Positions 1 through 64,000 of a stretch of DNA of 64,000 bases are shown piece after piece. Under the pieces are notes generated by a model. That model was not told the DNA's origin and did no database searches. It saw nothing but the letters and a program-made list of their open reading frames with translations. Each line of letters opens with the position of its first letter. The stretch's first letter is position 1. Position numbers and translations under genes: made by a program. The DNA comes from Alcaligenaceae bacterium (GTDB lineage Bacteria; Pseudomonadota; Gammaproteobacteria; Burkholderiales; Burkholderiaceae_B), in assembly GCA_013416395.1 (NCBI GenBank), contig JACCEP010000002.1:186001-250000 (forward strand). The letters run 5' to 3'.

Positions 1-27
1 TGTCATCCTGGTTGCCACGGCAGTGCA

Positions 28-1485
28 TTAAAATGGAAACTGCAGATCGGGCTGCAGCGTTGAAAGAGCCTGCCGGTATTCATGCTTGATGCGGTTCACC
101 GCCTCTTGCGTGTCACCCTCGAAGCGCAGCACGATAATAGGCGTGGTGTTTGAGGCACGCGCCAGCCCAAAACCGTCACGGTACTCGGCGCGTACGCCGT
201 CTATGGTGCTAAGGCTGGTCGCACTCGGAAACTTGCCTTCTTGCTGCAATCGCGCAATCAACGGATGGGCCTGTCCTTCGGGCATCTCCAGTTTGATTTC
301 TGGTGTGGACACGTCTTTGGGCAAGGCCTCAAGCACAGCACTTGCAATATCGTGCCTTGAAAGTATTTCGAGCAGGCGCGCACCCGCATACAGCCCATCA
401 TCAAACCCGAACCAGCGCTCTTTGAAGAAAATATGGCCACTCATTTCGCCCGCCAGTGGCGCGCCGGTTTCTTTGAGCTTGGCCTTGATCAGTGAATGCC
501 CGGTCTGCCACATAATGGGTTTTCCGCCTGCGTTTCTGATCGCCCGTGATACATGGCGGCTGCATTTCACGTCATAAATAATAGAAGCACCAGGCGCGCG
601 TGCCAGTACGTCTTTCGCAAAAAGAATAAGCTGCCGGTCAGGCCAGATGATCTCGCCTGAGCGTGTTACCACGCCTAGTCGGTCAGCGTCGCCGTCAAAG
701 GCAAGGCCCAGCTCACAGTCGGTTTGCTGTACATGCCGGATAAGGTCTTTAAGGTTGTTGGGGTCAGCCGGATCGGGGTGATGGTTGGGGAAAGTGCCAT
801 CCACTTCGCAGTACAGCTCGTCAACCGTGCAGCCCAGCGCCTGGTAAAGACGTGCTGCAAACTTGCCGCCCACCCCATTGCCGCAGTCGATGGCGACCTT
901 CATGGGGCGCGCCAGAACGACGCTGTCCTTAATGTACTGAATATACTCTTCAGAAAGATCAGTTTGCTCGCGCGTACCAGGGGTAACGTCGTCCAGCGGT
1001 TCTGGGTTGCTCATGATGCGGGCAAGCTCAGTAATGGCTTCACCGTGCAGCGTAACGCCACCCATCATGATTTTGAACCCGTTGTAGTCGGGCGGGTTAT
1101 GGCTGCCGGTAATGGCCACACCCGAGCCGGTGTTTTTGCGATGCGCGCCAAAATACACCAGAGGCGTGTGCACCATGCCCAGGTCGATGGTATCTATGCC
1201 GCCTTTTAAAATGCCCTCTTGCAAGGCCTGCGACAGTTCGGGGCTGCTGAGGCGTCCGTCGTAACCTACGACCAGCCCATGTATACCTTGTGCGCGGGCC
1301 TGCTGGGCAAGGGCCAGCCCAAGCTGATAAGCAAAGCTGGCATTGAGCTGCCCGGGAACCTTGCCGCGAATATCGTATGCCTTGAAAACCGTACTGGTTG
1401 TCCAGGGCTGGGCTGGCGCGCCGTCATGAAAAGAGGAAGACGGAGTGGAAGTCGTCACGACATGTCCTTGTAAAGAGGTTGGCAT
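28..1485 (-). CDS. Phosphomannomutase/phosphoglucomutase
   Basis: Alpha-D-phosphohexomutase family enzyme, expected to interconvert the 6-phosphate and 1-phosphate forms of mannose and glucose in the cytoplasm, feeding nucleotide-sugar and surface polysaccharide synthesis. The phosphoserine loop GSHNPPDYNGF lies at about residue 127, the magnesium site DGDADRLG at about 264, the sugar-recognition loop GEMSGH at about 348 and the phosphate-binding RASNTTP near the C-terminus. At 485 aa it is 20-30 residues longer than usual, all at the N-terminus. A GTG at 1458 preceded by AAGGA is a plausible later start. It is divergent from the FAD oxidase. Whether it is mainly ManB/AlgC-like or Pgm-like cannot be told from sequence alone. 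Confidence 0.93.
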   Translation of the reverse strand: MPTSLQGHVVTTSTPSSSFHDGAPAQPWTTSTVFKAYDIRGKVPGQLNASFAYQLGLALAQQARAQGIHGLVVGYDGRLSSPELSQALQEGILKGGIDTIDLGMVHTPLVYFGAHRKNTGSGVAITGSHNPPDYNGFKIMMGGVTLHGEAITELARIMSNPEPLDDVTPGTREQTDLSEEYIQYIKDSVVLARPMKVAIDCGNGVGGKFAARLYQALGCTVDELYCEVDGTFPNHHPDPADPNNLKDLIRHVQQTDCELGLAFDGDADRLGVVTRSGEIIWPDRQLILFAKDVLARAPGASIIYDVKCSRHVSRAIRNAGGKPIMWQTGHSLIKAKLKETGAPLAGEMSGHIFFKERWFGFDDGLYAGARLLEILSRHDIASAVLEALPKDVSTPEIKLEMPEGQAHPLIARLQQEGKFPSATSLSTIDGVRAEYRDGFGLARASNTTPIIVLRFEGDTQEAVNRIKHEYRQALSTLQPDLQFPF

Positions 1486-1597
1486 ACTGCATGATATCTC
1501 GTATTACCTCTGAAAATGTCAGCTTATACACACTCTGGGCCGCCCATCACTTCTGGCCTAAAATAGGTAATTGGATGTGTTTACTGGAAATCGCAGA

Positions 1598-3019
1598 ATG
1601 AGTCAGATCGACGAGTTAGTTCAGATGCTGGGGCAGCCATATGTGCTGGTGGGGGCAGAAGCCGAGTCTTATGTCACCGATTGGCGCGGGCGATATCAAG
1701 GCGCGGCCCTGGCTGTTGTCAAGCCTGGCTCGACCGAAGAAGTCGCCGAGGTGGTTCGATGGTGCGTGGCGCATAAAGTACCCATGGTGCCGCAAGGCGG
1801 CAATACTGGCCTGTGCGGCGGTGCCACCCCTGACGACAAAGGCAATGCAGTCGTTATTTCGCTGCAGCGTCTTAACGCTATTCGTAGTGTTGACACCGAT
1901 AACGACACCATGGTGGTCGAGGCTGGGTGTATTCTGCAGGCCGTCCAGCAGGCAGCCCGCGATGTAGACCGCCTGTTTCCGCTTAGCCTGGCAGCAGAAG
2001 GCAGCTGCACCATAGGTGGCAATCTGGCCACAAACGCCGGTGGCACGCAAGTGCTGCGCTATGGCAATACCCGGGAGCTTGTTCTGGGCGTCGAAGTAGT
2101 GACGGCCGATGGGGACATATGGCATGGGTTGCGCGGCCTGCGCAAAGACAATACCGGTTACGACCTGCGCGATCTGTACATCGGCAGTGAGGGCACGCTG
2201 GGCATTATTACGGCAGCCACGGTCAAGCTGTATCCGCTTCCGGTTGCACAATGCACCGCACTGCTGGCCCTGGCCTCGGTCGAAGACGCTGTCACCGTGC
2301 TTTCTGCTGCGCAAAAAGGCTTTGGCGCTTCGCTCACCGGTTTTGAGTTAATCGCTGGCAATTGCCTGAAAGGCGTGGTTTCCTGCTACCCGGAGCAACG
2401 TATTCCATTTGAAGGTGAGTCGGCCAGCTTGCCCTGGTATGCCTTGCTCGAGCTTTCCGACAGCGAAAGCGCAGAGCATGCCCGCGAGCGATTCGAAACC
2501 GTTGTCGGAGCCACCATAGAGGCTGGCTTGGTACACGATGCGGTCATTGCAGAAAGCATTACGCAAAGCAAGGCCTTGTGGCATTTGCGTGAAAGCATTC
2601 CGCTGGCAGAAAAGGCGTTTGGCAAAAGCATCAAGCACGACGTTTCCATCCCGGTGTCGCGCATGGCCGAATTTGTTCGCGTCACCAATGCGGCGCTGCA
2701 AGCGCACTTCCCGGGCATTGAACACGTTATCTTTGGTCATCTGGGCGATGGCAACTTGCACTACAACGTTGCGCGTGGCCAGGCTTACAGTGAAGAAGAA
2801 CTGCTGGAGCGCCAGTACGAGATCTACGAATTGGTGCACGAAAGCGTACACCAGTTTAGCGGGTCGATCAGTGCTGAGCACGGGGTAGGGCAGCTTAAGC
2901 GCGACGCCTTGCCGCGCTATAAAGACCCCATCGAAATGGCGCTTATGCGTCGGATCAAAGACGTGCTTGATCCGCATGGCCTCATGAACCCCGGCAAAGT
3001 GCTTGTCACTGCTAGCTAG
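1598..3019 (+). CDS. FAD-binding oxidoreductase, D-2-hydroxyacid dehydrogenase (GlcD/D2HGDH type)
   Basis: FAD-linked oxidase that should oxidise a D-2-hydroxyacid (glycolate, D-lactate or D-2-hydroxyglutarate) and pass electrons to a carrier. The N-terminal PCMH-type FAD domain shows VPQGGNTGLCGGA and GGNLATNAGGTQVLRYGN, with SEGTLGIIT following. The C-terminal domain carries GHLGDGNLHYN (metal and substrate histidines) and the usual ending ISAEHGVGQLKRD then LDPHGLMNPGKVL. I chose the ATG at 1598, nine codons inside an in-frame TTG at 1571, because homologues begin close to it. The product is 473 aa, normal for the family. It is convergent with fahA across a strong hairpin. The substrate is not determinable here. 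Confidence 0.9.
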   Translation: MSQIDELVQMLGQPYVLVGAEAESYVTDWRGRYQGAALAVVKPGSTEEVAEVVRWCVAHKVPMVPQGGNTGLCGGATPDDKGNAVVISLQRLNAIRSVDTDNDTMVVEAGCILQAVQQAARDVDRLFPLSLAAEGSCTIGGNLATNAGGTQVLRYGNTRELVLGVEVVTADGDIWHGLRGLRKDNTGYDLRDLYIGSEGTLGIITAATVKLYPLPVAQCTALLALASVEDAVTVLSAAQKGFGASLTGFELIAGNCLKGVVSCYPEQRIPFEGESASLPWYALLELSDSESAEHARERFETVVGATIEAGLVHDAVIAESITQSKALWHLRESIPLAEKAFGKSIKHDVSIPVSRMAEFVRVTNAALQAHFPGIEHVIFGHLGDGNLHYNVARGQAYSEEELLERQYEIYELVHESVHQFSGSISAEHGVGQLKRDALPRYKDPIEMALMRRIKDVLDPHGLMNPGKVLVTAS

Positions 3020-3028
3020 CCGGTTAAT

Positions 3029-3058
3029 GGCCAGGGCCTGATGGCCCTGGCCGTTTGT
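3029..3058. terminator. Convergent hairpin terminator between FAD oxidase and fahA
   Basis: A perfect 10-bp stem (GGCCAGGGCC, loop TGAT, GGCCCTGGCC) lies 10 bases after the oxidase stop codon and is followed by GTTTGTT. It sits between two convergent genes and could serve the plus strand; the T-run is weak. Confidence 0.6.
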
Positions 3059-3076
3059 TAAGGCCGGGCGGGCGGC

Positions 3077-4399
3077 TTACTGGGCGACAGGCAGCACGGT
3101 TCCGCTGCATTCGCCCAGGCTGATGGTGGGGTAGCCAGGCTTGCTGCACTGGGCGCGCAAAATGATCTCATCTTGATCTTCCAGAAATACGCGCTCTTCA
3201 CCCCATGGTAGCTTTATAGGGTTTTTGCCACCGGCGTTCAGTTCCAGCAACGAACCCTCTGCGCCTTTTTCGGGGCCTGAAAGCGTACCTGTACCAAGCA
3301 AATCACCGGGTTGCAGATTGCAGCCGTTTACCGTGTGATGTGCAATCAGCTGGCTAATGCTCCAGTAAGCAGCGTCTTTAAAATTGCTGCGTGCCAGTGA
3401 CGCGGGCTCGGCTTGCTGGGCACGCGAGGCCTGCGTCGTTAGCAGCACTTCCAGTTCAATGTCGAACGCACCGGCATCCTGATTGGCCTGAGAGTTCAGA
3501 TAAGGCAAAGGCTGAGGTTCGGCATCGCCACGCACAAACGGGGCGCGAAACGGCGCGAGTGCCTCAAGGGTGACGATCCAGGGTGAAATGGTGGTGGCAA
3601 AGTTTTTAGCCAGAAACGGGCCCAGAGGCTGGTATTCCCACGCCTGAAGGTCACGGGCCGACCAGTCGTTCAACACGCACACGCCAAATACGTGGCCCTC
3701 GGCCTGGTCTATGGGTATGCGCTTGCCTTGCTGGTTACCCTCACCAACAAAAATACCCAGCTCAAGCTCGAAATCCAGCCGCTTGCATGCCTCGAAGCCG
3801 GGCTCCGCGCCTTCTGAAGCAGGGCGCGTCTGGCCCATGGGACGCGCGAAGTGCTGGCCTGAAACCCCAATGCTGGATGCTCTGCCATGATAGCCAATGG
3901 GCACCCACTTATAGTTGGGCAGCAAGGGGTTGTCTGGCCTGAACTGCTTGCCCACTGCCGTGGCGTGGTGCAGAGAGATGTAAAAGTCTGTGTAATCGCC
4001 AATGCGAGCCGGCACGGCCATTTCGGCATGGCTCATAGGGGTAAGCAGTGGCTCAAGCTGACTTTGCAGCGGCGAGCCGCTGCGCAGCGCACGAGAAAGC
4101 CCAAGCCGCAGCGCCGACCAGTGTTTTTGCCCCAATGCCATCAGGCCATTGAGTGTGCTGCTGCGGCAGGCGTCCAGTGCCTGCCCCGCTTCATCAGCAA
4201 AAGGGCGCAGACCCGCCAGCACGGCAAGATCAAGAATCTGGTCGCCAATGGCAACGCCGGGCCGGAAGTTGCGCGAACCCGCCTGAGCGCGAAAAACGCC
4301 GAAAGGAAGATTCTGTATTGGGAAACCATTGTTTTGTTCGTTGGCAGAAGTAACCCAGCTTTGCAGCGCAGGGTCATGTGTTTCGTTCAGATAAGACAT
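3077..4399 (-). CDS. fahA: Fumarylacetoacetase
   Basis: Last step of the homogentisate pathway, hydrolysing fumarylacetoacetate to fumarate and acetoacetate. The N-terminal FAA domain is followed by the hydrolase domain with DYTDFYISLHHA (metal Asp, catalytic His), ELGIFVG (metal glutamates), NDWSARDLQAWEYQPLG, LAKNF (catalytic Lys) and GTGTLSGPE. The ATG at 4399 is chosen over an in-frame TTG two codons upstream. The product is 440 aa, close to the usual 420-440. It starts 50 bp after the hmgA stop on the same strand, so the two should be cotranscribed. No maleylacetoacetate isomerase gene is next to them. Confidence 0.95.
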   Translation of the reverse strand: MSYLNETHDPALQSWVTSANEQNNGFPIQNLPFGVFRAQAGSRNFRPGVAIGDQILDLAVLAGLRPFADEAGQALDACRSSTLNGLMALGQKHWSALRLGLSRALRSGSPLQSQLEPLLTPMSHAEMAVPARIGDYTDFYISLHHATAVGKQFRPDNPLLPNYKWVPIGYHGRASSIGVSGQHFARPMGQTRPASEGAEPGFEACKRLDFELELGIFVGEGNQQGKRIPIDQAEGHVFGVCVLNDWSARDLQAWEYQPLGPFLAKNFATTISPWIVTLEALAPFRAPFVRGDAEPQPLPYLNSQANQDAGAFDIELEVLLTTQASRAQQAEPASLARSNFKDAAYWSISQLIAHHTVNGCNLQPGDLLGTGTLSGPEKGAEGSLLELNAGGKNPIKLPWGEERVFLEDQDEIILRAQCSKPGYPTISLGECSGTVLPVAQ

Positions 4400-4449
4400 C
4401 GGCAATCCAGCGAAGAGTGAGTCGGTTGTCGGCGCGGTCGTGACGGAGA

Positions 4450-5751
4450 TCAGGGCCGGTCGGGGTTGAAATGCTTCGTGAACCCGCCCCAGACATCGTC
4501 GTAGCCTGCCTGCAAGGTGGCGGCTGCGAGCGCTGCCGGGGCGGGTCGGATGACGCGGCGTGTTTCAAACATGAATGCCATCGTATCCCGGATATAGTCG
4601 GGCTTGCCAGTGTCGGCGGCGCTGGCTTTCTCAAAGGTTGTGGCGTCGGGGCCATGCGCCGACATGCAGTTATGCAGACTGGCACCGCCTGGCACAAAAC
4701 CCTCGGCCTTGGCATCATAGACGCCCTGAATCAGCCCCATGAATTCGCTGGCATAGTTGCGATGAAACCATGGGGGCCTGAACGTGTTTTCCATGACCAG
4801 CACACGCGGCGGGAAAATCGCAAAATCTACGTTGGCGGCGCCCGGCGTGTCGGAGGGCGAGGTTAATACAGTAAAAATGCAGGGGTCAGGGTGGTCGTAG
4901 CTGATTGAACCCATGGCATTGAAACGACGCAGATCATACTTGCAGGGGGCGTAGTTGCCATGCCAGGCTACGACGTCAAACGGTGAATGTTCCAGCGTGG
5001 TGCGCCAGAAGCCGCCCGTAAACTTGGCGATCAGTTCGCAGGGGCCTTCGATGTCTTCATACCAGGCCACGGGTATCTGAAAATCACGCACATTGGCCAG
5101 GCCGTTGGACCCTATAGGCCCAAGCTCAGGTAGACGCAGGTGGGCGCCAAAATTTTCCAGCATATAACCTCGCGCCTGGCCGTCCGGCAGCTCGACACGA
5201 AATCGCACCCCGCGCGGAATAATAGCAATCTCGCAAGGCTCAACATCAAGCAGGCCCATCTCAGTGACAAAGCGCAAACGGCCTTGCTGCGGCACCACCA
5301 GCATTTCGGCATCGGCATTGTAAAAGGCGCGCTGTGTCATGGACTGGTTCGCCGCATAAAGCTGTATGCCGATGCCTGCCTGCTCCTCGCTGTGGCCATT
5401 GCCTGCCCAGGTGTGCATGCCGCTGACAAAGTCTGTCGGGGCGTCAGGCATGGGCAGAGGGTTCCAGCGCAACCGGTTGGGGGTTACTGGCCCCGATCCA
5501 AAGCTCGCCGTCCATGAAGGTGCAATATTGCAGGCCTCGAACGCACCCTGCTGGGCCGAGGGCCGTATGCGATAAAGCCATGACCGCCTGTTTTCAGCGC
5601 GTGACATGGTAAAGGCTGTGCCAGTGAGTTGCTCGGCGTAAAGTCCATAGGAACAGACTTGCGGCGAGTTTCGGCCGACTGGCAGAGCGCCGGGCAACGC
5701 TTCGGTTGCGCAGTGGTTGCCAAACCCGCTTTGGTAATCAAGTGTGGTCAT
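4450..5751 (-). CDS. hmgA: Homogentisate 1,2-dioxygenase
   Basis: Non-haem Fe(II) ring-cleaving dioxygenase that opens homogentisate to maleylacetoacetate in tyrosine and phenylalanine catabolism. The N-terminus [19 protein letters not shown] is diagnostic. The iron-binding region [15 protein letters not shown] (His and Glu ligands, about residue 335) and the later [18 protein letters not shown] (third His) are intact. Length 433 aa is standard. It is the first gene of the hmgA-fahA unit. Its 400-bp upstream region contains two palindromes and five 18-bp repeats that are candidate regulatory elements; no regulator gene is adjacent. Confidence 0.97.
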
Positions 5752-5902
5752 CGTGGTTTTCCTTGGGGCTGCCGCCTCTGCTTACTTGCTGCCGTTTGTT
5801 GCTTTCTGACATGGCGATTGACGTTGAACAAGCAGGCATTGGCCGTTGATACACCTGGCTTGCAAGAAATTTCACTGCATTGCGCAAGGTGTTTGATGCC
5901 TA

Positions 5903-5914
5903 AAACTATAGTTT
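5903..5914. promoter_or_regulatory. Palindrome upstream of hmgA
   Basis: AAACTATAGTTT is a perfect 12-bp palindrome about 150 bp upstream of the hmgA start codon, in AT-richer DNA than its surroundings. It could be a regulator half of the hmgA promoter region, but no regulator can be assigned. Confidence 0.35.
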
Positions 5915-5927
5915 AATGTTTGTTTAT

Positions 5928-5964
5928 GTGCAACGTGTTCGTTATAGACGAACGTTGAGTGCAC
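5928..5964. promoter_or_regulatory. Compound inverted repeat upstream of hmgA (candidate operator)
   Basis: The core GTTCGT-TATAG-ACGAAC (5937-5953) is a perfect 6-5-6 inverted repeat. It is flanked by CAAC on the left and GTTG on the right, and further out by GTGCA and TGCAC, giving an imperfect palindrome of 37 bp. Position upstream of hmgA suggests an operator, possibly for an IclR-type HmgR regulator as known in pseudomonads; that assignment is inference. Confidence 0.45.
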
Positions 5965-5989
5965 GGCAATCAGAACTCTCAAGACGAAC

Positions 5990-6079
5990 GGGAATGACGC
6001 AGCGAGCGGGAGTCACACAGCGATCAGGAATCACACAGCGATCAGGAGTGATACGCCGATCAGTAATCGTACGGCGATT
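5990..6079. repeat. Five degenerate 18-bp tandem repeats between hmgA and mutM
   Basis: Five head-to-tail 18-bp units: 5990 GGGAATGACGCAGCGAGC, 6008 GGGAGTCACACAGCGATC, 6026 AGGAATCACACAGCGATC, 6044 AGGAGTGATACGCCGATC, 6062 AGTAATCGTACGGCGATT. The first and last copies are the most diverged. The 400-bp gap 5752-6151 holds this array and the two palindromes and no supported gene. Confidence 0.75.
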
Positions 6080-6151
6080 AATTTGAGCCGGTGCACAGCA
6101 AAGTCATGAGTTTGGGTTTGGGCGTGCAGTCTGGGTGGGCGGGGGTAAAGA

Positions 6152-6979
6152 CTAGCGGCGTTGACAGGTCGGGCAGTAATAGGTGGCCCGCTGCCCCTGA
6201 ATAATGCGGCGTATGGGCGTTTCGCAGATGGGGCAGGGCTTGCCGGCGTGGTCGTAAACCGCCGCGTGCAGGCTGAAGTAGGCGCCGGCTTCGCCCGTGG
6301 CGTTTACGTAGTCGCGCAGCGTGCTGCCACCCGACTCCAGTGCTTGCGTCAAGGTTTGGCGTATGGCCACTGCAAGGGTTTCGCAGCGTGCCAGCGAAAG
6401 TGAGCCCGACTGTGCTTTAGGGTTGATGCGCGCCTTGAACAACGCCTCAGAGGCATAAATGTTGCCAACACCCACCACAATATGGCCGGCGAGCAGGGCT
6501 TGTTTGATGGCCTGGGTTTTGCCCTTTAAGCCTTGATGCAGAAGCTTACCGGTAAAGCCCGGGTCAAAAGGTTCTATGCCCAGTTTGGCCAGCAGGGGGT
6601 GGCTTTCTAGCGGGCCATCAGCCAGGTCATGCCACAATACAGCACCAAAACGACGCGGGTCATGCAGCAAGAAACGGGCATCGCCGAATACCCACTCGAC
6701 ATGATCATGCTTGAGTCGAGGTTGATCAAGCGGGGCGCGCCTGATTGACCCCGACATGCCGAGATGCACGATTTGCGTGCCGTGGGCGAAGTTCAAAAGC
6801 AGGTATTTGCCGCGACGTTCACAACTCACTACTTGATGCCCGGTGATCGTGGCCCCCATGTCGGCAGGGATGGGCCAGCGCATGCGTGACTCGTAAACGC
6901 TGAAGCGTTCGAGCACGCGACCAGTCATTATCGTAGCGATTCCGCGACGTGTTGTTTCAACTTCTGGTAGTTCTGGCAT
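6152..6979 (-). CDS. mutM: Formamidopyrimidine-DNA glycosylase (Fpg)
   Basis: Bifunctional base-excision repair enzyme removing 8-oxoguanine and formamidopyrimidines and nicking the abasic site. The mature N-terminus PELPEVETTRRG supplies the catalytic proline and glutamates; HLGMSGS is the conserved loop with the catalytic lysine nearby; the helix-two-turn-helix region has GVGNIYASEALF; and the C-terminus holds the zinc finger CPIC...YYCPTCQRR with its DNA-binding arginine. 275 aa is typical. It is divergent from the TPR gene, as often seen next to lolB in Burkholderiales. Confidence 0.97.
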   Translation of the reverse strand: MPELPEVETTRRGIATIMTGRVLERFSVYESRMRWPIPADMGATITGHQVVSCERRGKYLLLNFAHGTQIVHLGMSGSIRRAPLDQPRLKHDHVEWVFGDARFLLHDPRRFGAVLWHDLADGPLESHPLLAKLGIEPFDPGFTGKLLHQGLKGKTQAIKQALLAGHIVVGVGNIYASEALFKARINPKAQSGSLSLARCETLAVAIRQTLTQALESGGSTLRDYVNATGEAGAYFSLHAAVYDHAGKPCPICETPIRRIIQGQRATYYCPTCQRR

Positions 6980-7061
6980 AAGGGGGTGATAACATCGTGT
7001 TCCGACTAAGTAATTTTGCTATCTGACGCTAACCTTGGCTCAGCGACGACGGTTTTTCTGA

Positions 7062-8837
7062 ATGAAATTTTCAAATCCTCTGCTGTACGCGGTATGCCTG
7101 TCTGCTGTTTTTCATTGGCCGGCGGCTGCACAGCCCACGTCAGACGACAAGCTAGAACAGGTTGAGCAGATCCGGCTGCACGCTGGTGAGTTGCCTTCGG
7201 TCACGCTCACGCCCGACCTATTGTATCGTCTGCTGGCAGCCGAACTCGCCGCGTCTCAAGGCCAGTATGACCTGGCAGGGCAGACGCTGCTTGATCTTGC
7301 TATCGAAACCTCTGACCCGAGGCTGGCCAAGCGGGCGTTTCAGTTTGCCATGATTGATCGAAATCTGGCGCGCGCGTTGGCGGCTGCGCGCCAGTGGGCA
7401 CTGCTTGCACCCAAAGACCCCGAGGCTGTGGCATCGTCGCTGGCCCTTGCTGCTTCCAGCGGCCAGACTGCGGGGTTGGCCAATGCGCTCTGGCAGCGCA
7501 TCGACAAAGCCGAAGACAAAGACCGTGCTGTGGCGCAGGCGTCTGCCATAATCGGCAAAATGCCCGACAAGCGGTTGGCCCTTGAAGTGCTTGAAAAAGC
7601 GTTGCACCCATCGGTCATGGGTATGCCCTCAGCCCATCTGGCGTTGTCGGATGCTGCTTGGGCTGCCTCCGACCCGGATCGCGCCCTGAAAGAGGCGCGC
7701 AAAGCCCAAGAACTTGATCCTGACTCAGGGCTCGCCGCTCAGCGTATTCTTGAATATGGTTTGCAGGCTGACCCTGAGTTGGCGCTTAAAGAAACGCGCG
7801 AATTTGTGCGAACCCATCCTGACTCCCGCGATGTGCAGTTACTGTTCGTCAATCGCCTGGTAGAACGGCGCGAGTTTGATGAGGCCTTGCGGCAGGTGGC
7901 AATTATGCGCCGCAATGCACCAGAAGACTTTGATCTGCTGTACACCGAGGCCGAAGTCAATATTCGCGCGACCCACTACGATCAGGCTCGTAAGCTGCTC
8001 GAAGAATACATTGCGGTGCAGAACCAGCGTCGCTTGTCCATACGTGACAAGGCCAGCAATGCAATGTCTGATGCCTCCGACGCGCGCCTGTTGCTGGTGC
8101 AGATCGCCGAGCGCCAAAATAATCTCAAAGAGGCCATTGCACAGCTTGAATTAATTGATGACCCGTCACTCAGGTTTCAGGCACAGGTGCACAAAGCAGT
8201 TTTGCAGGCGCGTATGGGTAGCCTTGACGAAGCGCGCCGCAGTCTTGACCGGCTACACCCCCGCGATACGCATGAGCGCTCAGTGCTGGCATTGACGCTG
8301 GCGTCCATTTACCGTGAGGCAGGCCAGACCGACACCGCCGTCGAAGTGCTGGTCAAGGCCGACAAAGAAATTCCTGATTCCACCGAAATCAAATACGACC
8401 TAGCCATGCTCTATGAAAGACAGGGCCGTATGGAAGACTTCGAAAAGTTAATGAGGCGCGTCATTGAGCTTGATCCCAATAATGCCAATGCGTACAACTC
8501 GTTGGGCTATACCTATGCTGACCAGAACCGCAAGCTCGATGAGGCGCAAGATCTGCTAGAACGCGCGCTCGACCTTGATCCGGACAACCCGTTCATACTT
8601 GATAGCGTAGGCTGGTATTTTTATCGCACAGGCGATTACGAGGCCGCCATCGAATACCTTAAGCGCTCACTCAGCCAGATGGATTCAGTCGAAGTGGTGG
8701 CTCATCTGGGCGAAGTGCTGTGGGTAAGTGGTCGTCGCGACGAGGCCATGAAAGTATGGAGCAAGGCGGCTTCGACCGCGTCTGACAATGAAGTATTGCA
8801 AGAAACACTGAAGCGCCTGGGGGTTAAGCTTAAATGA
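7062..8837 (+). CDS. Exported tetratricopeptide-repeat protein
   Basis: A 591-aa protein with an N-terminal signal peptide (hydrophobic stretch then PAAAQ, cleavage near residue 24), so probably periplasmic or envelope associated. The rest is built from degenerate TPR units; the clearest are near the C-terminus, such as PNNANAYNSLGYTYADQ followed by ERALDLDPDNPFILDSVGWY and the YLKRSLSQ repeat. Its stop codon overlaps the possible lolB start by four bases (ATGA), pointing to translational coupling. Homologues upstream of lolB are common in this order. The specific partner is unknown. Confidence 0.88.
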   Translation: MKFSNPLLYAVCLSAVFHWPAAAQPTSDDKLEQVEQIRLHAGELPSVTLTPDLLYRLLAAELAASQGQYDLAGQTLLDLAIETSDPRLAKRAFQFAMIDRNLARALAAARQWALLAPKDPEAVASSLALAASSGQTAGLANALWQRIDKAEDKDRAVAQASAIIGKMPDKRLALEVLEKALHPSVMGMPSAHLALSDAAWAASDPDRALKEARKAQELDPDSGLAAQRILEYGLQADPELALKETREFVRTHPDSRDVQLLFVNRLVERREFDEALRQVAIMRRNAPEDFDLLYTEAEVNIRATHYDQARKLLEEYIAVQNQRRLSIRDKASNAMSDASDARLLLVQIAERQNNLKEAIAQLELIDDPSLRFQAQVHKAVLQARMGSLDEARRSLDRLHPRDTHERSVLALTLASIYREAGQTDTAVEVLVKADKEIPDSTEIKYDLAMLYERQGRMEDFEKLMRRVIELDPNNANAYNSLGYTYADQNRKLDEAQDLLERALDLDPDNPFILDSVGWYFYRTGDYEAAIEYLKRSLSQMDSVEVVAHLGEVLWVSGRRDEAMKVWSKAASTASDNEVLQETLKRLGVKLK

Positions 8838-9541
8838 TCACACGCTTAACGGTACGTCTCGGCCTCCATGGCGAGGCCGGTTTAGATGGCCAACGCATGA
8901 CGCCCAGCGCGTCTCTAAAATCGGGCAAAGTCTCTTCAGCCATCTGGCCCAGCCTCTTTAGCGGGCAGGGGCTCAGAAGGCGTCGTGCCTGGCTTTGCGC
9001 CGGCGCCGCTGCATTGTTGCTCAGTGCCTGCGCCACACCACAAAAAATAAGTGGGCTTGGTGAAGGCCCCGCGTTTGAACGAGCCGGGCGTTTCGCCCTC
9101 AATGTCAGTAATGCCAACGGCCAGCGTGAAGCCCTTCAGGGCGGTTTTGCCTGGCGCGATACCGGGCGCCTGCTTGTGCTCGATCTTGCAAATCCGTTGG
9201 GCAGCATTCTGGCGCGTATCGACGTGAGTCCATCCAGCGCCACCCTTACGCGCAGCGATGGGCGAATTGAGCAGGCCCCAAACCCCGATGCCCTGGTCGA
9301 AGAGGTGTTGGGCAGCCCCATGCCGGTCAGGGGCTTGCGTGGCTGGCTTCAGGGCCAGGTCGGTGACTCGGCCGTCAGCGAGCTCAAGAAAGATGAAGAA
9401 GGCCATATCAGCGGCTTTACGCAAGATGGCTGGCGTGTGCGGCTGTCACGTTATGACGCTGAAGGTCCGAGGCTGTTGCAAATGAATCGCAGCGATACCA
9501 GCCGCGATATCAGTGTGCGGCTGGTTGTCGACGAAAGCTGA
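8834..9541 (+). CDS. lolB: Outer membrane lipoprotein receptor LolB
   Basis: LolB accepts lipoproteins from the periplasmic carrier LolA and inserts them into the outer membrane. A lipobox LLLSAC follows a positively charged RRRRAW stretch and a short hydrophobic helix, so Cys at about residue 66 would be lipidated. The remainder (GRFALNVSNANGQREALQGGFAWRD split over a strand, then LLVLDLANPLGSILARI) fits the LolB beta-barrel. With the ATGA overlap at 8834 the protein has an unusually long 48-residue lead before the signal helix. ATG at 8897 would give a more usual length. Neighbours (TPR gene before, ispE after) support the call. Confidence 0.85.
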   Translation: MITRLTVRLGLHGEAGLDGQRMTPSASLKSGKVSSAIWPSLFSGQGLRRRRAWLCAGAAALLLSACATPQKISGLGEGPAFERAGRFALNVSNANGQREALQGGFAWRDTGRLLVLDLANPLGSILARIDVSPSSATLTRSDGRIEQAPNPDALVEEVLGSPMPVRGLRGWLQGQVGDSAVSELKKDEEGHISGFTQDGWRVRLSRYDAEGPRLLQMNRSDTSRDISVRLVVDES

Positions 9542-9551
9542 GCGTGTGGGC

Positions 9552-10478
9552 ATGGAACTGCACGATGTGCCGGCACCGGCAAAGATAAACCTGTTTCTGC
9601 ATGTCACTGGCCGCCGCAGCGATGGCTACCATCTGTTGCAGACGGCATTTCGCTTTATTGGCCTGTACGACACGCTCTCGTTTGATACGCGGCGCGACGG
9701 GCAGGTTGTGCGTGAGGGCGAAGGGCTGTCGGGGCTGGCTGCCGAAGACGATCTGGTTGTCCGCGCTGCGCGTACGCTGCAGCGTGCCACCGGAACGCAC
9801 CAGGGCGTACAGATCCGCTATACCAAACGCATCCCCTCGGGTGCTGGTCTTGGCGGGGGGTCCAGTGACGCCGCCTCCACGCTTATTGCGCTAAACCGCC
9901 TATGGGGCACCGGGCTAGACCGCCAGCAGTTAATGGCGCTGGGCAGTACGTTGGGGGCTGATGTGCCCGTATTCATCTATGGTCAGCCGGCATTTGCGAC
10001 GGGCATCGGTGATGTTTTCGCGCCACTGTCGTTGCCTGACAACGCTTATGTTGTGGTTCAACCGCCGCAAACTGTCTCCACGGCAAGTGTATTTTCGTCA
10101 CCCGATTTGACAAGAGATTCAGCTTGCGTCAAAATGCTGTTCTTTACTGAATGGCTTAACAAAAACAAGCCGCTTAACGGTTACCGTGAAGGCGGGTTTT
10201 TTGGTCGTAATGACCTAGAGCCAGTTGTTTTTGCAAAGTATCCGCAGATACCGGCCGCCGCAAGGTGGTTGGGTCAGCAGGGTGTTAATGCAAGAATGAG
10301 CGGGTCAGGTGCGTGTCTGTTTGTCGAGTTTGTAACCATCGCACAAGCAGCAACGTTTCAGGCTCGAATTTTTGGTAATATAGACAGCCGCGAAAGCGGC
10401 AGCGTAGCGGTAATCCGTAACGCCTGGGTTTGCCCAGGTTTACATGATCACCCTCTACGGCACTGGATTAGCAGTTAG
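9552..10478 (+). CDS. ispE: 4-diphosphocytidyl-2-C-methyl-D-erythritol kinase
   Basis: GHMP-family kinase of the non-mevalonate isoprenoid pathway, phosphorylating the 2-hydroxyl of CDP-methylerythritol. The N-terminal [21 protein letters not shown] is characteristic and the ATP-binding glycine loop [15 protein letters not shown] is intact at about residue 97; a later GSGACLF matches the third GHMP motif. I start at ATG 9552, ten bases after the lolB stop, rather than the upstream TTG/ATG frame inside lolB. 308 aa is slightly longer than the usual 285-300. It is followed at once by tRNA-Gln and prs, an arrangement typical for betaproteobacteria. Confidence 0.95.
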
Positions 10479-10481
10479 AAT

Positions 10482-10558
10482 TGGGGAATCGCCAAGCTGG
10501 TTAAGGCACAGGGTTTTGATCCCTGCATGCGAAGGTTCGAATCCTTCTTCCCCAGCCA
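10482..10558 (+). tRNA. tRNA-Gln (anticodon TTG)
   Basis: Acceptor stem TGGGGAA (10482-10488) pairs with TTCCCCA (10548-10554), then discriminator G and an encoded CCA. The anticodon stem CAGGG/CCCTG (10509-10513, 10521-10525) encloses loop TTTTGAT with anticodon TTG at 10516-10518. The T arm contains GGTTCGAATCC. The unpaired-start TGGGG acceptor form is typical of glutamine tRNA. It lies four bases after ispE. Confidence 0.97.
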
Positions 10559-10662
10559 CTTTCCAAGCCTTTTGGCTTGCTGTTAACTACAAGCTGTTGA
10601 GTCGGCCCTCAAGGTGCTGTTCAACAGCTTTGTTGTTTAACGCAACGCATCGACCATCCGCC

Positions 10663-11613
10663 ATGTCAAACGACCGCTTCATGATTTTTACCGGCACTGC
10701 TAACACTCGCTTAGCTGTCGATGTAGCAAATCACCTCGACATGTCGCTCGGGAAAATGACAGTAGGTCGTTTTTCAGACGGCGAAGTAATGGTGGAGGTC
10801 AATCAGAACGTTCGCGGCAAAGACGTGTTCGTCCTTCAACCCACGTGTGCTCCCACCAATGACAACCTCATGGAAGTCATGGTCATGGTTGACGCACTGC
10901 GCCGGGCATCCGCAGGCCGAATCACCGCCGCCATTCCCTATTTTGGTTACGCCCGTCAAGATCGCCGTCCTCGTTCGGCCCGTGTCGCCATCTCGGCCAA
11001 GATCGTAGCCAACATGCTGCAGGTCGTGGGCGTTGACCGCGTCATGACCATGGATCTGCACGCTGACCAGATCCAGGGCTTCTTCGATATCCCTGTTGAT
11101 AACGTTTATGCTGGCCCGATCTTGCTAGGCGATATCTGGCGCCGTAACTACCGTGATCTCGTGGTGGTGTCGCCTGATATCGGCGGTGTTGTACGTGCAC
11201 GCGCACTGGCCAAGCAGCTTGAGGCTGATCTGGCCATTATCGACAAACGTCGTCCGCGCGCCAATGTGTCTGAAGTCATGAATATCATCGGCGACATCGA
11301 TGGCCGTACCTGTATCATCATGGACGACATGGTCGATACCGCAGGCACCTTGTGCAAGGCCGCGCAAGCGCTCAAGGAGCGTGGCGCCGTCTCTGTGTAT
11401 GCCTATTGCACGCACCCTGTACTGTCAGGCGGAGCCGTTCAGCGCATACTTGAGTCAGAACTTGACGAGTTGGTTGTCACCGACACCATACCGCTGTCAG
11501 AGGCCGCGCGTCAGTGCAGCAAAATCCGCCAGCTGTCCTGTGCGTCACTTTTGGGCGAGACCATGCTTCGCATATCCAACGCCGAGTCGGTCAGCTCACT
11601 GTTCGTCGAATAA
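10663..11613 (+). CDS. prs: Ribose-phosphate pyrophosphokinase
   Basis: Makes PRPP from ribose-5-phosphate and ATP for nucleotide, histidine and tryptophan synthesis. The start ATG at 10663 begins [14 protein letters not shown], matching family N-termini; the longer upstream frame reads through the tRNA and is rejected. Visible are the flexible-loop region [15 protein letters not shown], the metal/PRPP segment [17 protein letters not shown] and the PRPP loop [13 protein letters not shown]. 316 aa is exactly the usual class I length. It precedes rplY. Confidence 0.97.
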
Positions 11614-11656
11614 ACCTGTTTTCGCCATCTGCTGGTCGCGGCAGATGGCAATCTTG

Positions 11657-11673
11657 CGCAGCCTAAGGCTGCG
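11657..11673 (+). terminator. Short hairpin between prs and rplY
   Basis: CGCAGCC-TAA-GGCTGCG forms a perfect 7-bp stem 40 bases after prs, followed by TTCT only. It may act as a weak terminator or an attenuator ahead of rplY; the T-run is too poor for a firm call. Confidence 0.35.
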
Positions 11674-11718
11674 TTCTACCAACAAGGCTATCTGCCTTCT
11701 GTTATTTGGAGTTTTTCC

Positions 11719-12354
11719 ATGCAATTTAATGCCACTTCGCGCAGCGTCAAGGGTACGAGTGCGAGCCGCCGCCTACGCCGCGCTGGCCGTGTGCCGGGTA
11801 TTGTCTACGGTGGTAAAGACGACGCCATCAGCGTCGAATTTGACCACAACGAAATCTTCCACGCGCTGCGCAAAGAAGAGTTCCACGCTTCCATTCTCGA
11901 CATGAAACTTGACGGTAAAGGTAAAGGCCAGCCCGTGTTGCTGCGCGCCGTTCAATGGCACCCCTACAAGGCGTTGGTGCTGCATGTTGACTTCCAGCGT
12001 GTCGATGCTAAGCAAACCCTCACCACTAAAGTGCCCCTGCACTTCATCAACGGTGATCTCTCGCCTGCCGTCAAGCTTGAAGCCCAGATCATCAGCCAGG
12101 TGCTGACCGAGCTCGAGATCACTTGCCTGCCTTCCGATCTGCCCCAGTCCATTCAAGTCGATCTTGCCAACATGCCTGCCGGCGGCAATATTTACCTGTC
12201 AGACCTAGTGCTGCCTGAAGGCGTTACGCATACCGTTCACGGTGCGGAAGACGACCTGGTCATCGCTGCTGCATTGGCCAAGAAAGGCGCCGGTACTGCC
12301 GCTGCTGAAGGCGAAGAGGCCGAAGGCGAAGCTGGCGAAAACAGCGCCGAGTAA
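11719..12354 (+). CDS. rplY: 50S ribosomal protein L25 (bL25, CTC form)
   Basis: 5S rRNA-binding ribosomal protein of the general stress protein CTC type. The N-terminal L25 domain (NATSRSVKGTSASRRLRRAG then VPGIVYGG) is followed by the C-terminal beta domain with LPSDLPQSIQVDLANM, and a low-complexity Ala/Glu-rich acidic tail. 211 aa is normal for the two-domain form found in betaproteobacteria. A GGAG ribosome-binding sequence lies upstream of ATG 11719. It sits between prs and pth, its usual neighbours. Confidence 0.96.
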   Translation: MQFNATSRSVKGTSASRRLRRAGRVPGIVYGGKDDAISVEFDHNEIFHALRKEEFHASILDMKLDGKGKGQPVLLRAVQWHPYKALVLHVDFQRVDAKQTLTTKVPLHFINGDLSPAVKLEAQIISQVLTELEITCLPSDLPQSIQVDLANMPAGGNIYLSDLVLPEGVTHTVHGAEDDLVIAAALAKKGAGTAAAEGEEAEGEAGENSAE

Positions 12355-12370
12355 GCTGCTGTCGCCGGGC

Positions 12371-12400
12371 CAGGCGCTGTTTCTTCGGGGCCAGCGCCTG
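12371..12400 (+). repeat. 9-bp inverted repeat after rplY
   Basis: CAGGCGCTG (12371-12379) and CAGCGCCTG (12392-12400) are perfect inverted copies with a 12-base loop, just upstream of the intrinsic terminator. The two hairpins together form the rplY 3' end. Confidence 0.5.
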
Positions 12401-12406
12401 TCTTTC

Positions 12407-12446
12407 AAAACCCCTGTCAGGCCATTGCGGCCAACAGGGGTTTTTT
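12407..12446 (+). terminator. Intrinsic terminator of rplY
   Basis: CCCCTGT (12411-12417) pairs with ACAGGGG (12434-12440), followed by six T; AAAA precedes the stem. It lies just before pth, separating prs-rplY from the pth transcript. Confidence 0.8.
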
Positions 12447-12461
12447 GTGTAGACTCTGACT

Positions 12462-13061
12462 ATGACCACGCAAGCCATACGTCTTATCATTGGCCTGGGC
12501 AACCCCGGGCCCGAGTACGAAGTTACCCGACATAACGCGGGTTTCTGGCTGGCCGATCACCTGGCCGATGATCTTAAAGCTTCGTTCTCGCTTGAGAAAG
12601 CTTTTTCCGCCTGGGTTGCTAAAGCAAGGTTCGATGGCGAAGCCGTGATCCTGGCTAAACCGACCACGTTCATGAATAAGTCGGGTCAGGCAGCCGGGGC
12701 CTTAATGCGGTTTTACAAACTGGCACCTGAGCAGGTGCTTGTGCTGCACGACGAACTTGATTTGATGCCCGGGCAAGCCAAGCTCAAGCGTGGGGGAGGG
12801 CATGCTGGCCATAATGGCTTGCGTGATATTCAGTCCGCCTTCGGCAGCAGTGATTTCTGGCGCTTGCGCTTAGGCATCGGGCATCCGCGTTCGCTAGGGC
12901 TCAATCAACAAGTTGTCAATTTTGTACTGGGCGCGCCACGCCGCGAAGAGCAAACTGAAATCGAAAAAGTAATTGATCGTTGTCGGGCCGTATTACCCGC
13001 GCTGCTGCGAGGTGAGTTTGTTCAGGCGACCAATCAATTGCATGAGGGTAATCGTGGTTGA
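12462..13061 (+). CDS. pth: Peptidyl-tRNA hydrolase
   Basis: Releases tRNA from prematurely dropped peptidyl-tRNA. The catalytic histidine is in [16 protein letters not shown], the conserved Asn in TFMNKSG, the Asp in [11 protein letters not shown], and the lid/nucleic-acid region is [17 protein letters not shown]. 199 aa is standard. It begins 16 bp after the rplY terminator and precedes a CPBP protease and ychF; pth-ychF proximity is widely conserved. Confidence 0.97.
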
Positions 13062-13154
13062 CCGGGCAGGTCCGGCAGCCTGTATGATTTGCCCGTCTCT
13101 GAGTACTGTTGCAGCGCCGTCCTGGCGGTATGCCGACTCTGTCAGGGGGCTAGC

Positions 13155-13940
13155 ATGACTGTAGATTCACCCGTATTGGTTAAACCGCCCAAGCCGCGGT
13201 TCCGCGATGAATTCGCCGATTTCGCTCGATTTGTGGTGCGGCCAAGCTTCACTCCCCGCCTGCCGCCCCGTGAAATCGAAAATGGGTGGATACAAGACTG
13301 GTTTCCTTCCGTCCCGCTCGTGGGCCTATTCAAATGGGCCCTGTTTCTATGGGTAGTCAACCTGATCCTGTTCGGGCCTATAGCCGTGTGGGCGGCTACG
13401 TCCAGCGGTGCGACCCACAGGCTGGACGTTTACAATATGCCCTGGTTGCAGGCATTGATTTGGGCGCCCATCGTCGAAGAGCTGGTTTTTCGCTATGGCA
13501 TGCGGCGCCCAGCCTACGCGTGGTGGCTGGCTCCCATTGCCACGGTGGCAATGCTGCTGGGGCCAAAGTGGCCTGGTATCCTGTTGATTGCCGCCGTACT
13601 CGTAATGTGCTGGGCTCCGTATTTATCAGGAGCCAAATGGGCCAGACGTTCAACGCCCTGGCGCTGGCGGCTATATTATTGGCGCGCCTTTCCGGTGGTG
13701 TTTCATCTGGCATCACTTTTGTTTGCCGCCGTGCACCTTTACAACTTCAAGCTTCATCATACGGCGTGGTGGTTGTTGCCGCTGCTGGTATTGCCGCAGT
13801 GGCTGACGGGGCTGGTGCTGGGTTGGCAGCGATGCCGGCGAGGCATAGGCGCGTCCATGCTGCTGCACTGTATTTTTAATTCTGGTCCGCTACTGGTCGT
13901 ATGGATATTGCTGCAGATTGCGGGAGACGCGCTGACCTGA
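13155..13940 (+). CDS. CPBP-family intramembrane glutamic endopeptidase
   Basis: Multi-pass membrane protein with the CPBP (Abi/Rce1-like) motifs in order: EELVFR (catalytic glutamates and Arg), a later FAAVH, and HCIFN near the C-terminus. At least five or six hydrophobic helices are visible. I start at ATG 13155 (MTVDSPVLV) because the upstream TTG frame adds 22 unrelated residues. 261 aa is in the family range. Substrate unknown; members process or scaffold membrane proteins. It sits between pth and ychF. Confidence 0.85.
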   Translation: MTVDSPVLVKPPKPRFRDEFADFARFVVRPSFTPRLPPREIENGWIQDWFPSVPLVGLFKWALFLWVVNLILFGPIAVWAATSSGATHRLDVYNMPWLQALIWAPIVEELVFRYGMRRPAYAWWLAPIATVAMLLGPKWPGILLIAAVLVMCWAPYLSGAKWARRSTPWRWRLYYWRAFPVVFHLASLLFAAVHLYNFKLHHTAWWLLPLLVLPQWLTGLVLGWQRCRRGIGASMLLHCIFNSGPLLVVWILLQIAGDALT

Positions 13941-14088
13941 CTGATTGCGCCGGGGTGTTGCCGAAAATTGAGCCGGTGTATTGCCCAAGTTTGAGACAGC
14001 TCGGTCTATTGTTGTGCTCGCGGCAAATCTGCCAGCGAACTACTACAATAGCTTCTTTTCGAAATATTCTTTATTTTTCAGGATACTC

Positions 14089-15180
<1,092 letters not shown>

Positions 15181-15192
15181 ACGGAATAGTCG

Positions 15193-15214
15193 GTTCCACG
15201 AGATTTCGTGGAAC
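15193..15214 (+). terminator. Hairpin downstream of ychF
   Basis: GTTCCACGA-GATT-TCGTGGAAC is a perfect 9-bp stem with a 4-base loop, 12 bases after the ychF stop. There is no T-run, so it may be a processing or Rho-assisted end rather than a true intrinsic terminator. It marks the left edge of the accessory patch. Confidence 0.45.
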
Positions 15215-15217
15215 AAG

Positions 15218-15304
15218 ATGCGTTATCAGCGTGGTGCATGTTTTACAGAGAAGGACATCAAACGTCTCATTGAGGCTGCCGCTGCGACCAAAGGTGCTGT
15301 TTAA
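15218..15304 (+). pseudogene. Possible short remnant of a small accessory or phage-type protein
   Basis: A 28-codon open frame (MRYQRGACFTEKDIKRLIEA then AAATKGAV, stop TAA) directly after the ychF hairpin. The FTEKDIKRLIEAA helix resembles the start of many small phage-type proteins, but it stops early and no strong ribosome-binding site is seen. The rest of 15305-15573 holds no gene I can support. Low confidence; it may be chance. Confidence 0.2.
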
Positions 15305-15573
15305 GTTTTGCAGCCGCGTGAAGGCTGGTAAGTGGCTTAAATTCCGGGGGGAATTCACCATGAGACAGATGGCAGGCTGCACTCTGCGACAGAGTCAACA
15401 GGTTGTTGCCTTTGTGTTTAACACGCTGCGCATACGAAGCAGCCATCATATCGACACGTTGGCACCACTGATATGGCGCAATGCGCCCGCTTGCTCTCTC
15501 AATGTCGACAGTATGCAGAGATGGACGCGACCATGGCTGCCGACGCAAAATATCCATTGATGAGGACCCATTC

Positions 15574-17295
15574 ATGCGTTCTGTAGCCCAGATAGAAGCG
15601 TTACTGCCAGAGTTGGAGCTGTACGTTGCGGATGACATGGAAGACCAGGATCTCGACTTCAAACAATGGGATACGCAAAGCCGAGACAAGGCTGTGAAGA
15701 CCTTGGTACAGATGGCCGTGTGCATGGCTAATGGTGGCGGTGGCACGGTTGTATTCGGTGTGGCTGACCGAGTGAAGGGGCGCAGTCGTGCGATCTTGGG
15801 CGTCCCGCCGGAAATTGACACAAATATGCTCAAGGCGGCAATCTACGATCAGACTGATCCGAAAATCATGCCTGTGTTTGAAGAGCTGTCGGTGTCGGAG
15901 GGCACCGGGCGCTTGTTGCTGATGCAGATTCATCCAGGCATGCCACCCTATACCGATAGGGCAGGCAAGGGTACCATCCGAATCGGTAAGGGTTGCCAGC
16001 CTCTGACTGGCACACTGCGCCGTAAGATTGGCGTGGAAACAGGCGAGACAGACTATACCGGCCAGCTTGTTGCTGAGGCCAACCCTCGATTTCTATCGGC
16101 GACCGCGCTGGAGGCCTTGCGGAATCAGGCGCGTCGGGAACGCGCACCCGATGAGCTTCTCAGGCTGGGTGATATAGAGCTTTTGCGTACCCTGGGTCTG
16201 ATCAAGAACGGCAGCTTGACCCGGGCAGCGCTGCTCTTGGCGGGAACGGAGGAAGCGATTCGCGAATATGTGCCTGGCCACGGATGGACCTTTCTGCACA
16301 TGGCCTCCGACACTGATTACGCCAATCGCGAAGACCGTGTCAGTGCCTTGCCCCTGGCGGTGCAGCGGCTGGAAGAGCTACTGTTGCCGTTCAACCCGAT
16401 CACGACTTACAAGCAAAGCCTGTTCCACTACGAATATCGCACCTGGCCGGAAATTGCCTTGCGCGAGGCGCTGATGAACGCATTTTGTCACGCGGATCTG
16501 CGGATTGCGGGGCCGGTGATGATAAAGCTGTACCGTGACCGGCTGGAGATCAGCAACAACGGCGGGTTTATCGCAGGTATTACGCCCGAGAATATCCTGC
16601 ACCATCAGCCTGCGGCCCGGAACCCCCTGTTGGTAGAAGCGCTCACCCGTTTGCGTTTGGTCAACCGCAGCAATCTCGGCATCAACCGAATGTTTTCATC
16701 GTTGCTAGTGGAAGGCAAGGAGCCACCGGTGATTCGTGAGATCGGTGATTCTGTACTGGTCAGTTTTGCCAAGCGGGAGTTCGATGCTGCCATGCGCCTT
16801 TTTGTCGCCGAAGAAGCGGAGAAAGGCCATATTCTGGGCGTGGATGAACTGCTGTTGTTGGGCCACTTGCGCCAGCATCCCGAGGTAGATACCGCAGCGG
16901 CTGCAGTTTTGTGCCAGCGTAGTGAAGCCGAAATCCGGGAACGTTTGTCCGGCATGGAGTCCAATGGCTATGTCAAGCATGGGGGCACGGGCAGGGGGAC
17001 TTATTGGTGTCTGTCACCGGCGCTGTATCGCCGATTGACGGGCGATGGGCAGGGCGAAAAACGTCGTCGTATCGATTGGGACGCGGCCAAGGTTCGTGTG
17101 CTCAGCATCCTGATGGAGCGTGCCAAGCGGGGCGAGCCCGGTTTGAGCAACCAGGAAATCCGGCAGATCACGCACTATGATCGTAGTCAGGTGAGGCGGC
17201 TGATGCAGGAACTCCAGGTGGAGCATCCGGATCTGCAGCAAGTGGGTGAGCGCCGCTGGACCCGCTATGAATATATCAATGCGCGTGAGCATTGA
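15574..17295 (+). CDS. AlbA_2 (Schlafen-like) DNA-binding/HATPase_c_4 regulator-like protein
   Basis: A 573-aa protein with an N-terminal Schlafen AlbA_2 domain (DFKQWD, then MAVCMANGGGGTVVFGVADR, about residues 20-130). A central ATPase-like region of the RecG-related HATPase_c_4 type follows (REALMNAFCHADLR, DRLEISNNGGF, NPLLVEALTRLRLVNRSN). Two C-terminal winged-helix-like segments end the protein. ATG 15574 is preceded by GAGGAC; a longer frame from 15481 adds unrelated residues. The reading frame is intact, unlike the remnants that follow. Such proteins often accompany type I restriction loci. The biochemical role is not known; transcriptional or nucleic-acid-directed functions are possible. 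Confidence 0.8.
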   Translation: MRSVAQIEALLPELELYVADDMEDQDLDFKQWDTQSRDKAVKTLVQMAVCMANGGGGTVVFGVADRVKGRSRAILGVPPEIDTNMLKAAIYDQTDPKIMPVFEELSVSEGTGRLLLMQIHPGMPPYTDRAGKGTIRIGKGCQPLTGTLRRKIGVETGETDYTGQLVAEANPRFLSATALEALRNQARRERAPDELLRLGDIELLRTLGLIKNGSLTRAALLLAGTEEAIREYVPGHGWTFLHMASDTDYANREDRVSALPLAVQRLEELLLPFNPITTYKQSLFHYEYRTWPEIALREALMNAFCHADLRIAGPVMIKLYRDRLEISNNGGFIAGITPENILHHQPAARNPLLVEALTRLRLVNRSNLGINRMFSSLLVEGKEPPVIREIGDSVLVSFAKREFDAAMRLFVAEEAEKGHILGVDELLLLGHLRQHPEVDTAAAAVLCQRSEAEIRERLSGMESNGYVKHGGTGRGTYWCLSPALYRRLTGDGQGEKRRRIDWDAAKVRVLSILMERAKRGEPGLSNQEIRQITHYDRSQVRRLMQELQVEHPDLQQVGERRWTRYEYINAREH

Positions 17296-17501
17296 TTCGC
17301 GCATAGAATTGGTTCTATGCGATTTTTATGCAATTTTGCATACGGATGCTCATAGACGATCGCACGATCAGTGCATAGCTACCTGCATAAGGGCAGCGAC
17401 ACTTAATCTGAGTACATACACGAGTACAAATCGATAGTGCTTCAGGTAGACTTTTTTTATCAATGGTTTATCAAACAATTTTCCATTCAACGTCTGATCT
17501 G

Positions 17502-17520
17502 AGGGGCTTGTTGCCCCTTT
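17502..17520 (+). terminator. Weak hairpin downstream of the AlbA_2 gene
   Basis: AGGGGC-TTGTT-GCCCCT followed by TT. It is short but could end the AlbA_2 transcript. From 17296 to here there is only AT-rich DNA without a supported gene. Confidence 0.35.
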
Positions 17521-17668
17521 GTGTGCGGTTCCATTGTCGTTTGCCTTTGCCATGGATGGGAGACTGAGAATCGGGTACTCAATGAATAAATGGAGTAATT
17601 TTTAATTTAATTACCCACTTTTTCATGAAGACTCATACGTCTCTTCCTTCCGATCAGCTTTAACAGGC

Positions 17669-17785
17669 CCGCAAACTTGTAAGTGGTATGCGGCCAAGGC
17701 TATCGAGCACAACTGATCGCGCAACGTGCTGGTGATGCAGATCGAACGAGAGCTGGGCAACTCCATGAGCAAGGGTGCCGAGGAA
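17669..17785 (+). pseudogene. Remnant resembling the C-terminal part of a DUF1016/YhcG-type nuclease
   Basis: In the frame of 17684 the DNA reads WYAAKAIEHN, stop, SRNVLVMQIERELGN. The family normally has WYxxxAIEHGWSRNVLxxQIE, so TGA at 17714-17716 stands exactly where the conserved tryptophan codon TGG belongs. Homology fades after ERELGN and no 5' part exists upstream. The recognition is by eye. DUF1016 genes are frequent in type I restriction-modification loci, which fits the HsdR-like remnant that follows. Confidence 0.55.
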
Positions 17786-17798
17786 TGATGCGCAGGGC

Positions 17799-18010
17799 CT
17801 GCACTACGGCGTCGCCAGCACGCCGGAACAGTTCTTCGTGCAGTGGCGGAGAGCAACCATCAGCTGCGGCAACAGTCGGCGCCTTGCTGGATCGCCCCTT
17901 GGTACAGACGGGCGACAAGACGCGGTTGCTGGACTTGCTTCATAACTTCGTAAACTTTGATGCGGGCTTCAAGAAGGTGCACAGCCACCATCAGCCCTTC
18001 CATATTTTTC
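17799..18010 (+). pseudogene. Frameshifted remnant resembling a type I restriction subunit HsdR fragment
   Basis: In one frame 17799-17849 reads LHYGVASTPEQFFVQWR. In a second frame 17881-18010 reads LLDRPLVQTGDKTRLLDLLH then NFVNFDAGFKKV..HHQPF. This order (STPxxFFxW, then LLDLLxxFVxFE, then KKxARYHQ) is that of HsdR proteins between the nuclease and helicase parts, so at least one frameshift separates the pieces and both ends are missing. It is a short, decayed fragment; identification is tentative. Confidence 0.45.
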
Positions 18011-18171
18011 GGCCGTTCATGTAATTACGTCACGTGATTTTCTCGCTTATCGCCACTTGCAGGGAATTAATTTCTACAAACAAGGGTTTTGCGTGTAAAT
18101 AAGGCAATAATTTTTTAAGCTTAAAGAATTAAAATAGTGATATTGCCATTCAAGACACTGTTATAAAACTC

Positions 18172-18396
18172 ATGAAAAATTTCTCTCAGCTTTTTACCAA
18201 ACACCCGAGCTCTGTCGGTGAATCCTACCTGCAACACATGAAGGTGTCGTTTTCTTTCGCGCTGACCATGCTGGGTAGTGGTGTGGCTGCCATCGTTCAT
18301 GGTGTTTTGCCTTTTTGCTTTGTGAAAACTGGCAGTACGAATATCACCAATTTGTACAAAAGAATGGTCGCGCATCGTGACAGCCGTGTAGGCTAG
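18172..18396 (+). CDS. DUF6356 family small membrane protein
   Basis: A 74-aa protein beginning MKNFSQLFTKHPSSVGESY, followed by HMKVSFSFALTMLGSGVAA and a hydrophobic helix IVHGVLPFCF, then VKTGSTNITNLYKRMV. The pattern FTxHPxSVGESYxxHM...GxxxxVHxxxPxxFxxTGS matches the DUF6356 family common in proteobacteria. One or two membrane segments are likely. Function unknown. It is intact, in contrast to the fragments just upstream, and marks the return to ordinary chromosomal genes. The 288 bases from 18397 to 18684 hold nothing I can support. Confidence 0.75.
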   Translation: MKNFSQLFTKHPSSVGESYLQHMKVSFSFALTMLGSGVAAIVHGVLPFCFVKTGSTNITNLYKRMVAHRDSRVG

Positions 18397-18684
18397 TTAT
18401 TGCCAGACGTGGAGTGGTCGCTGCATTGATCACCCACGTTACGTGCACCATTGAGACGATATTGTGCAGCGGCTTTATGATGAAGCACTAAGGCGCTTCT
18501 TCTCACTGTCGCTAAGTGCGGGCGACGTTAACAGAAGGCAAGGTATGATGGTTATCGCCTTCGCATAGCGTTGGCGCGTATGACAGCCACCACGTATTTG
18601 ATGCGCATGGCGCGCCAGATACCTTCGGCTTCAAACTCAGCGGGCTGTCAAAAAACAACTATCTGATCAAAAGGCTTTCCTGTC

Positions 18685-19101
18685 ATGAGCGACCTCCACA
18701 ACCGTATTTCTGCCAGTTTCGATGCGCAGGGCTTGATGGCCACACTGGGCGCACAGCTTGTCCTGGTCGAAGAGGGGGAAGTGCAAATCGCGTTACCCTT
18801 TTCGAAGGGGCTTTCGCAGCAACATGGTTACGTTCATGCGGGTGCGATTACCAGTGTGGTGGACAGCGCCTGCGGGTATGCCGCATTGAGCATGGCGCCA
18901 CACGGGTACGAGGTGGTTACCGCCGAGTTCAAAATAAATTTCATGCGGCCCGCCATGGGTGACCGGTTTGTCGCCATTGGCAAAGTAATCAATGCAGGCA
19001 AACTGCTCACCGTTTGTGCTGGAGAAGTGCATGCGTATTCTGGCGCAACCGTAAAGGTGATTGCTGCCATGCAAGCGACCATTGTGAACGTGCGTAGCTA
19101 A
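18685..19101 (+). CDS. PaaI-family hot-dog fold thioesterase
   Basis: A 138-aa protein of the PaaI/YdiI-like acyl-CoA thioesterase group. The QQHGYVHAGAITSVVDSACGYAA segment, split as HGYVHAGAI (catalytic loop) and VVDSACGYAAL (hot-dog helix with catalytic Asp), is diagnostic, followed by TAEFKINFMRPA. It probably acts as a cytoplasmic homotetramer. The acyl substrate is unknown. It lies upstream of serA, separated by 226 bp. Confidence 0.87.
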   Translation: MSDLHNRISASFDAQGLMATLGAQLVLVEEGEVQIALPFSKGLSQQHGYVHAGAITSVVDSACGYAALSMAPHGYEVVTAEFKINFMRPAMGDRFVAIGKVINAGKLLTVCAGEVHAYSGATVKVIAAMQATIVNVRS

Positions 19102-19327
19102 ACGACAAAACGGTCAAAATAGCCAAAGAGGAAAAAACCATACAGGCGTGCGCTTATACAGCGCAAACGCCAATGCTTTGACCCGAAAATCGTTTCTGGA
19201 CGGCTTGTCGAGCCCTATATATCTGACAGCTATTTATAAACCCTTATTCAATAATGGCTTCACAAGCATTCAGGCCTAAAATAGTCCACAATAAACGTTT
19301 TTCGTTTTGACTAGCCTGGATCCATCA

Positions 19328-20527
19328 ATGACTCGTATCGTCCTGTTTGAAAACATCCACCCCAGCGCCAAAGAAGTCTTCAACGCCGCCGGTTTTGACG
19401 ACGTCGTAACGCATGCTTCTGCATTGTCTCCCGAGCAATTGCGTGAAGCGGTACGCGGCGCACATGTGTTGGGTATTCGTTCCCGCACGCAGCTTGACGC
19501 GGGCGTGCTCGCCGAAGCCGCTGACTTGCGTGTTGTAGGGTGTTTCTGCATCGGGACCAATCAGGTCGATCTTGAATCCGCCATGTTGCGTGGCGTGCCG
19601 GTTTTTAATGCGCCATTTTCCAATACCCGTTCGGTTGCCGAATTGGTGCTGGGTGAAGCTATTTTGCTGTTGCGCCGCATTCCTGAAAAAAACGACCGTG
19701 TCCATCAGGGCTTCTGGGACAAAACTGCAGACGGTGCCTTCGAAGCGCGCGGTAAAACCTTGGGTATCATCGGGTACGGCAATATTGGTTCACAAGTGGG
19801 CACACTCGCCGAAGCCGCGGGCATGCGCGTTATTTTTCATGACGTCGAAGCCAAACTGCCCCTGGGCAACGCACGTGCCACAACCTCACTCAAAAAATTC
19901 CTGGCTCAGTCCGATGTAGTGACGCTGCATGTGCCGGGTGGTAAAGCCACTGAAAACATCATGGATGCAGAAGCCATCGCCTCCATGAAGAAAGGCGCCA
20001 TCCTTATCAACGCCTCGCGAGGTTCGGTGGTCGACATTGATGCACTCAATAACGCGCTAGATTCCGGCCACCTGTCAGGCGCCGCCATAGACGTGTTCCC
20101 CGTCGAACCCAAAAGCCGTGACGAAGCCCTTAAAAGCCCATTAATCGGCAAGCGCAACGTCATCCTTACCCCGCACATTGGCGGCAGCACGCAAGAGTCG
20201 CAAGAAAACATCGGCCGCGAAGTCGCCGAAAAGCTTTGCCATTTTCTGCTCAGCGGCACCACGAAAGGCGCTGTCAACTTCCCCGAAATCTCATACCAGC
20301 CCACCATGGGAACCGCCCGTATCCTGCACGTTCACCGCAACCTGCCAGGCGCCATGGGTACCCTCAGCAACCTGATGGCCGAGCACGGGCTCAATATTCT
20401 CAGCCAGCAACTGCAGACCAAAGGCCAGATCGGTTACGTCATCTCCGACGTCGAAGGCAAGGTTGACGACACCGTTGTCTCCGTGCTTAGAGCGCACCCG
20501 ATCACCGTGCGTTGCAATATCGTTTAA
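19328..20527 (+). CDS. serA: D-3-phosphoglycerate dehydrogenase
   Basis: First step of serine synthesis, oxidising 3-phosphoglycerate with NAD. The sequence tracks E. coli SerA closely: RSRTQLDAGVL, GCFCIGTNQVDL, NAPFSNTRSVAELVLGE, the NAD site LGIIGYGNIGSQVG, NASRGSVVDI, TPHIGGSTQESQENIG, and a C-terminal ACT domain (LHVHRNLPGAMGTLSNLM) that would bind serine for feedback inhibition. The start ATG 19328 is used instead of an upstream TTG at 19307. 399 aa is close to the 410 aa of the E. coli enzyme. Confidence 0.95.
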   Translation: MTRIVLFENIHPSAKEVFNAAGFDDVVTHASALSPEQLREAVRGAHVLGIRSRTQLDAGVLAEAADLRVVGCFCIGTNQVDLESAMLRGVPVFNAPFSNTRSVAELVLGEAILLLRRIPEKNDRVHQGFWDKTADGAFEARGKTLGIIGYGNIGSQVGTLAEAAGMRVIFHDVEAKLPLGNARATTSLKKFLAQSDVVTLHVPGGKATENIMDAEAIASMKKGAILINASRGSVVDIDALNNALDSGHLSGAAIDVFPVEPKSRDEALKSPLIGKRNVILTPHIGGSTQESQENIGREVAEKLCHFLLSGTTKGAVNFPEISYQPTMGTARILHVHRNLPGAMGTLSNLMAEHGLNILSQQLQTKGQIGYVISDVEGKVDDTVVSVLRAHPITVRCNIV

Positions 20528-20533
20528 TCTGGC

Positions 20534-20553
20534 GAGCGGCAAATATGCCGCTC
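20534..20553 (+). terminator. Hairpin after serA
   Basis: GAGCGGCA-AATA-TGCCGCTC is a perfect 8-bp stem seven bases after the serA stop, followed by CGTTAGCTTTG. It is a plausible terminator with a weak T-run. The interval 20528-21488 contains no gene I can support; it holds this hairpin and the three repeat features listed next. Confidence 0.5.
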
Positions 20554-20883
20554 CGTTAGCTTTGTAGGTTCATGCTCAACAAGGTACTGGCGTCGCAGTA
20601 GCGGCGTCACAACTTGATTGTTGTGGGCCTACAGAAGCCAGCGGCGCGAGTGCCCCGTAAAAATCGTACGATCGGGCACCTGCCGCAACGAGTCTGCTAC
20701 GCGCATCTTAAAAAGCCAATTGCGGTTACCCAGTAAAGAAGTCGCGCCTGCGCCTAAGTACAAGCGCTCCAGGCCCGACCTGCTTCTGTTGTCAGGCAGA
20801 AGGGTGCTCATGAAAAAGATCATGCAACAGTCCGCAACACAGCCATAAATATCGTCCGACATCGACTTGACTCGACTCGCAAG

Positions 20884-20914
20884 CACCAACACCAACACCA
20901 ACACCAACACCAAC
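20884..20914. repeat. Hexanucleotide repeat (CACCAA)5
   Basis: Five perfect tandem copies of CACCAA plus one base. Such short tandem arrays can change length by slippage. On the minus strand it reads as a Leu-Val run inside an open frame with no recognisable protein features, so I treat it as non-coding. Confidence 0.85.
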
Positions 20915-20987
20915 CTGGCCTCGTCGCTGACGCTGAGCATAGCGAAGATCACCACATACTAAGCAATAAGAATCTGCAAAGCGCCGC

Positions 20988-21183
20988 GGGCCAGTGCCCT
21001 GAGCGCCATTTGAGCGTGCCGTCAGGAAGGTCTTGGATCAGGGGCCTGAGAGGGCGTGCTGTCTGAGTTCAAAACAGTCCGGGGGACTGTTTTGGACGAG
21101 TTCACGCCCGTCCCCTGAGACAGGGCCTTCCTGACGGGTAGCCCCGCAGGGGCCGCGCGATTTGGCGCTCAGGGCACTGGCCC
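20988..21183. repeat. 196-bp nested palindrome
   Basis: The outer arms are perfect 21-bp inverted copies (20988-21008 and 21163-21183). Moving inward: CCGTCAGGAAGG/CCTTCCTGACGG (21019-21030, 21126-21137), TCAGGGG/CCCCTGA (21038-21044, 21112-21118), GGGCGTG/CACGCCC (21052-21058, 21103-21109), and a central AAAACAGTCC-GGG-GGACTGTTTT (21071-21093). All five pairs are in nested order, so the whole can fold as one long hairpin or cruciform. A side hairpin GCCCC-GCA-GGGGC is at 21141-21153. It resembles a REP/MITE-like element or structured RNA; no coding capacity. Confidence 0.85.
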
Positions 21184-21385
21184 GAGGCGCGACTTAAGAA
21201 ACCAACCGCTGCAGGCGCCCAGCAAAGACCCTACGATTTAATGCACAGGGCACAGGCACTGGCACTGGCACTGGCCCGCGGCGCGACTTAAGAAACCAAC
21301 CGCTGCGGCTCTGCAAAGAGCACACGATTTAATGCACAGGGAACAGGGCACAGGCACTGGCCCAGTGCGCGACTTAAGAAACCAA
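21174..21385. repeat. Two-and-a-half ~90-bp direct repeats
   Basis: Units start at 21174, 21268 and 21354 with GCACTGGCCC, each followed within ten bases by GCGCGACTTAAGAAACCAA. The first two continue with CCGCTGC, a variable part, then ACGATTTAATGCACAGGG; the third is cut off after ACCAA. GGCACT hexamers are duplicated between units (21255-21272). The first unit begins inside the right arm of the nested palindrome, so the two structures are joined. Confidence 0.8.
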
Positions 21386-21488
21386 ATATGGCATCCTCGC
21401 AAGACAGAGCGCCCACAAAAAAAGCGCTACCAAAAGGCAGCACCATAAAACCTCATCATCAAACCCTCAGCCGGCCGAAAAACCAACC

Positions 21489-21941
21489 CTACTTGGTAAC
21501 CTCACGCCGAGCCTCAAAAACCACAGGCACCTCAAACGGTGCTGGCGCAACCAACACATCAGCCAGCGTAAACCCATCAAGATGCTGCAAGAACGCCACC
21601 AGAGCCCCGTCAAGAATCGACCGCACCCCACAGCGCCCCGTCAGACTGCACTGGTTTGCATCCGTATAACACTCAACCAGTGCAAGATCATTTTCAGTGT
21701 CGCGCACCACCGCACCCAGATTAATTTGCTCAGCGGGCATGGCAAGCCGCATACCGCCATTCTTGCCCCGCACCGTTTCCAGCCAACCCCGCTGAGCCAA
21801 CCTATGCGTAATCTTCATCAAATGCGGCTCTGAAATACCATAAGCCCGTGCAATCTCGGCAATGGTACACAGCCGGTCGGGGCGCTCGCCCACATACATG
21901 AGCAGGCGCATTGCATAATCCGTCATCATGGTCAGCCGCAT
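21489..21941 (-). CDS. nsrR: Rrf2-family nitric-oxide-sensing repressor NsrR
   Basis: Iron-sulfur repressor whose cluster is destroyed by NO, releasing NO-detoxification genes. The N-terminal winged helix (MTDYAMRLLMYVGERPD, then IAEIARAYGISEPHLMKI) and the three cluster cysteines in ECYTDANQCSLTGRC (C-x6-C-x5-C spacing as in E. coli NsrR) are intact. I start at ATG 21941 (MRLTMMTDYAM); a longer frame overlaps nnrS. 150 aa is typical. It is the last gene of a globin-nnrS-nsrR unit, implying autoregulation from the operator at 23661. Confidence 0.88.
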   Translation of the reverse strand: MRLTMMTDYAMRLLMYVGERPDRLCTIAEIARAYGISEPHLMKITHRLAQRGWLETVRGKNGGMRLAMPAEQINLGAVVRDTENDLALVECYTDANQCSLTGRCGVRSILDGALVAFLQHLDGFTLADVLVAPAPFEVPVVFEARREVTK

Positions 21942-21972
21942 ATTGACACCTTTGAAAGCTGCATAATTGCTA

Positions 21973-23199
21973 CTACTTGGCCGCCTTGGCCTTGAGCACC
22001 GCATCAGGCCGCGGGCGGATCAACATGGGCACAAACCGCCACAAATAAAGACCCATGCATACGATCCAGCATGCGGCAGAAGCATGCAACAGCATCAGCG
22101 TGACGCCTGATGGCCACAAAGCAGCAAGGCGCAGCGCCACGGCAGCAATCATCAGGTAATAACTGAGCAGCATGCTGGCATCAAGCGCCAACGGCCTGCC
22201 AAGATGGCCCAACGCCGTGCGTGTAAGCATACCGATAATCAGGATGCAGAACCCGCCCATGCCGATAATATGTACATGCGTTGCGCTTCGGCCCAACGGG
22301 CTACTGGCACCAATACCTGCCATGTGTGCTGCCGCACATACCAGACCGATACCGATCATTGCGTAGCCCAGGTACAGAATCCATAACATAGGCTTGTGCA
22401 GCACTGAAAACGGCTTCCAGTGAGCAAGCTGCCACAGACTGATCAAACCCGTAATAGCAAGCGAAAGTGCCATGGCCCAGCTCAGGCCCACCAAACTAAA
22501 CACAATAGCCGCCACACCAAAGCCCAGTTGGTATTTGCCGCTGCCAACCAGCATGGGCAGCTTCAGCTCAGGCACCATACGCATGGAGAAAAATGGAATG
22601 ACCCGGCGTGCAATCAACAGGGCGACCACTGCCATGGCGATCAAGCCTTGATTAAAGTGCTCGATGAGAAGAACGTAATCGCCGTTTTTTGCTGCCAAAA
22701 GATACAGCACATTGGCCACGCCCAGCCCCAGAACCAGCAGCGGCAGGCCATAGTTGCGACGGCTTTTGCCTTTGATGACCACCCTAAGCAGGCTGAGCGC
22801 ACTGATAAGGAAAAATGCAGACTCACTGATCACACCCACGGTGAAGGCCGTATCGCCGCCAGTCAGGTAGGCAATGCGTGCGATCAGCCAAAGAATGCAC
22901 ACCAGACCCAGCGGGGCGCCTTTCAGCGGGTTGAAACCCGTCCAGGTTGCACTGGCAGTAAGCAAGAAGCCCAGTGCAATCGTAACGATAAAGCCCCAAA
23001 GCATCTCGTGGGCGTGCCACGCAACGCCCCACATTGGCGCAGGGATGAGTTGTGGCGCGAAAATCCAGATAGCGATGGAAACGAGCGCCCAGACAACACC
23101 CGCAATATAAAGGGGGCGAAAACCGAGGCTGAGGAAGGTGGTCAGGTCGGGCCGCGCCACACCAGCTTGGCGCTCCTGGGGGTGGATGAGTTCAGCCAT
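21973..23199 (-). CDS. nnrS: NnrS family haem-copper membrane protein
   Basis: A 408-aa polytopic inner-membrane protein with about twelve hydrophobic helices. Family features: FRPLYIAGVVWAL near the N-terminus, GVAWHAHEMLWGF with its conserved histidine, GRSATHVHIIGMGGFCILI, and MLTRTALGHLGRPL. NnrS proteins protect against nitrosative stress in other bacteria. The start overlaps the globin stop by eight bases, so the genes are coupled. The position between a globin and nsrR supports an NO-response role. Confidence 0.92.
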   Translation of the reverse strand: MAELIHPQERQAGVARPDLTTFLSLGFRPLYIAGVVWALVSIAIWIFAPQLIPAPMWGVAWHAHEMLWGFIVTIALGFLLTASATWTGFNPLKGAPLGLVCILWLIARIAYLTGGDTAFTVGVISESAFFLISALSLLRVVIKGKSRRNYGLPLLVLGLGVANVLYLLAAKNGDYVLLIEHFNQGLIAMAVVALLIARRVIPFFSMRMVPELKLPMLVGSGKYQLGFGVAAIVFSLVGLSWAMALSLAITGLISLWQLAHWKPFSVLHKPMLWILYLGYAMIGIGLVCAAAHMAGIGASSPLGRSATHVHIIGMGGFCILIIGMLTRTALGHLGRPLALDASMLLSYYLMIAAVALRLAALWPSGVTLMLLHASAACWIVCMGLYLWRFVPMLIRPRPDAVLKAKAAK

Positions 23200-23596
23200 T
23201 ATGAAGATCCTTGGGCATGCTGTCGGGGTTGTTATTCATTTGATAGCCAAACCACAGGCTGCGGGCAATACGATGCGCGGCCTCTTCGGCGCGCTCGGCA
23301 AACAGCCGATTTGGCAAGGTTTCTGTGGTGTCATGAAAAAGCTGAAGCCAGCGTACAAACATGTCGGCGTCGAGGCCGGGCAAGGCTACATGCTTGGGCA
23401 TGGGGGCACCGCTATACGTGCCACTGCCGATCAGTACCGACGACCAGAACCGCACCATGATTGTCAGGTGAGTGTCCCAGTCGTGGATGGCGTCGTTGAA
23501 AACAGGGCCTATGAGGGGGTCAGCGCGAACTTTGTCGTAGAACGAGTAAACAAGCGTAGTGATTTCTGCTTCGGTGCAGAGTTCGGATCGGGACAT
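23192..23596 (-). CDS. Group III truncated haemoglobin
   Basis: A 134-aa globin of the 2-on-2 type. VYSFYDKVRADPLIGPVF is the A/B helix signature, followed by HLTIMVRFWSSVLIGSGTY with the conserved B/E region and FVRWLQLFHDT with the proximal histidine. It is likely to bind O2 and NO, and its place at the head of an nnrS-nsrR unit behind an NsrR operator suggests NO dioxygenation or scavenging. First gene of the unit. Confidence 0.9.
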   Translation of the reverse strand: MSRSELCTEAEITTLVYSFYDKVRADPLIGPVFNDAIHDWDTHLTIMVRFWSSVLIGSGTYSGAPMPKHVALPGLDADMFVRWLQLFHDTTETLPNRLFAERAEEAAHRIARSLWFGYQMNNNPDSMPKDLHNG

Positions 23597-23636
23597 CGAG
23601 AAGCTTCCGGGTAGCCTAGAAATAGTGGGGATAAGA

Positions 23637-23652
23637 TGTTTTCGAGTGAAAA
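23637..23652. promoter_or_regulatory. Inverted repeat between NsrR box and globin gene
   Basis: GTTTTC-GAGT-GAAAAC is a perfect 6-4-6 inverted repeat located between the NsrR operator and the globin start codon. It overlaps an AAGATGTTTTC stretch that looks like a second NsrR half-site. Could be an additional regulatory element or chance. Confidence 0.35.
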
Positions 23653-23660
23653 CGGCTTTA

Positions 23661-23683
23661 AAGATTCATTTTATATATATCTT
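23661..23683. promoter_or_regulatory. NsrR operator
   Basis: AAGATTCATTT-T-ATATATATCTT has the 11-1-11 layout of the known NsrR consensus AAGATGYATTT-N-AAATRCATCTT and keeps both AAGAT and ATCTT ends. It lies 65 bp upstream of the globin start and about 120 bp upstream of the divergent phosphatase-like gene, so it could control either or both. Confidence 0.8.
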
Positions 23684-23803
23684 ATAGAAAGCTGTCTTCA
23701 CCGTCAATGGTAGCCTGTCAGAAATACGCATGAAAGCAGAGCTTGCGTCGCCCAGTTGGCCGTCATACTATTTTCTTTTTATTCCACCAAGCAGGAGTAC
23801 GCC

Positions 23804-24160
23804 ATGTCTGTAGCCATCAGGGCGCTGACCGATACCTTTGCAGTCGCCCCGCAATTAGGGCCAGACGATATGCCCGACGTCGCCAATGCAGGTTTCAGAA
23901 GCGTAATTATTAATCGGCCCGACCTTGAAGGCGGGCCCGATCAGCCGCTGTCAGCTGACGTGATAAAGGCCGCGCAGGCCGCAGGCCTGCAAATTGAGTA
24001 CCAGCCTGTTGTAAGCGGCGCCATGACGTATGATGATGTCGAGTGCTTTGCCAAGTTGCTCAAGCAGCTTCCCGAGCCTGTGCTGGCGTATTGCCGTTCG
24101 GGAGCACGCTGCACTGCGTTGTTTGAAGCCGCGCGGCAAATCAATGCAAACAAGTCATAA
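23804..24160 (+). CDS. TIGR01244 family phosphatase/sulfurtransferase-like protein
   Basis: A 118-aa protein of the family often fused to, or located next to, the metallo-beta-lactamase Blh/ETHE1-like proteins. The protein-tyrosine-phosphatase-like loop AYCRSGARCTALFEAA supplies the catalytic cysteine. The N-terminal half contains GFRSVIINRPDLEGGPDQP, a family signature. The start ATG 23804 follows GCAGGAG. The NsrR operator lies between this gene and the divergent globin, so a role in the same stress response is possible but unproven. Confidence 0.8.
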   Translation: MSVAIRALTDTFAVAPQLGPDDMPDVANAGFRSVIINRPDLEGGPDQPLSADVIKAAQAAGLQIEYQPVVSGAMTYDDVECFAKLLKQLPEPVLAYCRSGARCTALFEAARQINANKS

Positions 24161-24172
24161 TAAGCAAATTGT

Positions 24173-24186
24173 CTGATGCATATCAG
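24173..24186. promoter_or_regulatory. FNR/CRP-type palindrome upstream of the universal stress gene
   Basis: CTGAT-GCAT-ATCAG has the 5-4-5 layout of an FNR/Dnr box (TTGAT-N4-ATCAA) with one symmetrical change in each arm. It is centred 86 bp before the uspA-like start codon. A further partial site TTGAC-GTTA-ATCTT is at 24221-24234. Confidence 0.5.
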
Positions 24187-24265
24187 CACAGGTGTATATA
24201 CCAAGTGTTATTAATTACACTTGACGTTAATCTTTGGGGCCAAGCAACAAATGGGGACTACAAGC

Positions 24266-24727
24266 ATGTTCAAAAGAATTTTAATTCCGACTGATGGTTC
24301 TGCACTGTCGGCACAAGCAGCTAACAAAGGCGTCTCCTTCGCCCGTGAAACGGGCGCCGAAGTCGTGGCTGTGTACGTTACCCAACCGTTCGCCGCAACG
24401 GTCGGTTTCGATGGCATGGCAGCCGCCTACGCCATTACGGACGAAGACTACGACAAAACGGCCCAGCAACAGGCGCAAAAATACCTCCAATCAGTGCTTG
24501 ATCGGGCTGAGACGGCAGGCGTCAAGGCCACAGGCAAGGCCGTGTCCAACTTTAACGTCGCAGATGGCATTGTGCAGACAGCCACCGAAGAAGATTGCGA
24601 TCTGATCTTTATCGGCAGTCACGGTCGCAGCGGTCTTTCGCGTTTGCTATTGGGCAGTGTCACCATTAAGGTGCTCAGCCTGGCCAAGACGGCGGTACTG
24701 GTTTACCGGGTTAAAGAGTCCTCCTGA
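24266..24727 (+). CDS. Universal stress protein (UspA family)
   Basis: A 153-aa cytoplasmic single Usp domain. It begins FKRILIPTDGS and ends with the nucleotide-binding signature GSHGRSGLSRLLLGSVT, so it is probably of the ATP-binding type. ATG 24266 follows GGGGAC. FNR-like sequences upstream suggest induction at low oxygen, in keeping with the neighbouring NO and formate genes. It ends in a strong bidirectional terminator. Confidence 0.92.
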   Translation: MFKRILIPTDGSALSAQAANKGVSFARETGAEVVAVYVTQPFAATVGFDGMAAAYAITDEDYDKTAQQQAQKYLQSVLDRAETAGVKATGKAVSNFNVADGIVQTATEEDCDLIFIGSHGRSGLSRLLLGSVTIKVLSLAKTAVLVYRVKESS

Positions 24728-24742
24728 TCGGGCACTAACCCG

Positions 24743-24786
24743 CTGCAAAAAAAGCCACCGTGTTAATCGGTGGCTTTTTTTTGCAG
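24743..24786. terminator. Strong bidirectional terminator
   Basis: CTGCAAAAAAAGCCACCG and CGGTGGCTTTTTTTTGCAG are nearly perfect inverted copies around TGTTAAT. GC-rich core stem, long A run before and T run after, so it can work for the stress gene on the plus strand and for the transporter operon on the minus strand. Confidence 0.9.
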
Positions 24787-24860
24787 GCTTGCTGCGTGTC
24801 AGGCAGTGCTGGCCCCGCCGGGCCCAAGCCCCGCAAGAGGCCAGCCCGGCGTTATGCGGC

Positions 24861-24983
24861 TTATTGAAATAACGCCGTTGCCTTGAGCATGGTTTCCCAG
24901 ATGCCCCAGACCAGAGGCACGCCTACATAAAGCCAGAATACTGCGACCAATGCAGGCGGGCTTGTCTTTGCTTGTGTTGTCAT
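24861..24983 (-). CDS. Small MFS-transporter-associated membrane protein (40 aa)
   Basis: A 40-residue frame, MTTQAKTSPPALVAVFWLYV then GVPLVWGIWETMLKATALFQ, with one transmembrane helix. It starts 12 bases after the stop of the OFA transporter and has a GGAG ribosome-binding sequence. The composition and position match the short 'MFS transporter small subunit' proteins recognised next to OFA-family transporters. It is too short for usual gene-length cut-offs. I infer that it binds the transporter; the function is not established from this sequence. Confidence 0.8.
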   Translation of the reverse strand: MTTQAKTSPPALVAVFWLYVGVPLVWGIWETMLKATALFQ

Positions 24984-24995
24984 GAATATGCTCCT

Positions 24996-26390
24996 TTATT
25001 CGGCGGCCAGGACGGGCTTGAGGCTGGGTTGTTCTTCGCCCATGTGATGGTGGGCGGCTACCGGGCGTACCATCATGTTGCAGAGAAACCCGATAATCAG
25101 TAGCCCGGCCATGATATACATAGTGGTGGTATAGGCTTGTGCGGGCGGTACCCCACTATCTACTTGATATTGGCGAATGTAATTTACCAGCACCGGGCCA
25201 AAAACACCTGCTGCCGACCATGCTGTCAGCAGACGGCCGTGGATGCCGCCTACAAAACGGGTGCCAAACAGGTCGGCCAAGTAGGCCGGCACGGTCGAAA
25301 ACCCGCCGCCGTACATCGATATGATGATGGCGTAGAACAGCACAAATAGCGCCACGTTACCTGCCGAGCCCATGCCGGGCACCATGAAGTAAAGCGCCGC
25401 GCCCAAGACGAAAAAAATGTAATAGGTGTTTTTGCGGCCCACGTAGTCAGAAACGGATGCCCAGAAAAACCGCCCCAGCATGTTGGCCAATGACAGCACA
25501 CCCACAAAGCCTGCGGCTGCAGCCGGCGTAATGCCGCCCTTAAAGCTCTCCTGAATCATGACTGAGGCCTGACCCAACACGCCTATGCCAGCGGTTACGT
25601 TCAGGCATAGTGCCCACCAGATCAGCCAGAACTGAGGTGTTCTCAGGGCCTGGTCAATATGTACATGATTGCGCGTGATCATTGCATTCTGCGTGACGGG
25701 CGGCGTCCAGCCTTCGGGCTTCCAGTTAGCGGCAGGAATGCGCACGGCCAGTGAACCGATGGTCATGGAAATAAAATACAGCACGCCCATGACGACGAAG
25801 GTTTGGGCCACGCCTACCGATGTGGACGACTGAAAATGGTTCATCATGGCGACCGACAGGGGCGAGGCGATAAATGCCCCGCCTCCAAACCCCATGATCG
25901 CCATACCCGTTGCCATGCCTCGTCGGTCAGGAAACCATTTGATCAGCGTAGAAACAGGCGATACATAGCCTATGCCCAGGCCTATACCTCCCAGCACACC
26001 GTACCCTAGATAAACCAGCCATATCTGATGTAATGAAATGCCGACTGCCGAGACCAGAAAGCCGCCGCCGAAGCAGCATGCGGCCACAAACATGGCCTTG
26101 CGCGGTCCGACCTCCTCCAGCCACTTGCCGGCAAATGCCGCAGACAGCCCGAGAAAAACGATAGCAATGCTGAAGATCCAGCCCAGTGTCGGCAAATCCC
26201 AGTCGCTCGGCGCAGACTCCGAGATACCGACAAGGCGTGTCATGGGGCCATTGAATACTGAAAATGCGTAGGCCTGGCCAATGCATAGGTGTACAGCGAG
26301 TGCAGCGGGCGGGATCATCCATCGGTTAAAGCCAGGCGGCGCGGTAATGCGTTCCTTGCTGAAAAAGCCTGCTGTGCGATCTGTGCTCAT
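24996..26390 (-). CDS. OFA-family MFS transporter (oxalate/formate antiporter-like)
   Basis: A 464-aa, twelve-helix major facilitator protein. Typical of the OFA family are the N-terminal RWMIPPAALAVHLCIGQAYAF (given here in part), FSVFNGPMTR, GWIFSIAIVFLG, GGIGLGIGYVSPVSTLIKWF and PDRRGMATGMAIMGFGGGA. It is downstream of the formate dehydrogenase genes on the same strand, so formate or oxalate is a reasonable substrate guess. The small protein that follows it probably belongs to the same transport unit. Confidence 0.88.
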   Translation of the reverse strand: MSTDRTAGFFSKERITAPPGFNRWMIPPAALAVHLCIGQAYAFSVFNGPMTRLVGISESAPSDWDLPTLGWIFSIAIVFLGLSAAFAGKWLEEVGPRKAMFVAACCFGGGFLVSAVGISLHQIWLVYLGYGVLGGIGLGIGYVSPVSTLIKWFPDRRGMATGMAIMGFGGGAFIASPLSVAMMNHFQSSTSVGVAQTFVVMGVLYFISMTIGSLAVRIPAANWKPEGWTPPVTQNAMITRNHVHIDQALRTPQFWLIWWALCLNVTAGIGVLGQASVMIQESFKGGITPAAAAGFVGVLSLANMLGRFFWASVSDYVGRKNTYYIFFVLGAALYFMVPGMGSAGNVALFVLFYAIIISMYGGGFSTVPAYLADLFGTRFVGGIHGRLLTAWSAAGVFGPVLVNYIRQYQVDSGVPPAQAYTTTMYIMAGLLIIGFLCNMMVRPVAAHHHMGEEQPSLKPVLAAE

Positions 26391-26464
26391 GTTGTCTCCT
26401 TGTTGCTGAGGGGGCAGCGTTTATTAATACAGAGTGCAGAAAAAGTGGTGGTACAACTAAAAAC

Positions 26465-26728
26465 TCAGTGGGTTGAAGTTTGTTTGGGGGTTAATCTCTC
26501 CCTGTTCTTGAGCAGTGACTCGAGTACGATTGCGTCCAGGCCCGCCTCATCTGACTGGCCGTCAGGTCTGGCCTTGATGAACGCCAACATGGCAATGCGC
26601 ATGCGTGGTTCCCAGAATTTGTGAATATGATTGGCGATGCCTTCAATGGCTTCGTCATGGCGGGGCATTGCTTCGAAGAATGCCCCGATGCGATTGGCCA
26701 GACGGATAAGATGGTCGATATTGTTCAT
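26465..26728 (-). CDS. fdsD: Formate dehydrogenase delta subunit
   Basis: An 87-aa FdsD-family protein (IDHLIRLANRIGAFFEAMP, then IANHIHKFWEPRMR, LDAIVLESL). The HIHKFWEPRMR motif is characteristic. FdsD is needed for, or stabilises, the soluble NAD-dependent molybdenum formate dehydrogenase. Its start overlaps the fdhD stop by four bases, and it closes the fds operon before the transporter. Confidence 0.93.
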   Translation of the reverse strand: MNNIDHLIRLANRIGAFFEAMPRHDEAIEGIANHIHKFWEPRMRIAMLAFIKARPDGQSDEAGLDAIVLESLLKNRERLTPKQTSTH

Positions 26729-27606
26729 GTCGTACTCCCATGACTGATCAGAAATTCTGGGTGGCTGTAAACGGTAAACGCGTTGCCGCGGGCAAAGCCT
26801 GCAAGCATGACGTTAAGGTCGTTGGCCAGGGCACAGGCATAGGTAGTGGGTGCTGATACGGCAATTAGCGCCGACATTCCCATGGCGGCAGCCTTTTGCA
26901 CCATTTCAAAGCTTGCGCGGCTTGATATCACGGCAAACCCTGAGGCAGGGTCGATCGCCTCGCGTAATAGGTGACCGATAAGCTTGTCCAGGGCGTTGTG
27001 TCGGCCTACATCTTCCCTTACAAACAGCAACCGCCCGTCGAGCGATGCCCAGCCCGCAGCGTGTGTGGCACCTGTTTCCTGATGTAGAGGCTGTTGCGCG
27101 CGAAGTTGCGCCACAGCATCAAGAATGGCGGGGGTGGATACCCATTCGTGCCGGGCTTGTACGGCCGGAAGTACGCGCCGGACCTCGCCCAGGCTTTCTA
27201 CACCGCACAGCCCGCAACCCGTGCGCCCGGCAAGGTTTCGGCGCCGCATTTTCAGTTCGCGCAAGCATGCACTGGCTATTTGCGCCTGAATAACAATGCC
27301 TTCAGGGCGTTCGGAGAGTTCGATGTCATACAGATCATTGGCGCTGTGGATAATGCCTTCAGTCAGTGAGAACCCCAGAGCAAAGTCTTCGAGATCAGTT
27401 GGCGTAGCCAGAAGCGTGGCATGGCTGATGCCATTGAACTCAAGAGCTACCGCAACTTCTCGGGCTAGTCTGTCATCTTCCAGATGGAATTTACTTTGCT
27501 CCGCCGAGCCTATGCGTACTACCACCACAGATTCGCTGCCTTCGTAGCAGGCGATTTCAGCGGGGTAGGGGTAGGCGCAGGGTAGGGGTTCGCACTTAAG
27601 TGTCAT
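26725..27606 (-). CDS. fdhD: Formate dehydrogenase accessory sulfurtransferase FdhD
   Basis: Transfers sulfur from a cysteine desulfurase to the molybdenum cofactor so that formate dehydrogenase becomes active (called FdsC in the fds operon). The GCGLCGVESLGEV loop holds the two catalytic cysteines; EDFALGFSLTEGII, REDVGRHNALDKLIG and SSRASFEMVQKAA are further family blocks. 293 aa is standard. It follows fdsA by 27 bp and overlaps fdsD by four. Confidence 0.95.
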   Translation of the reverse strand: MTLKCEPLPCAYPYPAEIACYEGSESVVVVRIGSAEQSKFHLEDDRLAREVAVALEFNGISHATLLATPTDLEDFALGFSLTEGIIHSANDLYDIELSERPEGIVIQAQIASACLRELKMRRRNLAGRTGCGLCGVESLGEVRRVLPAVQARHEWVSTPAILDAVAQLRAQQPLHQETGATHAAGWASLDGRLLFVREDVGRHNALDKLIGHLLREAIDPASGFAVISSRASFEMVQKAAAMGMSALIAVSAPTTYACALANDLNVMLAGFARGNAFTVYSHPEFLISHGSTT

Positions 27607-27633
27607 GATGTGCTCAGATTTCCAGTGCGCTAC

Positions 27634-30633
27634 TCAGTTTTCTGAGGTGAGCGCGGGGGTTATCCGTGCGTCACTCGCAGACTGACGTGGCTGCGCGGCA
27701 GACGCATCCACAGTCACCTTTTCCTTCTGTTTTGCCGGCCTAACCGTCGGCCCCGATGGGGTGCCGGCAGTGGTCTCGCCTGCACGCGTACGCTGTTCAA
27801 GCAGTCCGGCCTGAACATCGCTAAAACGCGACCATTGAGCCTGCCACGCCGAAGGCTCTGTAACCCGGCGGGCCTGCACGGCCGTAACCTTGTATTCGGG
27901 GCAATCGGTCGCCCAGTCTGTGCTGTCGGTCGTAACGACGTTGGCACCAGATTCGGGAAAATGAAAAGTGGTGTACAGAACGCCAGGCTGTACGCGGTCG
28001 GTAACATCCGCCCGTAATACCGTTTCACCTGCGCGGCTGGCTATCGCCACCATGTCGCCCGACTGAATGCCCCGGTCTTCGGCATCATGGGGATGCATTT
28101 CGAGGAGATCTTCGTCGTGCCAGACCACATTTGCGGTGCGCCGTGTCTGCGCGCCCACATTGTATTGTGTGAGAGTACGGCCTGTCGTGAGCAGCAGCGG
28201 AAACTTTCGTGTGCTGCGCTCGTCGCTGGGCACATACTTGGTGATCATAAAGCGCCCCTTGCCGCGCACGAAGGTGTCAACGTGCATGATGGGCGTGCCA
28301 TCAGGCGCTTCTTCGTTGCACGGCCATTGCACGCTTCCGCCCAAGGCCTCGATTTTGTCGAACGACACGCCGGCAAAGGTAGGTGTCAGGCGGGCTATCT
28401 CATCCATAATTTGAGAAGGATGGATGTACGGCATGGGGTAGCCCAAGGCATTGGACAGTGCACAAGTGGCTTCCCAGTCGGCCAGCCCACCCATGGGCTC
28501 CATCACTTTACGTACGCGTGAAATACGACGCTCTGCATTCGTGAAGGTGCCGTCTTTCTCAAGAAATGATGATCCTGGCAGAAATACGTGCGCATACTTT
28601 GCGGTTTCGTTCAGGAAGATGTCCTGAACGATGACGCACTCCATGGCCGCCAGCGCTGCTGCCACATGCTGTGTGTTGGGATCAGACTGGACGATGTCTT
28701 CGCCCTGGCAATAAAGCCCCTTGAAAGACCCACTGATTGCCGCATCAAACATATTGGGCAGGCGCAGGCCGGGTTCGGCCTGAAGGGTGACGCCCCAGTC
28801 TTGCTCAAACTGATGGCGAACAGCGTCATCAGACACGTGGCGATAGCCCGGCAGCTCATGCGGAAAGGACCCCATGTCGCACGAACCCTGAACGTTGTTC
28901 TGTCCGCGCAACGGGTTGACACCTACGCCTTCACGCCCATAGTTGCCGGTTGCCATGGCCAGGTTGGCGATGGCCATGACGGTTGTAGAGCCCTGGCTGT
29001 GCTCGGTAACGCCAAGGCCGTAGTAAATAGCGCCGTTGCCGTGGGTGGCGAACAAGCGTGCGGCGCCGCGTACGTCTGCGGCAGGTACGCCGGTTTCGGT
29101 CTCCATGGCTTCGGGCGAGTACTCGGGGCGTGCCACAAATTCGCGCCAATGCGCAAAGGCTTCCGCCTCACAGCGCTCGGCAACAAAGGCTTCGTCGACC
29201 AGCCCTTCGGTAGCAATGACGTGAGCCATGCTGGTGAGCAGTGCCGTGTTTGTGCCAGGTCGCACCGGAAGATGAAAGTCTGCTTTGACGTGAGGTGCCT
29301 GCACCAGCTCGATGCGGCGCGGATCAATAACAATGAGTTTTGCGCCTTCGCGCAGGCGGCGCTTCAGGCGTGACGCAAACACAGGGTGTGCAGCACTGGG
29401 GTTGGCCCCCATCAAAATAACCACGTCGGTATGCATGACCGAATCAAAGGTTTGCGTGCCGGCCGATTCGCCTATGGTTGTCTTGAGTCCATAGCCGGTT
29501 GGCGAATGGCACACGCGGGCGCAGGTGTCGACGTTATTGGTGCCAAAGGCTGCGCGTACCAGTTTTTGTACCAGATAGGTTTCTTCGTTGGTACAACGCG
29601 AAGAGGTAATTCCACCGACTGAATCTCGTCCATACTTGCTCTGGATGCGGCGAATCTCTGAGGCAGCGTACTGGATAGCCTCGTCCCAACTGACTTCGCG
29701 CCAGGGTTCAGAAATATGGCTACGTATCATGGGCTTGGTCATGCGGTCTTTATGGGTGGCGTAACCCCAGGCGAACCGACCTTTGACACATGAATGGCCG
29801 CGATTTGCCTTGCCGTCTTTCCAAGGCACCATGCGTACGACTTCCTGACCTTTCATGTCGACCTTGAAGGCGCAGCCGACACCGCAATACGCGCAAGTGG
29901 TAATGACAGAATGTTCGCCAAGGCCTTTTTCTATGACAGAGTTTTCCATGAGCGAAGAGGTGGGGCAGGCCTGTACACAGGCGCCGCACGATACGCACTC
30001 GCTGCCCAGAAACCCGTCGTTCTGGCCTGCTGTAATGCGTGAGGCAAAGCCGCGGCCATCCACCGTCAGCGCGAACGTGCCCTGCACTTCGTCGCAGGCC
30101 CGCACACAGCGGCTGCAGACAATACACTTTGCGGGGTCATAGGTAAAATAGGGGCTGGAGGTGTCTTGGGTGTCGTTCAGGTGGTTGGCACCTTCAAAGC
30201 CATAGCGCACATTGCGCAAGCCAACTACACCGGCCATGTCCTGCAGCTCGCAATCACCGTTGGCCGGGCATGTCAGGCAGTCTAGCGGGTGGTCAGAAAT
30301 ATACAGCTCCATCACACCACGCCGCAGTTCATGCAGTTTTTGGTTTTCGGTATGAATCACCATGCCAGCTTCGACCGGCGTGGTACAAGAGGCCGGATAG
30401 CCCCGGCGTCCTTCTATCTGCACCAGACACAGCCGGCATGAGCCAAATGCTTCAAGGTTGTCAGAGGCGCACAGCTTGGGTATGTTTATGCCGGCTTCTG
30501 CAGCGGCGCGCATGACTGAACTACCTTCAGGCACATCGATGGCGATGCCATCCACAGTAATGCTTACATAAGTGGTTTGTGTTGATGCCGGGGTGCCAAA
30601 ATCACGGTCACGTCGGGCGATGGTCTCAAGCAT
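27634..30633 (-). CDS. fdsA: NAD-dependent formate dehydrogenase, molybdenum-containing alpha subunit
   Basis: Catalytic subunit oxidising formate to CO2. The N-terminal [2Fe-2S] domain (CASDNLEAFGSCRLC) is followed by a [4Fe-4S] segment with HPLDCLTCPANGDCEL, then a ferredoxin part (KCIVCSRCVRACDEVQG and CVSCGACVQACP). The molybdopterin oxidoreductase domain has its own cluster (CAYCGVGCAF) and the catalytic site ARVCHSPTGYG with Cys, not selenocysteine, as molybdenum ligand. The start ATG 30633 (MLETIARRD) is 11 bp after fdsB; a longer frame running into fdsB is rejected. 999 aa compares with about 960 in Cupriavidus, the extra mostly at the termini. Confidence 0.96.
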   Translation of the reverse strand: MLETIARRDRDFGTPASTQTTYVSITVDGIAIDVPEGSSVMRAAAEAGINIPKLCASDNLEAFGSCRLCLVQIEGRRGYPASCTTPVEAGMVIHTENQKLHELRRGVMELYISDHPLDCLTCPANGDCELQDMAGVVGLRNVRYGFEGANHLNDTQDTSSPYFTYDPAKCIVCSRCVRACDEVQGTFALTVDGRGFASRITAGQNDGFLGSECVSCGACVQACPTSSLMENSVIEKGLGEHSVITTCAYCGVGCAFKVDMKGQEVVRMVPWKDGKANRGHSCVKGRFAWGYATHKDRMTKPMIRSHISEPWREVSWDEAIQYAASEIRRIQSKYGRDSVGGITSSRCTNEETYLVQKLVRAAFGTNNVDTCARVCHSPTGYGLKTTIGESAGTQTFDSVMHTDVVILMGANPSAAHPVFASRLKRRLREGAKLIVIDPRRIELVQAPHVKADFHLPVRPGTNTALLTSMAHVIATEGLVDEAFVAERCEAEAFAHWREFVARPEYSPEAMETETGVPAADVRGAARLFATHGNGAIYYGLGVTEHSQGSTTVMAIANLAMATGNYGREGVGVNPLRGQNNVQGSCDMGSFPHELPGYRHVSDDAVRHQFEQDWGVTLQAEPGLRLPNMFDAAISGSFKGLYCQGEDIVQSDPNTQHVAAALAAMECVIVQDIFLNETAKYAHVFLPGSSFLEKDGTFTNAERRISRVRKVMEPMGGLADWEATCALSNALGYPMPYIHPSQIMDEIARLTPTFAGVSFDKIEALGGSVQWPCNEEAPDGTPIMHVDTFVRGKGRFMITKYVPSDERSTRKFPLLLTTGRTLTQYNVGAQTRRTANVVWHDEDLLEMHPHDAEDRGIQSGDMVAIASRAGETVLRADVTDRVQPGVLYTTFHFPESGANVVTTDSTDWATDCPEYKVTAVQARRVTEPSAWQAQWSRFSDVQAGLLEQRTRAGETTAGTPSGPTVRPAKQKEKVTVDASAAQPRQSASDARITPALTSEN

Positions 30634-30644
30634 GGTGGCCTCCG

Positions 30645-32216
30645 TCAGGCGATCTGTGTGCCGGCAGCCTCGGATGAGGGCAGGCCGAAATCTTCTGGAA
30701 AAAACTCCAGGGCGGAAAGTACTGGGTATGGCGTCATGCCCCCCAGGGCGCAGAGTGAACCCGCCATCATGGTGTCGCACAGGTCGCGCAGCAAGACCAC
30801 CTGAGCTTCGCGCTGATCGTTGTCGCGAATCTTCTGGATGACTTCTGTGCCGCGTATCGAGCCAATGCGACAGGGGGTGCATTTGCCGCAAGATTCTATG
30901 GCACAGAAATCCATGGCATATTGCGCCATTTTGGCCATGTCTACCGTGTCGTCAAACGCCACGATGCCGCCATGACCAATCATGGCCGACAGCTTGATAT
31001 AGGTTTCATAATCAAGCGGGGCATCCCATTTTGAAGGGGGCAGGTAGGCGCCAAGGGGCCCTCCAACCTGCACGGCGCGCAATGGCCGGCCGCTGGCACT
31101 GCCTCCACCATAGTCATACAACAACTCGTGCAGGCTAACGCCAAAGGCTTTTTCTACAAGGCCGCCACGCCGAATATTGCCGGCCAGTTGGAAGGCCAAC
31201 GTACCGGTTGAGCGACCCATGCCGTAATCTTGATAGAACGCCGCGCCACGGGCCAGAATAATGGGCACTGAAGCCAGCGACACGACGTTGTTGATGACGG
31301 TCGGTTTGCCGAAAAGGCCTTTTATGGCGGGTAGTGGCGGTTTGGCGCGCACCAGGCCGCGTTTGCCTTCGAGGCTTTCCAGCATCGATGTTTCTTCACC
31401 GCAGATATAGGCACCTGCGCCCACCCGCACTTCCATGTCGAAGGCGCGGCCGCTGCCACGTACATTCTGGCCCAGCCATCCTGCGGCGCGCGCACGCCGT
31501 ATGGCCTCTTCAAGTGTCTCGATGGCGTATGGGTATTCAGAGCGAAGATACACATAACCATAGTTGGCCTGCACGGCCAGTCCTGCGATGATCATGCCTT
31601 CGATCAGTGTATAGGGATCGCCTTCCATCAACATACGGTCTGAAAACGTGCCCGAGTCACCTTCGTCGGCATTGCAGGCAATATATTTTTGTTCAGAGGT
31701 GGTTTCGAGTACGGTTTTCCATTTAATGCCTGTGGGGAAGGCTGCGCCGCCGCGTCCACGCAGGCCTGATGCAGTCACTTCCTCGACAATGGCTGACGGC
31801 GTCATGGTCAGCGCGTTGTTCAAACCAACGAATCCACCGTGCGCTTCGTAATCGTTCAGCGATAAGGGGTCGGTGATGCCAATACGTGCAAAGGTAAGAC
31901 GTTCCTGGTTTTTTAACCAAGGGATTTCATCGGTCAGGCCTTTCCAGAGCGCATGCGGTTGGCCTTGCAGAAAGCCGGCGCTGAACAAGCCTGGTACGTC
32001 GTCGGGTTCGATGGGCCCGTAGGCAATGCGGCCGGACGGCGTTTCAACTTCGACCAGTGTTTCCAGCCACAGCATGCCGCGAGAGCCATTGCGTATCAGT
32101 TCAATGTCGGCGTGCTGACGTGTCGCTTCCTGAGCAATGGCCGCGGCCACCGCATTGGCACCGACGGCAATGGCAGCTGTGTCGCGCGGAACAAAGACTT
32201 TTATGGTTTTGCTCAT
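30645..32216 (-). CDS. fdsB: Formate dehydrogenase beta subunit (NuoF-like)
   Basis: NADH-binding flavin subunit. The N-terminal thioredoxin-like extension precedes the NuoF core: FMN-binding RGRGGAAFPTGIKW, NADH site NADEGDSGTFSDR, GAGAYICGEETSMLESLEGKR (in part) and the cluster motif ESCGKCTPCRIG near the C-terminus. 523 aa is typical for FdsB. It overlaps fdsG by four bases (ATGA) and is followed by fdsA, giving tight coupling. Confidence 0.96.
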   Translation of the reverse strand: MSKTIKVFVPRDTAAIAVGANAVAAAIAQEATRQHADIELIRNGSRGMLWLETLVEVETPSGRIAYGPIEPDDVPGLFSAGFLQGQPHALWKGLTDEIPWLKNQERLTFARIGITDPLSLNDYEAHGGFVGLNNALTMTPSAIVEEVTASGLRGRGGAAFPTGIKWKTVLETTSEQKYIACNADEGDSGTFSDRMLMEGDPYTLIEGMIIAGLAVQANYGYVYLRSEYPYAIETLEEAIRRARAAGWLGQNVRGSGRAFDMEVRVGAGAYICGEETSMLESLEGKRGLVRAKPPLPAIKGLFGKPTVINNVVSLASVPIILARGAAFYQDYGMGRSTGTLAFQLAGNIRRGGLVEKAFGVSLHELLYDYGGGSASGRPLRAVQVGGPLGAYLPPSKWDAPLDYETYIKLSAMIGHGGIVAFDDTVDMAKMAQYAMDFCAIESCGKCTPCRIGSIRGTEVIQKIRDNDQREAQVVLLRDLCDTMMAGSLCALGGMTPYPVLSALEFFPEDFGLPSSEAAGTQIA

Positions 32217-32719
32217 GCCTGATACCCCTCTTCCTGAAGCAGGCGATCCAGTTTCTCTGGCGTGACTCGGGCGTGCGGCTGGCCATTAATCATGATGGCG
32301 GGTGACTGAGCACAAAGGCCAAGGCAATAAACGGGTTCAAGTGTTACGGCCTGGTTCGATGAGTTTTCGTGAAAATCGCAGCCCAGGCGCTGCATGGCGT
32401 GGGCAGCAAGTTGTTCGCCGCCCATGGCTTGGCATGATTCAGCGCGGCACATCTGCAGTACGACAGGCGCAGCGGGTGTCTGCCGAAAATGCGGGTAGAA
32501 GCTGATGACGCCATGTACTTCTGCCCTCGATAGCTGCAGGGCTTCGGCCAGCACCGGCACGGCACTGGCCGGTATACAGCCCAGGGCATGCTGAACCGCA
32601 TGCAGTATGGGCAGCAAGTTGCCGTTTTGGTCTTGGTAATGCGCTATGGCCTGGTGTGTCACGGTGTGTACGCTTTCGTCCGAGGGGCTGAACTCGTCTG
32701 AAGCCGAGGGCGTATGCAT
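32213..32719 (-). CDS. fdsG: Formate dehydrogenase gamma subunit (NuoE-like)
   Basis: [2Fe-2S] subunit of the soluble formate dehydrogenase, 168 aa. The NuoE fold is shown by LLPILHAVQHALGCIPASAV, VHGVISFYPHF and the cluster cysteines in MCRAESCQAMGG and VYCLGLCAQSPA. First gene of fdsGBA-fdhD-fdsD. The 190-bp upstream region, shared with a divergent regulator, has repeated ACATATAAG/TATGTTTTT boxes. Confidence 0.95.
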   Translation of the reverse strand: MHTPSASDEFSPSDESVHTVTHQAIAHYQDQNGNLLPILHAVQHALGCIPASAVPVLAEALQLSRAEVHGVISFYPHFRQTPAAPVVLQMCRAESCQAMGGEQLAAHAMQRLGCDFHENSSNQAVTLEPVYCLGLCAQSPAIMINGQPHARVTPEKLDRLLQEEGYQA

Positions 32720-32765
32720 GGTTTCTTCCTCCGACAGCCTTAGGTGGCCAAGGCTGGGTTGTCTC

Positions 32766-32893
32766 TAATATGTTTTTAATTGCATATATGTTTTTTTCTG
32801 CTTTCAGGTAATCTACACACATAAGTCATAAGCTTCAATAAGAAAAAATTGACATATAAGAAGTTTTTTAATAGGCAATAAAAAACATATAAG
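32766..32893. promoter_or_regulatory. Repeated boxes between fdsG and the divergent regulator
   Basis: TATGTTTTT occurs at 32769-32777 and 32787-32795, 18 bp apart. Its inverse AAAAACATA occurs at 32881-32889, and ACATATAAG occurs at 32852-32860 and 32885-32893, 33 bp apart. The interval is far more AT-rich than its surroundings. This is a candidate operator array for the divergent ModE-like regulator. Confidence 0.5.
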
Positions 32894-32909
32894 AGAGGCA
32901 TGGAGACGC

Positions 32910-34031
32910 ATGAGCTATAAATTCAAGGCGCGGCTACGGTCAGAATGGGTGCTGGAAAACCCATCGGGAAACGAGCTTGCACTGAGCGAAGTTTTGCGAC
33001 TGCTGGCCGCCATCGATGCCACCGGGCATATTGCCGGCGCCTGTAAGGCCTGTGGGCTTTCTTACCGACACGCTTGGGGTGTTGTGCGTAACGCCGAGAA
33101 GGAGTTTGGTGCGGCACTCATCGACACCTCGCGCCGCCAGGGCTCACGCGTTACGGCGTTCGGGCAGCACCTGTTGTGGGCAAACCGGCGTGTTGATGCC
33201 AGGCTCATGCCCACGCTTGAGAGCATGGCGTCAGAGTTGCAAGAGGAGCTGGACCGCCTGTATCCCGCAAGCCAGCCCAGGCTGCGTCTGCATGCCAGTC
33301 ATGGGTTTGCGGTAGAAGGCCTGATGCAACTGGCTAATGGCCTTGATATTTCGCCCGTAGAATTGCGCTATCGCACCGCCATTGAGGCGCTGGCATCGCT
33401 TGATCGATCAGAATGCGACCTGGCCGGTTTTCAGGTGCCCTTGGGTGAGTTTGAACAGCCTATTCTTGAGCGCTACAGACACTGGCTCAAGCCTGATCGA
33501 CATTTGCTCATTCACCTGGCGGTGCGCAACACCGGCATGATCGTCAAGCCTGAAAACCCCAAACACATTCAGTCGGTCGCCGACCTGGTTAATGATGATG
33601 TCCGCTTCGTGAACCGCCAGATTGGGTCCAGCACGCGTTATCTGGTTGAACTCATGCTGCAGGAGCTCAACATCGACACCAGCAAGGTGCAAGGTTTTGA
33701 CACCAGTGAGTTTACCCATATGGCGATTGCGGCACATATCGCGAGCGGCATGGCCGATGTGGGCATTGGCGTGGAAACGGCCGCCTGGCGTTGCGGTCTT
33801 ACATTTATTCCGCTGGTTCACGAACGTTATTTTTTTGCTGTTCATCGTGACTCGCTCGATACGCCGCAAATGCAGCGTTTGCTCAATCTGATGAATGGTG
33901 AGCAGTACCAGGCCTATGTTTCCGAGTTGGTGGGTTATGACGCGGCCTGTATGGGGCAGGTGCAGACCTTAACGTCAGCATTTGGAGAACAAGGCGTGCA
34001 GGCACTCACGGGGCGCGCTGGCGCGCTATGA
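32910..34031 (+). CDS. ModE/LysR-type HTH regulator with PBP-like ligand domain (probable formate dehydrogenase regulator)
   Basis: A 373-aa one-component regulator. The N-terminal winged helix ([20 protein letters not shown], then [20 protein letters not shown]) is of the ModE/LysR type. The C-terminal part from about residue 95 is a substrate-binding-protein-like domain ([48 protein letters not shown]) of the kind seen in molybdate- or small-molecule-responsive regulators. It is divergent from fdsG and just upstream of moaA. An FdsR-like role is likely from position; the ligand (formate, molybdate or other) is unknown. Confidence 0.82.
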
Positions 34032-34038
34032 TATCAAT

Positions 34039-35133
34039 ATGAGCAAAGTTATCTTTCATTCGGATTCGCGCCCCGTCCCAGGGGTCAGGCCGGTTGCAGC
34101 ACAGACCGTTGGCGGCGCAGTGCTGGACACGCGGTCACGGCCTTTGCGTGACCTGCGCATATCGGTTACCGACCGCTGTAACTTTCGATGTACGTATTGC
34201 ATGCCACGAGAAGTGTTTGGCAGCGATTACCAGTTTATGCCACACGCCGAGCTGCTCAGCTTTGAAGAAATTGCTCGCGTGGCTGAAGCCGGCACTAGAC
34301 TCGGTTTGCGTAAAATTCGCCTTACCGGCGGTGAGCCCTTGTTGCGTAAAAACATCGAAGTGCTGATCGCCATGTTGGCAGCATTGCGCACACCCGAGGG
34401 CGACCCGCTTGAGCTTACCCTTACCACCAACGGCACCTTGCTCGAAAAAAAGGCGGCAGCCCTTAAAGAGGCGGGGCTAGGGCGAGTTACTGTCAGCCTT
34501 GATGCGCTCGATGAACGCCTTTTTGAGCGCATGAGTGACAGCAAGGTTAGCGTAAAGACTGTGTTGCGCGGCATTGATGAAGCTGCCCGTGTCGGGCTGG
34601 CTCCTGTCAAGGTCAATATGGTGGTGCGCAAGGGCATGAATGATGACCAGATCCTTCCTATGGCCCAACACTTTCGCCATAGCGGACACATTCTGCGGTT
34701 TATCGAGTTCATGGATGTCGGATCGACCAATGGCTGGAACCTGAAAGAGGTGGTTACGGGCGCCGAGATCAGGCAACTTATTGCTGAGCAGTTCCCTTTG
34801 CAGCCTGTCACTTCTGATTACCGTGGTGAAGTGGCTGCGCGCTGGCGCTATGAAGATGGCGCGGGCGAGGTCGGGGTCATTACCAGCGTCTCTCAGCCCT
34901 TTTGCGGCGACTGTACGCGCGCGCGCCTGTCGCCCGAAGGGCAGGTGTTTCTCTGTTTGTTTGCCAGCCAGGGCCATGACGTGCGCGCACTGGTGCGCAG
35001 CGGCGCCAGCGTAGACCAGCTTGCGGCGCGATGGGCCGAGATCTGGTCGGGTCGTGATGACCATTACTCTGAAATTCGCGGAAAACAGACGGCAGCGGCG
35101 CGCAAGATCGAGATGAGTTACATCGGCGGATAA
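34039..35133 (+). CDS. moaA: GTP 3',8-cyclase (molybdenum cofactor synthesis)
   Basis: Radical SAM enzyme starting molybdopterin synthesis. The N-terminal cluster motif [10 protein letters not shown], the SAM region [13 protein letters not shown], and the C-terminal second cluster ([19 protein letters not shown]) are intact; the sequence ends in Gly-Gly as required for activity. ATG 34039 is chosen, seven bases after the regulator stop; the longer frame overlaps the regulator. 364 aa is normal. It supplies cofactor for the adjacent formate dehydrogenase. Confidence 0.96.
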
Positions 35134-35147
35134 ACGGCGCACGAGGC

Positions 35148-35852
35148 ATGATACCGCGCGAACATCTCACGGGTCTTATTCTCGCAGGAGGCCGGGCCAG
35201 CCGCATGCAGCGGGATGCGGCGGGCTCAGCCCTGTCAGGGCGACCCGCACGCCACGGTCCGCGTGGAGGGCAGTCACCAGAAGTGGCGACAGCCAATAGG
35301 GGCATTGTGCCCATAGAAAAAGGCCTGGTTTTGTTGCACGATGAGCCGTTGGTGGCTCACGCCCGGCGTTTTCTGCAAGGACAGGTCAGCCGCGTGGTGA
35401 TCAGCGCCAATCGCAGCGTTGATGCGTTTGCGCGCTATGGAGAAGTAATTACTGACGATGCCGAGATAGGGCCAGATGCAGGGCCGTTGGCGGGTATCTA
35501 CAGTGCGCTGGTGCGCATTGACACGCCCTGGTTGGTCGTTACGCCTGTTGACGTAATTAACCCGCCTGAAGACCTTGTGGCGCGTCTTGCCGATGCCATC
35601 GCCCGCAAGGTGGCTCAAGCCGCTTACGCGACCACGACCCGTTCGCACCCCTTATGCATGATGGTGCACGCGGATCTGGCGCCTAGTTTGCGTAGTTACC
35701 TGCTGAAGGGTGACCGTAAGGTAATGTTGTGGCTGGAACGCATAGGCGCTGTGTCCGCGCCTTTCGATATTGGCGAGCATGCATTCGCCAATATTAATAC
35801 CCTGGCAGATTTGCAGCATGCTCAAATCAGAGGGGCGGCAGGCACTGTCTAA
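35148..35852 (+). CDS. mobA: Molybdenum cofactor guanylyltransferase with an unusual insertion
   Basis: Adds GMP to molybdopterin to make the guanine-dinucleotide cofactor used by formate dehydrogenase. The GTP site begins LTGLILAGGRASRM at residue 8, but the next family element, normally (D)KGL within a few residues, appears here only after about 37 extra residues as EKGLVLL. The rest (DEPLVAHARRFL, GPDAGPLAGIYSAL, VTPVDVINPP, then FANINTLADL) is ordinary. 234 aa versus about 195-205 usually. It starts 14 bp after moaA. Confidence 0.88.
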   Translation: MIPREHLTGLILAGGRASRMQRDAAGSALSGRPARHGPRGGQSPEVATANRGIVPIEKGLVLLHDEPLVAHARRFLQGQVSRVVISANRSVDAFARYGEVITDDAEIGPDAGPLAGIYSALVRIDTPWLVVTPVDVINPPEDLVARLADAIARKVAQAAYATTTRSHPLCMMVHADLAPSLRSYLLKGDRKVMLWLERIGAVSAPFDIGEHAFANINTLADLQHAQIRGAAGTV

Positions 35853-35893
35853 GCGCCTGCCGCCCCTCTTTTTCTACCGAGCCGGCAAACGGC

Positions 35894-37087
35894 TTAGAAA
35901 AACGCCTGAAGCCCCGTCTGGGCGCGACCCAGGATCAGTGCATGCACGTCGTGTGTGCCTTCATAGGTATTGACGACTTCAAGGTTGACCAGATGACGGG
36001 CAACGCCGAATTCATCCGAGATGCCATTGCCACCCAGCATGTCGCGCGCCATACGAGCGACATCCAGTGACTTGCCGCACGAGTTGCGCTTCATGATGGA
36101 GGTGATCTCGACGGCGGCAATGCCTTCATCTTTCATGCGACCCAGGCGCAGGCAGCCTTGCAGACCCAGAGTAATTTCCGTCTGCATGTCAGCCAGTTTT
36201 TTCTGGATAAGCTGGTTAGCCGCCAGAGGGCGACCAAACTGCTTGCGATCCATGGTGTACTGGCGAGCGGTATGCCAGCACGACTCGGCGGCACCCAGCG
36301 CACCCCATGCGATCCCGTAGCGGGCGGAGTTCAGGCAGGTGAAGGGGCCACGCAGGCCACTGACACCCGGCATCATCTGTTCGGCACCGACCTCGACGCT
36401 GTCCATAACGACTTCACCGGTGATCGACGAACGCAGGCCTACCTTGCCATGAATGACTGGTGCAGACAGACCCTTCATGCCTTTTTCAAGTATGAAGCCA
36501 CGGATTTTGCCGTCATCATCGCCACCCACTACTTTGGCCCACACCACGAACACGTCGGCGATAGGCGAATTGGTGATCCACATTTTGGCACCGGAGATGC
36601 TATAGCCATCGGCTGTTTTGACGGCGCGGGTTTCCATGCTGCCGGGGTCGGAGCCATGGTTGGGCTCGGTCAGGCCGAAACAGCCAATCCATTCACCGCG
36701 GGCCAGCTTGGGCAGATACTTTTGCTTTTGTTCTTCACTGCCAAACTCGTTGATAGGCACCATCACCAGCGATGACTGCACGCTCATCATGGAGCGGTAG
36801 CCTGAGTCAATGCGCTCGACTTCGCGGGCGATAAGGCCGTAGCTGACGTAGTTCATGCCAGCGCCGCCGTACTCTTCAGGAATGGTGGCGCCCAGCAGAC
36901 CAAGTTCACCCATCTCGGAAAAAATGGCCGGGTCGGTTTTTTCGTGGCGGAAGGCTTCGAGCACGCGCGGTGCCAGCTTGTCTTGCGAATAGGCTTGCGC
37001 TGCGTCACGCACCATGCGTTCTTCTTCGGTAAGCTGGCTGTCCAGCAAGAGTGGATCTTCCCAATGGAATGAAGGGTTAGACGACAT
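35894..37087 (-). CDS. gcdH: Glutaryl-CoA dehydrogenase
   Basis: FAD acyl-CoA dehydrogenase that oxidises and decarboxylates glutaryl-CoA to crotonyl-CoA in lysine and tryptophan breakdown. [19 protein letters not shown] is a typical GcdH start. Other blocks are [13 protein letters not shown]-like [41 protein letters not shown] with the glutarate-site arginine, and the catalytic glutamate in [17 protein letters not shown]. 397 aa is standard. No CoA-transferase gene is beside it. 195 bp separate it from the ThDP enzyme upstream. Confidence 0.95.
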
Positions 37088-37282
37088 TTCAATACCTCGT
37101 ATCAGATGAATTTAATGCCAATCGCCTGATGGCGATTGATCGTGATGGTTTGTGCTGCCGGCTGAGTGGTGCGTGCAGCCGCGACGGAGTTGCGTTAGGC
37201 GAAGGTGCTTGCATGACACTACACCTCGCCGTTTTACTGGGTTCGATATCTGGCTGCGCTTGCACAGTCGGTTTCAACGCCT

Positions 37283-38977
37283 TCAGCGTGCCGCCTGTGC
37301 CTTCTCGCGAATTTTCTGCAGCGTAGTAGTTGGGGTAATGGCCTCGGGGTCGATCAGGCAATGCAGAATGGCGGGCTTGCCACTGGCTACGGCGCGTTCA
37401 AACGCTGGTGCAAACTGCTCGGTGGTTTCGACACGCTCGCCGTGGCCGCCAAATGCCTGGGCGTAGGCAGCAAAATCGGGGTTTTCGAGTGTGGTGGCCG
37501 AGATGCGTGCGGGGTAATGGAGCTCTTGATGCATGCGAATAGTGCCAAACATGCCGTTGTCGAAAATAAGCACAACAATGGGCAGGTTGTATTGCACAGC
37601 GGTAGCAAATTCTTGCCCGTGCATCATGAAGCAGCCGTCACCGGCAAAGCATATAACCGTGCGCGAAGGGTGGATGCGCTTGGCCCCTACGGCCGCAGGC
37701 AGACCGTAGCCCATGGAGCCCGAGGTTGGCGCCAGTTGTGTGCCGTAGCGCTTGAAGGGATGAAAGCGGTGCAGCCAGGTGGCATAGTTGCCGGCACCAT
37801 TGCACATAATGCTGTCGTCGGGCAGGGTAGAGGCCAAGTAGGCCATAACCTTGCCCACCTGCAGAGCGCCCGGGTGCGTAATGGTGCTGGGGTCGCTCCA
37901 GGCCTCATAGCTTGACCGCAAGCGGGTGAGATCGTCGGCCCATGCAGGTGTTCCGGCTGGTTTCAGGGCAGACGCCGCTTGGGCGAATGCGCTGGGCGAC
38001 ACATTAATACCCAGTGTGGCGCGGTAAACGCGGTTTAACTCGCCGGCGTCAGGGTAAACATGCACCAGCTTTTGCTTGGGAACAGGGATGTCGAACAGGG
38101 TGTAGCTCTGGCTGGCGATTTCTGACATGCGCCCGCCTACCAGCAGCACCGGGTCGGCATCACGTATGTACTGCATAAGCTCGGGGTTGCTGCCCAGACC
38201 GACATCGCCCGTGAAACATGGGTGATCAACCGGGAACAGCATTTGACGACGAAACTGCACAGCAACAGGCAATTGATAGTGGGTGGCAAACTCGGCGAAT
38301 TCGTCGACGGCATTTTGGTCCCAACGCGTGCCGCCAAGAATGGCAATAGGCTTGCGGGCGTTGGCTAGCAGACCCTGCAGGTCGTCAAGTTGCGCTGTCG
38401 TTGGTGCGCTTTCTATAACTTGGTAACGCGGTGCATCGGCGACCTGGGCGGTTTCCACCAGCATATCTTCAGGCAGCGCGATAACGACGGGGCCTGGGCG
38501 GCCAGAGGTGGCGACATGAAAGGCCCGGGATATCAGCTCGGGTATGCGTTCAACCTGGTCGATTTCGGTAACCCATTTGGCCTGGGTACCGAAAACGGCA
38601 CGGTAATCCATTTCTTGAAAGGCTTCGCGCTCACGCATGCCGCGTTCAATCTGGCCGACAAATAGAATAAGGGGTGTTGAATCTTGCTGGGCGATATGTA
38701 TGCCTGCCAGCGCATTCGAGGCGCCGGGTGCACGCGTAACCATGCAAATGCCTGGTTTGCCTGTGAGCTTGCCATAGGCGTCGGCCATCATGGCTGCGCC
38801 GCCTTCCTGGCGACATACTGTGACCTCGATGGAGGCGTCATACAAACCATCGAGCACCGCGAGGTAACTTTCACCAGGCACGCAGAATACGTGCTCGGCC
38901 CCGTGGGCGACGAGTTGGTCGACGAGAATGTGGCCGCCAATGCGGGCCTGCGGAGTAGAGCTGGATTCAGTTGTCAT
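37283..38977 (-). CDS. Thiamine-diphosphate-dependent enzyme (acetolactate synthase-like)
   Basis: A 564-aa three-domain ThDP enzyme. The N-terminal PYR domain has the proton-relay glutamate in CRQEGGAAMMADAYG and APGASNALAGIHIAQQDSTP; the central domain includes ILGGTRWDQ; and the PP domain has the Mg/ThDP motif GDGCFMMHGQEFATAV ending with NLPIVVLIFDN. It clusters with acetolactate synthase-like and oxo-acid decarboxylases of unknown substrate. The start is ATG 38977 (MTTESSSTP). The divergent LysR gene and the three inverted repeats immediately upstream point to specific induction. Confidence 0.88.
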   Translation of the reverse strand: MTTESSSTPQARIGGHILVDQLVAHGAEHVFCVPGESYLAVLDGLYDASIEVTVCRQEGGAAMMADAYGKLTGKPGICMVTRAPGASNALAGIHIAQQDSTPLILFVGQIERGMREREAFQEMDYRAVFGTQAKWVTEIDQVERIPELISRAFHVATSGRPGPVVIALPEDMLVETAQVADAPRYQVIESAPTTAQLDDLQGLLANARKPIAILGGTRWDQNAVDEFAEFATHYQLPVAVQFRRQMLFPVDHPCFTGDVGLGSNPELMQYIRDADPVLLVGGRMSEIASQSYTLFDIPVPKQKLVHVYPDAGELNRVYRATLGINVSPSAFAQAASALKPAGTPAWADDLTRLRSSYEAWSDPSTITHPGALQVGKVMAYLASTLPDDSIMCNGAGNYATWLHRFHPFKRYGTQLAPTSGSMGYGLPAAVGAKRIHPSRTVICFAGDGCFMMHGQEFATAVQYNLPIVVLIFDNGMFGTIRMHQELHYPARISATTLENPDFAAYAQAFGGHGERVETTEQFAPAFERAVASGKPAILHCLIDPEAITPTTTLQKIREKAQAAR

Positions 38978-38995
38978 GGTAAGCAAGGATAATGT

Positions 38996-39055
38996 GCGTT
39001 GGGCGCACAACGCAATTGATAAAATTGCACAATGTCTTGCGTATTAGGCAAGACA
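38996..39055. promoter_or_regulatory. Three consecutive perfect inverted repeats (operator cluster)
   Basis: GCGTTG-N6-CAACGC (38996-39013), GCAATT-GATAA-AATTGC (39012-39028) and TGTCTTGC-N7-GCAAGACA (39033-39055) lie end to end, starting 19 bp upstream of the ThDP-enzyme start codon. The second is T-N11-A-like and fits a LysR site. Likely bound by the divergent LysR protein. Confidence 0.65.
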
Positions 39056-39247
39056 CTGGCGTGACGTACAGATCTGGTGTGGCTCGCCATCCAACACCAG
39101 GTATCGACCTTGGGCATCCAACCGCTGACGCGCGGTGTCTCGGGCCCCTTGTACACGATGCCTGGCATCGGGTTATTGGCTTTCAGGGGCGCGAAATCCT
39201 CGCGTTGCTTGCAATAGTTTGCCAGATTTCTGGCTTCGGAGACGGAT

Positions 39248-40135
39248 ATGAGAAATGGGGTGCCCAATCTTGGGGCGTTGCAGGCGTTCGAAGCGACCGC
39301 GCGGCTGGGGTCTTTTTCACGCGCAGCCGAGGAGCTGGCGTTGACGCATAGCGCGGTATACCGTCAAGTGACTGGGCTGGAGGAGCGTCTGGGTGTGCAG
39401 TTGTTAACGCGTATCCGGCGCCGCGTGGGTCTGACGGATGCAGGCGCAGAATACGCTGCCCGTGTTCGTCATCACCTGGAGCAACTGGAAAAAGACACAT
39501 TTGGGTTGATTTCTCGCTCAGGCATGGGGCGTAGCCTGCATATTGCCGTCTTGCCCACCCTGGCGACGACCTGGTTGGTGCCCCGGTTGGCTCAGTTTCA
39601 TCGCCTGCATGGTGATATTGCGGTAAGCCTGTCCTCCCGCACTTTGCCGTTTCAGTTCAAAGATCACCCTGTGGATGCCGCCATTTACCATGCTGAACAA
39701 TTATGGCCACAGACGCGAGGCATCAAACTTTTTGATGAAGAGGCGCTGGTGCCTGTGTGCATGCCCCAGTTGCTTAAAGGGCGTGAGACTGCTGACGGCG
39801 ATATGTCGGGTCTTACCCATCTGCATATGCTTTCTCGTCCTGATGCCTGGCGATACTGGTATGACGCACAGGGCCGCGAATACCAGCCTTCCATTAGTGC
39901 CGGGCCGCGCTATGAGCTGTTTTCCATGGTTATTGCGGCCGTCAAGGCAGGTATGGGCGTGGGCCTGGTGCCACGCTTTCTGGCGCAACCTGAGCTGGAT
40001 GCCGGCACCCTGATCGCGCCGGTTGAGGGTGTGCTAAAAGTGCCGGAAGCCTATTTTTTCAGTTATCCGGCGGATCGTGATCGCTCTGAAGCACTCAACA
40101 TGTTTGAATCATGGGTGCAGGGGCTGGCGCAGTAA
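39248..40135 (+). CDS. LysR-family (GcvA-like) transcriptional regulator
   Basis: A 295-aa regulator with the N-terminal winged helix (LGALQAFEATARLGSFSRAA, then EELALTHSAVYRQVTGLEE) and a C-terminal periplasmic-binding-like effector domain. The VYRQVTGLEERLGVQLL portion and the TLATTWLVPRLAQF block are typical of GcvA-type members. It is divergent from the ThDP enzyme, with 270 bp between, and the inverted repeats at 38996-39055 are probable targets. The effector is unknown. Confidence 0.92.
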   Translation: MRNGVPNLGALQAFEATARLGSFSRAAEELALTHSAVYRQVTGLEERLGVQLLTRIRRRVGLTDAGAEYAARVRHHLEQLEKDTFGLISRSGMGRSLHIAVLPTLATTWLVPRLAQFHRLHGDIAVSLSSRTLPFQFKDHPVDAAIYHAEQLWPQTRGIKLFDEEALVPVCMPQLLKGRETADGDMSGLTHLHMLSRPDAWRYWYDAQGREYQPSISAGPRYELFSMVIAAVKAGMGVGLVPRFLAQPELDAGTLIAPVEGVLKVPEAYFFSYPADRDRSEALNMFESWVQGLAQ

Positions 40136-40146
40136 ATTGAGTGGAA

Positions 40147-40194
40147 GACAAAGACAAAGGCAAAGGCAAAGACAAAGACAAAGACAAAGACAAG
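40147..40194. repeat. Hexanucleotide repeat (GACAAA/GGCAAA)8
   Basis: Eight tandem hexamers: GACAAA x2, GGCAAA x2, GACAAA x3, GACAAG. It begins 12 bases after the LysR stop and opens a strand-asymmetric purine-rich tract that runs to about 40470, ahead of ggt. Confidence 0.9.
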
Positions 40195-40290
40195 AAGACG
40201 GAAAAGCAAAAGTAAGGGGTGAGGCAGGCAGGGGTAAGAAAGAGGAAACAGGGAGCCAGAGACACAGACGGCCAGAGACAGGCTGGGACA

Positions 40291-40390
40291 GACAGGGATA
40301 GACCGGGATAGACGGGGATAGACGGGGATAGACGGGGATAGACGGGGATAGACAAGGATAAACAGGGATAAACAGGGATAAACAGGGATG
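40291..40390. repeat. 10-bp minisatellite, ten copies
   Basis: Ten abutting 10-bp units: GACAGGGATA, GACCGGGATA, GACGGGGATA x4, GACAAGGATA, AACAGGGATA x2, AACAGGGATG. Central copies are identical, edges diverge. The 342-bp gap 40136-40477 holds this array, the hexamers and related purine-rich sequence, and no gene. Confidence 0.93.
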
Positions 40391-40477
40391 GCAGAAGACG
40401 GTCAGATATGGCCAGAGACGGCCAGAGGCCCGAGGGCGGACGAACGGATAAGAAGCAAGAAATAAAAGGCGAGACAC

Positions 40478-42328
40478 ATGCAGACAAAGCGAGAAAACAC
40501 ACGAAGGGGCTTTTATGCGTCGACCGGGCGCCGCAGCACGGTAGGGCGGGCGCTGGCTGGGCTGATGCTTGCCCTCTTGCTTCCCGCTGCGTGGGCGGCG
40601 TCGCCGGCTTCAGCCTCACCCTCACCCGCTGTGGTGTCGCCAACTGTGGCGTCCAAAGAAGACATAAACCCTGAGTCTGCTACAGCCGTATCCGATCGGG
40701 CATTGGCCAGGGCAGCGCATTACATGGCCAGCAGCGCCAATCCACTCGCCACGCGGGCGGGTGTCGACATGCTGGCAGCGGGCGGTAATGCCGTGGATGC
40801 CACTATCGCCATGCAAATGGTGCTTGCACTGGTAGAGCCTCAGTCTTCCGGGCTGGGGGGCGGCGCTTTTCTGGTCATGTATGACCCTGCAAAGGGCATG
40901 CTTGCATATGATGGTCGCGAGACAGCACCATTGGCGGCACGCAGCGACCGGTTTGTCAAAGACGGCAAGCCACTGCCATTTTGGGACGCGGTAAATAGCG
41001 GAAAATCTGTCGGGGTGCCCGGCGTGCTGGCCATGTTGGACATGGTTCATGCGCAGCACGGTCAGCTTCAATGGTCACGGCTTTTTGCGCCAGCCATTGC
41101 ACTGGCTGAGCAGGGCTTTGAGGTGTCTCCGCGCCTGCATGCCTTGCTGAAAGAAAATGAGTATTTGCCGCAGCAACCGGCTGCGGCGGCGTATTTCTAT
41201 GATGATCAGGGCCAGCCATGGCCTGCAGGGCATCGCCTGAAAAACCCCGCACTGGCACGCAGCCTGCGCCTGATCGTTCAAGATGGCGTATCCGCGTTTT
41301 ATCAGGGCGACATCGCGCACGATATCGTAGAGGCAGTGGGGGGCCATGCTGTGCCGGGCGATCTGACGCTTGCTGATCTGGCTGCCTACAAGGCCAAAGA
41401 GCGCGAGCCTTTGTGCATGCCTTACAAAGCCTATCAGTTGTGCGGCATGCCACCGCCCAGCTCAGGGCCGCTGGCGATTATGCAGATGCTGGGCATACTC
41501 GCTCATACCGATATCGCGGCCATGGCGCCAGACAGCCTGGCGTCAGTACATTTATTTTCTGAGGCAGGCAAGCTGGCCTTTGCCGACCGCGACGTTTATG
41601 TGGCCGACCCTGATTTTGTTCACGTGCCAGTACAGGCCATGCTGAACCCCGATTATCTTGCCTTGCGGGCAGGCTTGATCGATAAAGCACGAAGCATGGG
41701 GCGTGCGCCACCGGGTGACCCGGCCAATATGCTGGCGGTCAGAGGGCAAGACAGCTCGCCGGAGCTGCCGTCTACCAGCCACATGGTGGCGGTTGACGCT
41801 GACGGCGGTGTGGTTTCCATGACCAGTTCAATAGAAACCGCGTTTGGTAGCAAAATCTTTGTTGATGGCTTTTTGCTTAACAACGAACTGACAGACTTCT
41901 CGCTCAGTGGTGTAGACGATGAGGGCAAGCCTGTGGCCAATCGGGTTGAGCCGGGCAAGCGCCCGCGTAGCTCCATGGCGCCCATGATTGTGCTCAAGGA
42001 CGGTAAGCCCTACATGGCAATTGGCTCACCCGGAGGGGCTGCCATTATCAACTTTGTGGCAAAGACCTTGCTGGGTGTGCTCGATTGGGGGCTGAACATT
42101 CAGCAGGCCATTGCCCTGCCCAATCGAGGCAGCCGCAATCGGTTTACCGAAGTCGAGAAAGGCACGGCCCTGCATGTATTGGTAGCACCGCTGCGTGCAA
42201 TGGGCCATGAAGTGCGCGAAATTGCATTTCCAAGCGGGCTTCAGGGCGTGGTAATTACGCCCCAGGGCCTGGAAGGTGGGTCTGACCCTCGGCGCGAAGG
42301 CGTATCGATGGGTGACCCGCCGGGTTAG
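40478..42328 (+). CDS. ggt: Gamma-glutamyltransferase
   Basis: Periplasmic N-terminal-nucleophile hydrolase that removes the gamma-glutamyl group of glutathione. A signal peptide (LALLLPAAWAA, cleavage near residue 42) is preceded by a 23-residue basic lead. The autocleavage/nucleophile site is LPSTSHMVAVDADGG at about residue 430, Thr being the nucleophile; the substrate region SGLGGGAFLVMY, and later PRSSMAPMIVL and GSPGGAAIIN, are intact. 616 aa is slightly longer than usual because of the lead. Its 3' end overlaps convergent purU by four bases. The leader lies in the purine-rich repeat tract. Confidence 0.93.
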   Translation: MQTKRENTRRGFYASTGRRSTVGRALAGLMLALLLPAAWAASPASASPSPAVVSPTVASKEDINPESATAVSDRALARAAHYMASSANPLATRAGVDMLAAGGNAVDATIAMQMVLALVEPQSSGLGGGAFLVMYDPAKGMLAYDGRETAPLAARSDRFVKDGKPLPFWDAVNSGKSVGVPGVLAMLDMVHAQHGQLQWSRLFAPAIALAEQGFEVSPRLHALLKENEYLPQQPAAAAYFYDDQGQPWPAGHRLKNPALARSLRLIVQDGVSAFYQGDIAHDIVEAVGGHAVPGDLTLADLAAYKAKEREPLCMPYKAYQLCGMPPPSSGPLAIMQMLGILAHTDIAAMAPDSLASVHLFSEAGKLAFADRDVYVADPDFVHVPVQAMLNPDYLALRAGLIDKARSMGRAPPGDPANMLAVRGQDSSPELPSTSHMVAVDADGGVVSMTSSIETAFGSKIFVDGFLLNNELTDFSLSGVDDEGKPVANRVEPGKRPRSSMAPMIVLKDGKPYMAIGSPGGAAIINFVAKTLLGVLDWGLNIQQAIALPNRGSRNRFTEVEKGTALHVLVAPLRAMGHEVREIAFPSGLQGVVITPQGLEGGSDPRREGVSMGDPPG

Positions 42329-43173
42329 CGGAAAACGACAGTACGCTGGCCGTTGAGCAAAATGCGGTGCTCCACGTGCCAGCGCACGGCTCGCGACAGC
42401 ACGCGCGATTCTATGGTGCTGCCCACACGGGTAAGGTCGGTTGAGCTCATGGCGTGGTGCACACGCTCAATGTCTTGTTCAATAATGGGGCCTTCATCAA
42501 GTGCTGCCGTAACGTAGTGGGCGGTGGCGCCAATAATTTTGACGCCGCGCGCATGCGCCTGGTGATAAGGCTTTGCACCTTTGAAACTGGGCAAAAAACT
42601 GTGATGAATATTAATGGCCTTACCAGACAGCGCGCGACACATGTTGTCGGACAAAATCTGCATATATCGCGCCAGCACGACAACGTTTACATTTTCTTTG
42701 GCAACCAGGTCAAGAACCTGTTGTTCTTGCTCTGCACGGTTTTCGGCGCTGACAGGCAACAGATGAAAAGGTATGCCATAGGATTCAGCCATGCCTTTGA
42801 AATCAGGGTGATTGGACACGACGCCCGCCACTTCGACTGGCAGCTCGCCGCTATTGGCCCTAAAGAGCAGGTCGTTCAGGCAGTGGCCTTGTCTGCTTAC
42901 CAAAAGCAGCAGGCGCGCCTTGCGCTGGGCGTCATTGATCTGCGCGTCCATATCGAATTTGTGGGCCACTGATGCAAACGAGGCATGAAGCTCGTCGACG
43001 GGTGTGGCAATGGGCAGTGCAAAATGTACACGCAAGAAGAACCGCTCGGTTTCGAGGTCGCCAAACTGCTGGGCATCAATAATGTTGCCATGCAGGCCCA
43101 GCAGCCAGCCGGTTACGTTGTGAACTATGCCAATGCGGTCAGGGCACGAAAGCGTAAGAATGTAGTCGTTCAT
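42325..43173 (-). CDS. purU: Formyltetrahydrofolate deformylase
   Basis: Hydrolyses 10-formyltetrahydrofolate to formate and tetrahydrofolate, balancing one-carbon pools. An N-terminal ACT domain (CPDRIGIVHNVTGWLLG) is followed by the formyltransferase fold with VSNHPDFKGMAESYGI, NIHHSFLPSFKGAKPYHQA (catalytic Asn and His) and the HYVTAALDEGPIIEQD loop. 282 aa is standard. Product formate links loosely to the formate genes upstream in the window. Confidence 0.96.
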   Translation of the reverse strand: MNDYILTLSCPDRIGIVHNVTGWLLGLHGNIIDAQQFGDLETERFFLRVHFALPIATPVDELHASFASVAHKFDMDAQINDAQRKARLLLLVSRQGHCLNDLLFRANSGELPVEVAGVVSNHPDFKGMAESYGIPFHLLPVSAENRAEQEQQVLDLVAKENVNVVVLARYMQILSDNMCRALSGKAINIHHSFLPSFKGAKPYHQAHARGVKIIGATAHYVTAALDEGPIIEQDIERVHHAMSSTDLTRVGSTIESRVLSRAVRWHVEHRILLNGQRTVVFR

Positions 43174-43193
43174 GTGTAGTGTTAAGCAGTAAG

Positions 43194-44312
43194 TTACAGC
43201 GTGGCCAGCGCTGAGCGAGCGATCGCCAGGCAGGCTGTTAAGCCGGGAGATTCTATCCCGAACAGATTAATCAGGTTGCTCACGCCGTGGGTTGCGGGCC
43301 CGGCGATTACAAAATCAGCTGCAGGCTGACCAGCACCAACAATTTTTGGGCGTATGCCGGTATAGCCGGGGCTAAGGGCGCCATCGGGCAGGTCTGGCCA
43401 GTAGCGGCGCACGGCTTCGTAGAAACTGTCGCCCCGGTGAGGGTCTATATCGTAGTTTTCATGGTCGACCCATTGCGTGTCGGGCCCAAATTTTGCCTGG
43501 CCGCCAAGATCTAACGTTAGGTGTACGCCCAGTCCTGCTTCGTCAGGCATGGGGTAGATAAGACGGCTAAAGGGTGCTCGCCCTGAAAGCGTAAAGTAAC
43601 TGCCTTTGCAGTAATACGTGGGGGGTATGTGTGCAACAGGCTGCCCATGCAGTGCGTGCGCTGTGGCTGGCGCCGACAGACCCGTCGCATTGATGACGGT
43701 ATTGGCGCTGAGCGTCATGGCCGAGGCGCTGTCAGCGCCGTTGTCACCAAACGTTAATACGAATTCGCCCGTATCGTTAATATGCCCGTCGCGAAACACA
43801 GTATGAAACACGCATTGCGCACCGTGGTTTTCGGCATCTCCCTGCAGCGCCAGCATGAGAGCATGGCTGTCGATGATGCCTGTTGAGGGTGAGACCAGTG
43901 CCCCGTCACAGCTAAGCGCAGGTTCGAGTTCGCGCGCCTGCGCACCGGTAATCTGGTACAGATCGTCTACGCCATTGCATCGTGCCTGCTCGGCAATCTG
44001 CTTTAGTTGTGCGGTTTGCCCGGGCGTGGCCGCCACGATAAGTTTGCCTGTGCGTTTGTGCGGTATGCCGCGTTCGGCGCAATACGCGTACAGCAGTTGC
44101 TTGCCTTCTACGCACAGTTTTGCCTTGAGGCTGCCCGCAGGGTAATAAATGCCGGCGTGTATGACTTCTGAGTTGCGTGAACTGGTTCCGGTGCCAATAC
44201 TTGAGTCTGCCTCGGTAACTAGCACCTCACGGCCTGCAAGGGCGAGTTCACGTGCAATAGCCAGGCCGACAACGCCAGCTCCGAGCACCACGCAGTCTAG
44301 ATCTGCTGCCAT
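43194..44312 (-). CDS. FAD-dependent oxidoreductase, L-2-hydroxyglutarate oxidase-like
   Basis: A 372-aa DAO-superfamily flavoprotein. The FAD motif [20 protein letters not shown] is followed by [20 protein letters not shown] and [12 protein letters not shown], then TGKLIVAAT, which closely follow LhgO. It ends with a typical substrate-loop region ([17 protein letters not shown]). Expected to oxidise L-2-hydroxyglutarate or a related 2-hydroxyacid to the membrane electron chain. Runs with the pdxH-flavin reductase group on the same strand, 33 bp after the flavin reductase stop. Confidence 0.87.
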
Positions 44313-44345
44313 TGTTTCTCGTACATAGGTAAGTTGAAAGCCGCG

Positions 44346-44876
44346 TCAGAGATCGGACAGCGGCTCGGTAGAAGGGGTAAGGTCAAAGTCGCCTGCGTGG
44401 TACACCAAAGGCTGACTGAAGCTGCGATCACAGCTTTCTACCTGACCGATGAACACCACATGATCGCCCGCTTCATGGTGGGTCAGATTATGGCATTCGA
44501 ACCAGGCTGCCGTGTCGTTATCGGCCAGCATCAGGGTGCCGCCGGGCGCACGCGCAAGTGCTACATTGTTAAAGCGCCCGCTTTGGGGGCCACTGGCAAA
44601 GCGTTTGGCCAGATGCAATTGTGAGGCTGCCAGCACATGAATCACATAGCGCTCAGCATGCAGAAAATAGGGCAATGCAGACGCTTTGCGCGACAGTGAC
44701 CAGAGCACCAGGGGTGGATCAAGCGATACCGAGTTGAATGAGCTAATGGTAAGCCCCACAGGCTCGTTTCCGGCATTGCCGGGGTGTTCAGCGGTAATGA
44801 CGGTGACACCTGTAGCGAAACGGCCCAAGGCAGATCGGAAAAAGGCGGAGTCAAAAATAGGGGGCGAAGCGGCCAT
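44346..44876 (-). CDS. Flavin reductase-like FMN-binding protein
   Basis: A 176-aa protein of the flavin-reductase/FMN-binding split barrel family. The FRSALGRFATGVTVITAEH start, LTISSFNSVSLDPPLVLWSL and the C-terminal YHAGDFD are typical. The usual role is NAD(P)H-dependent FMN reduction for a partner oxygenase, but no oxygenase gene is adjacent. I start at ATG 44876 (MAASPPIF); the longer frame overlaps pdxH. It lies 14 bp after pdxH. Confidence 0.87.
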   Translation of the reverse strand: MAASPPIFDSAFFRSALGRFATGVTVITAEHPGNAGNEPVGLTISSFNSVSLDPPLVLWSLSRKASALPYFLHAERYVIHVLAASQLHLAKRFASGPQSGRFNNVALARAPGGTLMLADNDTAAWFECHNLTHHEAGDHVVFIGQVESCDRSFSQPLVYHAGDFDLTPSTEPLSDL

Positions 44877-44890
44877 GTGCTGGTGGCCGG

Positions 44891-45520
44891 TTAGGGCGCG
44901 AGACGCCGCAGCGCCCAATGTGTGTTTTCGCGTTGGAACACCAGACGATCGTGCAGGCGCGACGGCCGACCTTGCCAGAACTCAAAGTAACTGGGCAACA
45001 GCCGATAACCACCCCAATGCTCGGGGCGTGCAGGGTTATCGCCAAGCGATGCGGTGAGCGCAGCGGTGCGTGCTTCGAGCTCGTCGCGGCTGATGGGCTG
45101 GCTTTGGGGTGAAACCCAAGCGCCTATGCGTGACTCGAGCGGGCGACTTTTAAAATACTGGTCAGACTCGACTGCCGGTATTTTTTCGATGACACCTTCA
45201 ATGCGTACCTGGCGTTCGAGGGCTGGCCAGAAAAACAGCAGGCTGGCGTTGGGGTTGTTTTCTACCTCATGGCCTTTGCGTGAGAGGTAATTGGTAAAGA
45301 ACACCATGCCTTGCGCATCAAACCCTTTGAGCAGCACAATGCGTGCAGATGGCCTGCCTTCTGGGGTTGCAGTGGCCAGCGTCATGGCAGTGGGCTCAGT
45401 GACGTTGGCCTTTAACGCTTCGTCCAGCCATAGGGAAAACTGGTCAAAGGGGTTTGCGGCCAGAGAAGATTCGAGCAATTCGAATTTTTCGTATTTATGG
45501 CGGATATCGGCAACTGACAT
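44891..45520 (-). CDS. pdxH: Pyridoxamine 5'-phosphate oxidase
   Basis: FMN enzyme making pyridoxal phosphate from pyridoxine or pyridoxamine phosphate. Blocks: [72 protein letters not shown] and the C-terminal [25 protein letters not shown]. 209 aa is standard. First gene of the pdxH-flavin reductase-LhgO-like group. Confidence 0.97.
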
Positions 45521-45579
45521 GGTAAATGTACGCAGAATGATGAATCCCTAGTTTAGCAAGCCACGACGGTCTGCAGGGA

Positions 45580-46248
45580 TCAGTGTTGCTGTAAGTGCCG
45601 AACAAGGGCTTGCAGGCGTTTATCCTGGATATTGCACTGCCTGAGCGCGTTGGCGGTTTCGAGTACGTATTCTACGCAGGGCCCATAGCTTCCATGGGCG
45701 TTGCGCACAATTTGTGCCAGGTGATCGGTAGACAAACCACGGACATAGGCGTCTGTATGGCGATTCATGGCAAAAACCAGCGCTGTGATCGTGCCCTGTT
45801 CAGTGCGGCAGTTGATCCACCGTGGCAAGTATGCGCCGCTGGGCATTTCGCGCTTCCACAAGGCCTCCATAGAATCAGGCACCTGGTGTGCAGGTATGCG
45901 AAAGGCCATGCCACGGCATGAACCGCCAGTGTCAAGACCGAACACCAGGCCAGGGCGGTCAGGTGTGCCGCGGTTAACGCGTGACCACAGGCATAGCGCA
46001 CGGTGGTAGCCATGCAGCAGTGCCAGCCGTTTTTCGGTGTAGTCGAACTCGGGCCGCCAGATCAGCGAACCATAGCCGTATACCCAGACGTCTTGGTCAG
46101 GTTGCCATCGGGCCATGGCGCTTTGCAGTGACGCAAGGCGTTCGGCCTCGGTAAGAAGACGAAAATTACTGGGCGCTGGTGCAGACGCCAGTGCGGGTTC
46201 GGGAGCAAAAACGGTATTCACGACAAAAGGGCTCCGTAGATTAACCAC
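45580..46248 (-). CDS. chaC: Glutathione-specific gamma-glutamylcyclotransferase (ChaC family)
   Basis: Cytosolic enzyme cleaving glutathione to 5-oxoproline and Cys-Gly. The substrate loop VYGYGSLIWRPEFD at about residue 55 is diagnostic; LALLHGYHRALCLWS follows, the catalytic glutamate lies in WKREMPSGAY, and the C-terminus has YVRGLSTDHLAQIV. The start is a GTG at 46248; 222 aa is normal. Together with ggt it gives the window two different glutathione-degrading enzymes. Upstream it faces tcdA across 316 bp. Confidence 0.93.
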   Translation of the reverse strand: MVNLRSPFVVNTVFAPEPALASAPAPSNFRLLTEAERLASLQSAMARWQPDQDVWVYGYGSLIWRPEFDYTEKRLALLHGYHRALCLWSRVNRGTPDRPGLVFGLDTGGSCRGMAFRIPAHQVPDSMEALWKREMPSGAYLPRWINCRTEQGTITALVFAMNRHTDAYVRGLSTDHLAQIVRNAHGSYGPCVEYVLETANALRQCNIQDKRLQALVRHLQQH

Positions 46249-46324
46249 TTGCCTGCGTCCGGCCCAATTTGCGGGCGGCCGCTGACAAGGCCTGAGGCGG
46301 GCATATGCAGTGACAGCCCGGGCT

Positions 46325-46366
46325 GTGATGATGCGGCCTCACCCGAGGCGCGTCTGGCATCATCAC
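46325..46366. repeat. Inverted repeat in the chaC-tcdA gap
   Basis: GTGATGATGC (46325-46334) and GCATCATCAC (46357-46366) are perfect inverted copies, with an inner GCCTC/GAGGC pair (46336-46340, 46345-46349). It lies about 80 bp upstream of chaC. The rest of the 316-bp gap 46249-46564 shows no gene; it must contain the two divergent promoters. Confidence 0.5.
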
Positions 46367-46564
46367 TTACTTGCTACTTCAATATTCTAAGGCACTCCTA
46401 TATGCTCTGGGGTTGTTTGCTTCTACAAAGACGGGGCCCGTGTACACTTTATGCACCCAAAGCGCAGTGTATTTAGCTGCTCGCCGTAGTCTTGGCTGCC
46501 TAGTTGGGTGGCCAGCCATCGGAACAGACTTATTTGGCTTTTATGAAACACTCCTTCAGGCATC

Positions 46565-47548
46565 ATGACAGACGCGACCAATATTGATTTGCAACGCCGC
46601 TTCGCTGGCCTTGAACGGTTATACGGGGTAGACGGGCTGTCGCGGCTGCAGGGCGCGCATGTGCTGGTGGCTGGCATTGGTGGCGTGGGGTCGTGGTGCG
46701 CCGAGGCGTTGGCGCGTTCAGGGGTGGGGGCCATTAGCCTGGTCGACCTTGATCATGTTGCCGAGTCTAATATCAACCGGCAGCTGCATGCATTGACCGA
46801 AACGGTTGGTCAGGCCAAGGTGGTGGCGATGGGGCAGCGGGTGCACGGCATTAACCCGGCGTGCAGGCTCACTATGATCGATGACTTCATAAGCCCCGAA
46901 AACGTCTCGGCAATTATCGCGGCAGACGTAGACCTGGTCGTTGATTGCACCGACCAGGCAGCCGCCAAGATCGCCATGATACTGGAATGCCGCACCCGCA
47001 AACTGCCTGTCGTGGTGTGTGGGGGCGCGGGCGGTAAAACTGACCCACTGGCGTTGCGGGCTAGCGACTTGTCGGCGGCCGTAAACGATGCCTTACTGTC
47101 AAAATTGCGCAACACGTTACGCCGTCTGCATCGATTTCCCCGAGCTGCCAGTCAGGCCGGCAAGGTCAAGCACCGCATTCCCAAAATGGGGGTGAGGGTT
47201 TTATGGTTTGATCAGCCTGCAATACTGCCGACGGCCTGGATGCAAGACATGAACGCTTCCGTGTCAGGCGACAAGGCTTCCAGCCAGGAAAATGACCTTA
47301 ATGTGCCATTACCCGAATATTTGGCACACGAAGCGGCAAGTCAGACGGAAAAGCCGGCCGCAAACCAGATAGCCAGCGCGCAGGCGCGCCCAGAGCTTGG
47401 TGAGTTGGCTGCTCTGGCACCTCAGGCAACGGCATTGCAGGGCCTTTCGTGCGCGGGTTATGGTTCGGCCGTCACGGTTACCGCACCCATGGGCATGGCT
47501 GCCGCCAGCGAGGCCATACATCACTTATTGCATGGCCGGTTCAAATAA
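46565..47548 (+). CDS. tcdA: tRNA threonylcarbamoyladenosine dehydratase with an insertion
   Basis: E1-like ATPase converting t6A37 of tRNA to its cyclic form. The N-terminus RRFAGLERLYGVDGLSRLQ, nucleotide loop GIGGVGSWCAEALARSGVG, SNINRQLHAL and KLPVVVCGGAGGKTDP are diagnostic, and the C-terminal GLSCAGYGSAVTVTAP is intact. Between VRVLWFDQP and GLSCAGYG there are about 65 residues, some 50 more than usual, low in complexity (Ala, Gln, Glu, Ser rich). 327 aa versus about 270. Divergent from chaC. Confidence 0.93.
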   Translation: MTDATNIDLQRRFAGLERLYGVDGLSRLQGAHVLVAGIGGVGSWCAEALARSGVGAISLVDLDHVAESNINRQLHALTETVGQAKVVAMGQRVHGINPACRLTMIDDFISPENVSAIIAADVDLVVDCTDQAAAKIAMILECRTRKLPVVVCGGAGGKTDPLALRASDLSAAVNDALLSKLRNTLRRLHRFPRAASQAGKVKHRIPKMGVRVLWFDQPAILPTAWMQDMNASVSGDKASSQENDLNVPLPEYLAHEAASQTEKPAANQIASAQARPELGELAALAPQATALQGLSCAGYGSAVTVTAPMGMAAASEAIHHLLHGRFK

Positions 47549-47569
47549 AAACAACGATGGAGATAACCT

Positions 47570-48757
47570 ATGTATCACGATGATTCATGGCTGGAGTGGC
47601 CTTTTTTTGACGACTCCCATCGTCAACTGGCTAAAGCGTTAAATCAGTGGTGTGTCGCTAACCTGGGCGATGTTGACCATACTGACGTCAATCAGGCATG
47701 CAAAGGCCTGGTGTCGCAACTGGGCAAGGCGGGTTGGCTCAGGTATTGCATTCCTTCAGGTGATGCTGATAAGGCCTTAAGCCTGGGCGGTATTTATCCG
47801 CAGATTGACTCCCGCTCCGTGTGTATTTTGCGTGAAACACTAGGGCGCTATGATGCGCTGGCCGATTTTGCCTTCGCCATGCAGGGGTTGGGGTCGGGTG
47901 CCATTACGCTGGCAGGCAGTGATGCCATCAGGCAGCGTTATCTTCCTCGCGTCGCGACGGGTGAGGCCATTGCCGCATTTGCGCTTTCCGAGCCTGACGC
48001 GGGCTCCGATGTGGCGGCCCTAACCTGCTCGGCCTCCCGGGACGGCGATGCGTTCGTGCTTAATGGCAGAAAAACCTGGATTTCAAATGGCGGTATCGCC
48101 GACTTCTATTGTGTTTTTGTGCGCACTGAGGTTGATGCAGGCTCGCGCGGCATCAGCGCTTTTGTTGTCGATGCAGATACGCCAGGCCTGAGTGTGGAGT
48201 CGCAGATTAACGTTATGTCACCCCATCCGCTGGCGACGCTGCGTTTTGATGGTTGTCGTGTGCCCGCTGGTCACATGCTGGGCGAGCCAGGGCAGGGCTT
48301 TAAGCTGGCCATGCGCACGCTGGATATTTTCCGTTGCTCTGTGGCGGCTGCCGCCCTGGGTTTTGCTCGTCGCGCGCTGTCCGAGGGTCTGGCCAGGGCC
48401 AGCAGCAGAAAAATGTTTGGCCAGACGCTGGCAGACTTTCAGCTAACGCAGGCTGCATTTGGCGATATTGCCACAGCCATTGATCAAAGTGCGCTGTTGA
48501 CCTACCGCGCAGCCTGGACACGCGACGTGGTTGGCCGCTCGACCACGGCAGAAACCGCCATGGCCAAGATGGCATCAACAGAGTCTGCCCAGTGGGTGAT
48601 AGACCGTGTGCTGCAGATGTTTGGCGGCCAGGGGCTGGTGAGCAATACGCCGGTTGAAAGGCTGTATCGCGATATTCGAGCCTTGCGAATTTATGAAGGT
48701 GCAACCGAGGTTCAAAAACTGATCATCGCGCGCGAACTGCTGAAAGCAACAAAATAG
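47570..48757 (+). CDS. Acyl-CoA dehydrogenase family protein
   Basis: A 395-aa flavoprotein with all three acyl-CoA dehydrogenase domains: IAAFALSEPDAGSDVAAL (FAD/substrate loop), GRKTWISNGGIADFYCVF, and the C-terminal VLQMFGGQGLVSNTPVERLY, RDIRALRIYEGATEVQKLI with catalytic Glu in the YEG position. The substrate is unknown. It starts 21 bp after tcdA and may be cotranscribed, though the functions are unrelated. Confidence 0.9.
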   Translation: MYHDDSWLEWPFFDDSHRQLAKALNQWCVANLGDVDHTDVNQACKGLVSQLGKAGWLRYCIPSGDADKALSLGGIYPQIDSRSVCILRETLGRYDALADFAFAMQGLGSGAITLAGSDAIRQRYLPRVATGEAIAAFALSEPDAGSDVAALTCSASRDGDAFVLNGRKTWISNGGIADFYCVFVRTEVDAGSRGISAFVVDADTPGLSVESQINVMSPHPLATLRFDGCRVPAGHMLGEPGQGFKLAMRTLDIFRCSVAAAALGFARRALSEGLARASSRKMFGQTLADFQLTQAAFGDIATAIDQSALLTYRAAWTRDVVGRSTTAETAMAKMASTESAQWVIDRVLQMFGGQGLVSNTPVERLYRDIRALRIYEGATEVQKLIIARELLKATK

Positions 48758-48785
48758 CGGATTGTTGCGGCAGCTTGGGTCAAAA

Positions 48786-49712
48786 TCAGGTTCGCACTCG
48801 GTCCCGCACATACAGCAAAAGGCCTACGGGCCACATCAGGCAGACCAGCAAGTGCGGCGCAAAGCCTTTCAGTGACCAGCCGTCGGGTTGTTCCTGGTGG
48901 TTATCGCGCATGTGTAAAGAAAATCTGGTGTAGCGTGCCGCCGCCATCAGAAACGCCTGGGGACGATAACGAAACCAGGGCAGGCACTCGACGACGGTAT
49001 CTCTGGCCAGCAGCCACAGCCCCAGTGCGTGTTGCTGGCTGTTACGGCCCTGATGCGACAGCGAATCGGGGCTGTCGTAATACACCCGGAACACCTGGTT
49101 GACGAAGCGGGTGAGGTAGCCAGCACGTGCAATGGCTCGCCAGACCAGGCTTTCAGGCACAAAGCCGGCGATTTCTTCCGGAAACGGAAACTGGCGCAAC
49201 ACGTCAGTGCGAAGACAGCCGAATTTTTCCCCCCTGACCCTGTACTTGAAGGTCATGTCGAGTGAAGTGGCGTCAAACACATCGCTGGGATACATGTCAC
49301 CCACAATACGTCCGTCGGGGCGGGCACAGAGGCCGGTAATGGCGACGTAATGCTCTCGTTCATCTAGCGGGATTTCGTTCCACGCACTGGCCATGCTGTA
49401 CAGCGCGTTGGCGTCGAGGCTGTCGTCACTGTCTATGGCCACGACCAGCTCACCGCTGGCTTTCTGCACACCACGGTTAAAGGCGGTTTTTTTGTGCTGG
49501 TTGTTTTGCCACATATAGTGAATGGGGAAACTGGCTTCCTGCTGCCAGCCCATAACCATCGTGCGTGTATCGTCGGTGGAACCGTCATCAACGATTACCC
49601 ATTCAAAGTCTTGAAACGATTGGTCACACAACGACTGGTACAGACGCTCAAGCGTGTGCGCCCGATTGTAAGTGGGGGTTACGACCGTAAAAAGGTGACG
49701 CCATATAGACAT
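48786..49712 (-). CDS. Family 2 glycosyltransferase
   Basis: A 308-aa GT-A fold enzyme. FTVVTPTYNRAHTLERLYQS opens the Rossmann-like domain, WVIVDDGSTDDTRTM gives the nucleotide-binding Asp residues, and VVAIDSDDSLDANAL is the DxD-type metal site. A hydrophobic C-terminal segment (HLLVCLMWPVGLLLYV) suggests membrane attachment. Expected role in surface polysaccharide synthesis; donor and acceptor are unknown and no other such genes are adjacent. Convergent with the acyl-CoA dehydrogenase. Confidence 0.9.
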   Translation of the reverse strand: MSIWRHLFTVVTPTYNRAHTLERLYQSLCDQSFQDFEWVIVDDGSTDDTRTMVMGWQQEASFPIHYMWQNNQHKKTAFNRGVQKASGELVVAIDSDDSLDANALYSMASAWNEIPLDEREHYVAITGLCARPDGRIVGDMYPSDVFDATSLDMTFKYRVRGEKFGCLRTDVLRQFPFPEEIAGFVPESLVWRAIARAGYLTRFVNQVFRVYYDSPDSLSHQGRNSQQHALGLWLLARDTVVECLPWFRYRPQAFLMAAARYTRFSLHMRDNHQEQPDGWSLKGFAPHLLVCLMWPVGLLLYVRDRVRT

Positions 49713-49752
49713 AGAATTTTCTTTTATGTACTGCTATGCCGTGATGATAGGC

Positions 49753-49790
49753 GAAAAAAAACCCGCAGTTTGGAGTTCTGCGGATTTCTT
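49753..49790 (-). terminator. Minus-strand intrinsic terminator
   Basis: On the minus strand CCGCAG (complement of 49778-49783) pairs with CTGCGG (complement of 49763-49768) and is followed by eight T (49754-49761). It lies about 170 bases past the stop of the 42-aa gene and just before the glycosyltransferase start. Confidence 0.7.
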
Positions 49791-49961
49791 GCCAACCTTA
49801 CAACAGGATACAAGCAAAACTGACGTATTCAACGTGAATGTGCCAGTTTTTGGTCTTTAGGCTGTTTGTACTAGAGACCATGCAGTATTGCCTGGTGCAA
49901 CCTGATCACGCTTGGGGGCTAGCCCCCATTGCACTGGCAAAGAGCCAGCGCGTTGCCGTGA

Positions 49962-50090
49962 TTAGGCGCGCTTGACCTTTTCAAGCATTTTGAACACGCC
50001 TTTAGGCGCGCGCACAAAAAGACGCTTGAAAGCCTTGCCCAGGCAACGGCGTTCAAGGGTGTTGCGACGGTTGCGTTTGATTTCTGCCAT
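49962..50090 (-). CDS. Small, strongly basic protein (42 aa)
   Basis: A 42-residue frame reading MAEIKRNRRNTLERRCLGKA then FKRLFVRAPKGVFKMLEKVK RA, with 16 Lys/Arg. A good ribosome-binding sequence (GGAGA, 7 bases before ATG) and a downstream minus-strand terminator support expression. I do not recognise a family; composition suggests nucleic-acid or ribosome binding. It is divergent from uvrA, with 191 bp between. Confidence 0.65.
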   Translation of the reverse strand: MAEIKRNRRNTLERRCLGKAFKRLFVRAPKGVFKMLEKVKRA

Positions 50091-50281
50091 GATAATTCTC
50101 CGGTCTTTGCATGAAAGGCCAGGCTGGCGTGCAAGGCCCATAAATTCAGTTAACCCAACATTCTACCCCAGAACCGTGTTGGGCCACAAAAAGTCAGGCT
50201 TAAGCGGTACAGGCGGGCCCAAGTTGATGCGGCATCAAGGTAATCGGTGAGCATTGCCAAAAGAGCGATTATCATAGCGAT

Positions 50282-53200
50282 ATGAGTTCACAGATACGCA
50301 TCTTTGGCGCCCGCCAGAACAACCTTAAAAACCTCGACGTCTCCATCACAACCGGCGAGCTGCTGGTCGTTACTGGTGTGTCAGGCTCGGGTAAGAGTTC
50401 ACTGGCTTTCGACACCCTGTACGCCGAGGGTCAACGCCGCTACGTCGAAACCTTCTCGCCCTATGCGAGACAGTTTCTCGATCGCATGGATAAACCCCAG
50501 GTCGAGCGCATCGAGGGCATTTTGCCCGCCATTGCCATAGACCAGGTCAACCCGGTGCGCAATTCACGCAGCACCGTGGGCACCATGACCGAGCTGAACG
50601 ATCATTTCAAGCTGTTGTTTGCGCGCCTGGGGCGGTTGTACTGTCGTTGCTGTGGCAAGCAGGTGCGGCGTGACAACCCCCAATCCATCTGCCAGCAACT
50701 GGCGGTTCTCAGTCAGCCTGACGACCCACGGCTTGTCATTACCTTTCCGGTGGTCATTCCTGCCAACTACACCGAAGATGAGGTGCGCGGGTTTCTTGAT
50801 CAGCAGGGCTATACCAGGGTTCATCACGAAGAAACTCGCCTGTACACACCGCCCGTGCCCAAAAAGGCCAAAGGCAAGCGCGCCAAGCCTAAGCCTGAGC
50901 AGCGCCGGGTCCTGCATGTGGTGCAAGACCGGTTCCGCTACGGCTCTGCCGAGGCAGAGCGCGTCATGGAGGCCCTTGACGCTGCACTAAAGCAGGGTGA
51001 TGGGCACATTGCCGTGCATGCCATGCCTGAATCGGGCGACGAAGCGGCTCAAGAAACCGTATGGCGATTCAGTAGTCGTTTGCATTGCGCGCAGTGCGAT
51101 ATTGAATACACCCCGCCATTGCCCAGCACGTTTTCGTTTAATTCGCCTCTGGGGGCGTGTGAGTCGTGTCGCGGTTTTGGTCGTGTCATGGGAATTGATT
51201 ACGGGCTGGTCGTGCCTGATGAAACCAAAACCTTGCGTGAGGGCGCGGTCAAGCCATGGCAGACCAATAGCTACAAAGAGTGTCAGGCCGAGCTGGAGCG
51301 CTACGCCCCCGCCGCCAAGGTGCGTCTTGACACCCCCTGGAAGGATCTGGACGACGACGAGAAACGCTGGGTTATTGACGGTACCCTCGACTGGAAGGGC
51401 GGCCAGCAGGCGTGGAAAACGCAATGGTATGGGGCGCAGCGTTTTTTTGACTGGCTCGAATCACGCGCCTACAAAATGCATGTGCGTGTGCTTTTGTCCA
51501 AATATCGCAGCTACACGCCCTGCCCAACCTGCAATGGTTCTAGGCTCAAGCCCGATGCAACGCTGTGGCGGGTGGGCGATGGGGTGCACCGCGAGCAAGA
51601 CGATGCCTATCCGCGCTTTATGCCAGTGCATGCCTCCTGGACGCGCGAGCAGCTCAACGCCTTGCCCGGGCTCTGTATTCATGACCTCATGCGCCTGCCT
51701 ATACAGCGTGTGCGCGATTATTTCGTCGACATCAGCTTTGGGGCCGATATTGACGCAGCCATTGATTTGCTGCTTTCCGAGGTACGCACACGCCTGAAGT
51801 TTTTATGCGATGTGGGGCTGGGCTATTTGTCGCTCGACCGCCAAAGCCGCACCCTGTCGGGCGGTGAGGTGCAGCGCATTAACCTGACCACTGCGCTGGG
51901 CACGTCGCTGGTTAATACGCTTTTTGTGCTGGATGAACCCTCCATAGGGCTGCACCCGCGCGACATGCATAGGGTGGTTGAGGTCATGCACCGACTGCGG
52001 GCCAACGGTAATACCCTGGTCGTGGTAGAGCACGACCCGCAGGTAATGATTGCAGCCGACCGCATCATGGATATGGGCCCCGGCCCGGGTGAGCGGGGGG
52101 GCAACATCGTATTCGATGGCACACCTGCGCAGTTGCGCAATGCTGATACGCTGACCGGTAACTATCTGGGCGGTCGACTTCGTGTCGAAGCCCCGCGACC
52201 CATGCCTGTGGCACCCAACACGCCCAGGCTTATTCTGGAAGGTGCTCGCGCCAACAACCTCAAAAATGTATCGGTGTCTATTCCGCTGGGTCGGCTGGTG
52301 TGTGTAACCGGCGTGTCGGGCTCAGGCAAATCTACGCTAATCCAAGATGTACTCTACCCGGCCATTCTCAAACAACACGGCAAACCGACCGAAGCGCCGG
52401 GCGAGTTTGATCGCCTGCTTGGCGTAGAGATGCTGGCCGATGTCGTTATGGTCGATCAAACGCCTATTGGCAAGACAGCGCGTTCAAACCCGGCCAGCTA
52501 CGTTGGCGCATTCGACTCTGTGCGTAAACTGTTTGCACAGGCGCCGATGTCCCGCGAGCGTGGCTATACCGCCGGTACGTTCAGCTTTAATACTGGCGAT
52601 GGGCGTTGCCCCACCTGCGGTGGCACGGGCTTTGAACACGTCGAAATGCAGTTTTTGTCTGATGTTTACCTGCGTTGCCCTGACTGCGACGGCAAGCGTT
52701 TCAGGCCCGAAGTGCTGGAGGTGCAGGTTGAACACCTCGGGCGCACCGCGTCCATTGATCAAGTGCTTGAGATGACGGTGTCAGAGGCCCTGTCGTTTTT
52801 CAGTGGCCTGCGTGACGTGCAGTGGGCGCTTGCGCCGCTCGCCGATGTTGGCCTCGAATACTTGCGCCTGGGTCAGCCCGTGCCCACCTTGTCGGGGGGG
52901 GAAGCGCAGCGGTTAAAACTGGCCGGCCATTTGGCGGCTGCCTCCCGCAGCGGCATCTCGTCGGCCAGGGTGGCAAAGAAGGGCAGCCTGTTCCTGTTTG
53001 ATGAGCCTACCACCGGGCTGCATTTTGATGATGTGGCAAAGCTGATGCAGGCTTTCCGCAAGCTGCTCGCCGCCGGGCATTCGTTGTTGATCATCGAGCA
53101 TAACCTCGATGTCATCCGTGCGGCAGACTGGCTCATTGACCTGGGGCCTGAGGGGGGTGACGCCGGGGGCGAAGTGGTGGGCGTAGGTACGCCAGAAGAC

Positions 53201-56047
53201 CTGGCCGCCAATGCTGCGTCGCACACCGGCCAGGCGCTTGCTGATTACACCTCAGCCATTGTGTATGAAGACCGTTCGCAGGCGGCACGTCTGCTTGCCG
53301 AGCCTGAGCGCCAGTATGGGGCCGAAGCAGGCACACCACTGCAGACTGCGCTGCGGCGTCGTCGCGACAACCACAGCATAGATATTCTCAATGCGCGCGA
53401 GCACAATCTGAAAGGTATTAACGTCAGCATTCCGCGTGACACCTTTACGGTAGTTACTGGCGTGTCAGGCTCGGGCAAGTCGACGCTGGCCTTTGATATT
53501 TTGTTTAACGAAGGGCAACGCCGTTATCTTGAATCATTAAACGCCTATGCGCGGGCCATTGTGCAGCCAGCGGGTAAGCCTGATGTTGACGCCATTTACG
53601 GTATTCCGCCTACGGTGGCCATTGAGCAGCGCACCAGTCGTGGCGGGCGCAAGTCGACGGTGGCTACCATGACAGAAATTCACCATTTTCTGCGCCTGCT
53701 GTACGTCAAACTGGGCACTCAGATGTGTCCTACCTGCCATGTTCCGGTCGAGCCGCAAAAGCCGGAACAAATCGTGGCGCAGATTATGCGCGATTACAAA
53801 GGCAGGCATATTGGTGTGCTCGCCCCGTTGGTGGTTGCCCGTAAAGGGTATTACACCGACCTGGCCAAATGGGCTGCAGGCAAAGGCTATACGCATTTGC
53901 GCGTCGATGGTGAGTTTATCGCCGTCGCGCCATGGCCCCGTCTTGATCGTTATAAAGAACATACGATAGAACTTCCCGTGGCCGATCTGCTGGTCGACTC
54001 GAATGACGAAGCAGGCCTGCGCACGGCGGTTCGCAGTGCACTTGAACACGGGCATGGCACCATGGGCGTACTGGTTGACCTTACTGACGACCACACCTTA
54101 TCGCTGGAGCTGCGGCGTGAGGCAGGCTTGGGCGTATCGGCGCAGTATCACCAGTTTTCAGTCAAGCGTGCGTGTCCGTGTTGTGGCACAAGCTTTCCTG
54201 AGCCTGATCCACGCATGTTTTCATACAACTCCAAACATGGTTGGTGCACGAGCTGTTTCGGTACAGGGCTGCAGCTTTCAGGGTTTGATGAGGAACAGAC
54301 GGGTGAAGAAAGTGCATGGAATGCCGGTTATGAAGGGCAGACTGAGCCGTGCCGGGCCTGTCACGGCGAGCGCCTCAATCCGGTTTCGCGGGCTTTTTTA
54401 TGGCGTGACCGCTCTATAGCCCAGCTGGCATCCATGCCGGTCTCTGATGCACAGTCTTTCTTTACCGGCCTGGTGGCGCGTGGTCGCGAGGCCGAAATTG
54501 CCCGCGATATTCTGACCGAGGTGCAGGGGCGTCTTAATTTCATGCAAGAAGTCGGCCTGGGTTATCTGGCGCTGGACCGCGCCGCACCCACGCTGTCGGG
54601 CGGTGAGGCGCAACGAATCCGCCTGGCGGCACAGTTGGGTTCCAATCTTCAGGGCGTGTGTTACGTGCTGGACGAGCCAACCATCGGCCTGCATGCGCGT
54701 GACAACCAAATTCTTCTGAACGCGCTGGCTACGCTCGAGCGTAATGGCAATACGCTGGTGGTGGTTGAGCACGATGAAGACACCATACGGCGAGCCTCCC
54801 ACATTATTGATATAGGCCCGGGTGCCGGTGTGCGTGGCGGCATGGTGGTAGCACAGGGTACAGCGCAAGATCTCATGGACAACCCGGCGTCAGTGACCGG
54901 CCGCTTTCTGAAGCATCCGTTGCAGCACCCCATGAATGGCCGACGCACTGTCGACAAGGAAACCCCCGTTATTGAAGTGCTGGGTGCCCATATGCATAAT
55001 CTGCATAACGTCAATGCACGTATCCCGGTTGGTCGCCTCAGTGTTATCACAGGCGTTTCAGGCTCGGGTAAATCTACGCTGGCGCGTGAAGTATTGCTCG
55101 ACAATATTGCGCTGGCAGTGTCGCAGCGTAAGGTGCCGGTCTGGAAGGGCTGCGTTGAGGTCAAAGGCTGGGATCAGGTTGATCGTGTGCTAGAGGTCGA
55201 CCAGACACCCATCGGCAAAACGCCCCGCTCTTGTCCTGCAACCTATGTCGGCTTTTGGGATGATGTGCGCAAGCTCTTTGCCGGTACGCGTGAAGCGCGC
55301 GTGCGCGGCTGGTCGGCGACGCGCTTTTCCTTTAACACAGGCGATGGCCGTTGCCCGGTGTGTGAAGGGCAGGGCATGCGCACCATAGAAATGAGTTTTC
55401 TGCCCGACGTCAAAGTGCTGTGCGATGCATGCCACGGTGAACGCTTTAGCCGCGACACGCTTAACGTTACATGGCGTGAAAAAAGCGCGGGCGAAGTGCT
55501 CAAAATGGAAGTGGATGAAGCCGTCGGCTTTTTCAGTGCCCATTCAAGAATTTCACGTATTTTGCAGCTGATGCAAGATGTAGGCTTGGGGTATCTGACG
55601 CTGGGCCAGCCTTCGCCCACCCTGTCGGGGGGTGAGGCGCAGCGCATCAAGCTGGTCACAGAGCTGGCCAAAGCGCGCATGGATGAAGGGGTGGTCAAGA
55701 CCGGGCGCGCGTCGCGCCTGCCGCACACCTTGTACGTGCTGGATGAGCCCACGGTTGGGCTCTCTGGTGCCGATGTCGAAAAGCTGATCAACGTACTGCA
55801 CCGTTTGGTCGAGGCCGGCAACACCGTGGTGGTTATTGAGCACAATCTTGACATTATTGCTGAGGCCGATTGGATGGTCGATTTGGGCCCGGAAGGCGGC
55901 ACAGGCGGTGGCCACCTGGTTGTGCAGGGTACCCCCGAGGACGTTATTGCCCGAAGCCCGGTATCACATACGGGCGAGGCACTGGTCCGGTTTCTTAAAG
56001 CCGGCCAGCAGGCGAACGAGGTAAAGCCAGATGCTGTGCCGCTTTGA
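50282..56047 (+). CDS. uvrA: Double-length UvrA-like excinuclease subunit A (tandem UvrA)
   Basis: A 1921-aa protein with two complete UvrA units in one frame. Four Walker A loops (GVSGSGKS) start at about residues 32, 677, 1060 and 1591, giving four ABC modules; signature TLSGGE is seen at about 524, again near 870, 1440 and 1783. Each unit has the UvrA zinc modules: CAQC...GACESC and CPTCGG...CPDC in the first, CPCCG...CTSC and CPVCEG...CDAC in the second. The last Walker B reads [12 protein letters not shown], not the usual DEPTxGLHxxD. E. coli UvrA is about 940 aa. Comparable tandem forms occur in some Burkholderiales. Expected to bind damaged DNA; whether it is the main UvrA or a paralogue is not known from this window. 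Confidence 0.93.
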
Positions 56048-57557
56048 AAATCGCCTTGAGGGTAAGGCGCTCGAGCTAAAACAATTTAGCCATCGCATTG
56101 CAGTTACGTCGGCGTCGGGGCTTGATGCGGCATTTCGCGATATTGCCGACGCGCAGGCACGTGGCTATTGGGTTGCGTTACTGCTTGACTATGAACTGGG
56201 TGAGTGGCTGGAGCCCAGCAGCATGTGTGACGTGGCTGGCGACCGCTTGTCTGGGGGCAGCAACAGGCCCAGGCTGACGGCATTGGTGTACCAGGAAGCC
56301 GAGCATGTTCCAGTATGGCAGGGGCTTGGTTCGGCAGCGATTGCCAACAGCATGCCTGAACATGCCAGGGCAGGCTCTGGCACGCTAAAGGCAGCGGGTA
56401 TGCATACGCGGCTCGCGGCGTCTGCTCAGGCCACTGCAGGGGCTGCAGCAGAGGCTAATGTAATGGCTACTGAAAAGGCCACTGCAGAGGCTGCGGATCA
56501 GGTTACAGCTCAGCCTACAGCTAACACTACAGCTCAGCCTATAGCTCCGGCGGCTGCGCTGTCTGCAGCGCACATGCAGGCGTCGCTGCTGTCAGCCACG
56601 GCGTTAATGCCGCGAAGTCGTTATCTTGATCATATCGAGGCTTTGCGGGGCAGTATCGCCCGCGGTGAGATCTATCAGGCCAACTATACGTTTCCCATTG
56701 CCATTGAAACCTGCCTGTCGCCACAGACACTGTACCGCGAGATTGCCAGTCGTCATCCCTGCGCGCATGCTGCCTATGTTGAAGATGAGGGGCGTACCCT
56801 GTTGTCGTTTTCCCCGGAATTGTTTTTTTCACGCAGTGGCTCCACCCTTACGGTACGGCCCATGAAGGGCACTGCACCGCGTTTTGCCGACCCAGACCAA
56901 GATCATCAGTCTGGTCAGCAACTGCTGCACAGCGAGAAAAACCGGGCCGAGAATTTGATGATTGTCGATCTGTTGCGCAATGACCTGGGTCGCGTGGCCA
57001 CACCGGGCACGGTTAAGGTCGACGCTTTGTTCACACTCGAGCGATACCCTTCGGTCTGGACACTGACGTCGACGGTGACGGCGCAGGCGCCCGATGCTTC
57101 GCTAGAGACCTTGTTGCGGGCACTGTTTCCATGCGGTTCAATCACGGGCGCACCCAAGATTGCTGCCATGAAAAAAATACGCGAACGCGAGATGGCAGAG
57201 CGCGGTATTTATTGCGGCAGCATAGGCTGGCTGGCGCCCAACGGTGACTGTTCGCTTAACGTTGCCATACGCACCATTACCATGCAGGGTGACGCGCCGG
57301 AAGACGGGCGTTTTCATGGGGTGTTTGGTGTTGGAGGGGGTATCGTCTACGACTCCGAACCTGAGCTGGAGTGGCAGGAATGCCTTTGGAAAGCCCGCAT
57401 TTTGGGATCGCCGCCTGGGTTTGTTGACGAAGTGCCCAGTGCAGAGCAGCCACCAAGTACCGTAAGTGGCACGCAAAAACCGTCAGAGGTGGGTATGTCT
57501 TCGCGATCATCACAGTGGTCTTTTGAAAGTCGGGCCGACGCAAAGCGTCAATCATGA
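56031..57557 (+). CDS. pabB: Aminodeoxychorismate synthase component I with Ala/Thr-rich insertion
   Basis: Chorismate-using enzyme making aminodeoxychorismate for p-aminobenzoate and folate. The chorismate-binding domain is complete: GEIYQANYTFPI, VRPMKGTAPR (with the conserved Lys), SEKNRAENLMIVDLLRNDLG, ERYPSVWTLTSTV, CGSITGAPKIAAMKKIRE and GSIGWLAPNGDCSLNVAIRT. Residues about 120-190 are a low-complexity Ala/Thr/Gln run between the short N-terminal part and the catalytic domain, which is unusual. 508 aa versus about 450. Its start overlaps uvrA by 17 bp; its end overlaps pabC by four. Confidence 0.93.
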   Translation: MLCRFENRLEGKALELKQFSHRIAVTSASGLDAAFRDIADAQARGYWVALLLDYELGEWLEPSSMCDVAGDRLSGGSNRPRLTALVYQEAEHVPVWQGLGSAAIANSMPEHARAGSGTLKAAGMHTRLAASAQATAGAAAEANVMATEKATAEAADQVTAQPTANTTAQPIAPAAALSAAHMQASLLSATALMPRSRYLDHIEALRGSIARGEIYQANYTFPIAIETCLSPQTLYREIASRHPCAHAAYVEDEGRTLLSFSPELFFSRSGSTLTVRPMKGTAPRFADPDQDHQSGQQLLHSEKNRAENLMIVDLLRNDLGRVATPGTVKVDALFTLERYPSVWTLTSTVTAQAPDASLETLLRALFPCGSITGAPKIAAMKKIREREMAERGIYCGSIGWLAPNGDCSLNVAIRTITMQGDAPEDGRFHGVFGVGGGIVYDSEPELEWQECLWKARILGSPPGFVDEVPSAEQPPSTVSGTQKPSEVGMSSRSSQWSFESRADAKRQS

Positions 57558-58234
57558 CAGCGATCACAAAAATAGCCACCAGGCATGGCTCCGACGACGC
57601 CCACGTGCAGTTAATCGAAACCATGCGTGTTGAGCCGGGCCAAAAAATTGAACTGCTGGCAGGCCATATGCGTCGGCTGCAAGCCTCAGCCCAGGCATTG
57701 GGTTACCCCTGGCATGGCCAACAGATCACACAGGCCATACAGCAGGCTTTGGCAAATGTAGATGCACACGGCACGTTTCGTCTGCGCCTGCTGCTTAATG
57801 ATCGCGGCAGGTGTTCGCTGGAAAGTACCGTCTTGCCGCCTACCCCAGAGCCCGTAAAACTGAAACTGGCGCCTGAGCCGCTTGTGGCCGATGCGTTCTG
57901 GCTGGTGCACAAAACCACACGCCGTCATTGGTACGAGCCCGCACAAGCCTGGCTTTCAGCGCACGCTGAGTACTTTGATGTGGTGTATTGCACTGAGCAG
58001 GGGCAGGTTTGCGAAGGCAGCCGCAGCAACCTCTATGTGCAGGATGATGCGGGCGTTTGGTTAACGCCGCCCGTCTCTGCAGGCCTGTTGCCGGGCGTGA
58101 TGCGCCAGGCATTACTCGACCAAGGCCTGGTGCGTGAAGCGCCCGTGCCCCGCCAGATGCTGATCGAGGCCCAGGCCGTGCGCGTTTCAAATGCCTTGCG
58201 TGGTTGGCTGGATGCCCGGATCGACGGCGACTGA
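57554..58234 (+). CDS. pabC: Aminotransferase class IV, 4-amino-4-deoxychorismate lyase
   Basis: PLP enzyme releasing p-aminobenzoate and pyruvate from aminodeoxychorismate. A class IV fold is shown by VEPGQKIELLAGHMRRL, FRLRLLLNDRG, the PLP-lysine region HKTTRRHWYE, CTEQGQVCEGSRSNLYV and LLPGVMRQALLDQGLVREA. 226 aa is slightly short of typical. The ATGA overlap with pabB means both halves of the pathway are coupled. A branched-chain or D-amino acid aminotransferase-like role is less likely given the neighbour. Confidence 0.9.
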   Translation: MTAITKIATRHGSDDAHVQLIETMRVEPGQKIELLAGHMRRLQASAQALGYPWHGQQITQAIQQALANVDAHGTFRLRLLLNDRGRCSLESTVLPPTPEPVKLKLAPEPLVADAFWLVHKTTRRHWYEPAQAWLSAHAEYFDVVYCTEQGQVCEGSRSNLYVQDDAGVWLTPPVSAGLLPGVMRQALLDQGLVREAPVPRQMLIEAQAVRVSNALRGWLDARIDGD

Positions 58235-58330
58235 GCCAATCTTAGGGCCTGTAATCAACATGAACGGGCGTTGGCGCAGGCCATGCGCCCGGGCGTGACG
58301 GCAATCGCGTCGGGGCAGAGGCGTTTAGCG

Positions 58331-58861
58331 TTAATGCAGCGTGCGCGGGCGGTAGGGAGCAAAGGGGTCAGCCCCTTCTGCGTCGTCATCAGGCCCGTTG
58401 TCGTCGTCGGCATCATCTTGTTCGTCGTCATCATCGTCATCAGGCAGCAGGCCTTCGTCCTGAACGACAAAGGGCAAAATCTCGGCCAGCGTGTCTGTCC
58501 AGGCGACTTCCTCGCCCGACTGATCGACCTTGATGAAGCGGACTGGGTCAAGATCTGAAAGCTGTATGGCCCACAGACACTCACAGTCATAGACATCACC
58601 GTCTTCGATATCCATGCCGCCCTTGTTGCCAAGCAAACGGGCACCTTTGCCGCCAATTTGTACTACGGTAATGTCTTCTGGGTCTTCTTCGATGTCTAGC
58701 GGCACGGCGAAGATTACCCATTCGAAGCCGGTTTCTTCTGCGTCCATAAGTTCGGCCAGCACGGGCTTGCCCATGTAGGCGGAGAGCGCGTCGGCAGTGT
58801 TGCCGAGCAAGTCGAGTTCGTCAGAGGTAAATACAAGCGGAGGAAGCTGGCTGTCGGTCAT
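58331..58861 (-). CDS. Hypothetical protein with a very acidic C-terminal tail
   Basis: A 176-aa protein I cannot assign to a family with certainty. The N-terminal ~135 residues look like a compact cytoplasmic domain (ELDLLGNTADALSAYMGKPV, EEDPEDITVVQIGGKGARLL). The final 35 residues are almost continuous Asp/Glu (DDDDDDEQDDADDDNG) before PFAPYRPR. No signal peptide. ATG 58861 (MTDSQLPPL) is preferred to the in-frame upstream start at 58894. It lies between convergent pabC and divergent ettA. Confidence 0.75.
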   Translation of the reverse strand: MTDSQLPPLVFTSDELDLLGNTADALSAYMGKPVLAELMDAEETGFEWVIFAVPLDIEEDPEDITVVQIGGKGARLLGNKGGMDIEDGDVYDCECLWAIQLSDLDPVRFIKVDQSGEEVAWTDTLAEILPFVVQDEGLLPDDDDDDEQDDADDDNGPDDDAEGADPFAPYRPRTLH

Positions 58862-58996
58862 GGTTGCGTGCCCGGATGGCCCGAAGGTTAACAATCGGCT
58901 ATTTTAGTGCATGGTCGCCTGCTCTAGCACGGTGACGACTGATAACGCCTACAATCAAGCCTTTCATTTCAACGCTTTACTTTTTTTCCGGTGGTC

Positions 58997-60670
58997 ATGG
59001 CTCAATACGTATATACGATGAATCGCGTCGGCAAAATTGTGCCCCCAAAGCGGCATATTCTGCGCGACATTTCACTGTCGTTTTTCCCGGGCGCCAAAAT
59101 CGGCGTGCTCGGCCTTAACGGCTCGGGCAAATCGACGCTGCTCAAGATTATGGCAGGTGTAGACACAGAGATCGAGGGCGAGGCTATTCCTATGGCGGGC
59201 CTGAAGATCGGCTATCTGCCCCAGGAGCCTCAGCTCAACCCCGAGCACACGGTGCGCCAGTCGGTCGAAGAAGGTCTGGGCGAGTTGTTCAGCGCCCGCA
59301 AGCGCCTTGATGAGGTGTATGCGGCCTATGCCGATCCCGATGCTGATTTTGACAAGCTTGCTGCCGAGCAGGCCGACCTTGAGGCCGTTATTGCGGCGGC
59401 GGCCTCCAGTGGCGCTGACGATATCGAGCATCAGATGGAAATTGCTGCCGACGCATTGCGTCTTGCGCCTTGGGACGCCATAGTAGGCAAGCTGTCAGGC
59501 GGCGAGAAACGGCGCGTGGCACTTTGCCGCCTGCTGCTCTCCAAGCCCGATATGCTTCTGCTCGACGAACCCACCAACCACCTCGATGCTGAAAGCGTAG
59601 AGTGGCTTGAAGTGTTCTTGCGCAAGTTTCCGGGCACTGTGGTTGCGGTTACTCACGATCGATATTTTCTCGATAACGCCGCTGAATGGATACTCGAACT
59701 TGACCGCGGCCACGGCATTCCCTGGAAGGGCAATTACACGTCCTGGCTCGAACAGAAAGATGACCGCCTCAAGCAAGAAGAAGCGTCTGAATCTGCACGC
59801 CAGCGCACCATCCAGAAAGAACTTGAGTGGGTGCGACAAAACCCCAAGGGTCGCCAGGCCAAGGCCAAGGCACGCCTGTCGCGGTTCGAAGAGCTTTCAT
59901 CACACGAATACCAGAAACGTAACGAAACCCAGGAAATTTTCATCCCGGTGGCCGAGCGTCTGGGTAATGAGGTGGTCGAGTTTGAAAACGTCAGCAAGGG
60001 TTATGGCGACCGCCTGCTCATAGACAACCTTAGCTTCAAGGTGCCACCGGGCGCCATTGTCGGCATTATTGGCCCTAACGGCGCCGGTAAATCAACTCTG
60101 TTCCGCATGATTGCCGGCCAAGAGCAGCCTGACTCCGGCACGGTGAAAATCGGCCAGACGGTCAAGGTTGCGTTTGTCGATCAGTCTCGCGATTCGTTGC
60201 CTGACGACAAAACCGTGTTTGAAACCATTGCCGATGGTGCTGATCTGCTGACGGTTGGCCGTTTCGAAATGCCATCGCGCGCCTACCTGGGTCGCTTCAA
60301 CTTCAAGGGCGGCGACCAGAACAAAGTGGTGGGCAAGCTGTCGGGTGGTGAGCGTGGGCGTCTGCATCTGGCCAAAACTTTGATTACCGGCGGCAACTTG
60401 CTGTTGCTTGACGAGCCCTCCAACGATCTTGACGTTGAAACGTTAAGGGCACTTGAAGATGCTCTGCTTGAATTTGCCGGTTGTGTCATGGTGATCAGCC
60501 ATGACAGATGGTTTTTGGATCGCATTGCCACGCATATACTGGCCTTTGAAGGTGATTCTGAGGTCGTTTTCTTCGATGGTAACTACCAAGAGTACGAAGA
60601 AGACAAAAAGCGTCGCCTTGGCGAAGAGGGGGCCAAACCCCGTCGCCTGCGTTACAAGGCGCTGAAGTAA
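58997..60670 (+). CDS. ettA: Energy-dependent translational throttle protein EttA
   Basis: ABC-F ATPase that binds the ribosomal E site and gates the first peptide bond according to energy state. [19 protein letters not shown] is the EttA start. Two ABC domains are visible: Walker [10 protein letters not shown] and signature [11 protein letters not shown] with [17 protein letters not shown], then GPNGAGKST and [11 protein letters not shown] with [14 protein letters not shown]. The linker [20 protein letters not shown] lies between. 557 aa is standard. ATG 58997 is chosen over the GTG two codons before. Confidence 0.96.
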
Positions 60671-60725
60671 CGCAGCAAAGCTGTAAAGCTATAAAGCTGT
60701 AATGCGGCAATGCAGTAAAGCAGTA

Positions 60726-60756
60726 GACGCAAGCGGCACACGCCGCCGCTTGCGTC
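60726..60756 (+). terminator. Hairpin after ettA
   Basis: GACGCAAGCGGC (60726-60737) and GCCGCTTGCGTC (60745-60756) form a perfect 12-bp stem with a 7-base loop. No T-run follows, so it may be a Rho-dependent or protective 3' hairpin. Short AAAGCTGT/CAGTAAAG repeats lie just before it. Confidence 0.5.
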
Positions 60757-60861
60757 ATACGTTCGCTAGCAGACCAGACAGCCATCAAGGTGGGGCCGCC
60801 CCCCTGCGGTGTATTACACGGGCAGCGCGTTCAGCCCTGAGCGACTGCAAGGAGTCGACAC

Positions 60862-61404
60862 ATGCCTATTCTCAGTACCCATAACTCTGTGTTGCTAATT
60901 GTCGATATGCAGACGGGCCTGCTCCCGGCAATTCCTGATCATCAGGCTTTGGTAGAGCGTGCCGAGCGTCTTGCGCAGGCGGCAAAATTGCTGAATGTGC
61001 CGGTTATTGCCACCGAGCATTACGCCCAGAAAATCGGGCCCACCAGCCCCCTGTTGCAGGCGCACGTGGATCATGTCATTCATAAGACTCATTTTGATGG
61101 CACGCGCGAGAAGCATTTTCTTGCTGAGTTTCCACGACGTCGTCCGCGCGTGTTGTTAATTGGCACTGAAGCCCATGTGTGCGTGTTACAAACCGGCCTG
61201 GGCCTGGCCCGGCAGGGTTTCTCACCTGTGCTGGTGGCTGACTGCGCGGGCTCGCGGCGTGACACAGACCATGCCATGGCTTGCACTCGCTGGAATCAGC
61301 ATGGTCTTGAACAAGTTACGGCCGAAATGGCCATGTTTGAATGGCTGGATACCCCTGAACATCCCCATTTTCGGGAGGTGCTTGCACTGATTAAAGCAGG
61401 GTGA
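60862..61404 (+). CDS. Isochorismatase-family cysteine hydrolase
   Basis: A 180-aa protein of the isochorismatase-like superfamily, related to the YcaC-like group. The catalytic triad is visible: Asp in LLIVDMQTGLL, Lys in HKTHFDG, and Cys in GTEAHVCVLQTGLGL. ATG 60862 follows GGAG. Substrate unknown; amide or ester hydrolysis is expected. It sits between ettA and a small lipoprotein gene. Confidence 0.88.
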   Translation: MPILSTHNSVLLIVDMQTGLLPAIPDHQALVERAERLAQAAKLLNVPVIATEHYAQKIGPTSPLLQAHVDHVIHKTHFDGTREKHFLAEFPRRRPRVLLIGTEAHVCVLQTGLGLARQGFSPVLVADCAGSRRDTDHAMACTRWNQHGLEQVTAEMAMFEWLDTPEHPHFREVLALIKAG

Positions 61405-61456
61405 ACGGTGTCTGAAACAACTGTTGCGTACGCTCACAAGCGTATCAACCTTTTGT

Positions 61457-61486
61457 TTGCGATTTGCGAGAAACATCGAGTAATGT
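61457..61486 (+). promoter_or_regulatory. Possible sigma-70 promoter of the glycine-zipper lipoprotein gene
   Basis: TTGCGA (61457-61462) and TAATGT (61481-61486) are 18 bp apart and lie 33 bp upstream of the start codon at 61519. The match to the -35/-10 consensus is fair, not strong. Confidence 0.35.
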
Positions 61487-61518
61487 AAAAGCATCATCGT
61501 AGCAATTGGAGGTATTAG

Positions 61519-61746
61519 ATGACATTCACCACTCTTGCCAAGCTGAGCGCAACAGGCATACTCGCCGTCGCCATGGCTGGCTGCTCTTCATGGGATTCCA
61601 TGAGCCATCGTCAGAAAAGCACTGTAACGGGTGCAGGTTTGGGCGGTGTCGCCGGAGCGGTTATAACGGGCGGTGGCGTACTGGGTACAGTAGGTGGTGC
61701 CGCTATTGGTGGCGTCATCGGTGATCAGGTAGGCAAACACCGCTGA
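61519..61746 (+). CDS. OsmB-like glycine-zipper lipoprotein
   Basis: A 75-aa lipoprotein. The signal peptide ends in the lipobox VAMAGC with Cys at about residue 22. The mature part is short and consists of a glycine-zipper (GAGLGGVAGAVITGGGVLGT, GAAIGGVIGDQVGKHR), as in OsmB and related outer-membrane proteins. It has a strong terminator 60 bp downstream. A role in envelope stress is inferred from the family. Confidence 0.85.
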   Translation: MTFTTLAKLSATGILAVAMAGCSSWDSMSHRQKSTVTGAGLGGVAGAVITGGGVLGTVGGAAIGGVIGDQVGKHR

Positions 61747-61805
61747 TCACAGCAGCCGTCTGTATGACTGTTCAGGTTGTAAAGTCGGCAATGCGTTAAT
61801 AGTTG

Positions 61806-61847
61806 AACACCCCGCCGGAAATTTTTCCCGGCGGGGTGTTTTTATTT
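61806..61847 (+). terminator. Strong intrinsic terminator
   Basis: AACACCCCGCCGG (61806-61818) and CCGGCGGGGTGTT (61828-61840) form a perfect 13-bp stem followed by TTTATTT. It ends the lipoprotein transcript. From here to 62125 I see no gene; that stretch has a different look from its flanks but nothing identifiable. Confidence 0.9.
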
Positions 61848-62125
61848 CCGCGTGGGTGCAGTGCCGCACCGGTGCGGGTGAAGACGACAAGCCCACTTCA
61901 GTCCTGTTTGGTGAACGGTTTGTTAAGCATGTTTGGTCACGGCTATGGCTGCCCAGGGTAACCCGGTCAAGCTAGACTTTATGTTCACATTCCATGAAGT
62001 CACAGAGATGCGCTTCCGCTATGCTCCCGTCACGGGTACTCCAGTGCGGCAGGTTGTAGGCTGATAAAAAATCGTCGCAAGGCGAACATAAGCCTATCCT
62101 CTTGGCGTCATAGGAGGGGGCTAGA

Positions 62126-62153
62126 AAAATATACCCGTATCGGGTACTATTTT
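62126..62153. promoter_or_regulatory. Toxin-antitoxin operator palindrome
   Basis: AAAATA-TACCCG-TAT-CGGGTA-C-TATTTT is an almost perfect palindrome 15 bp upstream of the toxin start codon. It covers the expected promoter region and is a good candidate for autoregulation by the antitoxin. Confidence 0.7.
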
Positions 62154-62167
62154 AGGAAGCGCGATAC

Positions 62168-62551
62168 ATGAATGTGCTGAAGCGCAAAGACTTTGCACGT
62201 TGGCAAGCAGGCGAGAAACTACCGGATACCGCTTTGTGCAAGGCAGTTCAAGAAATGAAGGCCGGTTTGATTGATGCGGACCTAGGTGGCTTTCTCTACA
62301 AAAAACGAGTGCCTCGTCCTGGTGGCGGCAAAAGCGGCGGATATCGAACATTGCTATCAGCACGCCTTGACAGCCGCTACGTGTTCTTGCATGGCTTTCC
62401 TAAAAGTGACAAGGCGAACATCACGCAGGACGAGAGAAAGGCATTGCAGTTCGTCGGGAAGGTGTTTCTGGAGCTATCGGCAGATGACGTGACCAAAGCA
62501 CTGCAGATGGGCGTTTTATTGGAGGTATGTTGTGGCAAGCAAACTCATTAA
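62168..62551 (+). CDS. HigB-like/RelE-superfamily toxin
   Basis: A 127-aa protein of the type II toxin family in which the toxin precedes the antitoxin. FARWQAGEKLPDTALCKAVQ, GGFLYKKRVPRPGGGKSGGYR and RYVFLHGFPKSDKANITQDE are typical of the HigB/DUF1044-like group, with basic residues suited to mRNA cleavage on the ribosome. ATG 62168 follows AGGA. Its last 20 bp overlap the antitoxin gene, indicating coupled translation. Confidence 0.85.
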   Translation: MNVLKRKDFARWQAGEKLPDTALCKAVQEMKAGLIDADLGGFLYKKRVPRPGGGKSGGYRTLLSARLDSRYVFLHGFPKSDKANITQDERKALQFVGKVFLELSADDVTKALQMGVLLEVCCGKQTH

Positions 62552-62837
62552 ATCCTTGCGTGGCGATATGGTCGCGCTGCACGATGCTGGCGTGATCGGC
62601 AAGGTAACGATGCGGCAATTTGACGCTATTTGCCCACCACTGGTGCGTAAGTTCAGTGCGGCCGACATAAAGCAGCTGCGCGAAACGCTTAATTTCAGCC
62701 AGCCAGTGTTTGCACTGCACCTGCACACAACGGCGTCCACAGTGCGTAAGTGGGAGCAGGGGGACACCCAGCCGGCAGGGCCGGCGCTCAAATTGCTAAA
62801 CCTCCTTGCCGACAAAGGCCTGCAAGCCATAACTTGA
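62532..62837 (+). CDS. HigA-like antitoxin (XRE-type HTH)
   Basis: A 101-aa protein starting at a GTG at 62532 with GGAGG at 62521. The C-terminal half is an XRE-like DNA-binding domain: IKQLRETLNFSQPVFALHLH, then TTASTVRKWEQGDTQPAGPA, as in HigA-2/MqsA-type antitoxins. It should neutralise the upstream toxin and bind the operator at 62126. The pair is a self-contained cassette between the lipoprotein terminator and minE. Confidence 0.85.
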   Translation: MASKLIKSLRGDMVALHDAGVIGKVTMRQFDAICPPLVRKFSAADIKQLRETLNFSQPVFALHLHTTASTVRKWEQGDTQPAGPALKLLNLLADKGLQAIT

Positions 62838-63039
62838 TGTGTCGCGCTGAGTAGTTCTTCTCTTCGCCCGCTTTCGATTAATGCCGTGCCTGACTACCGC
62901 ACCACTCTTCGGCCTTCAGGGCGACGGAGGTACAAATTAACGAGGTGATGTTGTTACCCGTGCTGCGCCGCGCCGTTACGCGCTCTGATGAGCCTTAGCG
63001 CAGACAGGTTCAATTTGGTGCCAAAGTCACCATAAAGTC

Positions 63040-63065
63040 AAAATGCCCGCGCAAGCGGGCATTTT
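63040..63065. terminator. Bidirectional terminator before minE
   Basis: AAAATGCCCGC-GCAA-GCGGGCATTTT is a perfect 11-bp stem with flanking A and T runs. It is 39 bp past the minE stop on the minus strand and can also end the toxin-antitoxin transcript on the plus strand. No gene lies in 62838-63104. Confidence 0.9.
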
Positions 63066-63104
63066 GATTGAGGGTGGAGCAGGCTGGCCCCACCATTGGC
63101 ACGA

Positions 63105-63362
63105 CTATCGTTCGAGCTGGGGCATCTCTATCTTTACCTCGAGAATCTCGAGGGAATCTTGCCGGTCGAGGTTGACCTTGATATCGTCCGGGTTGATCTT
63201 TACATAGCGCGAGATGACTTCGACCAGTTCTTTCTGAAGCCTTGGAAGATAGTCAGGCGTGATGCCATCACCCCGCTCATTGATCAAGATGAGTTGAAGA
63301 CGGTCACGGGCGACACTGGCGGAGGTCTTCTTTTGGCCGCGAAAAAAATCTAGCAAAGACAT
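63105..63362 (-). CDS. minE: Cell division topological specificity factor MinE
   Basis: An 85-aa partner of MinD that stimulates its ATPase and drives pole-to-pole oscillation. [20 protein letters not shown] begins the MinD-interacting/membrane helix; [11 protein letters not shown] and the C-terminal dimerisation strand ([10 protein letters not shown]) are intact. Length is standard. Its start is two bases after the minD stop. Confidence 0.97.
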
Positions 63363-63364
63363 AC

Positions 63365-64000
63365 TTATTTCCCCCCGAACAGGCGCTTGAACAGCCCGGG
63401 TTTTGCGTAATCAATATAGCGCATGGGCTTTTCTTCGCCCAGATAGCGCGAAATGGCATCCTGGTAGGCCAAGGCCACTTCGCTCTCGCGCAGATGGATG
63501 GCGGGAATGCCCTGATTGGACGCCTGCAGCACAGATTCAGACTCGGGAATGACGCCGAGCAGTTTGATGCGCAGGATGTCTTCAATGTCTTTCAGTGACA
63601 GCATTTCACCCTCGGCAACGCGTTTGGCGTTATAGCGCGTAAGCAGAAGGAATTCTTTGATGGGTTCATCGCCCTTTTCGGCGCGACGTGACTTGGCGGC
63701 CAGTATGCCCAGAATACGGTCAGAGTCGCGCACTGATGATACTTCGGGGTTGGTTACGACAAGTGCATCATCGGCAAAATAAGAAGCCATGAGTGCACCG
63801 GTTTCGATACCGGCGGGCGAGTCGCAGACAATGAACTCGAAGCCCATTTCGCCGAGCTCTTTGAGGGCTTTTTCAACACCCTCCTTGGTGAGTGCATCTT
63901 TGTCTCGCGTTTGTGACGCAGGCAGGATAAACAGATTTTCAAGCTGTTTGTCGCGGATCAGTGCCTGGTTAAGCGTTGCCTCACCCTGAATAACGTTGAC
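63365..64000 (-). CDS. minD: Septum site-determining protein MinD (5' part outside the window)
   Basis: Only the C-terminal 211 residues are inside the window; the reading frame runs off the right edge at position 64000, so the P-loop is not seen. Visible are [73 protein letters not shown] and the C-terminal membrane-targeting helix (LFKRLFGGK). The ATPase recruits MinC to inhibit polar division. Normal MinD is about 270 aa. Confidence 0.96.

Follow-up and report, generated by a model that had tools for sequence, protein, structure and literature searches.

A long palindrome after serA belongs to a dispersed family of chromosomal hairpins with conserved pairing

What is the long palindrome that follows serA in the chromosome of an Alcaligenaceae bacterium? 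We analyzed a window of 64,000 nucleotides of this genome, in which a sequence-only reading had noticed a nested palindrome in a gene-free kilobase after serA. The inverted arms and the fold confirm the palindrome, and the spacer is real, running from the serA end at 20527 to the end of a convergent Rrf2-type gene at 21489. The element is slightly longer (~210 nt, 20981–21190) than the extent first given, 196 bp at 20988–21183. Its outer arms, read as perfect over 21 bp, are nested as described and measure 28 nt at 96% complementarity. The nesting of the arms was also right, and the fold adds an asymmetric side hairpin and internal loops that the arm list did not contain (Table 1). Folded as RNA, the + strand reaches -165.1 kcal/mol (shuffled mean -95.2, sd 5.5, z -12.7) and the - strand -144.9 kcal/mol (z -13.1); for both, 0 of 200 shuffles equaled the value. 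The element is not itself an intrinsic terminator: no terminator call spans 20981–21190 on either strand, and terminators sit beside the copies. A short tandem hexamer array (CCAACA type) lies at 20883–20916, ~65 bp from the element.

Table 1 Features of the palindrome and its surroundings in the window, and of the IS110 insertions in related copies
Feature	Position	Strand	Remarks
serA-type gene (2-hydroxyacid dehydrogenase)	19307–20527	+	Upstream neighbor
Complete nested hairpin element with side hairpin	20981–21190	+	Better-folding strand
Outer stem	5' arm 20981–21008; 3' arm 21163–21190	+	28 nt, 96% complementary
Middle stem	5' arm 21019–21044; 3' arm 21112–21137	+	26 nt, 85% complementary
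One-sided bulge	21045–21051	+	Position of the GGCAAG-type bulge of other copies (alignment, fold)
Internal loop, 5' side	21059–21067	+	CTGTYTGAG type
Apical stem-loop	21067–21097	+	Recurrent GTCC-N3-GGAC tip
Inner arms	21067–21080 and 21084–21097	+	14 nt, 93% complementary, 3-nt loop
Internal loop, 3' side	21098–21103	+	GAGTTC (model strand: AACTC)
Side hairpin on the 3' arm	21141–21153	+	GCCCCGCAGGGGC
End motif just beyond the outer stem	21193–21203	+	CTTAAGAAACC; model strand GGTTTCTTAAG
Two partial tandem units	21204–21392	+	End motif and part of the 3' arm/side-hairpin region; spacing 76 to 94
Terminator-like hairpin with T-run of the Rrf2 gene	21423–21444	-	Between the Rrf2 gene and the element
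Rrf2-family regulator	21489–22004	-	Convergent neighbor; true start may be downstream
IS110 insertion, locus L261	8881–10056
IS110 insertion, locus L265	2811–3986
IS110 insertions, locus L270	6155–7553; 8018–9408
IS110 insertion, locus L268	7877–9267
IS110 insertion, locus L259	from ~19102

A genome-wide BLASTN search, as the sequence-only reading had proposed, returned the window copy as the sole match in its own genome. This first picture of a single copy was misleading, because a covariance model revealed a family. The apical core pattern occurred in 5 of 31 genomes (a reversed control gave zero matches), and copies in genomes G001, G006, and G015 share one fold plan, in which outer, middle, and inner stems lead to an apical tip and one arm bears a side hairpin. 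From 14 copies we built the covariance model R1 (130 positions, on the - strand relative to the window), leaving out the matches from G014, two truncated copies (L139 and L142), and a near-duplicate second copy in L131. R1 matches the window copy at 21014–21138 on the - strand with 90 bits, and finds five further copies in the same genome (six in total) that BLASTN missed. The copies read are about 210–330 nt each. The G014 pattern matches proved to belong to another repeat, about 85 bp long, tandem and palindromic with a ACAGTCCTCAGGACTGT core (L042, ~1501–1671), which may be related to the Bordetella repeat BRE.

R1 matched at least 57 of 151 genomes of the taxonomic family and at least 23 of its 43 genera; these counts are lower bounds and absences are provisional, because at most 22 candidates were scored per genome. 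In 300 genomes of the order, for which at most 11 candidates were scored per genome and the same reservations hold, two genomes outside the family matched, weakly (E 1.2e-5 and 4.8e-4). Weak matches at G259:C21:80341-80446, G259:C23:414005-414110, and G428:C33:74652-74753 are possible distant relatives in other families. Four of 15 named genomes were positive: Candidimonas sp. SYP-B2681 with 27 matches (21 with E below 1e-6), Pusillimonas noertemannii with 19 (five below 1e-6; at least eight in the earlier family survey), Pusillimonas sp. T2 with six (four below 1e-6), and Paracandidimonas soli with one. The other 11, including three Achromobacter and two Bordetella, gave no R1 match. Several contigs end in or near copies (the starts of G001:C5, G441:C13, and G441:C16, and the ends of G001:C28, G015:C42, and G015:C86), so that assemblies seem to break at the elements and the true copy numbers are probably higher.

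We also considered a plasmid- or phage-borne element and a known RNA. Five element queries had no match in phages or plasmids, a 1-kb locus query had no plasmid match, and two motif scans of viral contigs found nothing, with exact patterns that divergent copies would escape. Rfam gave no match to window positions 20500–21600 at E up to 1; at six other loci all matches fell below the gathering score and were mostly to microRNA precursors, the best at E 7e-05 and 35.8 bits against 64 required. The palindrome is a member of a dispersed, chromosomal, non-coding family that occurs in relatives of Pusillimonas and Candidimonas, each member one long interrupted hairpin with a side hairpin.

Is the fold itself conserved? 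Across 69 matches (65 distinct sequences), the 33 pairs of the model were paired in 91.1% of 2110 cells, compared with 61.7% after shuffling and 35.6–41.4% when partners were slid. Double changes filled 593 cells against 162 in shuffles and occurred in 30 of the 33 pairs, and the covariation score was 0.692 against 0.160 in the control. Pair-type richness was not above shuffles (80 vs 83.5). Since this alignment is fitted to R1 and its copies are related, we also tested orthologous copies, comparing nine intact copies at seven loci between genomes G110 and G129 (copies split by insertion sequences, and L259, were left out). Both sides had changed in 31 of 914 pairs, where permutation predicts a mean of 3.3 and a maximum of 10, and 28 of these 31 still pair. 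One-sided changes numbered 41, with the pair kept in 16. The covariation check that the sequence-only reading had suggested therefore comes out above both shuffled and slid-partner controls, and the compensatory changes between orthologues agree with it. Pairing is conserved while stem letters change. The case that had been set against a function, a single copy with neither relatives nor covariation, does not hold, as R1 relatives and covariation are both present.

The letters of the loops, bulge, and tip recur across genera, whereas those of the stems vary. Among close orthologues the loops are no more stable than the stems, with changes at 17 of 335 unpaired and 46 of 841 paired core positions, so loop conservation rests on the wider alignment. 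The elements are 83–98% identical between orthologues, above both 200-base flanks (59–92%) in eight of nine copies; the exception is L276/L277, where the element is at 83%, one flank is higher (90%), and the other is lower (59%).

Which strand folds? Among single mismatches in stems common to both strands, the model strand carries 111 A-C and 32 G-T, a lean that has the same direction in all 13 informative genera and holds at strong consensus pairs (22 vs 2). An A-C mismatch on the model strand is a G-U pair on the other, the window's + strand, and this non-model strand folds better in 69 of 81 copies. G-U totals in the predicted folds of the two strands are equal (409 vs 405), and recent one-sided changes between G110 and G129 show no clear strand bias (13 A-C, 10 G-T). 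Standing mismatches thus point to the window's + strand as the probable folded strand, and recent changes are neutral. Selection on a folded RNA or on single-stranded DNA would be consistent with the bias, as would transcription-linked mutation of that strand. Single-stranded DNA would likewise favor G-T over A-C on one strand, which counts against an RNA-specific reading. Of the early suggestion of a structured RNA, the structured single strand is borne out by covariation, recurring loops, and compensation, and the evidence on strand is mixed.

Palindromes could also stay complementary without selection if template switching between the arms kept correcting them. A single step can produce compensatory changes in a long hairpin, the loop changes between close orthologues, as common as those in stems, agree with such a process, and the partial tandem units together with an arm deletion in genome G002 indicate local instability. 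Template switching should, however, erase mismatched loops, yet the internal loops and bulge show the same letters from genus to genus. Arm correction would leave mismatches evenly spread over the strands, so it does not alone explain the bias present, and a purely mutational origin also sits poorly with elements that are more alike than their flanks in eight of nine orthologous copies. We consider it very improbable.

Where the copies lie offers a further clue. Convergent genes flank 50 of the 83 copies classified; 15 are at tandem sites with the model strand in gene sense, seven at tandem sites in the opposite orientation, and four between divergent genes, and seven could not be assigned; these gene calls come from simple scripts that differ for some flanks, and the set leaves out the 3-kb loci L145–L174 and the G129 orthologues. 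The tandem bias alone (15 vs 7) is modest. The family has a polarity: on the strand that corresponds to the + strand of the window, the closing letters resemble AAGAAC(C) and are turned toward the end of a gene. In 16 of 17 close pairs the two copies face each other (a count by eye that leaves out L248, whose copies are 5 kb apart, and the G129 orthologues), as they do in all six further close pairs in Candidimonas; the spacers between facing copies are not conserved, and no common promoter was found there. A terminator stands between gene and element in 24 of 67 copies, compared with 1.9 in mononucleotide shuffles and two on the far side, with a gene-stop filter applied on the upstream side only. 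At least a third of these copies therefore lie beyond the terminator of the bordering gene. Copies sit mostly outside gene 3' ends, with a polarity.

This placement would suit an RNA insulator. Opposite-strand transcripts heading toward a gene 3' end would fold the hairpin before they reach the gene and be stopped or cut there (e.g., by RNase III), which would shield convergent genes from antisense read-through. The favored strand is indeed antisense to the gene whose end it faces, 50 of the 83 copies lie between convergent genes, facing pairs give each gene end its own copy, and orthologous copies are retained and change by compensation. Yet 26 of the 83 copies occupy tandem or divergent sites, an empty site is known with its genes still in place, and copies are patchy within a single genus, with six R1 copies in the window's genome (G000), two in G002, and none in G004. 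An insulator accounts well for polarity and convergent sites and not for patchiness, and we regard it as an unlikely, if serious, alternative.

The copies show signs of both spread and loss. Six matches in G000 and G002 resemble one G000 copy over ~247 bp at 91–95%, five of them with both ends within 2 bases. These seven copies include one orthologous G000/G002 pair that differs in the number of partial units. At L176/L181, an orthologous copy in these two genomes, upstream partial units of ~107 bp form a variable-number tandem repeat; arrays of 13-nt units (GGTATGTCTGTAA type) lie directly past one element end in L176 (after ~5280), similarly in L181, and in L175, all from the window's genus. 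At the L177 locus, 662 bp including one element are missing from G002, leaving an empty site. The missing stretch holds more than the element, the duplication there is no longer than 3–4 bases, and the spacers at this locus are also short in G001, G003, and G004. The coding ends of serA and rrf2 lie ~69 bases apart in G001 and ~37 in G004, against about 960 in the window, and G002 has lost one arm and the tip at this locus. In G003, serA is followed by a copy that points the other way (rrf2 was not found in the region read), and this copy is probably an independent gain.

Between G110 and G129, all ten G110 loci compared align (G129 locus L266 was left out), and the position of the element is shared. 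At seven loci each genome retains one intact copy or more, and at L259, L261, and L270 the readable G129 copies are split. Since nearly all compared copies are shared, movement there is old. Some copies were gained recently, and others have been kept in place between species about 10% apart. The empty site and the shared ends are evidence of spread. At L183 (3300–5000), the flanks of a copy lie far apart in four relatives (G088, G110, G129, and G147), and the element therefore marks a rearrangement breakpoint.

The sequence-only reading had named a REP/MITE-type mobile element and terminal duplications as a check. A mobile repeat is supported by the dispersed relatives, shared ends, and empty site. 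On the MITE part the observations are mixed: inverted repeats form the outer arms, but the G000 copies carry the end motif on one side only, and repeated bases at the single empty site number just 3–4. The strict REP part does not stand.

Copies could also have spread in the manner of a SINE, as a bacterial retroelement whose RNA hairpin would be turned back into DNA in trans, with its own 3' end (AAGAACC) as the starting point and the places beyond gene ends and terminator T-runs as targets. The case for this is that all five partial copies matched in G000 and G002 share one end, the 3' end, and lack the 5' part (RNA sense), like 5'-truncated retrocopies; that in 24 of 67 copies this 3' end is turned toward a gene terminator, on its A-run side; and that standing mismatches mark the + strand as RNA-like. 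Two of the five partial copies are orthologous, and four lie in an array at the end of a full copy, where plain tandem duplication is possible. We hold retrocopying to be improbable.

How far does the resemblance to REPs go? Like REP, BIME, and REPIN sequences, the copies are extragenic, dispersed, lineage-limited palindromes that serve as landing sites for insertion sequences (REPs are short palindromes and often IS targets, PMC1525189). Two kinds of IS110-family element (PF01548, PF02371) interrupt G129 copies at two fixed places, one at the GAACTCG internal loop, which corresponds to window 21098–21103, in three copies (L261, L265, and L270), and the other at the apical tip, also in three (L259, L268, and L270). 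Alcaligenes faecalis is tabulated among genomes with predicted REP-like palindromes (PMC12306157). REPs measure 20–40 bp (PMC3733652), whereas the elements described here are 210–330 nt and have a side hairpin and several recurrent loops. REPs carry a conserved terminal tag such as GTAG or CGTC; in the window, GTAG precedes the side hairpin, but many of the copies listed have other letters at this place. The Y1 transposase domain PF01797 was found in four of 13 carriers and in none of six non-carriers, with five matches in G000 and one in G002, both of which have recent-looking copies. It was absent from nine carriers (G001, G005, G015, G033, G048, G056, G110, G129, and G146). Dependence on a resident RAYT in all carriers is thereby rejected, and genomes can hold many copies with no RAYT of their own; a RAYT could have moved the copies in G000 and G002. 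By size, side hairpin, and these nine carriers, the element is not a REP in the strict sense.

The same observations bear on a DNA-level account, in which the + strand would fold as single-stranded DNA and owe its movement, past or present, to a transposase of the Y1/HUH or a similar kind. Intergenic palindromes, partial tandem units, and IS110-type insertions resemble REP biology (IS targets: PMC1525189), PF01797 turned up in carriers alone among the genomes tested, including both with recent-looking copies, and of the mismatches in DNA, too, a G-T wobble is the mildest. Against it, most of the carriers tested lack PF01797, and the five matches in G000 are on other contigs or at least 66 kb from the six copies listed. 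We find this account doubtful, about on a par with the insulator.

Other small repeats were compared by description. ERIC, Correia/NEMIS, BOX, and RUP occur in other taxa and have smaller, simpler folds than our element. They resemble it as small, non-autonomous intergenic repeats with possible RNA effects (PMC3110155). BRE, about 90 bp long and reported from Comamonadaceae, one Azoarcus, and Bordetella (PMC3110155; Hot et al. 2011), shares with our element a home in Alcaligenaceae and relatives, a mostly intergenic location, some variable tandem units, and mobile-element features. It differs in size (~90 bp vs about 210–330 nt), and both Bordetella genomes lacked an R1 match; this separation, too, is by description. 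Rfam structured RNAs likewise have covarying stems and recurrent loops. Open-licence papers held no description of this element that we could find.

Taken together, we think there is about an even chance that the family is a large, REP-like, non-autonomous mobile element that acts through a folded single strand, likely RNA of the + strand, and is recognized by a putative protein. The folded strand would most likely be RNA of the window's + strand, and its recurrent loops may be bound by a putative protein of the host or of the element. This protein would place copies, or tolerate them, past the end of a gene, where the spacer is safe. Pairing would persist because paired stems are required for recognition or for a function of the fold.

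These elements add a large, structure-conserved, polarized class to the dispersed repeats of bacteria. Insertion of IS110 elements at two fixed places offers natural test cases for the choice of targets by guide RNAs. Selection on the fold is directly measurable, since species can be compared copy by copy at fixed loci. If the folded strand is RNA, the family raises the question of SINE-like elements in bacteria, or of RNA insulators between convergent genes.
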